This document shows positions 1 to 40,916 of a stretch of 40,916 bases of DNA, piece by piece; position 1 is the first letter of the stretch; every line of letters starts with the position of its first letter. The stretch comes from a virus: the IMG/VR virus record IMGVR_UViG_3300020020_000014, positions 1 to 40,916 of that record. The stretch is one strand, 5' to 3'. Both the position numbers and the translations under genes were made by a program. The notes under the pieces were generated by a model. That model did not search any database and was not told the origin of the DNA. It worked only from the letters and a program-made list of their open reading frames with translations.

Positions 1-127
1 CAAGGGCAGCCTGGAATGGCTCTGGATGCTCTACCGGCAGACCGCTGCCTGGACCGATCTGTCGCTCGCCACCCGCCGCCAGCGCGAACGCATCATGCTG
101 CAGGTGCTGAAAACCGGCGGGAACGTG
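1..127. repeat. Terminal direct repeat, copy 1 (contig circularisation overlap)
   Basis: Exact 127-bp match to 40790-40916. It lies inside the integrase coding sequence and restores an uninterrupted reading frame when the ends are merged. A length of 127 equals a common maximum de Bruijn k-mer, so I read it as an assembly overlap and not as a biological terminal redundancy. Confidence 0.95.
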
Positions 128-871
128 CCGCTGTCTGCCATCACCGGCAAGGCGATTGAGCAGGGCATCCAGCGCCGCAAGCCATACGCCGCCCGCCACT
201 TTGTCGACACCCTGCACGGCATGTTCAAGTGGGCCATCAAGGCCCAGCACGTCGCCGTCGACCCGACCGCCGGCCGCGGCGTTGCCAAGCCCAAGACAAA
301 GGGCTTCCCGGTCTGGACTGAGGAGGAGCTAGAACGGTACGAGGCTCGCTGGCCGCTCGGCACCCGCGAGCGCGTCATGTTCGCGGTCTATTGCTTCACC
401 GGCCTGCGCCGCGGCGACGCTGCCAGGCTCGGCCGGCAGCACATCCGCAACGGCGTCATCACGATCGACACGGAAAAGACCGGCACCAGGGTGACGATCC
501 CTGTCCTGCCGGAACTTTCCGCCGCCATCGCGGCCGGGCCGATCGGCGAACTGTCGATCATCGCCAGCAAGAAGGGCCAGCCGCTCCGCAAGGAGGTGAT
601 CGGCACGCTGTTCAAGAGAGCCTGCCGAGAGGCCGGCATTCCCGGCAAGTCGGCCCACGGGATCCGCAAGGCAGCAGCGACGCGCGCTGCGAACAACGGC
701 GCCACGGTGGCGACGCTGGAGGCGATCTTTGGCTGGGAAGGCGGGCAGATGGCTGCGCTCTACACCCGAGCCGCCGACCGTCAAAGGCTGGCGTCGGAGC
801 ACATGGAAAAACTGTCCAAAACCGGAACGCCTATTCCCTCACCCGTGGGGAAGGTGAGGGAATTGGACTAA
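2..871 (+). CDS. int: Tyrosine integrase, C-terminal part (starts at 40596 across the join)
   Basis: This is the main part of a 354-aa tyrosine site-specific recombinase whose first 107 codons are at 40596-40916; both parts share the 127-bp overlap. In full-length numbering the catalytic set is visible: Arg201 in TGLRRGD, Lys224 in the beta-hairpin EKTGTR, His284 and Arg287 in HGIRK, Trp310 in the usual His/Trp position, and nucleophile Tyr319 in ALYTRAAD. The SAM-like core-binding domain is at about residues 55-165. It should integrate and excise the phage at attP/attB. It is the last gene of the rightward lysogeny operon and converges on the leftward late operon. The final codons contain a perfect inverted repeat (833-863). 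Confidence 0.95.
   Translation, partial: KGSLEWLWMLYRQTAAWTDLSLATRRQRERIMLQVLKTGGNVPLSAITGKAIEQGIQRRKPYAARHFVDTLHGMFKWAIKAQHVAVDPTAGRGVAKPKTKGFPVWTEEELERYEARWPLGTRERVMFAVYCFTGLRRGDAARLGRQHIRNGVITIDTEKTGTRVTIPVLPELSAAIAAGPIGELSIIASKKGQPLRKEVIGTLFKRACREAGIPGKSAHGIRKAAATRAANNGATVATLEAIFGWEGGQMAALYTRAADRQRLASEHMEKLSKTGTPIPSPVGKVRELD
833..863. terminator. Perfect 11-bp hairpin at the 3' end of int
   Basis: ATTCCCTCACC (833-843) and its exact complement (853-863) flank a 9-nt loop, immediately before the int stop codon. It could end the rightward transcript, although no T-run follows. The arms contain CCCTCACC, which recurs at 959-966 and 1009-1016, so it could equally be a pair of integrase arm-type sites. 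Confidence 0.45.
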
Positions 872-1016
872 ATTCAGCAGCAATATCAATGCTGTTTTCA
901 GGCGGTGGTGGGGGAAGAAGTAGTAGAAGCTAATAGCGAAATCAATGGATTGCAGCAAGGTGAGGGAAAATCAGCCCCATTGAAGCCAAAAGGGAAATTT
1001 TATCGGCGCCCTCACC
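833..1016. other. Candidate attP region with four CCCTCACC sites
   Basis: The octamer CCCTCACC occurs at 836-843 (+), 853-860 (-), 959-966 (-) and 1009-1016 (+). The second and third copies extend to a shared 12-mer AAGGTGAGGGAA (851-862, 957-968). The sites sit directly after int, in the only gap between the convergent operons, where attP normally lies. The core would fall within about 870-955. No tRNA 3' end is recognisable there. Inference from position and repeat pattern only. Confidence 0.45.
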
Positions 1017-1231
1017 TACCCCAGCTTGATCCTGGGCAGGCCGTTGCCGCCGCCGAGCACCATCTGCACCAGCCACAGGATGGCGATTAGCGCGACGATC
1101 ACCCACAGGATCTGTATCACTCGCTCGGGGATCGGCAGGCCGACAATGTCGCGCAGCACCCAGATCACCAGGTAGATCACGATCGCCAGCAGGCAGATGT
1201 AGATCAAGAACGTGATTACAGACGTGAGCAT
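1016..1231 (-). CDS. Small two-helix membrane protein, holin candidate (71 aa)
   Basis: The 71-aa product has two long hydrophobic helices (about residues 3-25 and 38-58) separated by a short segment with charged residues and IPERV. This matches a class II holin topology and resembles the Thivi_2564-type small membrane proteins. The ATG at 1231 has a near-perfect Shine-Dalgarno AGGAGGTGA that also encodes the last two codons and stop of the upstream lipoprotein gene, so the two are tightly coupled. It is the last gene of the leftward late operon, where lysis genes often sit. The holin role is inferred from size, topology and position. A generic membrane protein is the alternative. Confidence 0.7.
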   Translation of the reverse strand: MLTSVITFLIYICLLAIVIYLVIWVLRDIVGLPIPERVIQILWVIVALIAILWLVQMVLGGGNGLPRIKLG

Positions 1232-1233
1232 GG

Positions 1234-1425
1234 TCACCTCCTGTTGCCGACGCAGCGCGCGACCTCGATCTGGGTCCGAGCGGTCTGCTTGCACTGTTGC
1301 TCCGCGTTGATGGCATCGACCTCGGCGCGTCTGTAGACGTCGGGGTCGTATAGCTCCAGCCCGAGCCTCTGCTGCGCGCAGCCCGCCAGCGCCACCATAG
1401 CGACGATGGCGAGCAGGGCGCGCAT
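1234..1425 (-). CDS. Small lipoprotein (63 aa), possible lysis accessory
   Basis: The product begins with a short positively charged N-terminus, a hydrophobic stretch and a lipobox LAGC, so it should be lipidated at the Cys at about residue 16 and exported. The mature part is about 48 aa, rich in Gln, Arg and Glu, with two further Cys. Position next to a holin candidate suggests an outer-membrane spanin (Rz1-like), but Rz1 proteins are usually proline-rich and this one is not, and no inner-membrane partner is apparent. ATG at 1425 overlaps the fibre stop as TGATG; GTG one codon earlier is possible. Confidence 0.75.
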   Translation of the reverse strand: MRALLAIVAMVALAGCAQQRLGLELYDPDVYRRAEVDAINAEQQCKQTARTQIEVARCVGNRR

Positions 1426-3134
1426 CACTGCACCCTCGTTGGCTTCGGGTCGATGCCGGCCTTGCCCTCCAGCTCCGCGACGCGCACCCGCAGCGCCTTC
1501 AGTTCCTGCAGCAGCACCGGGACGTATTTGCTGTAGTCGACGCCCCAGAACTCTAGGTCGTCAGCCTTGCCGCCGCCCTGCACTGTATGCGTCACCGCCG
1601 TCGGGTAGACCTCGACGGCCTGCTGCGCGATCACGCCGTAGGACCGCTCGCCAGTTGCCTTCCACGCGAAATCGTAGACGTCAGTGCGATCGATGATGTT
1701 GCCCGCATCGAACGATTTCAGATCTTCCTTCAGCTCGAGGCCGGAGGATGTGTTGTAGGCAACGTTAGTGGCGTTTGCTCCTATGCTTCCGACTTGGGTG
1801 CCAGCGGCGTTATGAAAGGAGATCATGGTCGCGTTGTCGGCACCCACGCCGATAGCGATGCCATACTGGGTATTTGCCCCCAAGCACACAACTTTCAGGC
1901 TGGCGCCGACGGACGGTATAGTCCCGGCACCATCCCCCACGACAGTCGTGCCAGTGCCAAATTCCAGCCTTAGCGGCCTGACAAGGTTGCCGGTAGTGGA
2001 AAATATAAAATCATCAACTTGGCCTCCCGTAAAAAGGGTAGAATAGGTTCCGGTGTACCATTTGTTGGTGGAGCCTTTTTGCCACCTGACCACGGGGCCG
2101 GGGTTGGTACCGCCGGTGCCGCCGTTGATGTTGATAATGGCCTGATTACTCGCGTCTGGCCCGACGGTGAAATTGGCGTTAACCAGCTTTACCTCGATGC
2201 CGCCGTCGCAAGTCAGAGCCTTGCCGCCGGTGGTGCCGAAACGGTATTCGCCAGAGCCAGTAATCGCCGCCCCCCTCGCGGTTATCGGCTGGTGGGAGAT
2301 AAAACTGCCCGCACCGGCAATATTGAAGTTGTTGCCGTCGCAGCTGAGTATCTTGGTGCTGCCGGACGTGCCAAACCGGAACGAACCCGAACTCGTCGCG
2401 GTAGCAGATGCCACTATCTCATTGACCTGCAAGGCCCCGGTCATGGTATCGCCCGTGATCTTTACAAAATCCTGCGCAGACCACGTGGCGTCCCACGTTC
2501 CGGCGATCTTGTTCCTGACGTACAGCTTGCCGGTGGTCTGGTCGCGCGACTCGACCGTGCCGTAGCTGCCGTCGGCGTTGGCGTAGTAGATACCCGCGAA
2601 GCGGTTGGTCGCGTTGGGGGCTCCGGTGGCGGCCACGGCCGAATAGAACGAGCCTGCCACGAACGAATGGGTGTCGTAATTGGTCACAACCTGACGCGCC
2701 AGTTCAAAATCCTGCGAGGACCACGCGGTGCCCCACACGCCTGCAACCTTGTTCTTGACGTAAAGTATGCCGGTGGTCTGGTCGCGCGCCTCTAACGTAG
2801 AGTAGCTGCCGTCAGCGTTGCCGTAGCAAATACCCGCAAAGCGATTAGCGGCATTTGGCGCGCCGGTGGCGCCCGCGGCCGAATAGAATGAGCCGTTTTC
2901 CCAGACGTGGCTGTCGTAATTGGTGACCACCTGCCCCGCCACTTCGGCGTCCAGATTATTGCGAGCATCGTATGCGCTGCTCGCCCCCGTACCGCCCGAC
3001 GAAATCGGCCGCGGCGTGTTAAGGTCGATCGTCACGTCGTGCGTGTAGCCGTTATAGACCGCACTCTCGATCGTGGTACCCTCGACCACGTCGGGGAAAG
3101 GCTGGCTGTAGACGCCGGATGGGTCACGGGGCAT
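1425..3134 (-). CDS. Tail fibre/spike with C-terminal S74 chaperone domain (569 aa)
   Basis: Receptor-binding-type virion protein. Residues about 64-143 and 144-223 are a tandem duplication (80-aa period, 240 bp in DNA) with the shared core NRFAGI and RDQTTG. The middle is beta-rich, Gly/Thr/Ser-rich, with a KITGDTMTGALQV fibre motif. The last ~110 residues match the Peptidase_S74 intramolecular chaperone: LKEDLKSF, YGVIAQQAVEVYP, VDYSKYVPVLLQELK, then a coiled coil. In family members this domain trimerises the fibre and often cleaves itself at a Ser-Asp before the first Lys motif; here that spot reads SSGLELKED, so cleavage may be absent. A GGGAG Shine-Dalgarno precedes ATG 3134. Confidence 0.85.
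   Translation of the reverse strand: MPRDPSGVYSQPFPDVVEGTTIESAVYNGYTHDVTIDLNTPRPISSGGTGASSAYDARNNLDAEVAGQVVTNYDSHVWENGSFYSAAGATGAPNAANRFAGICYGNADGSYSTLEARDQTTGILYVKNKVAGVWGTAWSSQDFELARQVVTNYDTHSFVAGSFYSAVAATGAPNATNRFAGIYYANADGSYGTVESRDQTTGKLYVRNKIAGTWDATWSAQDFVKITGDTMTGALQVNEIVASATATSSGSFRFGTSGSTKILSCDGNNFNIAGAGSFISHQPITARGAAITGSGEYRFGTTGGKALTCDGGIEVKLVNANFTVGPDASNQAIININGGTGGTNPGPVVRWQKGSTNKWYTGTYSTLFTGGQVDDFIFSTTGNLVRPLRLEFGTGTTVVGDGAGTIPSVGASLKVVCLGANTQYGIAIGVGADNATMISFHNAAGTQVGSIGANATNVAYNTSSGLELKEDLKSFDAGNIIDRTDVYDFAWKATGERSYGVIAQQAVEVYPTAVTHTVQGGGKADDLEFWGVDYSKYVPVLLQELKALRVRVAELEGKAGIDPKPTRVQ
2465..2944 (-). repeat. 240-bp tandem duplication inside the S74 fibre gene
   Basis: Two diverged copies, about 2465-2704 and 2705-2944, run in phase with a period of exactly 240 bp and encode two homologous 80-aa modules. 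Both contain NYD, GSFYSA, ATGAPNA, NRFAGI and RDQTTG. Such duplications lengthen the fibre shaft. Confidence 0.8.
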
Positions 3135-3137
3135 TGA

Positions 3138-4709
3138 TCACTCCCATTCGTCGGCCGTTTCCGGCCGCTGTTGCTGCTTGACAATCTCGGTGGCAATCAC
3201 GTCGCGCACGCCCTTGGCGGCGCGCGGCGCGCCTGGGCCTGGCACCATTGGCGACGTCGCCACCAGGTCGCGGTAGTGCGGGTTGCGCTGGTTAATCATT
3301 TCCTGCAGCCGGCGAACGTTGGCGTTCGCCTGCCGATTTCCTGCCACGCGCATGCCTAGGCCGAACGCCGGCAGGGCCAGGCCCGCGGCGATGCCCATCG
3401 AGGGATCATCTTTGAAATACGTCGAGGCGCCGCCAATGCCGACGCCTGCACCAGCAAGCGCGCCCAGGCCGCTGCCGCCGCCCGCGGTTTTTGCGAGGTA
3501 GCGGACGATATTCTCGCGCGTCATGCGCGACCCGGCCTCGTTCTCGCCGCGGGCAAAGCGGCGCAGCGCGCCGATCTCGTCGGCGTTGTAACCCTCTTTC
3601 GAGGCCCTGCTTACTCCGCGCGTGGGCTTGATAAAGCCCGACGTGGCGTTGCGGAGAGAGTTCTCGAGGTTGAGGCCGGAATAGTTGGAGCCGCCCTTGT
3701 CGGTGGCGCCCGTAATGAGATCGTCGAAGGCCTGGGCGCGTCGATAGCCGGCGTTGTTGTCGCGCGCGCGGACACCCAGTGCGGACGCCTCGCGGGCAGC
3801 GGCCTCGTATCCTGGCGGAATAGCCCCCGGAGGCGGATTAATAACGAAGTCGTCCAGGGCACCTTTGACGACCCGACCGCTTTCGCGATCCGTCGCGCGC
3901 TCCGCAGTTCGCGGAATTTTGTTAATCCCTTTGCGAATGAACTCGATACCCGCCGGATCCACCGTCGCGCCCAGGGCAGGAGGGGTTCCCGTACCGATTG
4001 CCGCGGCTGGCTGGCGCATTTCGTCAATGCCACGCCACGTTCCCGGGCTGTCGCGTTCGTGAAAACGCTCGGCACGGAGATTGGCCTCGACGTCGTCAGC
4101 GCGTTGCGCGAGGTGTCGGGCGTCGTAGGGGACGCTGCTGCGGGCGAGGTTGTCGTAGTCCATGTTTTTGGCGTGGTAGAGCGTGTTGACATCCGGCGTC
4201 TCCGCAGCAGTAACCCTCGGCCGGGCGCCGAAGGCGGCCCCGCCGACCGCTCCAAGTGGAGCACCGACAGCCCCGCCAAACAAGCCGTTCTTGACGTAGT
4301 CTTTCCAGTCACCCGTGTAGGTACTGCCGGCCCCCTGCGCCGCGCCGGTGGCCGCGCCCGTGGCGCCGTAGCCCAGCGCCCGCGCCAGGGCACCGCCGCC
4401 CAAGCGGGCGGCCAGTCTGGCCGCGCCAAGGCCCGGTATTGCCATGGAGCCGGCGAAGTCGCCGACCGTCGACATGACGGGACTGCGCTGGCGGGCGGCC
4501 TCGGACAGTTTCACCTGCTCATCGACGCCGGCGTTGTAGCCCTTGCCGCTGATGAGGCCCTCCATGGCGCCCGCGAACCGATCAGCCATACCGAATGTCT
4601 GTGCGTTCGCGGTTGCCCGCACGGTGTCGTCGGCCGTCTGCGCGACGTTCTTCGCGGTGTCGAGCCACGATCCGGGCCGCTGCTCCTCGCCCCAATCATC
4701 GTCTGCCAT
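3138..4709 (-). CDS. Putative DNA-ejection/internal virion protein (523 aa)
   Basis: No enzyme motif is visible. The N-terminus is acidic (MADDDWGEEQ). Residues about 85-170 are strongly Ala/Gly-rich with GxxxG-type helix-packing patterns, and another Gly/Ala-rich hydrophobic helix lies near 410-450; the rest is charged and helical. This composition is typical of podovirus ejection proteins that insert into the cell envelope to form the DNA channel. It sits after the transglycosylase-bearing protein and before the fibre, consistent with an internal virion protein cluster. ATG 4709 is chosen because it follows the upstream stop by 2 bp; an in-frame start 11 codons earlier would overlap that gene. 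Confidence 0.65.
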   Translation of the reverse strand: MADDDWGEEQRPGSWLDTAKNVAQTADDTVRATANAQTFGMADRFAGAMEGLISGKGYNAGVDEQVKLSEAARQRSPVMSTVGDFAGSMAIPGLGAARLAARLGGGALARALGYGATGAATGAAQGAGSTYTGDWKDYVKNGLFGGAVGAPLGAVGGAAFGARPRVTAAETPDVNTLYHAKNMDYDNLARSSVPYDARHLAQRADDVEANLRAERFHERDSPGTWRGIDEMRQPAAAIGTGTPPALGATVDPAGIEFIRKGINKIPRTAERATDRESGRVVKGALDDFVINPPPGAIPPGYEAAAREASALGVRARDNNAGYRRAQAFDDLITGATDKGGSNYSGLNLENSLRNATSGFIKPTRGVSRASKEGYNADEIGALRRFARGENEAGSRMTRENIVRYLAKTAGGGSGLGALAGAGVGIGGASTYFKDDPSMGIAAGLALPAFGLGMRVAGNRQANANVRRLQEMINQRNPHYRDLVATSPMVPGPGAPRAAKGVRDVIATEIVKQQQRPETADEWE

Positions 4710-4711
4710 GG

Positions 4712-6841
4712 TCACATATCCAGCCAGTTCTTGCCGTCCCAAACGCGCTTCTCGCCGGTCTTTTTGTTCTCGGCGACGTATCCCTTCGGCCGCTCGCCCA
4801 GCTTCTTGTGCATCGTCTCGTTGATCTGGGCCTGCGTCTCGTCGTGCTTTTTGACCATTTCCTTCTTGGCGTAATCGACCAGCCTCTGGCCCTCGCCCAG
4901 GCCGTTGTACATGCTGCCCATGATGGCCTGGCGCCGCTCCCGCTTGGCCTGGATCGTCTTTTCGTCGTCGCCATACCGCGGCATTGCCATCTTGTACTGG
5001 CGAACCTCCTCGGTTTCGCCGATCACGGCGCCGGAAATGTCGCGCAGGTTGGCGGCAATACTGAAGTCGGCCGCGCTCCGGGCAATCCGGTAATTGCGGT
5101 CGAGCATCGCGTTGCCGCCGAACTTATTGATGACATCCTGCATCGGACTATTGGCGAGCAGCTTTTCCTTGCCCTCGAGCTGCTTCTCGGCGAGCAGCAT
5201 CTGGGTCAGGAACTTCTGCGACTTGTCCTGGTGCTCGGTCAGCGGCTTGCGGAGCTGCGGCGGCCCCTCGCCGTCCTTGGCGCCCGGCATCGGCGCCGTG
5301 ACGTCGATCCAGGGACTGCCGAGCGGCTTGTTCGGGTCTGGGATCATCAGTCTGCCGTCGACCGTGGTGTGCGGCCCGGCCTTCAGCTTCTGCTGCCGCT
5401 CGGCTTCCTCGCTGATGCGCTTGGCCTGGTCGGCCATGTCCTTGTGGTGCTGCAACTCCAGCGCCCGGTTCGCGATTTCCTGGTTCTTGTGGGCCTCGTT
5501 GAGTTGGCCCTGCTTGATCTCGCGCTTCTTGACCTCCTCCTGGTACAGGCCACCCAGCATCTGCTTGGTGTACTCGTTGGGCGTAGTGACGATCTTACGC
5601 GCCAGGTTGCGCTCCCGGTCATTCGGCTCGAGTATCGGGGGCGGCGTAAGTTGTCCCGGCTTGGGCGTGACGTAGCCGGGATCAGCGGCCTGCGTCGGCA
5701 TGGCCCTGATCGGGTTGGCCGGTGGCGCGCCAGGGATCTGGGCCTGCGCCAGGCGCGGATCGGGCTGCGCTGATGGCGGCGGCGTGGCCGGCGTGAAGCC
5801 GCCCGGCGCCGGCGGGATGGCGCCGGGAATGGTTGGGGCCGAGCGGCCCGTGAGGATCTCGGGCGGCAGGCCTCCAGGGGCGGCTGCGGGGCCCGTGGGC
5901 GCGAGTGCCGACGCGCCGCCGCCTGGCTGCTGCCGGGCCGCCAGTTGGGCCGCGACGGCGTCCCTGGGGCTCACCTGCGCCGTCTCGTTCGGCATGCCAT
6001 AAAAGCGATTGATCTTGCCGACCGCCTGCTGCGGCGTGGCCCCTGCGGGGATGTTGTTGACGGCGAGATTGCCAGGCTCGGTGCCGCGGCCGGCCAGCAG
6101 GTTGATACCGCCCTGCCGGCCCTGCTGATGCATCACGGCCAGTTCCTGGAACGTCGGGGGCCGGCCGTTGGCCTTCTGGAAGGCGGCGGCGTTGTCGGCG
6201 GTGAAGGCCCTCACAGCGTCGGTGGACGCTGCCGGATCGAACCGCTTGTCACCGGGGATGCCGTAGTCGCGGCCGGTACCCTTGGTAAACTGGAAGGGAC
6301 CGGCGGCGCCGGTCGGGGAAACGTCGCGCGCCCCTTTCGGAGCCTCGTCGCCGGACAGCGAGCCGAGATAGGCCTGCATGTCGACGTTGGGCTCTTTCGC
6401 AGCAATGGTGTCCTGCATGTAGCCTGGCGTCGGCTTAAACCCCAGCCGTGCCTGCGCGTCGAGGATGTTGTAGCCACCGTCGCCGACGCCGGGCTCGACC
6501 TCAAAGGATCCTGGCACCGGGGCCGGCGTGCTCGATGTCTCACCGCCCTCCTCCGTTGACGTTGGCGCGAACGACCGTGTCGACGGCGCCGGCGGCGATG
6601 CCGCCGCTAGGGCGGCGTCGTATTCCTTACCGGCCGCGGCGCGGGAGGCCGCGTCCTGCCGCTCGAGGTTCTTGCCGATCAGGGCGTCGCCGATGCTGTC
6701 GCCGATCGAGGACAGGCCCTCGCCCACGGTTTTCGGGAAGGCCCGCTTCTGCCCCATCATCGCCAGCGCAATGCGCTTGCGCAGCTCCTGGTTCACGTTC
6801 GGGTCGCTCTGGTCGAAGATGAACTTGAACGGGTTCTCCAT
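4712..6841 (-). CDS. Virion-associated lytic transglycosylase / ejection protein (709 aa)
   Basis: Residues ~140-255 carry an SLT-type lytic transglycosylase pattern: Glu166, twelve residues upstream of GAAGPFQF (178-185), then TKGTGRDYG. The spacing from Glu166 to the Gly-Ala matches the family's catalytic Glu. It should cut peptidoglycan locally during DNA entry. Residues ~80-115 and ~280-400 are Pro/Ala/Gln-rich linkers. The C-terminal third is highly charged alpha-helix (about 430-500 and 590-690), probably coiled coil, as in T7 gp16-like or P22 ejection proteins. It overlaps its upstream neighbour as TGATG. It is the only muralytic candidate found in the genome. Confidence 0.75.
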   Translation of the reverse strand: MENPFKFIFDQSDPNVNQELRKRIALAMMGQKRAFPKTVGEGLSSIGDSIGDALIGKNLERQDAASRAAAGKEYDAALAAASPPAPSTRSFAPTSTEEGGETSSTPAPVPGSFEVEPGVGDGGYNILDAQARLGFKPTPGYMQDTIAAKEPNVDMQAYLGSLSGDEAPKGARDVSPTGAAGPFQFTKGTGRDYGIPGDKRFDPAASTDAVRAFTADNAAAFQKANGRPPTFQELAVMHQQGRQGGINLLAGRGTEPGNLAVNNIPAGATPQQAVGKINRFYGMPNETAQVSPRDAVAAQLAARQQPGGGASALAPTGPAAAPGGLPPEILTGRSAPTIPGAIPPAPGGFTPATPPPSAQPDPRLAQAQIPGAPPANPIRAMPTQAADPGYVTPKPGQLTPPPILEPNDRERNLARKIVTTPNEYTKQMLGGLYQEEVKKREIKQGQLNEAHKNQEIANRALELQHHKDMADQAKRISEEAERQQKLKAGPHTTVDGRLMIPDPNKPLGSPWIDVTAPMPGAKDGEGPPQLRKPLTEHQDKSQKFLTQMLLAEKQLEGKEKLLANSPMQDVINKFGGNAMLDRNYRIARSAADFSIAANLRDISGAVIGETEEVRQYKMAMPRYGDDEKTIQAKRERRQAIMGSMYNGLGEGQRLVDYAKKEMVKKHDETQAQINETMHKKLGERPKGYVAENKKTGEKRVWDGKNWLDM

Positions 6842-8262
6842 CAGGCGGCCCTCAGAATGCTACCCATCACCCGGCGCGGGTAGATGTGCTTGACGCCGCC
6901 AATTTCCGTGACGGCGCCGGGGTCGATCTTCTCGACGTCCTGCGCCATCGGGCCGACGTGCCGCTCGCCCTTCGGGTCGTCCTTGTAGGACCACTCGGAG
7001 ATCGGCAGTTCCGCCCGGCCGCCGTTTGCAGTCGCCGAGAACACCGTGCCCATCGGCCGGATGTTCTTCTTGACGCGGCGATCGGACGCCGTAATCGCGG
7101 CGGCGCCGAGCTTGCCGCCCAGGCCGAGCAGGCCGCCCAGCGTGCCCTGCGCGTTCTGGTTCTGGGCGTTGTAGACGCCCATCTGGTTCTGAAAATTTTG
7201 ATTGATCAGCCCGCCGATGTCGGTCGTCGCGATCTGCGAGCCCGGCGTGTTGATGAAATTGGGCTGGCTCACCTGCGAGCCCGACAGCAGCGCCGCGATT
7301 TCGTTGAGGGGCTGGTTGCGCTGCGAGTAGATCTCCTGCAGGGCCGAGTTGCGGGCGACTTGCCCCGCATTGAAGCCGGACTGCGCCTGCGCCAACTGCT
7401 GCGCCAGGCCCGCATTGCCGAACGAGGCCTGCGTGGCGTTCTGCCCAAATCGCTGGCCCTGCGCCGCGTTCTCAAACGTGCCGCGGCCAAGGGCCTGATT
7501 ATACGCCTGCCCCTGCGCCTCGTTCTGGAACGCCGCCAGCGAGCCCGCCATGGCGTTCATGCGCTGCTGCTCCTGCCCGGCCTGGCTGATCGCACCATAG
7601 CGCGCGTCGTTCGACTGCCTGTTGTAGTCGTCCATCGCGCTGGTGTAGGCCTGCGAGCCGTATCGGATGCCCTGGTCGGCGAGGCGCTGCTCGACGCTGG
7701 CGCGCTCCCGCTCCAGCTGCGGGTTCATCCTCGCCATCAGGCTTTCTTCGACCCGCTGCCGATCGGCGCTGAAATTATCCTCGGGACCGTAGGTGCGTGT
7801 GATCGCGCCGGCGTCGCCGAACTGGGACTGGATTGGGCCGCCGCCTTCGAACGACGTCGCCGCCTTCCCGACGTTGTTGATTGCGTCGGCGCCGGGGCGT
7901 GCCGGCAGGCCGCTGTAGTCAACCTCGCGCGACAGCACCCCGGCAGCGCGGCCGGCTTGGCTGGCGCCCATGCCGGCCATGGTGAGTTGCGCGGCCTCCT
8001 GCTGGGCCTGGATGGCCTGCTGCTGCGGCGACAGCGTCTGCGTCGCCGTAAACGACGGGATCTGGTAGACCTGGCCGGTCGCCGGGTCGCTCCAGGAATA
8101 ATTGCCCGACTGGTTGTAGGTCAGGCTCCCCTGCGGCGTGACCTGGTTGGTGTTGTTGAGATATTTATTGGCGATCGCCGTGCCGACATTGGTGCCCGTC
8201 GCCGCGGCCGCGGTCTGGTACGGGTTGGGCGGGGTCGGCGGATCCGGTTTGAAGAGGCCCAT
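6841..8262 (-). CDS. Internal virion protein with C-terminal S74-like domain (473 aa)
   Basis: Residues ~1-80 are Pro/Asn/Thr-rich. Residues ~80-330 are Gln/Ala/Asn-rich helix with many QAQ and NQ runs, likely long coiled coils. The last ~80 residues form a short S74-like module: SDRRVKKNI, then WSYKDD, HVGPMAQDVEKIDPGAV. The SD before RRVKK is the autocleavage position known in this family. The combination suggests a virion protein whose C-terminus folds or cleaves during assembly. It lies in the ejection-protein cluster, upstream of the transglycosylase gene. GGGGA precedes the ATG. Confidence 0.7.
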   Translation of the reverse strand: MGLFKPDPPTPPNPYQTAAAATGTNVGTAIANKYLNNTNQVTPQGSLTYNQSGNYSWSDPATGQVYQIPSFTATQTLSPQQQAIQAQQEAAQLTMAGMGASQAGRAAGVLSREVDYSGLPARPGADAINNVGKAATSFEGGGPIQSQFGDAGAITRTYGPEDNFSADRQRVEESLMARMNPQLERERASVEQRLADQGIRYGSQAYTSAMDDYNRQSNDARYGAISQAGQEQQRMNAMAGSLAAFQNEAQGQAYNQALGRGTFENAAQGQRFGQNATQASFGNAGLAQQLAQAQSGFNAGQVARNSALQEIYSQRNQPLNEIAALLSGSQVSQPNFINTPGSQIATTDIGGLINQNFQNQMGVYNAQNQNAQGTLGGLLGLGGKLGAAAITASDRRVKKNIRPMGTVFSATANGGRAELPISEWSYKDDPKGERHVGPMAQDVEKIDPGAVTEIGGVKHIYPRRVMGSILRAA

Positions 8263-8265
8263 GGC

Positions 8266-8616
8266 TTATCCCCGTAGTCCCTGCGGCGGGAGCATTCCCG
8301 GCTGCGGCATCTGCGGCGCCTGCCCCATCGAGGCGCCCATCGGCATGCCCTGCTGCATTGGCGGCGCCATGCCGGCGCCCTGCGGCGGCACGCCCGGCGC
8401 CAGAGGCATTTGCGCCGGCGGCATGCCGCCACCGATCGGCGCGCCCTGCGGCGGCGCGCCCTGCGGCGGCATCTGCGGCGGGCCAGGCCGCGGCATGGTG
8501 TTCTGCGGCAGTTGCGGCATCGGCGTCTGCGGCGGCGGCGACGAGATGTTCATCAGCGCGCGTGTGATCGCGTCACGCTGGTCGACGACGCCTGTGGCGT
8601 TATACGGGGACGGCAT
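8266..8616 (-). CDS. Pro/Gly/Met/Gln-rich low-complexity protein (116 aa)
   Basis: After a short ordered N-terminus (MPSPYNATGVVDQRDAITRA), nearly the whole protein is Pro, Gly, Met and Gln, in irregular PPQGAP, GMPP and PQMP motifs. It is probably disordered or polyproline II-like. The start overlaps the GNAT-like gene stop as TAATG. No family is recognised. It is the most proline-dense product near the prolyl-hydroxylase-like gene, so it is one possible substrate; that is speculation. Confidence 0.7.
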   Translation of the reverse strand: MPSPYNATGVVDQRDAITRALMNISSPPPQTPMPQLPQNTMPRPGPPQMPPQGAPPQGAPIGGGMPPAQMPLAPGVPPQGAGMAPPMQQGMPMGASMGQAPQMPQPGMLPPQGLRG

Positions 8617-9101
8617 TATGCGGCCTCTCTGGTTGCGACCTGCAGGACATCGCGATGGTGTCCGAGCCGCCGTGTGAATTTGCTTTCTTCCCACGCCTCG
8701 CGCGACAGCGTGCAGACGACGCCATCCTTGTCGCGGCCGAGCAGGCGCGGAATGAGCTTGAGCGTGTAATTGAGCGCATTGAGCTGCCTCAGTAGCCTCT
8801 CGTCGTCGGCCGCAGACATCTGCAGCATCATCTGACAGCCGACCTGCAGGAACGGGTACTGGTACATGCGCTTGATGGTTTCTCGCGTCATCCACTGTTT
8901 GCCGGGAAGCGCCGCGGCCGACATCTCGATCACGCCGGCCTCCGGGTTCCAGTTGTGATAGACCAGGCCAGCGATCAGGTTGTGGCCTTCGATGACGCCG
9001 ATCGTCTTGCACTTGCCGAAGCCGCGATTACGGCAGGCAGGGATCATCGAGGCCACGAAGCCCGCAATAATCTCATCGTGCCCGTAGACGTAATCAAGCA
9101 T
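8616..9101 (-). CDS. GNAT-fold acetyltransferase-like protein (161 aa)
   Basis: The layout fits a compact GNAT fold: IGVIEGHNLIAGLVYHNW as beta2-beta3 with an adjacent Gly, IEMSAAA as beta4, then a helix and a degenerate C-terminal half. The canonical Q/RxxGxG/A acetyl-CoA loop is not clear, so activity is uncertain. GNAT-like proteins occur among internal virion proteins of short-tailed phages (T7 gp13 region), which fits this position. ATG 9101 is preferred over the upstream in-frame start because GGGAGA lies at good distance; it overlaps the upstream gene by 8 bp. Confidence 0.6.
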   Translation of the reverse strand: MLDYVYGHDEIIAGFVASMIPACRNRGFGKCKTIGVIEGHNLIAGLVYHNWNPEAGVIEMSAAALPGKQWMTRETIKRMYQYPFLQVGCQMMLQMSAADDERLLRQLNALNYTLKLIPRLLGRDKDGVVCTLSREAWEESKFTRRLGHHRDVLQVATREAA

Positions 9102-9576
9102 CGACGTCTCCCTTGATCTCGTACAAGGCAGAGACAACCCTCGGCAGGCTCTTGGCGGCGCCCTGGTCCATCAGGTTGGCGACCTCGATCTCGAGCAGGT
9201 CGGCCAGGTCCGTTGGCGACAGGCCGATGACGCCGTGACCGAGCCGGTGATTGACGTGGTACGGCGCGCCACCCTCAACGGCCTCCACCAGCGCCCGCGG
9301 CCGGTTGCAGGAGCAAAAGACATACGCCAGCCACTCGGCTTTCTTGCCAATCAGGCCGGCGACAAGGTCGCGCTCGGTGCGCAGCACTGCCGAGTGCTGG
9401 AATGCGTTGGTGCCGTAGATCGAGTGAAACAGCCCCGCCAGGCAGACGTAGTTGGCGGCGCCGTCGCGCTTCAGCAGGTTGTAGGTGCCGACGAGGTGCT
9501 CATAGAACGTCCGCCCGGAGTGCTTGGTGTCACCCGCCCGCGAACGCACAAACGCCTCGATCTTGCTATCCAGCAT
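9094..9576 (-). CDS. DUF6817-like protein (160 aa)
   Basis: The core LAGLFHSIYGTNAF, followed by an Arg-rich segment and IGKKAEWLAYVFC, matches my recollection of the DUF6817 family, a helical, HD-like fold of unknown function. The His-Ser pair (FHS) and an upstream His in YEHLVGTY could be metal ligands. It overlaps the oxygenase gene by 11 bp and the GNAT-like gene by 8 bp, so the three are co-translated. Role unknown; co-occurrence suggests involvement in modifying or maturing a virion or host component. Confidence 0.6.
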   Translation of the reverse strand: MLDSKIEAFVRSRAGDTKHSGRTFYEHLVGTYNLLKRDGAANYVCLAGLFHSIYGTNAFQHSAVLRTERDLVAGLIGKKAEWLAYVFCSCNRPRALVEAVEGGAPYHVNHRLGHGVIGLSPTDLADLLEIEVANLMDQGAAKSLPRVVSALYEIKGDVDA

Positions 9577-10156
9577 TGAGCGTGTCCGTCTTGAACATCA
9601 GTGTGACCCGCAGCACCGGGCAGGTTCGGGAGAGGCCGCGCGCGACGTGCGGGATCCTGCCGTCGAAGATCACCATGCGGTTGGGGCGCGGGTAGACGCT
9701 GGCAACAATGTCGTCGCGCTCCTGATTGAAAAACACCGTCTCGCCGCCCCAATTCGGTTCCCAGGTGTCGTGCGGGTAGTACACCGTGGTGTAGGTATTC
9801 TGCAGGCCGGTGTCGGTGTGCAACGTGCCGTCGCTGCCATAGGTGTGGCCGTTGGCGTAGCAGCGAATGAGGCGGTGCCCTGGCGGCAACTCGGCGGCGA
9901 GAAGGTGCCAGACTTTGCGGATGACGGGGAACGGCTCGAGCTCGGCCTCGCAGTCGTAGGCGAGGCCGTCGCCGCCGGCCTTTGTGTAGCCGGCGAAGTG
10001 GCGATGCCAGAATGCAAACGGATCCTTCTTGCCGCGCGACCGCCAGCCGAATTTCCAGCCGTCGCCGTTCAGGTACTCGTTCACCTCAAGGCGCATGTCG
10101 TCGGCCAGGATGTCGTCCTGAACGTGCAGCAGCCGGTCTGTCACCCGGTCAAGCAT
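9566..10156 (-). CDS. 2-oxoglutarate/Fe(II) oxygenase, prolyl-4-hydroxylase-like (196 aa)
   Basis: The double-stranded beta-helix iron site is visible: HTD (His113, Asp115) in LHTDTG and His170 in DGRIPHVARG. Arg183 in LRVTLMFK lies at the position that binds 2-oxoglutarate. WGGETVFF and RPNRMVIFDG match the conserved P4H-type strands between them. The enzyme should couple 2-oxoglutarate decarboxylation to hydroxylation, in prolyl-hydroxylase relatives of proline. Its ATG overlaps the stop of a Pro/Gly-repeat protein (TAATG), and the genome also encodes two collagen-like tail proteins, which makes phage structural proteins the obvious candidate substrates. A host target is the alternative. 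Confidence 0.88.
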   Translation of the reverse strand: MLDRVTDRLLHVQDDILADDMRLEVNEYLNGDGWKFGWRSRGKKDPFAFWHRHFAGYTKAGGDGLAYDCEAELEPFPVIRKVWHLLAAELPPGHRLIRCYANGHTYGSDGTLHTDTGLQNTYTTVYYPHDTWEPNWGGETVFFNQERDDIVASVYPRPNRMVIFDGRIPHVARGLSRTCPVLRVTLMFKTDTLNAG

Positions 10157-11871
10157 TACCAGCCTCCGTCGCCGCTGTCGCCATCGCCACTGTCGCCAGC
10201 GCCGGCATCACCGCCTGTGTCGCCGTCGCCGGTGTCGCCGTCGCCGGTGTCGCCGTCGCCGGTGTCGCCGTCGCCGGTGTCGCCGACATCGCCCGTATCG
10301 GCGCCTTCACCGGGGCCTGCATCCTCGCCGGTGCCGGGATCTCCGGTGGCGCCGCCGGGAGTGCCAGTAGCTTCGCCTGTGCCGGGATCTCCGGTGGCGC
10401 CGACATCACCGACATCACCGACATCACCGACATCACCGACATCACCGACATCACCTACGTCGCCCTCACCAGTGCCGGGGTCGCCCATGCCGGGGTCGCC
10501 CATCATGCCGTCTGGCCCGAAGCCAACAGCTGGGCCAAACCCACTGATCGTGCCCTCAAACCCTTCCGGCCCATTCGGGCCGAAACCCTCAAAGCCTTCC
10601 GGCCCGAAACCAAAGCCGATATTGCCGATGCCCTCATAGCCGACGGCGTCGTCGCTGATATTGCCAATGGTCGCCGTAGTGGACGGCCCAAAGCCCTCAA
10701 GGCCCGTGACATCACTGACGGCGACGTTGCCGATGTCGCTGATGTTGCTCACCACGCCCATGTCCGCGAGATCGGCCTGGAAGCCAAAGTCCGTCATGCT
10801 CTGAGTAACGGATGGCGCCGCGAAGCCAATCGGCCCCGGCACCGCTGACAGGTTGGACGGCGGGCCGTGGAAGCCCTGCATGCTAAGGCCCAGATCGGTT
10901 TGCGCCGTAAGGCCCATCGGGGTCGATACAGCCATCGCCTGCGCGGGATTTGACATCGTGACAGATGATGGCGGGCCGGGAGGAGCCGGCGCATCCGGTG
11001 CGTCGACAGGGTCTGGCGCGTCCACTGTCACGGCATCGAGCTGGGTGACGTTCGGATTTGCCAAGGCGACGTTTTCCATCGCCCTGTCGGTCAGGGAGGT
11101 GAGGTCAGGCATATTCGGCGTTGGTGTCGGCGCGACCGCTGGCGGGTCAGGCTGTATCGATATTGTCTGTACAGGCGTCGGCGAAGTGTTGACGTCAGGG
11201 GTGGCGACATCCTGCACCGTTGGCGTCACGTCAGGCGCAAGCCCGTGCATCGTACTGACGGTGTTCGTCGGCGTTGCCGGGTCGCCCTTGTTGGTGCCGA
11301 CGCTGGTCTGCGTGGCCGCCGTGGCGGTCGGGGCCGCCATGTTGACGCCCTTATTGACGGAAGCAGGGTCTGGTGCCGCGGGTGTTGGTCCCATTGGGTC
11401 GTTAACATCATTCCAACCCACGGGCGGATTGGCGATGGTATCAACCGCGACAGCCTGATCGTGCTGTGATGGTGGTGCAGCCGGTGGCGCAGCCGGCGTG
11501 GATGGCGTGGATGTCTGGTCAGGCGATGACGCAAAGCCAACAGGCGCGCCCGGAGGCGCCGCCGGCGTGCCCTCGTTGCTGCTGACGTCGCCTATGGTGG
11601 GACCGGCGTCGCCGGACGGGCCGCCGCCACTGCCCTGCATCATCATCTCGCGCGCAATGGCGTCGCGGCGCGCCTGCACGGGGTCCGCACCCAGCACGTC
11701 GGCGGACGGGCCCGCGATCGGCGACTGATACCACGGATCGGCCTTGGGCGGCGTCTTGAGGTTCTTGTCCATCCACCGCTTGAACGCAGCGACGCTGACG
11801 GGATCCATCGGATTGTAGTAGGGCGCGAACAGCCCGCCCATTGCCCCTGTCTCATCGTAGCCTGTCGGCAT
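10156..11871 (-). CDS. Pro/Ala/Asp/Gly-rich repeat protein, probably virion-associated (571 aa)
   Basis: The first ~70 residues look ordered (FKRWMDKNLK, DPWYQSP). Residues ~90-330 are Pro/Ala/Thr/Val/Asp-rich and probably disordered. Residues ~375-470 have a loose GFGPEGFEG repeat. Residues ~465-565 are almost entirely Gly/Asp/Thr/Pro, with seven GDV triplets and then GDGDT pentads. Two exact DNA minisatellites underlie these (10402-10455 and 10217-10276). The very acidic Gly-repeat C-terminus could bind divalent cations or form an extended stalk. It follows the tail nozzle gene by 10 bp with a GAGGGG Shine-Dalgarno. No family recognised. Confidence 0.75.
   Translation of the reverse strand: MPTGYDETGAMGGLFAPYYNPMDPVSVAAFKRWMDKNLKTPPKADPWYQSPIAGPSADVLGADPVQARRDAIAREMMMQGSGGGPSGDAGPTIGDVSSNEGTPAAPPGAPVGFASSPDQTSTPSTPAAPPAAPPSQHDQAVAVDTIANPPVGWNDVNDPMGPTPAAPDPASVNKGVNMAAPTATAATQTSVGTNKGDPATPTNTVSTMHGLAPDVTPTVQDVATPDVNTSPTPVQTISIQPDPPAVAPTPTPNMPDLTSLTDRAMENVALANPNVTQLDAVTVDAPDPVDAPDAPAPPGPPSSVTMSNPAQAMAVSTPMGLTAQTDLGLSMQGFHGPPSNLSAVPGPIGFAAPSVTQSMTDFGFQADLADMGVVSNISDIGNVAVSDVTGLEGFGPSTTATIGNISDDAVGYEGIGNIGFGFGPEGFEGFGPNGPEGFEGTISGFGPAVGFGPDGMMGDPGMGDPGTGEGDVGDVGDVGDVGDVGDVGDVGATGDPGTGEATGTPGGATGDPGTGEDAGPGEGADTGDVGDTGDGDTGDGDTGDGDTGDGDTGGDAGAGDSGDGDSGDGGW
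10217..10276. repeat. 15-bp minisatellite, four exact units
   Basis: GTGTCGCCGTCGCCG is repeated at 10217-10231, 10232-10246, 10247-10261 and 10262-10276, with a degenerate fifth copy after it. On the coding strand it specifies GDGDT pentads. Copy number is likely to vary by slippage without loss of frame. Confidence 0.9.
10402..10455. repeat. 9-bp minisatellite, six exact units
   Basis: Six perfect GACATCACC units in tandem, encoding Gly-Asp-Val triplets on the minus strand; a seventh, diverged unit (TACGTCGCC) follows. In-frame expansion and contraction is expected. Confidence 0.93.
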
Positions 11872-11881
11872 AGCTAACCCC

Positions 11882-13579
11882 TCAGACGTTGACGCCCATT
11901 CGTTCGAACGTCGCCGCGATACTGATCAATTCCACTTCCGGCTTTGCATTCTGCGCCACCGTCACCTGCACCACCGGCGCGTGACTGTAGCCAGTCATGC
12001 CGATGCTTATCCACCCGGTGTTGCGCACCACCGACGCCGGCGGCGTGGCGGCGTCCCACTGCGCGTAAGCCTCGACGTCAGCGGGCGGCGGCGGGTTCAG
12101 CGAGCCCGAGCCAGGCGGCCCCCACAGGCCCTGGTCCCAGAGATCGAGCAGGCCATGATCCGCCCCGGGCGGCGGCGGCGGCGGCAGCGTCACGACGTAG
12201 TCGACCGTGGCCGAGATCTGCGACACGAACGGCTCGCCTGCCTTCGCCGAAAACGACGCGCGGGCCTGCCGCCACGTCAGGGTCTGCGACGGCGACGCAA
12301 ACATTTCCCAGCCGCCGACCAGCGTCGCGACATACGGCAATCCGTCGTCGTAGCCGGTGCGGTCGGCCTGCATGATGCGGCCGGTCTGCGTCCCGAAGAA
12401 CATATCGCCGCGCAGGCGAATGAAGCACATTGCGTCCCAGCCCGTGAACCGACACCACGCAGTGGTGGCATTGTTGACGACGAGGCAGCGGAACTGGCCA
12501 GGATTGCCGCCGGGCAGCGTGACAAAAAGCCCGCCGTACTCGCCCCACTGGCACAGCGTCCAGTGCTTGTCGCGCTTGTCGAGCACCTCCTCGCGCCACA
12601 TCGGCTTGATGGCGCGGGTGATGGCGGCGAGCTCGAGCTCGGCCCGGCTCTTGGTGATGGCGCCCGACGTCGGCAAGATGCCGTCGACCGTCGCGACCAG
12701 GAGGTCGCCGCCGACCAAAATGTGCGCGTTCATGCCCAGCGGCGGGCTCATTTCGTAGCGGCCCTCCTGGCGCCAGGACGCGGCGCTGGAGGGGTCGCTG
12801 CCCGTGAAGATCAACAGTTCGCCTTCGCTGGTCGCAAATACCAGTTTGTCGTCAATGCCGTCGCCGGCGTCGATCGACCAGCTGGCGCAGAACAGTAACC
12901 GGCCGCCCTTGGTCGCGGCGCCACTAAGCGGGATCATCTGCAACGCGCCGCCCACCGCGTTGAGCGGCAGGTACCACGCATTCATGCTGTTCAGTTCGAT
13001 GAAGAACAGGCGATTGCGGTACTTGCAGACGTAGGAAAGCATCCCGCCGTTCTCGACCGGCGTGCCGGCCGGGCCCGTGATCTTTGACGGCAGGCCGCCG
13101 CCCGGTACATAGGCTGCGTCCATCACTTCCCAGTCGGTGCCGTTGTAGCGCAGCGGCGGGTCGCCGGCGTCGTTGACCGCAATCAGCCAATCGTCGGCGG
13201 CGTTGGCGAGTTGCGCGGCAGCGTAGTTGCCGGACGTGCGCCCGCTCGCGACCTCGAGCGGGATCGTGGTGGTGACGTTGTAGACCTTGGTGAGGTTGGC
13301 CGCGAACATCTGGTGATTGACAGCGGTGACGTATTCGAACGCGGAGATCACCGGCGTCGTCTCCGGCAACTGGCACCACTCGGTGTGGCCGCCCCGCAGT
13401 TTGACACCGCGCATGGTCGGCGCCCAGTTGTCGCACACCACGGCGGCGCCGGGCTGCATGAATGTCTCGTTCTCGTTCAGGATCAGGCCGCGCGTCGGGG
13501 CCGGGATTGTGATCGTGTCCAGCCGCTGCGAGATTTGCGCTGACACTGCCGATCGCCTGAATGCCTGGTGCTGGCTCAT
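11882..13579 (-). CDS. Tail nozzle/stabilisation protein, podovirus gp12/gp10-like (565 aa)
   Basis: The N-terminus PAPTRGLILNEN with AVVCDNWAP resembles proteins that form the distal tail tube of short-tailed phages, which typically open with an APxRGL motif. The body is beta-rich with repeated Trp/Tyr/Gly strand patterns (CRFTGWDAMCFIRLRG, WREEVLDKRDKHWTLC), compatible with a beta-propeller hub. A proline-rich loop at ~455-500 includes a run of seven prolines. Its position, after the fibre island and before ejection proteins, fits a tail component that closes the DNA-filled capsid. It starts 1 bp after the collagen-like gene stop. Confidence 0.72.
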   Translation of the reverse strand: MSQHQAFRRSAVSAQISQRLDTITIPAPTRGLILNENETFMQPGAAVVCDNWAPTMRGVKLRGGHTEWCQLPETTPVISAFEYVTAVNHQMFAANLTKVYNVTTTIPLEVASGRTSGNYAAAQLANAADDWLIAVNDAGDPPLRYNGTDWEVMDAAYVPGGGLPSKITGPAGTPVENGGMLSYVCKYRNRLFFIELNSMNAWYLPLNAVGGALQMIPLSGAATKGGRLLFCASWSIDAGDGIDDKLVFATSEGELLIFTGSDPSSAASWRQEGRYEMSPPLGMNAHILVGGDLLVATVDGILPTSGAITKSRAELELAAITRAIKPMWREEVLDKRDKHWTLCQWGEYGGLFVTLPGGNPGQFRCLVVNNATTAWCRFTGWDAMCFIRLRGDMFFGTQTGRIMQADRTGYDDGLPYVATLVGGWEMFASPSQTLTWRQARASFSAKAGEPFVSQISATVDYVVTLPPPPPPGADHGLLDLWDQGLWGPPGSGSLNPPPPADVEAYAQWDAATPPASVVRNTGWISIGMTGYSHAPVVQVTVAQNAKPEVELISIAATFERMGVNV

Positions 13580-13580
13580 G

Positions 13581-14357
13581 TCAGCCCCACTTTCCGGGTG
13601 CGCTTTCGAGCGCGGTTACGCGCGCCTCCAGCGTGGCGATCAGCCCGTCGACATACGTCTTGGACGCCTTCTCTAGGTCTAGCTCCTGCACCGCCGCCTG
13701 CACGTTAATGGCGGCGATGTCGCCTATCGGAGAGAACGACACGCCGCTGGCCACCGTCGAGCCTGCCGGGCCGACCGGCCCCTGAATGCCCTGCGGTCCC
13801 TGCAGGCCCGTGGCGCCTGTCGCGCCCGTCGCGCCTGCCGCGCCGGTGTCACCCTTGACGCCCTGCGGGCCCTGCGCGCCGGCGGGGCCAGCAGCACCCG
13901 TGGTGCCGGGAATGCCCTGCGTGCCTGTATCGCCCTTGACGCCCTGCGGGCCCTGCGCGCCGGTCGCGCCGGGCGTACCCGCCGCGCCTGCCGCGCCTGC
14001 CGCGCCCGTGGGGCCGATCGGCCCCTGCGCGCCCGTCGCCCCGGTCGGCCCCGGCGGTCCCTGAATAGGCCCGGCGTTGATCCACACCGCCGTCTCTGTA
14101 TCCCACACCCACATATCGCCCGTCGCGGTGACGACGTAGGCGTCGCCATCGGCGTTGCCGGTCGGCGGCAGTGCCCCGACCGTCGCGACCTGCCCCTTGA
14201 AGTTGATGCCGGTACCGGCAGCGCCCTGCGGCCCGGTCGGGCCGGTTACGCCCTGCACCCCGGCGGGGCCTGTCGGACCCGCAGGCCCCTGCGGCCCGGT
14301 CAGTGCGAGATCCTGCCAACCTGCGGTAGTGCGGACCCTGACGGCGTAGTTCGTCAT
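13581..14357 (-). CDS. Collagen-like tail protein (258 aa)
   Basis: Gly-X-Y repeats run through residues 21-49 and 100-199, interrupted by a small domain at 50-99 ([15 protein letters not shown] ... AGPIQGPPG). Most triplets are [12 protein letters not shown] and GAA. Proline in the Y position is rare (GPP, GTP, GIP). The C-terminus has [18 protein letters not shown] followed by a heptad-like helix ending [10 protein letters not shown], probably a trimerisation coiled coil. Phage collagen-like proteins form trimeric rods in fibres. ATG 14357 overlaps the upstream gene by ATGA and is preferred over an in-frame start 20 codons earlier. Confidence 0.88.
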
Positions 14358-14602
14358 ACCCACGCGCTCCCGTTCCAGACCTTGGCAGGCTTCGTCACCC
14401 ACGCGCTGCCGCTCCATACCTTAGCAGGTTTCAGCGCCCACGCGCTGCCGGACCAGACCTTGAGCCTGCCGGTCGGCGGTGGCGTCGTAGTCGGACCCCA
14501 CTGCCAATCGGCCCAGATCGGGTTACGCGCGAGATCACCCTGCCGCGCCTTGTGACGCCACAGCACACTAGAGCGAAGAGGTGTCTGTCCGTTGCCACTC
14601 AT
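14354..14602 (-). CDS. WxGSAW-repeat tail accessory protein (82 aa)
   Basis: The C-terminal half has three copies of a 13-residue repeat with core KVW(S/N)GSAW followed by KPA. This Trp-rich repeat recurs in tail and fibre-tip proteins of many phages. It overlaps both neighbours as ATGA. The reading could begin two codons earlier at a GTG. Its place between fibre genes suggests a small fibre cap or adaptor; function otherwise unknown. Confidence 0.75.
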
Positions 14603-15453
14603 CCCCACGCCACCTGTATCTCACCCGCCAGAGGCATGTTTTGCGAGCTAGACCCACGACCCGCTACCAGCACGAACAAGGCTGACTGGTTGTAGAGCCG
14701 GTGCACCACGCCGGTCGAGGCGTCTATCGAATAGGTCCGGTTCGGCGTCTCGGCGTCCAGATAGGCAATGGGGCGAAACGCAACGAGATGGATGGAGCCC
14801 GCCGACCATGCCGCTGAATTAATCGTGAGGGTCTGCACGCTTCGCACCCCCGTGTCGCCACCCTGCAGGCTAAACAGCGAAAAGCCCGATGCGACGGCGT
14901 TTGACACAACAGCACTAGGCGTGAATGCATTCCCAGTTCTGCCCGCCGTGCCGCTCTGGTTGGTATAACTAAGCGTCATAGTAGGCGGCGCGACGACGTT
15001 GGTATTTACTGAAAACTCGAACCCGATCAGTACGCCCTCGCCGTCGCTGGTGCCATTCATATCGCGCGCCGGAAAGGCAACAGAATTGACTGTCTGCGCT
15101 CCCGTCCCTCCAATGCTGATGCCGCCATTGTGCCAAAGCCGGTCGCACAGCACGAACCCGGCAACACCTTGCCCGCCCGCGAACACTGCCTGCGCCTGAA
15201 ACCGCGCCAGATATGCATTGGCGCCACCGGGCGGGTCGTTCCATGGCATCATGGCCCCCGCCCCGTACATGCCGGGTTCGACAATAGCGCCCGCCAACGA
15301 AGCCGATGGTGTTCCCGCAACAGGCCAACCCGCCACAATCCACGACGAACCAAACGAGGGAGCGTGACTGCTGCCGACGTTAGTGTTGCTTTTCGAGAAG
15401 TGCATGGGGGGCTGCAACCCGCTGACCACCTGCGCTAATGTTGTGATCGCCAT
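14599..15453 (-). CDS. Putative tail/fibre protein, paralogue A (284 aa)
   Basis: This protein and the next one upstream share a core: AYLARF, LCDRLWHNGG, AQTVNS, AFPARDMNG, a GxGVxxG strand, SYTNQSGTAGRTG, GDTGVRSVQT and LVAFRxIA. Both start MAIT. They are clearly tandem paralogues, beta-rich and without enzyme motifs. Surrounding collagen-like genes point to a tail-fibre or decoration role. AGGGA precedes the ATG, and the gap to the neighbour is 4 bp. Confidence 0.8.
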   Translation of the reverse strand: MAITTLAQVVSGLQPPMHFSKSNTNVGSSHAPSFGSSWIVAGWPVAGTPSASLAGAIVEPGMYGAGAMMPWNDPPGGANAYLARFQAQAVFAGGQGVAGFVLCDRLWHNGGISIGGTGAQTVNSVAFPARDMNGTSDGEGVLIGFEFSVNTNVVAPPTMTLSYTNQSGTAGRTGNAFTPSAVVSNAVASGFSLFSLQGGDTGVRSVQTLTINSAAWSAGSIHLVAFRPIAYLDAETPNRTYSIDASTGVVHRLYNQSALFVLVAGRGSSSQNMPLAGEIQVAWG

Positions 15454-15457
15454 GGCG

Positions 15458-16264
15458 CTATCCCTGCGTCACTGTCATGCCGCCAGACATCGCGGAGGCC
15501 GTCGTCGAGGTGGGGATGAACACAAGATACGGCACGCTGCCGTTAAACATCTGGGCCATGCCGCCCGTGACGAGGTCGAGTGCTGAGGCCTGATAGGCCT
15601 GAGCACACTCAAGTGCCGCAATCACCCGATAGGCAACGAGGTTAACCGAGCCTGCCGTCGGGGCCGAGGTGAAGGCCACGGTCTGCACACTCTGCACGCC
15701 CGTATCGCCAGCCTGCATCGTCAGACCAACAAAAGTGCCTGCAGGCGGCGCGCTGCTGGTCGTCAGATTACTTCCTGTCCGGCCCGCCGTTCCCGCTTGA
15801 TTGGTGTAGCTGACAGTGATCGTCGGCGTGTTGGCCGCACCCGTCGCGCTGTATTCCATGCCGACAAACACTCCAACGCCATTGGTTGAGCCGTTGACAT
15901 CGCGCGCCGGGAAGGCCGCCGAGTTGATGGTCTGCGCCGATGTCACCGCAGTGAACCCGCCATTGTGCCAGAGCCGGTCGCACAGCAACAGTTTGCCGGG
16001 CTGACCCACCGCACCCACGAACCGTGCGAGATAAGACGACCCGGAGCCGGGATCGGTGAACGGGATCTGACCGGCGACCATCGCCGACGTCGACGAGAGG
16101 TTGACACCCGCCAGCGTCGTGTTCCACGATCCAGCCCCCGGAATGCCCGCCATCCCCCACGTCGAATGCCAGCGACCCGTGACAAGCGTCGGCGTGGCCG
16201 CCTTGGCCCAGAACCGCATTGGCTGCATGCCTGCGATAGCGCCGTCTACTGATGTGATCGCCAT
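15458..16264 (-). CDS. Putative tail/fibre protein, paralogue B (268 aa)
   Basis: Tandem paralogue of the 284-aa protein downstream, sharing SSYLARF, LLCDRLWHNGG, AQTINSAAFPARDVNG, SYTNQAGTAGRTG and GDTGVQSVQT. The divergence is concentrated in the first 60 and last 60 residues, where receptor contacts would be expected to differ if these are fibre components. ATG 16264 is 7 bp after the stop of the large fibre gene; an upstream in-frame extension is excluded because it would run into that gene. Confidence 0.8.
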   Translation of the reverse strand: MAITSVDGAIAGMQPMRFWAKAATPTLVTGRWHSTWGMAGIPGAGSWNTTLAGVNLSSTSAMVAGQIPFTDPGSGSSYLARFVGAVGQPGKLLLCDRLWHNGGFTAVTSAQTINSAAFPARDVNGSTNGVGVFVGMEYSATGAANTPTITVSYTNQAGTAGRTGSNLTTSSAPPAGTFVGLTMQAGDTGVQSVQTVAFTSAPTAGSVNLVAYRVIAALECAQAYQASALDLVTGGMAQMFNGSVPYLVFIPTSTTASAMSGGMTVTQG

Positions 16265-16271
16265 TCCACTC

Positions 16272-18740
16272 TCATGTCGTATCGATCCACACGTCGCCGG
16301 TCGCCGGAGACCCCGGCGCAGTCGAGGCCACGGTGATGGTTGGTATCTTCTTCCACGCGAGGTTTTCGCGGGCGTAGCTGTCGCCGTCGTTAGGCGCGTC
16401 GGTGATGCCACTGGCGGGCAGCGTCTGCCACGTCTTGTCCCCGCGCCAGAACTGGGACGTCGTGCCTCCTGCAATGGTCGGCTCTTTTGTGTCTACATAC
16501 TGCTTGGTCGCCGCCTCAAGTGGGTTGGCCGGATCGGCGGGCAACACGACCGCACTGCCGAATGTAGCGATGCCAGTTAGCCGGTCTATGGTGAGTGCGG
16601 CACCCAGATGCGCCCCAGCGTCGCTGTAGCGCCGATAGGTGAAGTTGGCGTTGGTCGCGTCGACGTCGAAAGCCCAGCGTCGCGCCGCGCCCACCTGAAA
16701 GAAGAACGACGACCCCGACCCGGCTGCTGCCTCTAGGTAAAATTGCGGCGAGGTTTTCGCAATCGACAGGTTTCCCGTCAGTGCGCCGCCGGAAAGACGC
16801 AAATGCTCGGCGTCTACCTCAGTGATGGCGTCTTGAACGTTAGTCGCGGCGATGTTGATGCTGGGGGCAAACGTTACGCTCGCGGCCGTTCCACCCCCGC
16901 CGCCGCCGCCCGCCGCCACCGCCGCCGTGACAAATGCCGTCGTCGCGAGTTTCCCCGTGCTGTCTCCCGCCGTCGGCGTGAGGCCGTAGGCTAGGGTCTT
17001 GAACTCGGTAACCGCGTTGCCGATGACGACCGTATGCGCGCCCGGCGGGCCAATCTGAAACTCGTATGTCGAATTGAGCGCGTTGAACGAGCTTGCGCGG
17101 CACTCGAAACGAATGTTGCTCTGGACGGCGTTAGCCTTGAAGACGAAGTCTACAAGCTCCGCACCGGCTACGGGGAACGTCTCGAATATCGCTCCGAGAA
17201 CGCCGGGCTCGGCCATCAGGCCGAGGCGGGAGGTGCCGTAAGTGCCGCTGCTGTTTCCGACGTAGACCGCCGTCGGCGCGCTTAGTCCCGTGCTTGCGCC
17301 CAGCGCGATGCCACCATTGACCGTCAGCTTGTCGGTGGTCTTGTTGTAGGTGAGGCCCGCATCGCCGCCGAAGGTCGTGGCGTCGTTGAACTGAATTTGC
17401 GTGTCCGCGCCGCCGGGGTTGCCGCCACCGCCGCCGCTGCCCAACGGCGTACCATTGACAGTAGGAGTGACCTTGAAGTCGGTGACGCCGGTAGAGCGTT
17501 TGATCACCAGCGCGGTGTCGAGATAGCCGCCCGCGTCGTCGAAGCGGAGAATAGAAAAATCGGACCCGGCGTTGCTGCCGCTTTCCGCTGTATTGTCACC
17601 GGGTGAGATATACCAGCGTTGCAGGCCATTCATCTGGCCGCCGATGACGCTGAACTGCCCCGATGCCGCCTTGTTGAGATTGAACGTCGGCGTGACCTTG
17701 GCGATATTAAAATCACCCGTCATCGTGTCGCCAGCCTTCAACAGCCGGGCGGCGAGATCGGTCGTCAGGTTGGTGACATCGCTCTGCGGATGCGTGTGCG
17801 TGGCAGGCGCGAAGTTTACTGGATTGAAATGCCCCGAATGCCACAGCGTGTGAGCGACCGCGCCGAACGACCAGCCGCCGACCTTGAACTGGTTGTCGGT
17901 GTCGAGGCCGAAGTAGGCAGCGAACTTGTCGGGCCGGTGGAAGGTCATGAAGGCGGCATTGCTGTCGCCGCCCGCGCCAATGATCTGAGTGCTGTAGATG
18001 GTGGTGGGCGCTCCGGCGATGTCGCCCGTCGAGGGCACCATCGTCAGCACGCCGGTCATCTGGTCGCCAATGCGCTTGACCTTCTCGGCGTCCACCTCCA
18101 CCAGCGCCGCCTGCACGTTGGTGGCGGCGATCTCACCTGCTGGCGTGAAGGTGACACTGGCAGCCGAGCCGCCGCCACCGCCGCCGGTGACCACGCTCCA
18201 CGCGGCGTCCTGACGGGCGTATTGCTGGCCGTCGATCGGCGCGTCGTCGAGGTGCAGCGGTGCGCCCTGATCGGTGTCGATCCAGAGCGCGCCAACCTCT
18301 ATCGTAACCGGCTCGGCGGGCTGCTCGTAGACTTCTACCGCGCCTTCGGGGCCCTCGGGGCCAATCGGACCGGTCAGTCCCGTGGGGCCGGTAGGCCCCG
18401 TGGGGCCAGTCGGCCCCGCATTGCCCTGCGTGCCCTGAATACCTTGCGGGCCGGTATCGCCCTTGACGCCTTGCGGACCTTGCGAACCCGTGTCGCCTTT
18501 GACACCCTGCACACCCTGCGGGCCGGTATTGCCCTGCACGCCCTGCGGCCCCTGCGGCCCCGGCACTGTGCTGTTGGCACCCGTGTCGCCCTTGACGCCC
18601 TGAGGCCCAGTCGGTCCTTGCGGGCCGACCGGCCCCGGCACCGTGCTGGGTTCTCCCACTTCACCCTTCGGCCCCGGAGGCCCCATCGGCCCCTGCAGGG
18701 CGACGTTATAGATTGATGGAGGCGGACTTATGAAGGCCAT
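16272..18740 (-). CDS. Large collagen-like tail fibre protein (822 aa)
   Basis: A short N-terminal anchor ([16 protein letters not shown]) is followed by Gly-X-Y collagen repeats at residues ~17-133, rich in GPQ, GPT, GVK and GDT. A hinge ([22 protein letters not shown]) leads to beta-rich shaft modules. The motif ASVTFxPxxxIAATNVQ appears twice (~200 and ~640), each followed by a VDAE helix, and a relative occurs in the 258-aa collagen-like protein. GDTMTGDF and GDQMTGVL are typical phage fibre repeats. The C-terminus ends [14 protein letters not shown]. Start ATG 18740 overlaps the adaptor gene by 13 bp. Confidence 0.88.
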
Positions 18741-19447
18741 GGCCCGCCCTCCCGCTGCCACGAACTAATCTTGCGCCCGATGATGATCGGCGACGGGCTG
18801 TCGTGGCCCATCTCCATCGTCAGTGCGTCGCCGTAGGTGCCCATGTCCTCGGCGTAGGCCGAGCCCTTCTGCGCCTTCCATTGCCACACCATGCCGAGCT
18901 TGAGAATGCGATCGCCGAGCACGAAAGTGTCGGCGTCGTTCATGAAGACGTCGCCGTAACCGCCGCTGTTCAGTGCGATGCAGTTCTTGTCGAGATAGCT
19001 GTAATACGCCGACACCCCGACCGGCATGATCGGAAATATGTGCATCTGGCCGCCCAGGATCGTCCACTCGCCGAAGGCACTGCTCTCATTGCTCAGGCGC
19101 CGGCGCACCCACTCATCAGTGTCGGGAATGAACGACATCGGCTGCTGCGTGGATGACGTGCGCCAGACGTTGGATGTCAGTAGCAGGCGCTTGAAATTAG
19201 CGGGTATCTCGAATGCCGTCGTGCCCGTCATAGCATCCGCAACAAGCACACCGTCGCCAACCATCGTGTGCGTCGTTCGCAGTTTGGTCCAGTCCCGCAG
19301 ATCGTAGGCGATGCGCTGGCTCATTTCATTGGCGAGCGACAGCATCTCCTGCATGGTGCGGTTGCCGGCGATGTTGGAAAACACGGACTGCGGGATCAAG
19401 ACCCCGACAGTCGCGCATACGTCCTTGATCACCGACAGCAGCGTCAT
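18728..19447 (-). CDS. Head-tail adaptor, gp11/gp4-like (239 aa)
   Basis: Helical N-terminus ([32 protein letters not shown]) and a beta-rich middle ([36 protein letters not shown]) ending in a helix with [15 protein letters not shown]. This arrangement, including IPxxFxR, matches podovirus adaptor/tail tubular A proteins that ring the portal. It follows the capsid region and precedes the fibre island. The ATG comes one base after the upstream stop. Confidence 0.78.
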
Positions 19448-19448
19448 G

Positions 19449-20153
19449 CTATGCCGCCCTTTCCGGCCGCAGGCTCATCGCCATGCGCACCAGCGTTTTG
19501 CGGTTCATGTTCATGGCGCCGATCGGCTCCTGGCCGCTGTTCACCTTGATGAACTCACGCAGTTGCGCGAGATCCATGCCGGCGAACTCGCCCTCGGCCT
19601 TCTGCTTGTCCTGCAGATCCTCCTCGAGGACGGCGTTGCGCGCCTTCAGGGCCTCCAGTTCAGCCGCCATCTGCTTGTTGGGCGCGGTGTTGCGGCCCTC
19701 CGCGATGTATTCCTCGGCCTTGTTCTTCATCTCGCGCCCGCCAGGCCCAAGGTTCTTCAACTCGGTGCCTTCGATCGCGGCGAGCTGCTCTACGGTGTAG
19801 ACGTTCTGCGCCCGCAACTCGGCGCGGCGCCCGTCCGTCAGGAACGGCGCGTGCTCGAGCGGCGTGCCGGTCTTGGTCTGCGCGGCGTTTTCCTTGAATT
19901 GCCGGTACTGGTGCGAAAAACGCTCGGCGTAGGTTATCTGGCGCTGGCGCCCAGTGAGCCGGTCGTCTTGCCAGTGCGAGAAGGCCGTGGCGTGGAACAC
20001 CTTGACGTCCTTGTTGCCTGGCGACTGTATGATGCAGACGGGGATGTCGTCGAAGATCGGCCGGCCCTCGGCGAGGGTCTTGGCGTCGTTTTCAAACGCC
20101 TGGTACTTGAACAGAACGACGAGGTTCTCGTCGGGGTCGCGCTGGATAGCCAT
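19449..20153 (-). CDS. Structural-region protein with hairpin-helix and coiled coil (234 aa)
   Basis: The N-terminal ~100 residues are compact (DDIPVCIIQSPGNKDVKVF). Residues ~115-150 (VYTVEQLAAIEGTELKNLGPGG) resemble a helix-hairpin-helix-type segment. Residues ~160-195 form a charged coiled coil, and the end (LAQLREFIKVNSGQEP) is again helical. It lies between the capsid and adaptor genes, so a head-completion or capsid-associated role is possible. Its strong Shine-Dalgarno GAAGGAAGG (20170-20162) is one arm of a perfect inverted repeat, suggesting translational control. Confidence 0.7.
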   Translation of the reverse strand: MAIQRDPDENLVVLFKYQAFENDAKTLAEGRPIFDDIPVCIIQSPGNKDVKVFHATAFSHWQDDRLTGRQRQITYAERFSHQYRQFKENAAQTKTGTPLEHAPFLTDGRRAELRAQNVYTVEQLAAIEGTELKNLGPGGREMKNKAEEYIAEGRNTAPNKQMAAELEALKARNAVLEEDLQDKQKAEGEFAGMDLAQLREFIKVNSGQEPIGAMNMNRKTLVRMAMSLRPERAA

Positions 20154-20161
20154 TAGTGGTC

Positions 20162-20233
20162 CCTTCCTTCTGTGAAATGGTCCGGGGCCGCCTTCATGGA
20201 AGGAAGGCTTTACCTACACGTTAGCGGCCCCGG
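20162..20233 (-). promoter_or_regulatory. Interlocked inverted repeats sequestering a Shine-Dalgarno
   Basis: Two perfect inverted repeats interleave: 20162-20170 with 20199-20207 (9 bp) and 20182-20191 with 20224-20233 (10 bp). On the leftward mRNA this permits an H-type pseudoknot. One arm of the first repeat is the Shine-Dalgarno GAAGGAAGG of the 234-aa gene. A competing small hairpin (GCCUUC with GAAGGC, within 20192-20209 of the mRNA) would free it. Structure predicted by eye. Confidence 0.6.
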
Positions 20234-20234
20234 T

Positions 20235-20271
20235 TATTGCGTCGGCGAGGGTTCCAACAACGCCGACGCAA
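20235..20271 (-). terminator. Hairpin terminator/attenuator after the major capsid gene
   Basis: Perfect 12-bp GC-rich inverted repeat (20260-20271 with 20235-20246, 13-nt loop) beginning 6 nt after the capsid stop codon. No clear U-tract follows, so it may attenuate or stabilise the upstream mRNA instead of fully terminating. Position mirrors the T7 terminator after gene 10. Confidence 0.65.
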
Positions 20272-20276
20272 TTGCG

Positions 20277-21314
20277 TTAAGCGGCCGGGTTGCTGTCGTA
20301 GAGACGCCAGTTGAACAGGCTGTTCGTCATCGTGAGCTCACCCATAAATCCGATAAACTGGGCGATCGCGTCCTTATCAATCGGCATCTGCCCGTCGCCT
20401 TCGAACAACTTGTCGAAATTGCGGTTCGGGTGATAACGGAGCCGCAGGCTGTCGGTGTTGATGCCGAACGTGGTGTTGGCCGGCATGTTGGAGCCGATGC
20501 CGCCGTCGAGCACGATTTCGGCGCGCTTGCCGCCACCGATGTATTCGAGCGCGGAGAACCCCAGTTTGCCCAGGCTCGTCTCGTTGGTCTGGCGCTGGAT
20601 CAGCACGGTGGCCGCGTCATACGCCGCGTAGTGCTCGGGCGACATGATGAGCAGATCCGCATAGTCACGGCCGCGGGACTGCTTGGTCATGACGTAGTTA
20701 AGCATCGGGCGGATGGTGTCCTTGGTGACCTGCGTACCGAGAGGCGTCAGTGACGTGGTGCCGGCCGCGCCTGACGGATCGTAGGCCGCCGTGCGCCAGA
20801 TCGTTGCCGTCGCACGATCGATGCCACCATACACACCAGTGTTAGGCAGAGCAGGAATAGCAGCAGCCAGTCCAGTGATCTGCTTGTTGCCGTTCGCGGT
20901 GCCGTCCGAGTAGATGCCGGCGTCCATGGCATCTTCCAATGCCTTCTCTGCGGCGGCGAGATAGCTCTCGAAAGTGTCGAGCAACTGCGCCTCGCCCTCA
21001 TTGTTGAGGATCTCCTGCATCGACAGGATGATCGGCACAACCACCTGCTTCGGCGAATACACTGCGTCGTTGAACAGGTCGATCGCGGGGTTGAGCAACT
21101 GATCGTAGCCCGAGTACCACTGCGCGGACTGCTTGCCGATCTGCAGCGTCTGCCGAATATTCGGCCCGCTATAGGTCTGCCACAGACCCTTGCGCTTGAG
21201 CACTGCGAGCAGTGCGTTGTTGTTGGAAACGAGATCCTGGTAGCCAGTCGACCGGTCCTCGACCGCCATCGACAAAATCTGCTGATAGGCAGCAGCCGTT
21301 GTTACGTTGGGCAT
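20277..21314 (-). CDS. Major capsid protein, HK97-fold type (345 aa)
   Basis: The sequence has the expected blocks: SMAVEDRSTGYQDLVSNNNALL near the N-terminus, VVPIILSMQEILNNEGEAQLLD as the long spine-type helix, AMDAGIYSDGTANGNKQITGL, MSPEHYAAYDAA and TNSLFNWRLYDSNPAA at the end. This is the class annotated as phage major capsid protein in several alpha- and betaproteobacterial podoviruses. The preceding gene is scaffold-like, the usual order. GGAG precedes the ATG by 8 nt. A strong hairpin after the stop probably raises its mRNA level relative to downstream genes. Confidence 0.88.
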   Translation of the reverse strand: MPNVTTAAAYQQILSMAVEDRSTGYQDLVSNNNALLAVLKRKGLWQTYSGPNIRQTLQIGKQSAQWYSGYDQLLNPAIDLFNDAVYSPKQVVVPIILSMQEILNNEGEAQLLDTFESYLAAAEKALEDAMDAGIYSDGTANGNKQITGLAAAIPALPNTGVYGGIDRATATIWRTAAYDPSGAAGTTSLTPLGTQVTKDTIRPMLNYVMTKQSRGRDYADLLIMSPEHYAAYDAATVLIQRQTNETSLGKLGFSALEYIGGGKRAEIVLDGGIGSNMPANTTFGINTDSLRLRYHPNRNFDKLFEGDGQMPIDKDAIAQFIGFMGELTMTNSLFNWRLYDSNPAA

Positions 21315-21341
21315 CTATGCCACTCCACAAAAGGGTTCAGA

Positions 21342-22697
21342 TCAGTGAGCGCCGTTCAGACGCGATATCGCGTTCTGCACAGCTGCTCGCGGGGTTGGAC
21401 TGGCATCCTTGGGTCGCCTCGACGCTCCGTTTGAGGGAGCCACGCCTGGCGCGCCGCTAATGCTTCTGTCCACGGGTCGGGTCTGAGCCGATGTGGTGCG
21501 GGTCTGAGCCGCGTGTGTGGCCGGGGAGAGTAACTCGGCCCTTCGGTACGCTGTCTCAATATCGAAACCCAACTGGATCTCGCTCTTGATCAGCTCTCCA
21601 AGTTCATCGAACCGCGGGTGGGTCGCAGCGAACTGATCGACTGCACTCCGGGTGTAGGTGAACTTCTGCTGAGTCTGCCACTGTTGCAGGGTATTCTCAA
21701 GCCCCTCGATCTTCTGGTGCAGCGCCCCGATCTGCTGCGCCGCGGCCTGCTGCATGTTGCCCTGCTGGACCTGCTTGAGCTGCTCCGGGGTCTGGTTCAG
21801 GACGTGGTAGGCGACGTCGCGCAGGTTAATCCGGCGCCCGCTCTGCGGGTCCGTCAGGCCCAGGTTGTGGACGATCAGGTCGAGGGCGCCGATCGGGTCC
21901 GACCGCAGTTTCTGCTCGACGCCGACGTAGTTCTCCAGGGCCGCCTCGAGCGTGGTGCCGTGCTCCCTGGCCATCTTGTGGAAACGCTCGATCGGCTTGA
22001 AGGCCTCATGCGTGGCCTTGTAGTAATTGGCGGCCTTGCTGAACTCGCTGTGCATGCGGTGGACGTCGCCGCGCACCGTCTCCGGGGTGACGGCCCAGTC
22101 CCGCTTGGCGCTTTCCGCCATCCTGGGCAGCGGCTCGGCGAACGGGGCGTGCGGGGGCAGTTTCTGGGGCTGCTGCTGTGCCGGCGCGACATTTCCGGCC
22201 TGGTTTGTCGCGACATTTCCGGCCTGGTTTGTCGCGACATTTCCGGCCTGGTTTGTCGCGTCCTGCGGCTGCTTCGGCGCGAACCGGCCGCGGTCGCGGG
22301 GCTGGGGCTCGGCGGCTGCGGACGGCTGGTCCGTGGGCCGCTTCTTCAGGTCGAACTTCTCGGCCGGCGTATCCTCCGGGGGCTGGTTGTGGCCCTTGCG
22401 GGCCTCCGCGGCCTTTGGGGCGGGCCGCTCGGCCGGCTTGGCGCCCTTCGGTGGCGGGTTCTCGGCCCGATCGAACGCCGCCTTCAGGCTCTCGCGGATC
22501 GTCTCGGAGCGGCTCTGCGGCCTGTGCTTCGAACCCTCCAGGTCGCCGACCGGCTTGTTCGGCGCCTGCGCCCCGACCGGGTTCGGGCTCGACGTCGGGC
22601 TCTGGTTGATCTGCACCTCATGCGAGGCCGGCGCGGGTGACGATGGCGCAGCCGAAGGCGCGCCGCCCCCAGAGGGAGCAACGGTGACGTCGTTCAT
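21342..22697 (-). CDS. Scaffolding-type protein (451 aa)
   Basis: Directly upstream of the major capsid gene. Residues 1-165 are Pro/Ala/Ser/Lys-rich and disordered, including GHNQPPEDTPAEKFDLKKRP. Three identical NQAGNVAT-type octads follow (encoded by exact 24-bp DNA repeats). The C-terminal ~250 residues are helical: LPRMAESAKRDWAVTPETVRGD, YYKATHEAFKPIERFHKMAREHG, a Gln-rich coiled coil (QQAAAQQIGALHQKIEGLE) and a basic end. Charged helices plus a disordered N-terminus are characteristic of scaffolding proteins removed during capsid maturation. No protease gene is seen. Confidence 0.78.
   Translation of the reverse strand: MNDVTVAPSGGGAPSAAPSSPAPASHEVQINQSPTSSPNPVGAQAPNKPVGDLEGSKHRPQSRSETIRESLKAAFDRAENPPPKGAKPAERPAPKAAEARKGHNQPPEDTPAEKFDLKKRPTDQPSAAAEPQPRDRGRFAPKQPQDATNQAGNVATNQAGNVATNQAGNVAPAQQQPQKLPPHAPFAEPLPRMAESAKRDWAVTPETVRGDVHRMHSEFSKAANYYKATHEAFKPIERFHKMAREHGTTLEAALENYVGVEQKLRSDPIGALDLIVHNLGLTDPQSGRRINLRDVAYHVLNQTPEQLKQVQQGNMQQAAAQQIGALHQKIEGLENTLQQWQTQQKFTYTRSAVDQFAATHPRFDELGELIKSEIQLGFDIETAYRRAELLSPATHAAQTRTTSAQTRPVDRSISGAPGVAPSNGASRRPKDASPTPRAAVQNAISRLNGAH
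22187..22258. repeat. 24-bp tandem repeat, three exact units, in the scaffold gene
   Basis: Units 22187-22210, 22211-22234 and 22235-22258 are identical and encode an eight-residue NQAGNVAT repeat in a disordered part of the scaffold-type protein. The zero divergence implies recent expansion by slippage or recombination. Confidence 0.95.
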
Positions 22698-22718
22698 GAT
22701 GGTGGTGCCTTTCGAGTT

Positions 22719-23048
22719 TTACGGACGCCTTGTCCGTGGCTGTGAACCAGCCTTGAGCCTGTCTATGGCGACCTTCACGGCCCCCAGGCGTTTCTGCTTC
22801 TCGACCTTGTCGATCGAGGCCCTCGTCTTGGGCGCGACGCGCTCATTGCCGACCTCGGTCAGGCCCAGTGCGCGGCCGACTGCCCTAAACTGGCGTTTCG
22901 AGGTGTAGAACCGGCCGTCGACCTGCTCGGTGGGCGGCATGCTGTCGGAGATGACGTAGGGCACGGGATGATCGGAGCGCGCAAAATTGGTCGGCGTGTC
23001 GCGCCTGACCCGGTAACGACCAGGCGCGACCTCAATTAATTTAACCAT
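22719..23048 (-). CDS. Conserved-looking small structural-region protein (109 aa)
   Basis: Basic protein with an ordered start (MVKLIEVAPGRYRVRRD), a middle containing FYTSKRQFRAVGRALGLTEVG and a Lys/Arg-rich helical end (RLGAVKVAIDRLKAG). No family is recognised. It lies 21 bp upstream of the scaffold gene and 12 bp after the Ig-like gene, in the head module, so a head-assembly or decoration role is possible. A weak GAGAA precedes the ATG. Confidence 0.7.
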   Translation of the reverse strand: MVKLIEVAPGRYRVRRDTPTNFARSDHPVPYVISDSMPPTEQVDGRFYTSKRQFRAVGRALGLTEVGNERVAPKTRASIDKVEKQKRLGAVKVAIDRLKAGSQPRTRRP

Positions 23049-23060
23049 TTAATTTCTCAG

Positions 23061-23423
23061 TTACTTCTTCTTCCGCGCTACCGGCGCCGTGAACTCGAAA
23101 GCGATCGGCCCGGATACTGCCGGGCCGTTCTTGATCACGACATCCACAACCGCCGGCTCGACCCACAGCGACGGCTTGACGATCGTCGACAGCGTCCCGG
23201 CATCGAACGTCGTCGGCTCGTCGACGCCGGCGAAGTTGATCACGCTGTCGGCGTAGAAATTATCGCCGGTGATCACCAGCGTGAAGTCGGCATCGCCGAT
23301 CACGGCGCTGGCCGGATCCAGTGCCTCGATGACCGGCACCGGCACCGTGACGTCTTGCGGCACCGGCAGCGACACCGTCTGTGGCTCGTTGACGCTGGCA
23401 GTGAAGGGGAAGGGTTGTGTCAT
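23061..23423 (-). CDS. IPT/TIG-type Ig-like protein (120 aa)
   Basis: Residues ~32-112 form a single immunoglobulin-like fold of the IPT/TIG type: IEALDPASAVIGDADFTLVITGDNF, then SVINFAGV and VDVVIKNGP. Such domains decorate capsids and tails and bind surfaces weakly. The basic tail ARKKK ends the protein. ATG overlaps the upstream gene by 4 bp, and that gene carries another IPT/TIG domain, so they may form one assembly. Confidence 0.75.
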   Translation of the reverse strand: MTQPFPFTASVNEPQTVSLPVPQDVTVPVPVIEALDPASAVIGDADFTLVITGDNFYADSVINFAGVDEPTTFDAGTLSTIVKPSLWVEPAVVDVVIKNGPAVSGPIAFEFTAPVARKKK

Positions 23424-24160
23424 GTGAAGGTCCAGTTCGTGGCTGCGGTGGTGGTTGCCCCGACCCTGACGGTAATCGCCAGGGTGCCGGCCGTGGTCCG
23501 CTTCGGCGCGGTCAGCACCTTGAGCTGCGTCGGGCTGTTGTACTGCGTGTTGTAGGGAACGCCCGCGATGAGAACGACGGCGCCGTTTCGGAAGTTGGTG
23601 CCGTTCACCGTCAGCACCTCAGTGCCACCCGTGGCGAGCGGTGCCACCGGCAGCAGGCCGGTGATGGTCGGGGCGGCCGCCGGCGCCACGCTGTCGGACG
23701 AGGCGTGGCTGGCGTTCGGTCCCGCTGCGATCGAGGCCACCGTCAATGCCGGCCCGACGCCGTACATCTTCGACGTGTCCATCGTGCCCACGACGTAGGT
23801 GTGGCTGATGTTGCCGGGATTGGTGACCGACGTTTCCGTGCCGGCGGCCTCATGTGCGACACTGGTCGAGGCCGGCACCGCGCCGGCCACGCCGCCGGGG
23901 TAGCTGTTCTCGGTGCCGCCGGATGTGGCGCCAGTGCCCGACGCCAGCGCCGCGGTGTTGGCGGCAAACGTGCCCCAGGGGCCAGCCACGCCGTCGTCGA
24001 AATAAGGCGGCGGGGCCGTGTCGAATTTGGTGTTGTCAAGCCAGTCCGTGTAGGTCGCCTTGGTGTAATTCGGCGGGTTCGGGCCGGTGGCGCCGGTGAA
24101 AGACATATTCGTCGGCGGCGTCGGGCTGGGGGTGGTGACGGTGAGTGCAGATTGGGCCAT
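23420..24160 (-). CDS. Ig-like (IPT/TIG) structural protein (246 aa)
   Basis: The first ~165 residues are Gly/Ala/Pro/Thr-rich and include NYTKATYTDWLDNTKFDTAPPP and an Ala-rich beta region. The last ~80 residues are an IPT/TIG-type domain: TITGLLPVAPLATGG, TVNGTNFRNGAVVLIAGV and LAITVRVGA. Probably a head decoration or head-fibre protein. ATG 24160 has AGAGGAGA upstream at good spacing, which is better than the start 13 codons earlier. Confidence 0.75.
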   Translation of the reverse strand: MAQSALTVTTPSPTPPTNMSFTGATGPNPPNYTKATYTDWLDNTKFDTAPPPYFDDGVAGPWGTFAANTAALASGTGATSGGTENSYPGGVAGAVPASTSVAHEAAGTETSVTNPGNISHTYVVGTMDTSKMYGVGPALTVASIAAGPNASHASSDSVAPAAAPTITGLLPVAPLATGGTEVLTVNGTNFRNGAVVLIAGVPYNTQYNSPTQLKVLTAPKRTTAGTLAITVRVGATTTAATNWTFT

Positions 24161-24208
24161 TGAAGTCTCCTCTGGGTTGATAGTTGTTCTGCGCAGCAAT
24201 GGAACCCA

Positions 24209-24430
24209 TCAGCCAATCTGCCATTGGTTCACCAGATCGATTAACTGTTCCACCGTCATCGCCACGTCGATGCGGTCCTGCGGCTGCGGTCCGAACGCAA
24301 TCCTCACGCCGTTAGCCACCGGCTCGATCGTTCGCACAAGGTGCAGATTAACCAGCACCGCCGCGCCGTCCGACAGCCGCGTCATTCCGCGAAAGCCCGG
24401 CCGCGGCGATGAGTAGCCGGTGCTGCTCAC
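24209..24430 (-). CDS. FlbD-like small protein (73 aa)
   Basis: The pattern MTRLSDGAAVLVNLHLVRTIEP, then NGVRIAFG and MTVEQLIDLVN, resembles the small flagellar FlbD family, in which TRLxG and VNxxLIxxIE are conserved. Those proteins are about 60-70 aa. The GTG start at 24430 overlaps the portal stop as GTGA; an ATG 15 codons in would give a 58-aa core. It may be a small all-beta structural protein that shares the fold only. No flagellar link is implied by its neighbours. Confidence 0.6.
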   Translation of the reverse strand: MSSTGYSSPRPGFRGMTRLSDGAAVLVNLHLVRTIEPVANGVRIAFGPQPQDRIDVAMTVEQLIDLVNQWQIG

Positions 24431-26739
24431 AGTCCACCAACGCCCTTCTGCCGCGCCGCCATCTGCCGCTCATTGGCGCGGTTCGCCATGTCGTTCTGCT
24501 TCGCCGCATGCGCCTGCATCGCCAACTCGGCCTTCTGCCGCTGCAGCCCCATGTCTTGCTGCTTCTCCAGCACATGCATCTGGTGCGCCTCGCGATCGGT
24601 CATCGCCTTCTGCTGCTGAACCTGCACCTTGCCCTCGCCGTCACGCTGCTTGGCCTGCAACTCCGCGGCCTTGATGGTGCGCTGGTTCTGCAACTCCCAC
24701 TGCTTGTGCGTGTCCTTCTGCTTCAGTTCAGCCGCCTTCAGCGCCGCATCCTGCTGGTTCTTCTCCTTGACCGTCACGTCCTTCATCTGCTCGATCTGCA
24801 ACAGGATCTTGCCCTGCGCTGTCTGGGGGTCGTCGCCCTTGCCCTGCGCGCCGCGCTGCTTGACCTGCTCGATCATCTCGTCGATCGAGCCCTCCAGCGA
24901 CCGGCCCGCACGGTACGGCGCCGTCGCGAACTTCAGCACCTCGCCGCAGAAATCCGCCATCGCGGGCTCGGCCGCCACCATCTGCGACATCTGCTGCAGC
25001 AGCCCGCCCAGCGCCGTCACGAACTCGGTGCGCTGCTGCTTCTCGCGCTGCTCGTCCTGCAGGATCGTGCTGTCAGTTTCGATGTCGAGCACGAACGCCT
25101 TCGACCGGTTGTTCTTCAGGAAAGTCAGCACCTGGTCCGTCGTCGGCTCCTCGGCCAGGGCCTGCAGGTCGACAATGCCCTGCTGCATCTGGGCTTGCAT
25201 CTGCTGCATGGCCTGCGCGTTGGGATCCTCTTGCGGCGCCGCGCCCTGCGGCTGCGGTGGCGGCAGCGCCTGCATCTGCTGCATCTGGTACTGCAACTGC
25301 ATCATGCCCTGCTGGATCTGCATGCCCTTCTGCGCCTGCATTTCCGGCGTCGGCAATTGCGTCTGCGACATCTCGATGATCGTCACGTCATCAAATTTCT
25401 CAGTAATGATCTCGCTGGTGATCTCGACCAGGTCGCGGGCTAACCTGACCATCTCCTGTTGCTTGTCTCTGATACGCGTACTGCCATATTGCGTTTTCAG
25501 CTGCTGCGCGCCAAGCGTCTCGTTGGGATCTGTTGCGCCTCTCATAATATCGCTCAGACCCATAATCTGATAGATATCCTCGATCACTTGCTTGCGCAGC
25601 GCCACCAGGTGCGTGATGGTCTGCGCTATCTCCGCGATCGGCATCCATATGAGGATCTCCTTTGTCCCGCCAAAGGCCGCCCAATTCGCGATCGGCACCA
25701 GCACCCTGCCCGGTGTCTTGATGTCGACCGCGGCCTGGATGGCGTCCGCTAGCTCACTGCCGCCGGCCGGGTAGAAGCCCTTCACCTCCAGCGCGTCACT
25801 GAGAGCATGTATGCGCCCAGTCAGCATGTTTATCTCGTCGAGCTGGTCGCGGTACTGCATCGCGTCCGGCACCGGCACCAGCGACCCCCGCTGCACGGTC
25901 CCATACGCCGGCTTCGGGCACGGGAAGAAATTCTGCAGGTCAAGGTGCGCGTCGTCCTCGTCGAGGACATCCTCGACGCCTTCGGCAACCCATACGACGC
26001 GTCTCGAGCTCTTGTCCCAGATCTCCCAGAACTTGGCGCGTTCCCGGTTGTCGGCGCCACCGACGTTCTTCGCCTCCTTGTCGACCTTGTACTCGGCCCG
26101 CTGGTAGGCCTCACCGCTGTATGGCTTGAACCGCTTCCTTGCGTCTGCGCGCGTCATGTATGATGCTGCCGCTACCCAGGTCACTTCCCTCCAATTTCTG
26201 GAGATCGAGTGCAGGAAATCGCGCCGGTTCTTGAAGTCTATGCAAACGCGCTCGGTGTCATATGCGGCGCCGCCCGCGCCCTCGTACCGACACCACGCCA
26301 CGCCGCGGTTGTTCATTGAAAGATCATCGCGCACCAGGATCATCAGGTCATCGATGCGCGTTAGGTCGAACGCGACAATCGTGCACCGCTCCATCACCTC
26401 GCTGGCGGCCTGGTACACCGGTCGCCTGTCCCTGAATTTCGGCACCACCACAGGCGTCGGCGGCCGGGCGTAGATTGATGGCTTGAGCACTTCGCAATTC
26501 GCCCACAGCATCTGAAATTCGCGGTTGCGCCGCGGCTCCACCTGCGCCAGCCGATCGAGGTTGGCGTAGAGCTTGTCGATGTTGTCGCAGTGAGTATTCC
26601 ACGCCTCGAATGCGTCCTCGCTCTCCTGCAGCAGGTTCAGCCAGGCTTTTGCGGATTGCGGCTCGAGCGAGGGATTGAACTCGAGGTCGTCGTGCCTGAC
26701 GTCCTCCTCGATTGGCCTGGTGTCGTCAGCTTCAGCCAC
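24427..26739 (-). CDS. Portal protein (770 aa)
   Basis: Large portal of podovirus type. Conserved-looking blocks: KPSIYARPPTPVVVPKFRDR, a clip/wing region (EIWDKSSRRVVWVAEG, FFPCPKPAYGTVQRGSLVPVPDAMQYRDQLDEINMLTGRIHAL in separate stretches) and the stem IMGLSDIMRGATDPNETLGAQQLKTQYGS, the best family signature. The last 270 residues are Gln/Met/Lys-rich coiled coil, consistent with a long C-terminal barrel. GTG 26739 is chosen because GGAAGGG lies 8 nt upstream; the longer reading would start at TTG. It overlaps the 85-aa gene by 8 bp. Confidence 0.88.
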   Translation of the reverse strand: MAEADDTRPIEEDVRHDDLEFNPSLEPQSAKAWLNLLQESEDAFEAWNTHCDNIDKLYANLDRLAQVEPRRNREFQMLWANCEVLKPSIYARPPTPVVVPKFRDRRPVYQAASEVMERCTIVAFDLTRIDDLMILVRDDLSMNNRGVAWCRYEGAGGAAYDTERVCIDFKNRRDFLHSISRNWREVTWVAAASYMTRADARKRFKPYSGEAYQRAEYKVDKEAKNVGGADNRERAKFWEIWDKSSRRVVWVAEGVEDVLDEDDAHLDLQNFFPCPKPAYGTVQRGSLVPVPDAMQYRDQLDEINMLTGRIHALSDALEVKGFYPAGGSELADAIQAAVDIKTPGRVLVPIANWAAFGGTKEILIWMPIAEIAQTITHLVALRKQVIEDIYQIMGLSDIMRGATDPNETLGAQQLKTQYGSTRIRDKQQEMVRLARDLVEITSEIITEKFDDVTIIEMSQTQLPTPEMQAQKGMQIQQGMMQLQYQMQQMQALPPPQPQGAAPQEDPNAQAMQQMQAQMQQGIVDLQALAEEPTTDQVLTFLKNNRSKAFVLDIETDSTILQDEQREKQQRTEFVTALGGLLQQMSQMVAAEPAMADFCGEVLKFATAPYRAGRSLEGSIDEMIEQVKQRGAQGKGDDPQTAQGKILLQIEQMKDVTVKEKNQQDAALKAAELKQKDTHKQWELQNQRTIKAAELQAKQRDGEGKVQVQQQKAMTDREAHQMHVLEKQQDMGLQRQKAELAMQAHAAKQNDMANRANERQMAARQKGVGGL

Positions 26740-26989
26740 GGTGTTTACCCTTCCGATGATGGTAGAGCGCCACAATGTCGCCGGCGTCGAGGCCGCCTTT
26801 GGTCAGGTCGTTGACCAGGCGCAGCAGCAGCTCACTGTCGAAATCAGGCTCGCGTCGCAGCGCGTGCATCACCTCTTTCGAATGATCGAGCGACGCCTTC
26901 CACAGCGCGTCGGTGTCGACCGTGATGATGTCGTCCCGCACGCCCGGATCGCGATCGACCGGGCCGTTGCGGGAGAGGCGCAGTTTCAT
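26732..26989 (-). CDS. Small protein between portal and HTH gene (85 aa)
   Basis: Acidic/basic mixed, mostly helical product with PGVRDDIITVDTDALWKASL and FDSELLLRLVNDLTKGGLDAGDIVALYHH. No family is recognised. Start ATG 26989 overlaps the upstream gene as ATGA and is favoured over an in-frame start six codons earlier. Tight coupling to the portal gene suggests a packaging or assembly accessory. Confidence 0.68.
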   Translation of the reverse strand: MKLRLSRNGPVDRDPGVRDDIITVDTDALWKASLDHSKEVMHALRREPDFDSELLLRLVNDLTKGGLDAGDIVALYHHRKGKHRG

Positions 26990-27717
26990 GCCGCGAGCCC
27001 CATCCAAATCCAGTCGGCTTCAACCTCCGGCGGCGACACCAGCGCGGCGACCGCCAGCTTGAGCCTGACTGCCTTCTGCGGGTTGATGGCAGCTACCCCC
27101 GTCGCGGCCATGTACGCCTCGGCCGGCGAGCGGCGCCACGGCTGCGACTGCCAACGCTCGGCGTGGGCAACAAGTTGCTGGGCGCGTGCCGACGAGACGC
27201 CCAGCCGTTCGCCGATCGCCCTGAACCCAATGCCCGCCTGTCGCATCGCCAGCGCCGTCGCGCGGCGCTCCCAGGCAATCTGCGCCTTAACAACCGCGCC
27301 GTTGTCGATGACCTCGGACCACTTGATGCGACTGCGACGCTCGCGCTCATGGTCGCGCTCGGTCATGGCGTCCCTCGCCGCCTGCAGCTCGGCGCGCCTC
27401 GCGGCGGCGACCCGCACCTCACGCTCGCGCTCCTCGCGCTCGGCGGCGCGCTTGAGGGCGCGCTCGATCGCGGCCTTCTTGCGCGCGGCTTCCTCGGCGG
27501 CCCAACGAGCCTCCATCTCGACCCGGATCTTGGCCGCCTTGATCTTCGCGCGCCTGGCCTCGGCCTGCTCCCGCTTGTATTCCGGGCTCGCCTTCCACAT
27601 TCGATCGGCCAGACTGCGCGCAGCCTCCATGGCCTTGACATAGGCTCGCTCGTCGTCCTTGCGCTTGCACCAAGCCTCGACCTCTTCCATCGTCGGCGTC
27701 GGGTGAATGTAGCTCAC
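26986..27717 (-). CDS. Coiled-coil protein with C-terminal helix-turn-helix (243 aa)
   Basis: Residues ~45-130 are an Arg/Glu/Ala-rich single long helix (EEAARKKAAIERALKRAAER type). Residues ~150-185 match a helix-turn-helix: MRQAGIGFRAIGERLGVSSARAQQLV, like sigma-70 region 4 or a resolvase-type HTH. A short C-terminal region ends PPEVEADWIWMGLAA. GTG overlaps the terminase stop (GTGA). Its location between terL and portal suggests a DNA-binding packaging factor, possibly an additional terminase-associated recognition subunit; that role is inferred. Confidence 0.65.
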   Translation of the reverse strand: MSYIHPTPTMEEVEAWCKRKDDERAYVKAMEAARSLADRMWKASPEYKREQAEARRAKIKAAKIRVEMEARWAAEEAARKKAAIERALKRAAEREEREREVRVAAARRAELQAARDAMTERDHERERRSRIKWSEVIDNGAVVKAQIAWERRATALAMRQAGIGFRAIGERLGVSSARAQQLVAHAERWQSQPWRRSPAEAYMAATGVAAINPQKAVRLKLAVAALVSPPEVEADWIWMGLAA

Positions 27718-29084
27718 AGGATAATGCCTCCCCTGCGCGAGGGCTCGGCCGGCGGCGGAATGCGCCAGCCCACAGGCGGCGGCGCCTTGGGCACCAGCCG
27801 CGGCGCGGGCCGGTAGCTCTGCGCCAGGTAGCGGAAGCTATCCGCCGGGTTCGACGCCCAGTTGTGCAGCGGATTATTCTTAAAACACTTCTTCTCGTCG
27901 TCCCACTCGCGGCGATATTCCTCGAGCGCGCTGATGCCGCCCTCCTCGCAGCGCGAGTGGAATACACACAGCGGCAGCAGTCGACGCACCGCGTTGATGC
28001 CGTCATCGATCGTCGCCATCGGCACCAGCGCCGGACTGAGGCCGATCATCCGCATCGTCTCGACGCGGGTTCTCCCCGTGCCGAACTCTTTCACCTTGGC
28101 ATCGTGCGGGACGTAGTCGGTGCCGTGTACCCAGCCGTATTTCTCAGCGCGCTTGAATATCTCGTCGCGGTAGTGCTCGACGCCAACGCCGGACGCTGCG
28201 TAGTGATCCAGGATGATGATCTGCGCGCCCTGCGCCTGCCACCACCAGATCGAAGTATCGTCACCCACACCCAGATCCCACGCGCGATGCACGGGCCGAT
28301 CGGGGAATGCCTCGAGGTCGGCGATGATGCGGCCCTCCGATCGCACCTGCGCCATCTCCAGCGCATAGAAGCTGCCGAGCACCATCGCGTTGAACGACAC
28401 TTCGTACTCTTGCTCGTAGGCCGCGCGACCAACGTCGGCGCCGTACAGCGCCTCGTACTCCGCGCGCGCGTCGGCCTGCTGCTCTGGCGTCAACGCGCCA
28501 GTCGCACTCACTGGCAGCATCTCCGCGAACCAGTCGGGCCGCTGTGCTGCGTAGTCGAACATTGTCTTGGCGTGGTTGCGGCCGCGCGGCGTGGTGATGA
28601 ACACGGCCCAGCCGTTGTTCTCCTCGAGCATCGGCCGCATGTAAGCCCAGGCGGATGGATTGCAGAGCGCGTACTCTGAAAACACTACGCCGGCAGCACT
28701 TGAGCCGACTGTGCGTGAGTAGCTGTCGCTGCCGATGCACTGCCACGTCGAGCCGTTGACGAGCGTGATGTGCATATCGTGCTCGCGCGTGCTCGATCGC
28801 ATCGCGAGCGGGAATGCTTCATCGATGCGCTTGATGCCGGTATGTGGATTGACGGCGTCCCAGATTGCTTTGCGGGCCTGGGAGTATTCCGGCAGCGTGT
28901 GCCAGTAGTTGCCGACGCGCTCCAGCGCCGCGACCGCGGTGTGATGCAGGCAGACCTCGTCTTTGCCGGCGCGCCTATGCCACACGGCAATTGCGCGCTT
29001 GCCGCCGCGGGCGAGATATTTCCACAGACGTGCCTGGTGCGGTCGGGGGCGCCAACCGTTGTAGGGCACGTCGATGTTGGTCAT
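27714..29084 (-). CDS. terL: Terminase large subunit (456 aa)
   Basis: Packaging motor ATPase and nuclease. Walker A is HRRAGKD (residues 36-42), Walker B AGVVFSEYA with Glu137, and the coupling motif TTP at 164-166. The RNase H-like nuclease acidic triad is visible as Asp270 (AWDLG), Asp328 (PHDAK) and Asp415 (NPADSF). Length is typical. ATG 29084 overlaps the 70-aa gene stop (TGATG); one codon earlier is a TTG. The Pro-rich C-terminal tail probably docks on the portal encoded downstream. Confidence 0.95.
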   Translation of the reverse strand: MTNIDVPYNGWRPRPHQARLWKYLARGGKRAIAVWHRRAGKDEVCLHHTAVAALERVGNYWHTLPEYSQARKAIWDAVNPHTGIKRIDEAFPLAMRSSTREHDMHITLVNGSTWQCIGSDSYSRTVGSSAAGVVFSEYALCNPSAWAYMRPMLEENNGWAVFITTPRGRNHAKTMFDYAAQRPDWFAEMLPVSATGALTPEQQADARAEYEALYGADVGRAAYEQEYEVSFNAMVLGSFYALEMAQVRSEGRIIADLEAFPDRPVHRAWDLGVGDDTSIWWWQAQGAQIIILDHYAASGVGVEHYRDEIFKRAEKYGWVHGTDYVPHDAKVKEFGTGRTRVETMRMIGLSPALVPMATIDDGINAVRRLLPLCVFHSRCEEGGISALEEYRREWDDEKKCFKNNPLHNWASNPADSFRYLAQSYRPAPRLVPKAPPPVGWRIPPPAEPSRRGGIIL

Positions 29085-29296
29085 CAATATTTTCGACGAA
29101 TGTGATCGCTGAGGTTAGAAACGCGGTGATGGTTTTTATTTTGCCACTCACCGAATGCGCGTTCGGCGATCGCGCGCAGTTCAGCCTTGTCTTCGGACTT
29201 GGTTGCGTGAACGGCATACAGATGTTTAGCCTGTAGCTTGCGCACGGAGCGTTTTGCTTCCGCTTGCTTCTGACTGGTGAGATACGATCGGCTCAT
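29084..29296 (-). CDS. Small basic protein between terS and terL (70 aa)
   Basis: Lys/Arg-rich and predicted helical (QKQAEAKRSVRKLQAKHLYAV, ELRAIAERAFGEW). It overlaps both terminase genes (ATGA and TGATG). No family is recognised. The basic character and position suggest DNA binding or a terminase accessory. Confidence 0.65.
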   Translation of the reverse strand: MSRSYLTSQKQAEAKRSVRKLQAKHLYAVHATKSEDKAELRAIAERAFGEWQNKNHHRVSNLSDHIRRKY

Positions 29297-29598
29297 CCCT
29301 CGAGCATTTTCCTGATGGTGATGGTTAGGTCGCCGTCGATCTTGGCTTCGTGCGGCTGATTTGGTTTGCCCCAGCCGCGGTCGAGCAGTGCGATGGCGGC
29401 CGAGACGCGTGCGGCCTCGCTCGTGCCGCTCTTGGCGATGCCGCTCAACGTATTGATCGAGATGCCGGTGTGGCTGCGCGCCAGCGATTTAAGGTCGGTT
29501 GGCAATTTCTTTTTTGGTGTTCCGTCAGGCACTTGCTTATGGACTACTGGCTGAAACGCAAAAGGCCCCACCGGTGAGGTGAGGCCTTCGGGCGGCAT
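29293..29598 (-). CDS. Putative terminase small subunit (101 aa)
   Basis: Residues ~35-95 have the pattern LKSLARSHTGISINTLSGIA, then AARVSAAIALLDRGWGKPNQP and a DGDLTITIRKMLEG end, typical of small DNA-binding proteins that precede terL in rhizobial prophages. It would recognise the packaging site. The start is uncertain: ATG 29598 includes a terminator-like hairpin (29562-29588) in the reading frame, whereas GTG 29532 begins after it and gives a 79-aa protein. Neither has a strong Shine-Dalgarno. Confidence 0.68.
   Translation of the reverse strand: MPPEGLTSPVGPFAFQPVVHKQVPDGTPKKKLPTDLKSLARSHTGISINTLSGIAKSGTSEAARVSAAIALLDRGWGKPNQPHEAKIDGDLTITIRKMLEG
29562..29588 (-). terminator. Terminator-like hairpin in the terS leader
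   Basis: On the leftward transcript AAGGCC and CACC pair with GGTG and GGCCTT (ten pairs, one mismatch, 5-nt loop), followed directly by TTTTGCGTTT. GC-rich stem plus T-rich tract is a standard intrinsic terminator. It lies about 25 nt beyond the predicted start of the terS promoter. Confidence 0.6.
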
Positions 29599-29619
29599 GA
29601 TTGCCGCTGCATTGAGTGA

Positions 29620-29647
29620 ATTAATGCCCGTTTTTGATTGTCGTCAA
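29620..29647 (-). promoter_or_regulatory. Predicted promoter before terS
   Basis: On the minus strand TTGACG (29647-29642), a 16-nt spacer and ATTAAT (29625-29620). The -35 matches five of six consensus bases and the -10 four of six. It lies in the short gap between the HTH gene and terS and overlaps the last codons of the former. Confidence 0.45.
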
Positions 29648-29877
29648 GGGGTTGGGCGCGGTCGGCTGGGTACGACGGGTTTTTCGCCGTGGCTCATCAT
29701 GCCATTGAGGAGGAGAGCGACGGCGGTGGGGATCTCGTCCTTGCCGTGCCACCAGCGGTAGACGGTGCGCTCGTCGCGGCCGATGAAGCGGGCGCAGGCG
29801 GCGCGGGACATGCCCATCATGTAGAGCGCCCACTTGAACTGATCTGGGGTCATGGATCGTTCGTGTTGCCAGTTCAT
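29644..29877 (-). CDS. Small HTH DNA-binding protein, candidate late regulator (77 aa)
   Basis: After MNWQHERS, residues ~9-60 form a Cro/C1-type helix-turn-helix: MTPDQFKWALYMMGMSRAACARFIGRDERTVYRWW. The WHGKDEIPTAVALLLNGM ending is typical of small HTH proteins in which the motif covers nearly the whole chain. ATG 29877 overlaps the upstream stop by ATGA; in-frame starts further upstream fall inside that gene. It is transcribed from the operator-bearing promoter at 30.19 kb and immediately precedes the terS promoter, so a late-gene activator or antiterminator role is plausible but unproven. Confidence 0.72.
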   Translation of the reverse strand: MNWQHERSMTPDQFKWALYMMGMSRAACARFIGRDERTVYRWWHGKDEIPTAVALLLNGMMSHGEKPVVPSRPRPTP

Positions 29878-30140
29878 TTTGGGGCTTTCCATGGCGTCCA
29901 CGGCCACTGCGGCTCGTCGGGGCAATTCCATTTGCAGGCTCCCATGGTGGCCCAGCCTGTCTCGCGCTGGTCGTTGGCGGGTGGGGTGTCTTTGCGGATG
30001 AACACCCGCCTGATGCGGTATTTCTCGTCGGTGTAGGGGACCTGCATCGAGGTGTCGTTGTCGCGGCGGTCCTCGATGTCGGGCTGGCCGGCGATGGCTG
30101 TGGAGGTGAGCAGGAGGAGGATGGCGAGCGGTCTGATCAT
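29874..30140 (-). CDS. Small secreted protein (88 aa)
   Basis: Begins with a signal peptide (MIRPLAILLLLTSTAIAG, cleavage after about residue 18). The mature ~70 residues contain KYRIRRVFIRKDTPP and a Trp/Pro-rich C-terminus with two Cys (GACKWNCPDEP). It is the first gene after a strong predicted promoter, with AGGGG at good spacing from the ATG. A periplasmic protein made at lytic onset could serve superinfection exclusion or envelope modification; the function is unknown. Confidence 0.7.
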   Translation of the reverse strand: MIRPLAILLLLTSTAIAGQPDIEDRRDNDTSMQVPYTDEKYRIRRVFIRKDTPPANDQRETGWATMGACKWNCPDEPQWPWTPWKAPK

Positions 30141-30163
30141 GATGTCCCCTTGTAAGTTAAATT

Positions 30164-30193
30164 CTTATACGGACATTTAGTCCGGTCCGTCAA
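30164..30193 (-). promoter_or_regulatory. Strong predicted late-region promoter with operator in its spacer
   Basis: On the minus strand TTGACG (30193-30188), an 18-nt spacer and TATAAG (30169-30164); each box matches five of six consensus bases. The spacer contains the palindrome CGGAC-N5-GTCCG. The start point would be near 30157, 17 nt before the ATG of the secreted protein. Confidence 0.65.
30170..30184. promoter_or_regulatory. Predicted repressor operator O1
   Basis: Perfect 15-bp palindrome CGGAC-ATTTA-GTCCG lying exactly between the -35 and -10 boxes of the late-region promoter. Same GGAC-N5-GTCC core as the immunity-region sites. Confidence 0.65.
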
Positions 30194-30201
30194 GCGGTTT
30201 A

Positions 30202-30216
30202 CGGACAAAAAGTCTG
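30202..30216. promoter_or_regulatory. Predicted repressor operator O2
   Basis: Fifteen-bp near-palindrome CGGAC-AAAAA-GTCTG upstream of the -35 box, 32 bp centre to centre from O1. One mismatch in the second half-site. Confidence 0.5.
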
Positions 30217-30257
30217 TATGGAGAAAACTACCTGCGATTTGGGATTTTTCTCCATAC
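30216..30257. repeat. 12-bp perfect inverted repeat upstream of the late promoter
   Basis: GTATGGAGAAAA (30216-30227) and its exact complement (30246-30257) flank 18 nt. On the leftward transcript a T-run follows shortly after (within O2), so it might terminate the early operon; it could also be an operator for another regulator. Confidence 0.55.
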
Positions 30258-30265
30258 TCGATTGC

Positions 30266-30298
30266 AGACGCATATGCGGCGCATATGCGCATATGTCT
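30266..30298. promoter_or_regulatory. 33-bp CATATG-rich palindromic element
   Basis: Three CATATG hexamers, centres about 11 and 8 bp apart, within CGCATATGCG palindromes; the element is flanked by AGAC and GTCT, making the whole an imperfect palindrome. It sits 73-110 bp upstream of the late promoter -35 box, where an activator would bind. Confidence 0.5.
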
Positions 30299-30371
30299 CG
30301 CGCAAGTTGAGTGCGCAAATGCGCTCAATTTGCGTAACCCTGGGGAACTTCCTCATGCAGGATTACCTTGA

Positions 30372-30818
30372 TCATACCCCGTAGATCCTCCGCAGGGCGT
30401 CCAGCCCGGCCCGGTAGGCGGTTAAATCGCCCAGCATGGCGTCCTGGCCCAGCACCCAGTCCAAATCGACCACGAGCCTCCCCAGGCGGTTCCTGACGGC
30501 ATCGTACTCGGCGACGCACTTGGCGTCGTCGCGTTCGGGGTTCTCGGACGGCTCCCCGGAGCGCCTGGCGAGGCTGTCGGTTGCGCCGATCGCGGCCCGG
30601 TACCTGAGACGTGTCCGCCTGTAGAACTCGCCGGCGAGCCACTGCTGCTGGCTGATGGCGCCATCGAGGCGGTAGCGACCGTGCTGGGTTTCGGCGAGCG
30701 GATTGGATCCGTAGCCGCGGCGGTGCGGCTGCTCGGGCGGCTTGGGCGGCTTCTTCCGCTTGACCTGGCCGTTCGGGTAGCGGTCGCCCGCTTGGCGTTT
30801 ACGGCCGGTCCAGGACAT
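30372..30818 (-). CDS. Early-region protein of unknown function (148 aa)
   Basis: A basic N-terminus (MSWTGRKRQAGDRYPNG, then KRKKPPKPP) is followed by a helical body with QHGRYRLDGAISQQQWLAGEFYRRTRLRYRAA and a C-terminus VVDLDWVLGQDAMLGDLTAYRAGLDALRRIYGV split by turns. No enzyme motif is evident. Similar small proteins sit at the distal end of replication operons in rhizobial phages. ATG overlaps the upstream stop as TGATG. An overlapping 16-codon reading frame (30325-30375) follows but cannot be supported. Confidence 0.7.
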   Translation of the reverse strand: MSWTGRKRQAGDRYPNGQVKRKKPPKPPEQPHRRGYGSNPLAETQHGRYRLDGAISQQQWLAGEFYRRTRLRYRAAIGATDSLARRSGEPSENPERDDAKCVAEYDAVRNRLGRLVVDLDWVLGQDAMLGDLTAYRAGLDALRRIYGV

Positions 30819-31063
30819 CAGGTGTCCCCCCGACGACGGAGAACCAGGTGGGCGCCGGGCCACAGGCGTTTTACCTCGGCGACGAACGCCTCGGCCTCTG
30901 TGGGATTGCCCCTCGCCGGATCCAGCAGGCGCTCCCTCGCCTGCTCGAGCGCCCTCTCGGCGACGCGAACGCGCCACAGCTCCCGCACCTCCGGTGCTTG
31001 CCCAGCGAACACCCTGCGCGCCTCTGCGAGCCTGGCCTCTGCCCGTTCCACTTCCCGGCTCAT
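30818..31063 (-). CDS. Small helical early protein (81 aa)
   Basis: Starts MSREVERAEARLAEARRVFAG; almost entirely Arg/Glu/Ala-rich helix with a basic end (LVLRRRGDT), likely coiled coil. It overlaps the next gene as TGATG. In-frame starts further upstream would run into the repeat-rich origin region and are not favoured. Function unknown. Confidence 0.65.
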   Translation of the reverse strand: MSREVERAEARLAEARRVFAGQAPEVRELWRVRVAERALEQARERLLDPARGNPTEAEAFVAEVKRLWPGAHLVLRRRGDT

Positions 31064-31127
31064 GGGGCGCTCCCGGGGGCGACACCCATGCCATGCGCGC
31101 AGGGCATAACTGGCGATCGACCCCCTG

Positions 31128-31384
31128 GGTGACCAGGTGTCCAGAAGTGACCCCATTTTTCCTTATTGCCCCATAACCTCTTCTTTTGCTCCTCTCTCTC
31201 TCTTTCTCTCTTATTTCTAATGTTTAAGACTAAGTAAGAAAAAGTCTGGTCACCTTGGTCACCGACAGGCGAATTTCCCTTGCCCTGCAGACGGTTCGGT
31301 CGAGTGACCGGGCGGTGACCAGTCGTCCAAAGGTGACCAGTCATTGGTCATCTTCCCCGTGACCAGTCGTTGAACGGTGTCCAG
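31128..31384. other. Candidate replication origin with GGTGACCAG iterons
   Basis: GGTGACCAG or GTGACCAG occurs in direct orientation at 31128, 31314, 31332 and 31358, inverted at 31246 (exact) and 31255 (TTGGTCACC), with variants such as GTGTCCAG (31137, 31377). Between them lie a CT-only tract (about 31176-31215) and an AT-rich stretch (31210-31243). Iterons, strand-biased tract and AT-rich unwinding region next to the primase-helicase gene fit an origin. Confidence 0.6.
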
Positions 31385-34013
31385 ACCCGATCTCGTCGTC
31401 CTTGGACTTGTCACGCATTTTCTCATACTCCACACGCATAGCTTGGATGGCTTTTTTGTCCTCCCAACCGCCAGGGATCATCTGGTTTGGGTCGCCCTCG
31501 GAGCTGGTGGTGCTGGCCTTCCGGGCCTGAAACACGAAGGCGTCCGACTTGACGGTGTTGGCCCAGTGCCGCTTGCCTTCGCCGTTAAGCCTGATCCCGG
31601 CATAGAAGCGGCCGTAGTTCAGGCGCAGGCCGCGATCGACAGCGATGCGGGCCTCGCCGAGCGCCTTGAGGGCGACTGCGACGCGCTGGCCGGACGGGAT
31701 CCCGCGGTCCTCGCCCTTGTGCTCCATCCACCACGACGCGAAGCCGGCCCCGAAGTCGGCCGTCGACACCATCCCCGCGGGGTCGAACTCGGTGCAGTCG
31801 CGGACAAACTCGGCGACGAGATTGCTGTCGAGCTTGACGGCCTCGGCCGCGTCGATCGCCTCCTGGGGCAGGACAAAATGACCGCGCGCCAGCGCCCGCT
31901 GCAGGCCGGCCACGGCCCAGGCCAGCACGCCCTCCATCTCCAGCGCCAGCACCAGGCCCTGGGGATCTTCAAACCGGCGGTTCTTCGCCTCCAGGGCCGC
32001 ACCGACGGGATTGTCTAGGTCGAATTTCCGTCGGCACTCGATGACCACGATCCGGTTGGTGATCGCGTCCGTCGCCTCCCGGAATTGCGGCGGCGTGTTA
32101 GAGCCCCAGAAAATCGGCACCGTGACGCGGTGATCGTACAGCTTGCCGCCCTTGACGTTGATCTGGATCTTGTCGCCTGAGATGATCGCCTTGACGATCG
32201 ACGAGATGTGCCAGCGGCCGGCGTCGAACGCCTCATGCAGCACCCACGGGACCCGGCTCGCGAACGGCATCAGGCCGTGCGCCGACATCAGGGTGTCCAT
32301 TGGCGTGGTGTTCTTCTCCTCGCCAAACAGGCCGCTCATGACGTCGATCAGGCTGGACTTGCCGTAATTGGAGCCGCCGACCAGGATGACGGCCCGCGAC
32401 AGCGCCTTGGGCTTCTTGTCGATCAGGCCGCAGCCCAGGATCTCCTGCAGCAGCTGGATGTGCAGGCCCAGGCTTTCCTCCGGGCGGTCCTCGAATACGT
32501 CATCCAGCATCCGCAGCCAGAACGGGCAGGCGGCGCCCGGATTATAATCGTACTCGATCCGCCAGGTGCACCAGTGCTCGGGCGCCGGCGGGGTCAGGGC
32601 GCCCGTCCAGGGGTCGACCAGTCCCGACCGGGTGGGGATCTGCCGGTGCGCGTCGAACGGGATGGCCCCGGCCTGTAGGTCGGGGTCCCGCAGGATGTAG
32701 GCCCGGGCCTCGTTGATCAGGCGGTTGGCGCTTTCCAGTTTAAGGCCGCGGGCGCCCTCCTCGAGCAGGCTATTGAGCCAGCCCGTCAGGTCTTTTTCGC
32801 CCTGCAGCCGCCACAGATTGTCGGCGTAGCGGTAGGCGCCGGTCGTGGTGAACATCAGTTCCTCGCCGCGCTGCTTGATCACCGCCAGCACGGCCTCGGC
32901 CAGCACGATGTGCACGGCCGTGGCCTGCATCTTCGGCTTGCGCTTAACCTTGGCCTTGCCGAGATCGACGACAGTCTCGTCGTCCGGCGGCGGCTCATCG
33001 TCCGGCGGCCCCTGCGGGCCGGGATCCTTCGGCGGGTATTTCTTCATGGCGCTGGCGCACAGGCCCCGGACTTTCTTCTCCTCGGCGCGCCAGTTCCAGT
33101 CGGGACCGCCAACCTTGCGGGCGGCCTCCATCAGGATGCCGACCACCTCCTCGACCGGCTGGCCGGCGTGGATCAGGGACGCCGCCACGTCGCGCAGGGT
33201 GGTGTGGATGTTTCCGTCGTGGATGCCGGCCAGGGCGGCCTCGACGTCGAGCCGGGGCTTGTAGCCAAACTGCCGGGCGTGGGCCATGAACGGGTTGTCG
33301 TCGACCGGTTCGGCCGTGGTCGGTTTTCCGGCCACGCTTGGCGCCGGCTTCCGGGCCAGCACCGGCTGCTGCTCGGCGATCCACTCCTCGAGGTCCTCGA
33401 GCTCGTAGCGGGGCCCGTCGAGGCGCTCGCAGACCACCTCCCGCATGTCGCCGCGCTTGGAATTGTGCGTGCCCGGCAGGCGCATCAGGCGCGACACCTC
33501 GCAGACCGCCAGATCCCCGGCCACAATCTCGGCCAGGCCGCGCAGGGCCTGCTCGATGCGCTCCAGGTTGGCCTGGGTGTCGAGGCTTTCCCTGAACAGC
33601 CAGTACAGATGCAGGCCGCCCCCGGAGAACACGAACACGCTGGGCTGGTAGCGCAGCGTCGCCAGGCGGGCTCGGATGGTCGGCTCATCCTCGACGATGC
33701 CCTTAAAATCAAGGTCGGAGTGCAGGCCCGGCGTCTCGCGGGTGTTAGCCTTGTTCCTGGTCGGCGCCCCCTCCACCAGCGTCGCGACGCAGAAGAACAT
33801 GCCGCGGCGGGCGCGGTCGTTCTTGCCGACAAACCTGATGATCGGCTCGACGTCGCGGGTGAGTAGGACAGGCTTGCGGCGGGCCTCGTCGGCGTCGGCG
33901 GGGTCGTTAGCCAGGCTCTGGAAGAACAGCGGCCGCTCGGTGGAGGTGCCGAACAGCGCCGATATGAACGCGATCGCGGGGTGTGGAGTGTTGCTGTTTG
34001 CGGCTTGCGCCAT
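31341..34013 (-). CDS. Bifunctional AEP primase-SF3/D5 helicase (890 aa)
   Basis: N-terminal archaeo-eukaryotic-type primase: SDLDFKG (Asp100, Asp102), FSGGGLHLYWLF (His135) and MRLPGTHNSKRG (~177-187). After a Pro/Asp-rich linker (~325-360) comes a D5-N-type region and an SF3 helicase: Walker A GGSNYGKSS (546-554), Walker B WVLHEAFD, sensor WGSNTPP (636-642) and arginine finger near Arg654. It should melt the origin, unwind DNA and prime synthesis, with host polymerase doing elongation. The C-terminus (EIGSGHRSTTGHGEDDQ) is encoded by origin iterons. GGGG lies 7 nt before ATG. Confidence 0.93.
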   Translation of the reverse strand: MAQAANSNTPHPAIAFISALFGTSTERPLFFQSLANDPADADEARRKPVLLTRDVEPIIRFVGKNDRARRGMFFCVATLVEGAPTRNKANTRETPGLHSDLDFKGIVEDEPTIRARLATLRYQPSVFVFSGGGLHLYWLFRESLDTQANLERIEQALRGLAEIVAGDLAVCEVSRLMRLPGTHNSKRGDMREVVCERLDGPRYELEDLEEWIAEQQPVLARKPAPSVAGKPTTAEPVDDNPFMAHARQFGYKPRLDVEAALAGIHDGNIHTTLRDVAASLIHAGQPVEEVVGILMEAARKVGGPDWNWRAEEKKVRGLCASAMKKYPPKDPGPQGPPDDEPPPDDETVVDLGKAKVKRKPKMQATAVHIVLAEAVLAVIKQRGEELMFTTTGAYRYADNLWRLQGEKDLTGWLNSLLEEGARGLKLESANRLINEARAYILRDPDLQAGAIPFDAHRQIPTRSGLVDPWTGALTPPAPEHWCTWRIEYDYNPGAACPFWLRMLDDVFEDRPEESLGLHIQLLQEILGCGLIDKKPKALSRAVILVGGSNYGKSSLIDVMSGLFGEEKNTTPMDTLMSAHGLMPFASRVPWVLHEAFDAGRWHISSIVKAIISGDKIQINVKGGKLYDHRVTVPIFWGSNTPPQFREATDAITNRIVVIECRRKFDLDNPVGAALEAKNRRFEDPQGLVLALEMEGVLAWAVAGLQRALARGHFVLPQEAIDAAEAVKLDSNLVAEFVRDCTEFDPAGMVSTADFGAGFASWWMEHKGEDRGIPSGQRVAVALKALGEARIAVDRGLRLNYGRFYAGIRLNGEGKRHWANTVKSDAFVFQARKASTTSSEGDPNQMIPGGWEDKKAIQAMRVEYEKMRDKSKDDEIGSGHRSTTGHGEDDQ

Positions 34014-34121
34014 TTTGAACCCCGGAGTTTCTTGGAAAAATCCCGATGCCCGGGGTAAGACCGGGCATCGGGCACTTGGGTCAGTCCAGGGGCGGCGGCC
34101 CTTAACCGGGTCGCCGTTTAA

Positions 34122-34814
34122 TTAGATGCGTGCCTTGGCCTTCGGCTTCGGCGCCGGCTGCGGCGGGAAATCATCGTCCGGCACGATGTCGACGTTGGCG
34201 TCGTCCGCGAACACGGCCTTGGACACCCAGCCCGTGATCTTGAACGTCGGCACCTTGATGCGGCCGAAACTGCGGTTCGGGTGGTCGTAGCTGTCGACGC
34301 CGACGGCGATGACGGGGTACTCGTTAGGGCGCTGCGCCATGGCCTTGCCGTAGGCCTTGCAGAGATCGCCGAGCGCGTTGAGGCCACCCTTCGACGACGT
34401 CGTGAACGTGTACAGCTCGCCGTCGCCGTCGCCCTTCAGCAGCAGGTAGTTGGAGAACTGCCAGGGATCCCGCGGTTTGCCGTTGTTGTCGACCTCCCAG
34501 TCGGTATCGTCGCGGTCGCCGAGCTCGCTGCGCCGCGGCGCCTGGTAGCCGTCCGACACCTTGCCCATGATCTGGTCGGTCGGCCTGTTGCTCTCCCACC
34601 GGATCCAGCCGGCCAGCAGTTCGTCCATATTGGCGATGAAGGTTGTGCCGACCGGCACCTCCTCCTCCTCCTGGCCGGCGAGAAAATCTCCCTTGGAGAA
34701 TTTCAGCAGACTGCCGACGATCGACTTTTGGCTGGCCTGCTCACCGTAGGCGGTGAACGGGTTGGCGGCGGGAGTGGCGACGGCAGTGGCTCCGCGATTT
34801 ACAATCTCATTCAT
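34122..34814 (-). CDS. Conserved replication-region protein, possible ssDNA-binding (230 aa)
   Basis: Features a block FSKGDFLAGQEEEEVPVGTTFIANMDELLAGWIRW, DGYQAPRRSELGD, WEVDNNGKPRDPWQFSNYLLLK and LYTFTTSSKGGLNALGDLCKAYG in separate stretches, which I associate with a widespread phage family near replication nucleases. A beta-rich core with a flexible, Pro/Lys/Ala-rich acidic end (PDDDFPPQPAPKPKAKARI) is reminiscent of ssDNA-binding proteins. It lies between a RecB/Cas4-like nuclease and the primase-helicase. ATG has GAGGA upstream. The binding role is inferred. Confidence 0.65.
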   Translation of the reverse strand: MNEIVNRGATAVATPAANPFTAYGEQASQKSIVGSLLKFSKGDFLAGQEEEEVPVGTTFIANMDELLAGWIRWESNRPTDQIMGKVSDGYQAPRRSELGDRDDTDWEVDNNGKPRDPWQFSNYLLLKGDGDGELYTFTTSSKGGLNALGDLCKAYGKAMAQRPNEYPVIAVGVDSYDHPNRSFGRIKVPTFKITGWVSKAVFADDANVDIVPDDDFPPQPAPKPKAKARI

Positions 34815-34837
34815 GGTTTTTGGTCCTCAGTTGAAAT

Positions 34838-35926
34838 TCAGGCGACGACGGATGCCGTGCCTGGCATCGGGGCGTCGGTTGACGACCCAATCTGGATGAC
34901 GAGCCGATCAGTGGCCTCGCCCTGTGTCTTGAATTGTTCGATATCGACGCCGGCGGCGATTGCGGCGTCCTTGATGGCCTTGTTGTCGTAGCCGCTGCGG
35001 CCCTTGACGCTCGACCACGTCACGACGCCGGGGATCTTCTTGACGCTCTTCTCGCGGAGGCGGTCTTTGATTTCGGTCTGGAAGCCGCGGGCATACTTGT
35101 CGAACAGGTCGCGCGACGCCTCTGCGTGTCTCAACTCATGCGCCAGGCCAATCATCTCGGCCTTGAACTGCTCATCAACCGGCTGGTCAGCGAACGGCAG
35201 ATTGCGCCGCGCGATGCCGCAGGCTTTCGTGAACGGGCAGTAGTTGCATTCGCTGCCGCCGGCGATCCAGCCCTCGGGCTTGAGGTCGGCCGCGTTGGTC
35301 GCGGTCATGATGATCATCGCGCGCTCTTTGGCGGCGTCGTAAATGTGCTGATCGAACGCGATCACGAACTCTTTGACGTCGGACCAGAACGATGCGTCGA
35401 TGTAGGACAGTACGCTGTGGGTTGGGCGTAATGCCGACAGTTCGCGAACCAGACCCATCTGCACCTGCGTCTGGAATACGTTAGTATGCTTGGCCTCAGT
35501 GAGGTTGGTTCGCGGGTCAGCACTCTTGCATTCCAATGTCACACAGCAAGTGTCGACGCCGATCTCGCGCTTTTCCGCGTCGGTCAGGTCATTGAGAATG
35601 CCGTCCGGCGTGGCCGACAAAAAATTACTGACGAAGGTTTTTTGTTCCGGCCCGGAGTAGTGCAACCGATCTCCAAACCGAGCCTTCATCGCGGGGTGCC
35701 AAAACGCATCCTCAATCACGGTGCCGCGCATGCGTGCGCCCCAGGTGTCCACATATTCAGGGTCGCGCTCGGCGCCGTGCGCGGTGTCGTGCTCGTTCTT
35801 GAGCCAGAACACCTTGCGGGCGCACTGGCCGACCTCGGACGCGCCGACGGTGTTGGAACGATCGTGCGACCAGGCCTTGCTGGTCGAATGTACATAGGTG
35901 TCGAGCGTGCTTGCGATTAAAGGCAT
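34838..35926 (-). CDS. Cas4/RecB-like PD-(D/E)XK exonuclease with Fe-S cluster (362 aa)
   Basis: Nuclease motifs: Asp108 in ATPDGIL, Glu132 and Lys134 in LECKS, and a Gln-rich helix QTQVQMGL after them. Four cysteines, Cys35 (GQCARKVFW) and Cys227, Cys230, Cys236 (ECNYCPFTKAC), have the one-plus-three arrangement that binds a 4Fe-4S cluster in Cas4/AddB-type nucleases. It probably processes DNA ends for recombination-dependent replication. No CRISPR array or other cas gene is present, so this is not a CRISPR system. GAGGAACAG precedes the ATG. Confidence 0.85.
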   Translation of the reverse strand: MPLIASTLDTYVHSTSKAWSHDRSNTVGASEVGQCARKVFWLKNEHDTAHGAERDPEYVDTWGARMRGTVIEDAFWHPAMKARFGDRLHYSGPEQKTFVSNFLSATPDGILNDLTDAEKREIGVDTCCVTLECKSADPRTNLTEAKHTNVFQTQVQMGLVRELSALRPTHSVLSYIDASFWSDVKEFVIAFDQHIYDAAKERAMIIMTATNAADLKPEGWIAGGSECNYCPFTKACGIARRNLPFADQPVDEQFKAEMIGLAHELRHAEASRDLFDKYARGFQTEIKDRLREKSVKKIPGVVTWSSVKGRSGYDNKAIKDAAIAAGVDIEQFKTQGEATDRLVIQIGSSTDAPMPGTASVVA

Positions 35927-35939
35927 CTGTTCCTCGTTC

Positions 35940-36431
35940 TCAGGTTTCTGTTTTCAGTTTCTGGCGAATGATTTCGAACACGGTCGGCGGCTCGCCGGGG
36001 AGGCTGTCGTCCATCGGCGAATAGCCGTTCTCGCGGCGGACGCGGATCAGTTCATTGGAGATCACGCCGAGCACGACCTGCCTTGTGTGGTGGTCGGCCT
36101 CATGCAGCCAGGCCGAGTTGTCGACGAAGTCGAGCAGCGTCTCGGCATTGTCGATCGTTAGCGCCCGCAGCACTTTCGATAGCGCGGACCACTCCGCGGC
36201 GCGGCGCTCGAATACGACCATCCGCTCGGCGCGCTTGTGCTGCCTGTAGAGGCGAAACTGCTTCGACTGGTCGGCCTGCTGCTGCTCCAGTTCCGACAGC
36301 TTCATCGGCGCATCGGCGTCGCTCATCACGACCTTGGCCTCGCGCTTGGCCGCACGCTTTTCGTTGGCGCGGTGCTTGGCCTTGGTGGCGGCGACCATCT
36401 GCTGCTCGGCGAGCTGTTCGAACGGGTTCAC
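35940..36431 (-). CDS. Early-region helical protein (163 aa)
   Basis: The N-terminal ~60 residues are basic coiled coil (KAKHRANEKRAAKREAKVV, LSELEQQQADQSKQFRLYRQHKRAER). The C-terminal half has a compact helical domain including DNAETLLDFVDNSAWLHEADHHTRQVVLGVI. No enzyme family is recognised. GTG 36431 overlaps the nuclease stop as GTGA. Found between two nuclease genes, so a DNA-processing accessory is a reasonable guess. Confidence 0.65.
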   Translation of the reverse strand: MNPFEQLAEQQMVAATKAKHRANEKRAAKREAKVVMSDADAPMKLSELEQQQADQSKQFRLYRQHKRAERMVVFERRAAEWSALSKVLRALTIDNAETLLDFVDNSAWLHEADHHTRQVVLGVISNELIRVRRENGYSPMDDSLPGEPPTVFEIIRQKLKTET

Positions 36432-36799
36432 TTGAGCGCCCCCACCTTGTTCAGGAAGGCGACCGCCTCCTCCATTGTCCTGGCGACGCAATAGGGGTGA
36501 TCGATCCGCGCGCAGATCGCGCCAAAACCCTTCTGCTCGATCGATTGCCGGCCCTTGGCGCTTTTCATCTCGAGCCAGGCAACCTTGCCGGCCGGCAGCA
36601 TGATGCAGAGATCCGCCACGCCGGCGCGCAGGCCCTCGTTGCTCATGCGCGCGCCCATCCGGCGAGATCGCAGGCCGGCGTTGGGGATGGCGTGATAACT
36701 GATGTTCGGCTTCTTGTTTCTCTCGAGAAATTCGATGAGCGACACCTGGAGGCTGTGCTCGCTGACCTTGAACTTGTATTCGACCGCGGTCATTCTCAT
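36428..36799 (-). CDS. VRR-NUC-type nuclease (123 aa)
   Basis: Small stand-alone PD-(D/E)XK nuclease: HAIPNAGLRS, then GLRAGVADLCIML with Asp63, WLEMKS with Glu77 and Lys79, and a following SIEQKGF helix (Gln89). This is the VRR-NUC pattern, known for structure-selective cutting of branched DNA, such as Holliday junctions. It may resolve replication or recombination intermediates before packaging. ATG overlaps the 60-aa gene stop as ATGA. Confidence 0.85.
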   Translation of the reverse strand: MRMTAVEYKFKVSEHSLQVSLIEFLERNKKPNISYHAIPNAGLRSRRMGARMSNEGLRAGVADLCIMLPAGKVAWLEMKSAKGRQSIEQKGFGAICARIDHPYCVARTMEEAVAFLNKVGALK

Positions 36800-36978
36800 C
36801 GGAACTCCTCCCGCCGCTGCAACGCAGTCGCCATTTGCAGCAACAGCCGGAACAGATCCCTGTCCGTCAGATCGAAACGATAAAATGCCTCAGTGTCCCT
36901 CGTTTGCACGTTGAGGATCGACCGCTCGTCCGGCGTCGACAGGTAGATCAGTTTCAGGGGCTGGCCGGTGTCGGTCAT
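36796..36978 (-). CDS. Small early protein (60 aa)
   Basis: Short product MTDTGQPLKLIYLSTPDERS, then RFDLTDRDLFRLLLQMATALQ; appears to be a beta strand followed by one helix. ATG overlaps the GcrA-like gene stop (ATGA). No family recognised. The reading that extends upstream in this frame is rejected because it lies over the gcrA-like gene. Confidence 0.65.
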   Translation of the reverse strand: MTDTGQPLKLIYLSTPDERSILNVQTRDTEAFYRFDLTDRDLFRLLLQMATALQRREEFR

Positions 36979-37439
36979 ATCCACACCTTCCGCGGCGTGA
37001 GGTGACCTTCGGCGTGATGCTCCGGGCAGTAGGAAGCATCCCCGGCATCCCTGCCGCAGAACAAAAACGGCGGCCGGTCCTGGATGTCGCCCAGCGGCCA
37101 CTTGCAGTCGCCGCTCCGCAGTTGGTAGATCGTCAGCGCCGTGCCCTCGCCGCGCGGCGCCTGGGGCATGTCGGGCGCGATCGGGGCGTCGACGCGGGTT
37201 AGGCGCCGCAGGCGGGGCTTGTAGACGTAGACCCTCTTGACCTTCTCTCGCACGGGCGCCTCCCTGGCCGGCAGTTTCAGGCGATGCGTCCGGCCGATGA
37301 TGCTGTTGCGGGTTAGCCGCAGGCCGAACTCGGCGTTCAGCTTCTCGGCGACCTCGCGCATGGTGTGGCCCTCCGCGTACAGCGCGAGCAGCCGATCGTT
37401 GATGCCGGGAATAAGCCAGGGGCCGGGCTGGGCACTCAC
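36975..37439 (-). CDS. gcrA-like: GcrA-family cell-cycle transcription regulator (154 aa)
   Basis: Residues ~10-56 are the GcrA DNA-binding HTH with its signature TRNSIIGRTHRLKLP (43-57). The C-terminal half has the family's second signature CKWPLGDI (112-119), FLFCG (126-129), SYCPEHH (136-142), which contacts sigma-70 domain 2 in host GcrA. A basic linker (~60-85) separates the two. Host GcrA activates promoters with methylated GANTC sites, so this protein may redirect host RNA polymerase. The GTG start overlaps the upstream stop as GTGA; the longer in-frame reading would overlap that gene. Confidence 0.9.
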   Translation of the reverse strand: MSAQPGPWLIPGINDRLLALYAEGHTMREVAEKLNAEFGLRLTRNSIIGRTHRLKLPAREAPVREKVKRVYVYKPRLRRLTRVDAPIAPDMPQAPRGEGTALTIYQLRSGDCKWPLGDIQDRPPFLFCGRDAGDASYCPEHHAEGHLTPRKVWI

Positions 37440-37726
37440 TCCGCGGCCCTTTCGAGCATGCGCGGCGCGTCCTGCGCGATCGGCGCGTCGTCGGCAAAGC
37501 CGGAAAGCGACGCCACCAGGTCGGCGCCAGTGCGCTCCAGTTGGGTTTTCAGCTTGACGTGCCGCGTCAGGTGGTACTCGACCCGCTCCTCCAGCTGCAC
37601 GTTGCGCCGGCGTAACTGGTCGATCTCGAAATCGGAAACGATCTTGCTTTCCCGCAGGATCTTGACTTCGCTGCGCAGGCTCTCGAGTTCGCTTTCCCAA
37701 CTCGCAATTTCGTTGATCAGGTTCAT
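37436..37726 (-). CDS. Coiled-coil early protein (96 aa)
   Basis: Residues ~5-68 are one continuous heptad-type coiled coil (SWESELESLRSEVKILRES, DFEIDQLRRRNVQLEERVEY in separate stretches). The C-terminal tail is Ala/Asp-rich and acidic-basic mixed. It is coupled to the GcrA-like gene by GTGA overlap, so they may form a complex or share dosage. No family is recognised. Confidence 0.7.
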   Translation of the reverse strand: MNLINEIASWESELESLRSEVKILRESKIVSDFEIDQLRRRNVQLEERVEYHLTRHVKLKTQLERTGADLVASLSGFADDAPIAQDAPRMLERAAE

Positions 37727-37753
37727 AGGCGCGCTTCCTTCGTTGAATTGTTG

Positions 37754-37871
37754 CCCCCAGGTTGACGACGCATCACCAATCGCCAGCCTGGGGGACTTCT
37801 CCGCGGTAATGGGGACATCCCCGCGGGATCTCGATTATTCGCAGCGGTATCAGTGGGGACACTTCCCCGCG
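37754..37871. repeat. Cluster of three GGGGAC-N3/4-C(C)CGCGG repeats and a stem-loop
   Basis: The motif appears at 37791-37806, 37811-37826 and 37855-37871, with GGGGAC followed by a CCGCGG-type element at similar distance. CCCCCAGG (37754-37761) also pairs with CCTGGGGG (37787-37794). It covers the gap between two early genes and enters the 3' end of the upstream one. Could be a second regulator's binding array or a terminator/origin element. Confidence 0.45.
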
Positions 37872-38260
37872 TTGATTATCTGCCGGCAGAGCCAGTCCGC
37901 TTCAGGAACAGTTTTAGAGTGAGGGTAGCTTTGCGAAACAGTGCCTTCAGCAAGCGCATCAAGTCGGCCTTTCAAATTACGCAGCCGGATTTCGTCGAGT
38001 TCGTTTTGGTGTTCGATGCGTTCGCAAAATTCGTTGTAGGCAGCGCGTATCCTCAGAAATAAAGGCACGCGCGGCCCACGCACTTCGCCGGTGTCGCGCA
38101 GGAATTTCTGCACCCATGACGATGACGTGCCGACGAGGTCGGCGACGGTTGTATAGGCGGCAACACGGGAGCCCGTGCGATGAGCCTCGCGGTCGACCAG
38201 CAGCGCCAGCGCCAGCCGGGTTGCGGGGGTGAGGTCGATTTTGTCTGCGATAAACAGCAC
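37850..38260 (-). CDS. Early protein with HTH-like N-terminal half (136 aa)
   Basis: Residues ~8-58 (LTPATRLALALLVDREAHRTG, then YTTVADLVGTSSSWVQKFLRD) fit a winged-helix or HTH fold, with the SSSWVQKFL helix as recognition helix. The second half is helical and basic, with two Cys near the end (LCRQIINAGKCPH). GTG 38260 has GGAG 8 nt upstream. It is the second gene in the leftward early operon, so a regulator or replication-initiation accessory is likely. Confidence 0.65.
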   Translation of the reverse strand: MLFIADKIDLTPATRLALALLVDREAHRTGSRVAAYTTVADLVGTSSSWVQKFLRDTGEVRGPRVPLFLRIRAAYNEFCERIEHQNELDEIRLRNLKGRLDALAEGTVSQSYPHSKTVPEADWLCRQIINAGKCPH

Positions 38261-38341
38261 TATCTACTCCACTTGTGGGAACGATGGATCATGGCGGGAA
38301 TTCGATAGATGCAGGGGGAGGTGGACGGTAGTGTCGCGTTT

Positions 38342-38584
38342 TCATGACGCGCATCCCGCTTCAGTAGGAGTGCGCGCTGCCAGATCGATCAGAGCTTCAG
38401 CGTTCACTTCCTCCTTGATCGCAACGTCAGTTGCTAAGATCGGCGACCACCATTCGGCGGGAACGCTGTCGCGTTGCCACCATTTGGATACAGCGGACGG
38501 TTTTGCGCCGATCTCGGCCGCCATCGCCTCCCTGGTTCCCCAGAGTTCGATGAGCTGACGGAAGGAATTGATTTGGGCTGCCAT
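38342..38584 (-). CDS. Cro/carph-isopro-type HTH protein (80 aa)
   Basis: Residues ~8-48 form a helix-turn-helix: WGTREAMAAEIGAKPSAVSKWW followed by QRDSVPAEWW. A helix-turn-helix followed by a W-x-R-x-x-(I/V)-P-x-x-W segment is typical of the carph-isopro/YdaS-like proteins that act as Cro in many proteobacterial phages. It is the first leftward gene, divergent from the repressor, with predicted operators O3 and O4 in its promoter. The predicted start point lies at or within a base or two of the ATG, so the transcript may be leaderless. Confidence 0.82.
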   Translation of the reverse strand: MAAQINSFRQLIELWGTREAMAAEIGAKPSAVSKWWQRDSVPAEWWSPILATDVAIKEEVNAEALIDLAARTPTEAGCAS

Positions 38585-38590
38585 GACACG

Positions 38591-38619
38591 TCTGTAGGAC
38601 GATCCGTCCTTAAACGCAA
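38591..38619 (-). promoter_or_regulatory. Predicted leftward early promoter
   Basis: On the minus strand TTGCGT (38619-38614), a 17-nt spacer and TACAGA (38596-38591). The boxes are weak matches, but operator O3 lies in the spacer as at the other predicted promoters, and the ATG of the Cro-type gene follows at 38584. Confidence 0.45.
38596..38610. promoter_or_regulatory. Predicted repressor operator O3
   Basis: Perfect-half-site palindrome AGGAC-GATCC-GTCCT in the divergent immunity region, inside the leftward promoter spacer. Confidence 0.7.
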
Positions 38620-38633
38620 GGCCAATCTGTCCT
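38619..38633. promoter_or_regulatory. Predicted repressor operator O4
   Basis: AGGCC-AATCT-GTCCT, one mismatch from the consensus. Centre-to-centre distance to O3 is 23 bp, the same as between O6 and O7, which suggests cooperative binding on one helix face (about two turns). Confidence 0.6.
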
Positions 38634-38667
38634 TAGACGGGCGAACATCGTTAGGACATAATGTCCC
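38634..38667 (+). promoter_or_regulatory. Predicted repressor promoter overlapping operator O5
   Basis: TAGACG (38634-38639), 17-nt spacer, CATAAT (38657-38662). The -10 box is inside operator O5 (AGGAC-ATAAT-GTCCC, 38653-38667). The repressor ATG is at 38669, about where transcription would begin, so the mRNA is probably leaderless and autoregulated. Confidence 0.55.
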
Positions 38668-38668
38668 C

Positions 38669-39001
38669 ATGCCCGAGTCGGACCAAAAAGCTCTTTACGA
38701 GCAAGCCTTTATCAAGCGGGTAAAGGCGGCCAGAGTTGCCACTGGAAAAAAGCAGTGGCAAGTCGCCGAGCTAATGGGCATCAAACAGGACCAATATAAG
38801 CATTATGAGACAGGCCGGGTGATCCCGCATCACCTGATCGGTCGTTTTTGCCTCATTTGCAACATAGAGCCGGGCTGGCTCATCACCGGCAAAGGGCCAA
38901 AACCGCTCTTGCCGCTGACCACTGTGCCGCCCGAGCCGATCGTGGCGCCCAGCTTGCCCGACTTCAAGCGCGACAAGCGCCGGTTTCAGCGCGAAAACTA
39001 G
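38669..39001 (+). CDS. Phage repressor, HTH XRE/CI-type (110 aa)
   Basis: Residues ~14-70 are an XRE-family helix-turn-helix (FIKRVKAARVATGKKQWQVAEL, then GIKQDQYKHYETGR and IEPGWLITGKG). The C-terminal ~40 residues are Pro-rich then strongly basic (DFKRDKRRFQREN). There is no LexA/S24 peptidase domain, so RecA-driven self-cleavage is not expected. It is divergent from the Cro-type gene and surrounded by the GGAC-N5-GTCC operators, which makes it the probable immunity repressor. Start ATG 38669 follows O5 by 1 bp and has no Shine-Dalgarno at normal spacing. A GANTC (GAGTC) lies just inside the gene. Confidence 0.85.
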   Translation: MPESDQKALYEQAFIKRVKAARVATGKKQWQVAELMGIKQDQYKHYETGRVIPHHLIGRFCLICNIEPGWLITGKGPKPLLPLTTVPPEPIVAPSLPDFKRDKRRFQREN

Positions 39002-39082
39002 CCCCGATTTTATTATTGATCTTCAGATATGCCCCCCCCAAGGGGATAGACGTTTTGCGTCCTTAAGTTATTTTTCTGACAT

Positions 39083-39097
39083 AGGACAAATAGTCCT
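39083..39097. promoter_or_regulatory. Predicted repressor operator O6
   Basis: Perfect palindrome AGGAC-AAATA-GTCCT, overlapping the -35 end of the lysogeny-operon promoter, downstream of the repressor gene. Confidence 0.7.
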
Positions 39098-39125
39098 TGA
39101 CGATAAGGACAGATTGTCCTAGAAC
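39097..39125 (+). promoter_or_regulatory. Predicted promoter of the lysogeny operon
   Basis: TTGACG (39097-39102), 17-nt spacer, TAGAAC (39120-39125), with operator O7 filling the spacer. Points towards the 30-aa peptide gene, the other small genes and int. The 170-bp gap after the repressor stop also holds CCCC/GGGG and GACG/CGTC mini-hairpins followed by TTATTTTT near 39048-39075, a weak terminator candidate. Confidence 0.55.
39106..39120. promoter_or_regulatory. Predicted repressor operator O7
   Basis: Perfect-half-site palindrome AGGAC-AGATT-GTCCT, 23 bp centre to centre from O6, sited in the spacer of the rightward lysogeny-operon promoter. Confidence 0.7.
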
Positions 39126-39171
39126 ACACCCATCAGCCGGCCAGCGCGGCCAGCAAAATGGGGACACCAAC

Positions 39172-39264
39172 GTGATCGATCTTACAGCCGTTGTCGCCGC
39201 CACTCTGACTGTCAGTTGCCTGATTGCCATCTACGCGCTGGTCATCACGGAGTGGTACCGATGA
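39172..39264 (+). CDS. Single-helix membrane peptide (30 aa)
   Basis: A 30-codon frame starting GTG encodes VIDLTAVVAATLTVSC, continuing as one hydrophobic helix and ending ITEWYR, the layout of a small single-span membrane peptide. GGGGA precedes it by about 8 nt, and its stop overlaps the next gene's start as ATGA, the same coupling seen throughout the operon, which supports translation. First gene of the lysogeny operon. Function unknown; possible superinfection or envelope modulator. Confidence 0.6.
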   Translation: MIDLTAVVAATLTVSCLIAIYALVITEWYR

Positions 39265-39485
39265 GGGGCATCAAGCATTCGTATTTTGTCGTGATGTGTG
39301 ACCACGGCAAGCGCGGCCTCGAGGCCATCGTGCACCCCGAAGACACACGCCGCTCGATCATCGAGCAGTTGGCCCACGGCGAGTTCAAGCACGTCGTTTT
39401 CATTCATCAGGTCGACGGCCTTCTGATCGACGACGTCACCAACGAACTGTTCGACGAGGCTGAATTGCTGGCGAGGGCTGCGTAA
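39261..39485 (+). CDS. Small lysogeny-operon protein (74 aa)
   Basis: Compact alpha/beta-looking product: KHSYFVVMCDHGKRGLEAIV, then RRSIIEQLAHGEFKHVVFIHQVDG and a short acidic helix. A strand-helix-strand pattern is evident. ATG 39261 is chosen for the ATGA overlap; an in-frame start 15 codons upstream would overlap the membrane peptide gene. No family recognised. Confidence 0.7.
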   Translation: MRGIKHSYFVVMCDHGKRGLEAIVHPEDTRRSIIEQLAHGEFKHVVFIHQVDGLLIDDVTNELFDEAELLARAA

Positions 39486-39562
39486 TCCCTGAAGCCATGC
39501 ACGGCGACGGGACCACTGCTGGAGGCGCCGCAAATGGGCCTCCAGCCTTTTCGGAGATGATG

Positions 39563-39814
39563 ATGAACATCACCCTGGCTGGCGCCATCCTCGCCCATAG
39601 CTTCTACCCGGCGCATTGCTGCAACGAACAGGACTGCCGCCCGGTGCCGTGCGCGGAGATCACCTACCGCACCGAGAACCGGGTCGATTTCGTCTACTAC
39701 CGCGGCCTGCGCGGCGTTGCCTGGGCCGTGTACCCAAGCCCCGACGCGGCCTGCCACGTCTGTACGTCCAGCATCGCGCTGCGCTGCGTATTCATCCCGG
39801 AGGGAGTGTCGTGA
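39563..39814 (+). CDS. Exported-type Cys-rich protein (83 aa)
   Basis: Short hydrophobic N-terminus (MNITLAGAILAHS) followed by FYPAHCCNEQDCRPVPCAEI, then VDFVYY and a CHVC pair near the end. The HSxYPxxCCxxxDCxPVxC pattern is one I associate with small exported proteins of alphaproteobacteria and their phages. Six Cys suggest disulfides in the periplasm. Three consecutive ATG codons occur; the third (39563) has the right spacing to CGGAG. Could alter the envelope of the lysogen. Confidence 0.7.
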   Translation: MNITLAGAILAHSFYPAHCCNEQDCRPVPCAEITYRTENRVDFVYYRGLRGVAWAVYPSPDAACHVCTSSIALRCVFIPEGVS

Positions 39815-40011
39815 ACGCGATTTCTAAAAAAGACGCCGCCTACATCCGCGAACTGGAAGCCCGCCTATGGCGCAGTATAGATACCGCCAACCAAGCCGCC
39901 GCCCGCATCGAGGCGCTGGAGAATGCGCTGCGGGTGATTATAGACGAACCTGATGGCTGTGTTTCCCCCGCCTTCAAGGTTTTGGCGGCGACCGCGCTGG
40001 AGGACAAATGA
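39811..40011 (+). CDS. Small coiled-coil protein, paralogue 1 (66 aa)
   Basis: Begins VNAISKKDAAYIRELEARLW (GTG start overlapping the upstream stop as GTGA) and contains ARIEALENALR, a motif repeated in the next gene with 31 bp of identical DNA. Predicted helix with a flexible, short C-terminal segment (AFKVLAATALEDK). Function unknown. Confidence 0.68.
   Translation: MNAISKKDAAYIRELEARLWRSIDTANQAAARIEALENALRVIIDEPDGCVSPAFKVLAATALEDK
39903..39933. repeat. 31-bp exact direct repeat, copy 1
   Basis: Identical to 40091-40121; both encode RIEALENALR in the same frame of adjacent small genes. Marks a recent partial duplication or gene conversion. Confidence 0.93.
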
Positions 40012-40217
40012 GCGACTTTATTGACCGTCTGCGCGCAGCCTCCGATGATGCGTCGTTGGATTGCTATGCGCTTTGCGAAGAAGCCGCCGACCGCATCGAG
40101 GCGCTGGAGAATGCGCTGCGGCATATCCTTTCGATTTGTGAAAAAAACGATATCCCGCTTGCGGATGATATCGGCGGTGCCGCACTTGCCGTCCTCTACC
40201 CGGAGGAGTTCGCATGA
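40008..40217 (+). CDS. Small coiled-coil protein, paralogue 2 (69 aa)
   Basis: MSDFIDRLRAASDDASLDCYA followed by EEAADRIEALENALRHILSIC and a C-terminal IGGAALAVLYPEEF helix. Shares the ADRIEALENAL core, widespread in phage small proteins, with the preceding gene. ATG overlaps as ATGA. Function unknown. Confidence 0.7.
   Translation: MSDFIDRLRAASDDASLDCYALCEEAADRIEALENALRHILSICEKNDIPLADDIGGAALAVLYPEEFA
40091..40121. repeat. 31-bp exact direct repeat, copy 2
   Basis: Second copy of the 31-bp identity with 39903-39933, spaced 188 bp apart. Homologous recombination between them would fuse the two paralogues in frame or delete the intervening DNA. Confidence 0.93.
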
Positions 40218-40426
40218 CACCCGACCGTGAGCCACTGGCGCAGGCCCTTAACTCGATCGTCGCCACGACCAACTCAATCGGCAGGATGGTCATCCGGCCG
40301 GAAACCTACGACGAGGTGCTGGCCGAAGTCGGCACGCTGTGGACGATCAAGTCGAATATCGAGTTCATCCTGACGTACATCAAGAAAAAGGAAGAGGCGA
40401 AGCAAGAGATGCAGGCCGCAGAATGA
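40214..40426 (+). CDS. Small helical lysogeny-operon protein (70 aa)
   Basis: Helical product: REPLAQALNSIVATTNSIGRM, VRPETYDEV-type middle (IRPETYDEVLAEV) and a lysine/glutamate-rich end (YIKKKEEAKQEMQAAE). ATGA overlaps on both sides. No family recognised. Confidence 0.68.
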   Translation: MTPDREPLAQALNSIVATTNSIGRMVIRPETYDEVLAEVGTLWTIKSNIEFILTYIKKKEEAKQEMQAAE

Positions 40427-40596
40427 CCCGCGCCGTCACCTTCACGCAGGCCCAGGTTCGCCGGGCGGTGAAAGCCGCCGAGAGCGCCGGCCTGCGCGTG
40501 CGCAGCGTGACGGTGAAGCCGGACGGGTCGATCGTGGTGGAGAACGGGGAACGGCCCCCCGAGCCTGTTGAAAACGAACGGGAGGTTGTGCTGTGA
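40423..40596 (+). CDS. Small protein before int (57 aa)
   Basis: Sequence MTRAVTFTQAQVRRAVKAAES, then GLRVRSVTVKPDGSIVV and an acidic end; a helix followed by a two-stranded sheet. This pattern is common just upstream of integrases in rhizobial prophages, and a small excisionase-like role is possible though no HTH is clear. ATG 40423 overlaps the upstream stop (ATGA) and is preferred over an out-of-context start 28 codons earlier. Its stop overlaps the int ATG (TGATG). Confidence 0.7.
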   Translation: MTRAVTFTQAQVRRAVKAAESAGLRVRSVTVKPDGSIVVENGERPPEPVENEREVVL

Positions 40597-40916
40597 TGCC
40601 GGCCATGCCCCGCCCCCGCCCGCCTCACCTGCACCGCCAGGTCACCCGCCACGGCAAGGCCGTCTGGTATGTGCGCGTCGGCAAGGGCGCTAGGATCCGC
40701 ATCAAGGCGGCCTACGGGACGCCGGAATTCGAGGCCGCCTACCAGGCGGCCCTGCGGGGCGAGGCGCCCCAGCGCGCCGCGGGCGCCGTCAAGGGCAGCC
40801 TGGAATGGCTCTGGATGCTCTACCGGCAGACCGCTGCCTGGACCGATCTGTCGCTCGCCACCCGCCGCCAGCGCGAACGCATCATGCTGCAGGTGCTGAA
40901 AACCGGCGGGAACGTG
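40596..40916 (+). CDS. int: Tyrosine integrase, N-terminal part (continues at base 128 after the join)
   Basis: First 107 codons of the 354-aa integrase. The residues HLHRQVTRHGKAVWYVRVGKG and RIKAAYGTPEFEAAYQAAL form the arm-binding N-terminal domain typical of phage integrases with DNA-binding three-strand sheets, followed by the start of the core-binding domain. ATG 40596 has GGGAGG about 10 nt upstream and overlaps the preceding stop by one base. Residues beyond 107 lie at the window start (from base 128). Confidence 0.93.
   Translation, partial: MPAMPRPRPPHLHRQVTRHGKAVWYVRVGKGARIRIKAAYGTPEFEAAYQAALRGEAPQRAAGAVKGSLEWLWMLYRQTAAWTDLSLATRRQRERIMLQVLKTGGNV
40790..40916. repeat. Terminal direct repeat, copy 2 (contig circularisation overlap)
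   Basis: Second copy of the exact 127-bp end repeat. Removing one copy gives a 40,789-bp circle. The repeat ends in frame within the integrase, after its codon 107. Confidence 0.95.

Follow-up and report, generated by a model that had tools for sequence, protein, structure and literature searches.

A phage 2-oxoglutarate oxygenase paired with a DUF6817 protein, and its association with Gly/Asp-rich tracts

The window analysed here, a 40,916-bp IMG/VR virus record for which no near-identical phage DNA was found in the phage collection searched, encodes in a single genome a predicted prolyl-hydroxylase-type Fe(II)/2-oxoglutarate (2OG) oxygenase and two collagen-like proteins, and the question raised by this locus is what the oxygenase acts upon. 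A preliminary description of the sequence had proposed that the phage hydroxylates its own collagen. On balance, and with no great confidence, we regard it as probable that the oxygenase acts on a polypeptide together with the protein of the overlapping DUF6817 gene, and that its likely target is a Gly/Asp-rich tract at the C-terminus of a protein encoded immediately upstream. All of these genes belong to a minus-strand late operon that includes genes for terminase, portal, major head protein, collagen-like tail fibres and further structural proteins (Table 1). Five of them, transcribed in the order 571-aa protein, oxygenase, DUF6817 protein, GNAT protein and 116-aa protein, form a compact series in which every gene overlaps its successor. 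The gene of the 571-aa protein, correctly described earlier as a Gly/Pro/Asp-repeat gene overlapping the oxygenase, ends on the first base of the oxygenase gene (TAATG), and the DUF6817 gene, which that description had passed over and which is a near-constant partner of the oxygenase elsewhere, overlaps the oxygenase 3' end by 11 bases. The start sequences of three genes in the cassette region are ATGCTTGA, ATGCTGGA and ATGCTTGA. Integrase and repressor-like genes (26-871 and 38474-39001) suggest that the phage is temperate.

Table 1. Genes and regions of the window that bear on the oxygenase, its partner and its candidate substrates.
Feature	Coordinates	Strand	Evidence
Fe(II)/2-oxoglutarate oxygenase, 196 aa, predicted PHD2/PPHD fold class	9566..10156	-	PF13640 2.4e-9 (above cut-off); PHROG 274 3.6e-24; invariant H113, D115, H170, R183; fold of fused relative L011
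DUF6817 protein, HD-superfamily fold, oxygenase partner	9094..9576	-	PF20680 7.9e-26; AlphaFold pLDDT 96; Rel/SAH Z ~12, PhnZ Z 8
571-aa Gly/Asp/Pro-rich protein, candidate substrate	10156..11871	-	no family match; stop overlaps oxygenase start
C-terminal Gly/Asp tract of the 571-aa protein, residues 511-571, ending GDSGDGDSGDGGW; probable modified region	10159..10341	-	tract statistics
GNAT-type acyltransferase, downstream flank of cassette	8616..9101	-	phrog_4470; start ATGCTTGA, as in oxygenase
116-aa Pro/Gly-rich protein, PPQG-type motifs	8266..8616	-	ORF; counterpart retained in L346
Collagen-like tail-fibre-type protein, 44 Gly-X-Y triplets, Pro 16 at X and 3 at Y	13581..14357	-	PF01391 4.2e-21; tail-fibre PHROG
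Collagen-like tail fibre, fibritin-type C-terminal match, 37 Gly-X-Y triplets, Pro 19 at X and 2 at Y	16272..18740	-	PF01391 1.4e-10; tail-fibre PHROG

The assignment of the oxygenase, including its iron/2OG site, holds up well: the family matches are clear, and the H113xD115...H170...R183 site is invariant among 13 relatives. For the fold, a model of a relative in which oxygenase and DUF6817 are fused in one chain (L011; pLDDT 93) is instructive, as its oxygenase half matches P. putida PPHD (Z 17.5) and human PHD2 (Z 16.9), along with Burkholderia and Pseudomonas 2OG oxygenases at Z ~17. Because this model matches PPHD and PHD2 so closely, the term prolyl-4-hydroxylase-like is correct as a statement about fold, and the predicted structure supports an enzyme of the protein-hydroxylase type. 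A prolyl-hydroxylase fold leaves the identity of the oxidised residue unfixed. Fold class, HxD...H...R site and likely a polypeptide substrate are held in common with the PHD2/EGLN and PPHD prolyl hydroxylases, whereas the phage-type enzyme is only 12-17% identical to the solved members, is linked to Gly/Asp tracts that mostly lack proline and has an HD-fold partner.

That this phage prolyl 4-hydroxylase hydroxylates the phage's own collagen-like fibres is a natural first reading, given such a fold in a genome that also encodes two collagen-like proteins; these had been recognised in the preliminary description, and both match PF01391 and tail-fibre PHROGs. The features shared with collagen P4H systems are the HxD...H...R/K Fe(II)/2OG site and the prolyl-hydroxylase-type fold of the L011 model; the accompanying substrate gene is not shared. 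A family search for PF01391 gave 0 of 15 records that carry relatives of the oxygenase, among them three contigs of ~40 kb with oxygenases 61-69% identical to that of the phage, and this absence is not absolute, since some of the records are fragments. The expected co-occurrence of P4H-like and collagen-like genes in related phages is therefore not seen as far as these records go. Proline at the Y position, moreover, is rare: over 81 Gly-X-Y triplets it stands 35 times at X and 5 times at Y (5/40), in agreement with the caveat already attached to the collagen proposal. Collagens of bacteria and viruses do not as a rule favour proline at Y and can be stable unhydroxylated, and proline mostly at X is their usual pattern (PMC3368898). 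A literature search on phage collagen and hydroxyproline found a single paper, in which no hydroxylation of phage collagen is reported. With the partner and neighbour statistics set out below favouring DUF6817 and Gly/Asp tracts, the gene association lies elsewhere and hydroxylation of the phage collagen appears very improbable.

The most consistent association of the oxygenase is with DUF6817. Alignment with DUF6817 was used to fetch 80 viral loci, which together with this phage reduce to 54 non-redundant loci; this pattern-based fetching is biased toward the HS motif. Within the non-redundant set an oxygenase lies within 500 bp of DUF6817 in 34 loci, the two are fused in the order oxygenase-DUF6817 in 14 and in the reverse order in 2, both occur in the same locus in 1, and 3 have no oxygenase, so that a 2OG oxygenase and its HD-fold partner are adjacent or fused in 50/54. 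Fusion in both orders is strong evidence that the two proteins act together. A literature search found no paper on the DUF6817 domain, for which structural comparison is informative. Its AlphaFold model is a confident HD-type fold, closest to the hydrolase domains of Rel, small alarmone hydrolases (SAH) and Mesh1 (Z 10.7-12; Rel 7ohg Z 12.0, 2.5 A over 128 residues; SAH 7qoe 11.9) and then to PhnZ and TmpB (Z 7-8; 4n6w 8.2 and 6npa 7.3). The assignment rests on this fold comparison, the HMMER match to the solved HD protein Lmo0812 reaching only E 0.13. Where HD proteins have H, H-D and D, the phage protein has H27, H51-S52 and N134; at the final ligand position viral proteins carry Asn, and the bacterial set either Asn or Asp. 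The replacement of H-D by H51-S52, together with Asn at the last position, indicates that DUF6817 departs from both the standard ppGpp hydrolases and the standard diiron oxygenases.

These resemblances also suggest a role in small-molecule or nucleotide metabolism, given the likeness of DUF6817 to (p)ppGpp hydrolases and the way in which a 2OG oxygenase paired with an HD-fold protein recalls phosphonate catabolism by PhnY/PhnZ and TmpA/TmpB, where a 2OG hydroxylase acts in tandem with an HD enzyme (PMC8177086). Like those systems the phage cassette is a gene pair, and PhnZ and TmpB are among the fold matches of its HD-type member. However, its oxygenase comes from a different family than PhnY and TmpA and belongs to the protein-hydroxylase type, and neither the HD aspartate nor the H...HD...H...H...D ligand set of PhnZ-type diiron oxygenases (PMC8177086) is found in DUF6817. 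Relative to the small alarmone hydrolases and the SpoT-Mesh1 HD domains, its best fold matches, it has Asn for the last-ligand Asp and carries HSIYGT where ppGpp hydrolases have HD and the ED pair (HD..ED). The neighbours of standalone bacterial DUF6817 genes are more favourable to this alternative, as they include other 2OG oxygenases (TauD 6/69 and PhyH 2/69) and, in actinobacteria, NRPS genes; taken together, a small-molecule substrate seems unlikely for the phage cassette. In the actinobacterial loci (L229, L233 and L252) the DUF6817 gene adjoins a TauD-type 2OG oxygenase and large upstream ORFs, an NRPS in L229, and these loci may represent a 2OG-DUF6817 pairing in small-molecule biosynthesis. 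The adenylation-domain motif region of the NRPS beside TauD-DUF6817 looks unlike an ordinary amino-acid code.

The second association of the pair is with tracts rich in Gly and Asp, scored among the phage genes as 40-residue stretches with at least 60% Gly+Asp. Of 88 genes that flank the pair, 18 contain such a tract, against none of 290 other genes on the same strand (Fisher p 9e-13, loci within clades being non-independent) and none of 134 genes flanking cyanophage-type oxygenase loci without DUF6817. The tract genes fall upstream of the pair with C-terminal tracts in this phage and in L019, L025, L029, L043 and L054, and downstream with internal tracts in L053, L055, L070 and L096, as well as in L041 and L049. 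Genes of the downstream GGSG.NP family carry the tract in 4/4 cases with the pair and in 0/44 without it; the corresponding comparison for the L066 family covers three loci only. Asp is present in all 32 tracts compared, and Pro is absent from 21 of them. The converse relationship is weak: viral Gly/Asp tracts are common without the pair, which accompanies 3 of 47 tract loci having both flanks, and a general scan for such tracts was set aside as a weak predictor of the pair. No 2OG oxygenase was present in the 25 families listed for 106 neighbours of viral Gly/Asp tracts.

Loci that lack the pair bear on the choice of substrate. L446 and L383 retain tracts and have no pair. In L346 (L346:2365-5123), which has a sibling neighbourhood to that of the phage, the homologue of the tract protein is kept while oxygenase and DUF6817 are both missing, the pair being present or absent as a unit, and the tract gene runs directly into the GNAT gene, overlapping its start. 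Since the three genes of the phage open with ATGCTTGA, ATGCTGGA and ATGCTTGA, the pair could plausibly have been cleanly lost or gained through short repeats. L346 also retains a counterpart of the 116-aa Pro/Gly-rich protein, as do L002 and L003. If the oxygenase were a genuine prolyl hydroxylase, this small protein could be its substrate, being rich in proline and encoded in the same operon three genes downstream of the oxygenase, but its persistence in a locus without oxygenase, and the lack of a counterpart beside most other oxygenase-DUF6817 modules seen, make that reading very improbable.

The same observations on L346 are compatible with a cassette that modifies a host or phage protein encoded elsewhere, as PPHD of P. 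putida acts on EF-Tu, with the Gly/Asp genes serving as recombination-prone, repeat-rich DNA beside which such cargo settles. The tract outlasts the pair at a junction resembling clean loss or gain at ATGCTTGA-type start repeats; the top fold matches of the L011 oxygenase half include the PPHD-EF-Tu complex (4iw3); and the contexts of the pair vary, from structural genes and portal to T4-like genomes in which it lies between clamp-loader-like and RegA-like genes of the replication region with no adjoining tract. A non-neighbour target is possible on this evidence, and we consider it doubtful in view of the bacterial relatives, in which tracts occur in small secreted-looking or double-glycine-leader peptides adjoining the oxygenase, a typical enzyme-precursor arrangement.

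Homologues from bacteria share 35-51% identity with the phage oxygenase (32-34% in one more distant group) and are intermixed with phage sequences in the tree. A tract ORF is present in 15 of 30 bacterial oxygenase loci and in none of 40 control regions from the same genomes (p 2e-7, loci within clades again being non-independent), a contrast that also argues against a non-neighbour target. In L180 (Burkholderia territorii) the pair lies between a bacteriocin-type peptidase ABC exporter gene and HlyD and TolC-like genes, in a locus that also encodes a double-glycine-leader peptide (MRLLNDNELAIPSGG) with the end SDGGDGGDGGDGGGDGGGD. Comparable precursors are found in L197, where a double-glycine leader (ELEPHELALVSGG) is followed by GDGDGGGDGG, and in L471 and L472, which combine MRELNISELSQVYGG-type leaders with Gly/Asp tails. 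L468 encodes two small secreted-looking proteins with the ends GDGGDGGY and GDGGDGGV, and in L458 and L459, which lack DUF6817, an Asp/Gly/His-rich protein of 110 or 116 aa is encoded immediately upstream of an oxygenase that shares 49-51% identity with that of the phage. A radical SAM peptide maturase stands alongside in L189; this match and those to the exporter and HlyD in L180 fall below NCBIfam cut-offs. A double-glycine-leader regex run over the bacterial loci gave 1/12 vs 0/68, the leaders in L180, L471 and L472 having been found by reading the tract ORFs rather than by the regex.

Half of the bacterial oxygenase loci have no tract, and five of these lie near a large exported-looking protein. 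In these five (L461, L462, L464, L466 and L467), which also lack DUF6817, the oxygenase is next to or near a protein of ~0.85-1.15 thousand residues with an autotransporter-barrel-like end where intact. The DUF6817 ORF of L180 (L180:4932-5978, 348 aa) has a C-terminal extension resembling a GNAT acetyltransferase, echoing the GNAT neighbour of the phage cassette.

The reading that we favour, modification of the Gly/Asp tract, can be set out as a sequence of steps. The likely substrate in the phage would be the C-terminal tract of the 571-aa protein, whose gene is translationally coupled to that of the oxygenase and which, from its position among structural genes, we infer to be in the virion. 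The oxygenase would oxidise residues of this tract, most likely Asp at the beta carbon, and the DUF6817 protein, as a degenerate member of the HD fold, may bind the product or perform a second step, as PhnZ does after PhnY. Asp is proposed as the target because it is common to all of the tracts and because beta-hydroxylation of Asp is an established 2OG reaction. RiPP tailoring 2OG oxygenases, which include the CinX-type Asp beta-hydroxylases, offer a parallel, in that the bacterial relatives of the phage enzyme (L180, L189, L197, L471 and L472) are likewise found with double-glycine-leader precursors, bacteriocin-type exporters or a radical SAM peptide maturase, whereas the phage candidate substrate is a large protein from the structural region and has no leader. 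A more speculative extension, which we think unlikely in its entirety, is that phages and bacteriocin-type operons share this tailoring pair and that phages would use it to make multiple beta-hydroxyaspartate sites on Gly/Asp tails of virion proteins, which could bind metal such as iron and, at the host surface, mimic ligands of the siderophore type. If so, these tails would be a protein-encoded version of the phage 'Ferrojan horse' idea.

If the tract is modified, the cassette would amount to a system, assembled from enzymes of peptide natural product pathways, that modifies phage proteins post-translationally. The uncharacterised DUF6817 is now tied to oxygenases in phages, peptide-export operons and NRPS clusters, and even if the proposed substrate is wrong, the pairing steers work away from collagen. 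Viral prolyl 4-hydroxylases have been noted before, with P4HA a common auxiliary gene whose use is described as cryptic (PMC9301287), and for these widespread genes the pairing offers a testable partner and substrate class. The annotated viral enzymes, including cyanophage oxygenases, the P4HA auxiliary genes from the Baltic and the P4H of chlorovirus PBCV-1, share the superfamily of the phage oxygenase, but the cyanophage members of PHROG 274 form a distant branch and have neither DUF6817 nor a Gly/Asp tract adjoining; the cyanophage gene GC742, checked for DUF6817, gave no Pfam match. The PHROG label 'DNA endonuclease V' was rejected for this family since its members match PF13640. The label has spread into RefSeq cyanophage records (NC_006820, NC_015288, NC_013085 and others; L015:5800-6309, L016:5806-6321, L017:5797-6327), where it looks wrong, the S-PM2 member matching PF13640 (2OG oxygenase). 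In cyanomyoviruses up to four 2OG oxygenase genes are clustered right behind a tail-fibre gene (L015:3482-8117 in S-PM2; also L014, L016 and L017), and in S-RSM4 the gene ahead of the cluster encodes a very Gly-rich structural protein; this is possibly another cluster for the modification of tail proteins.
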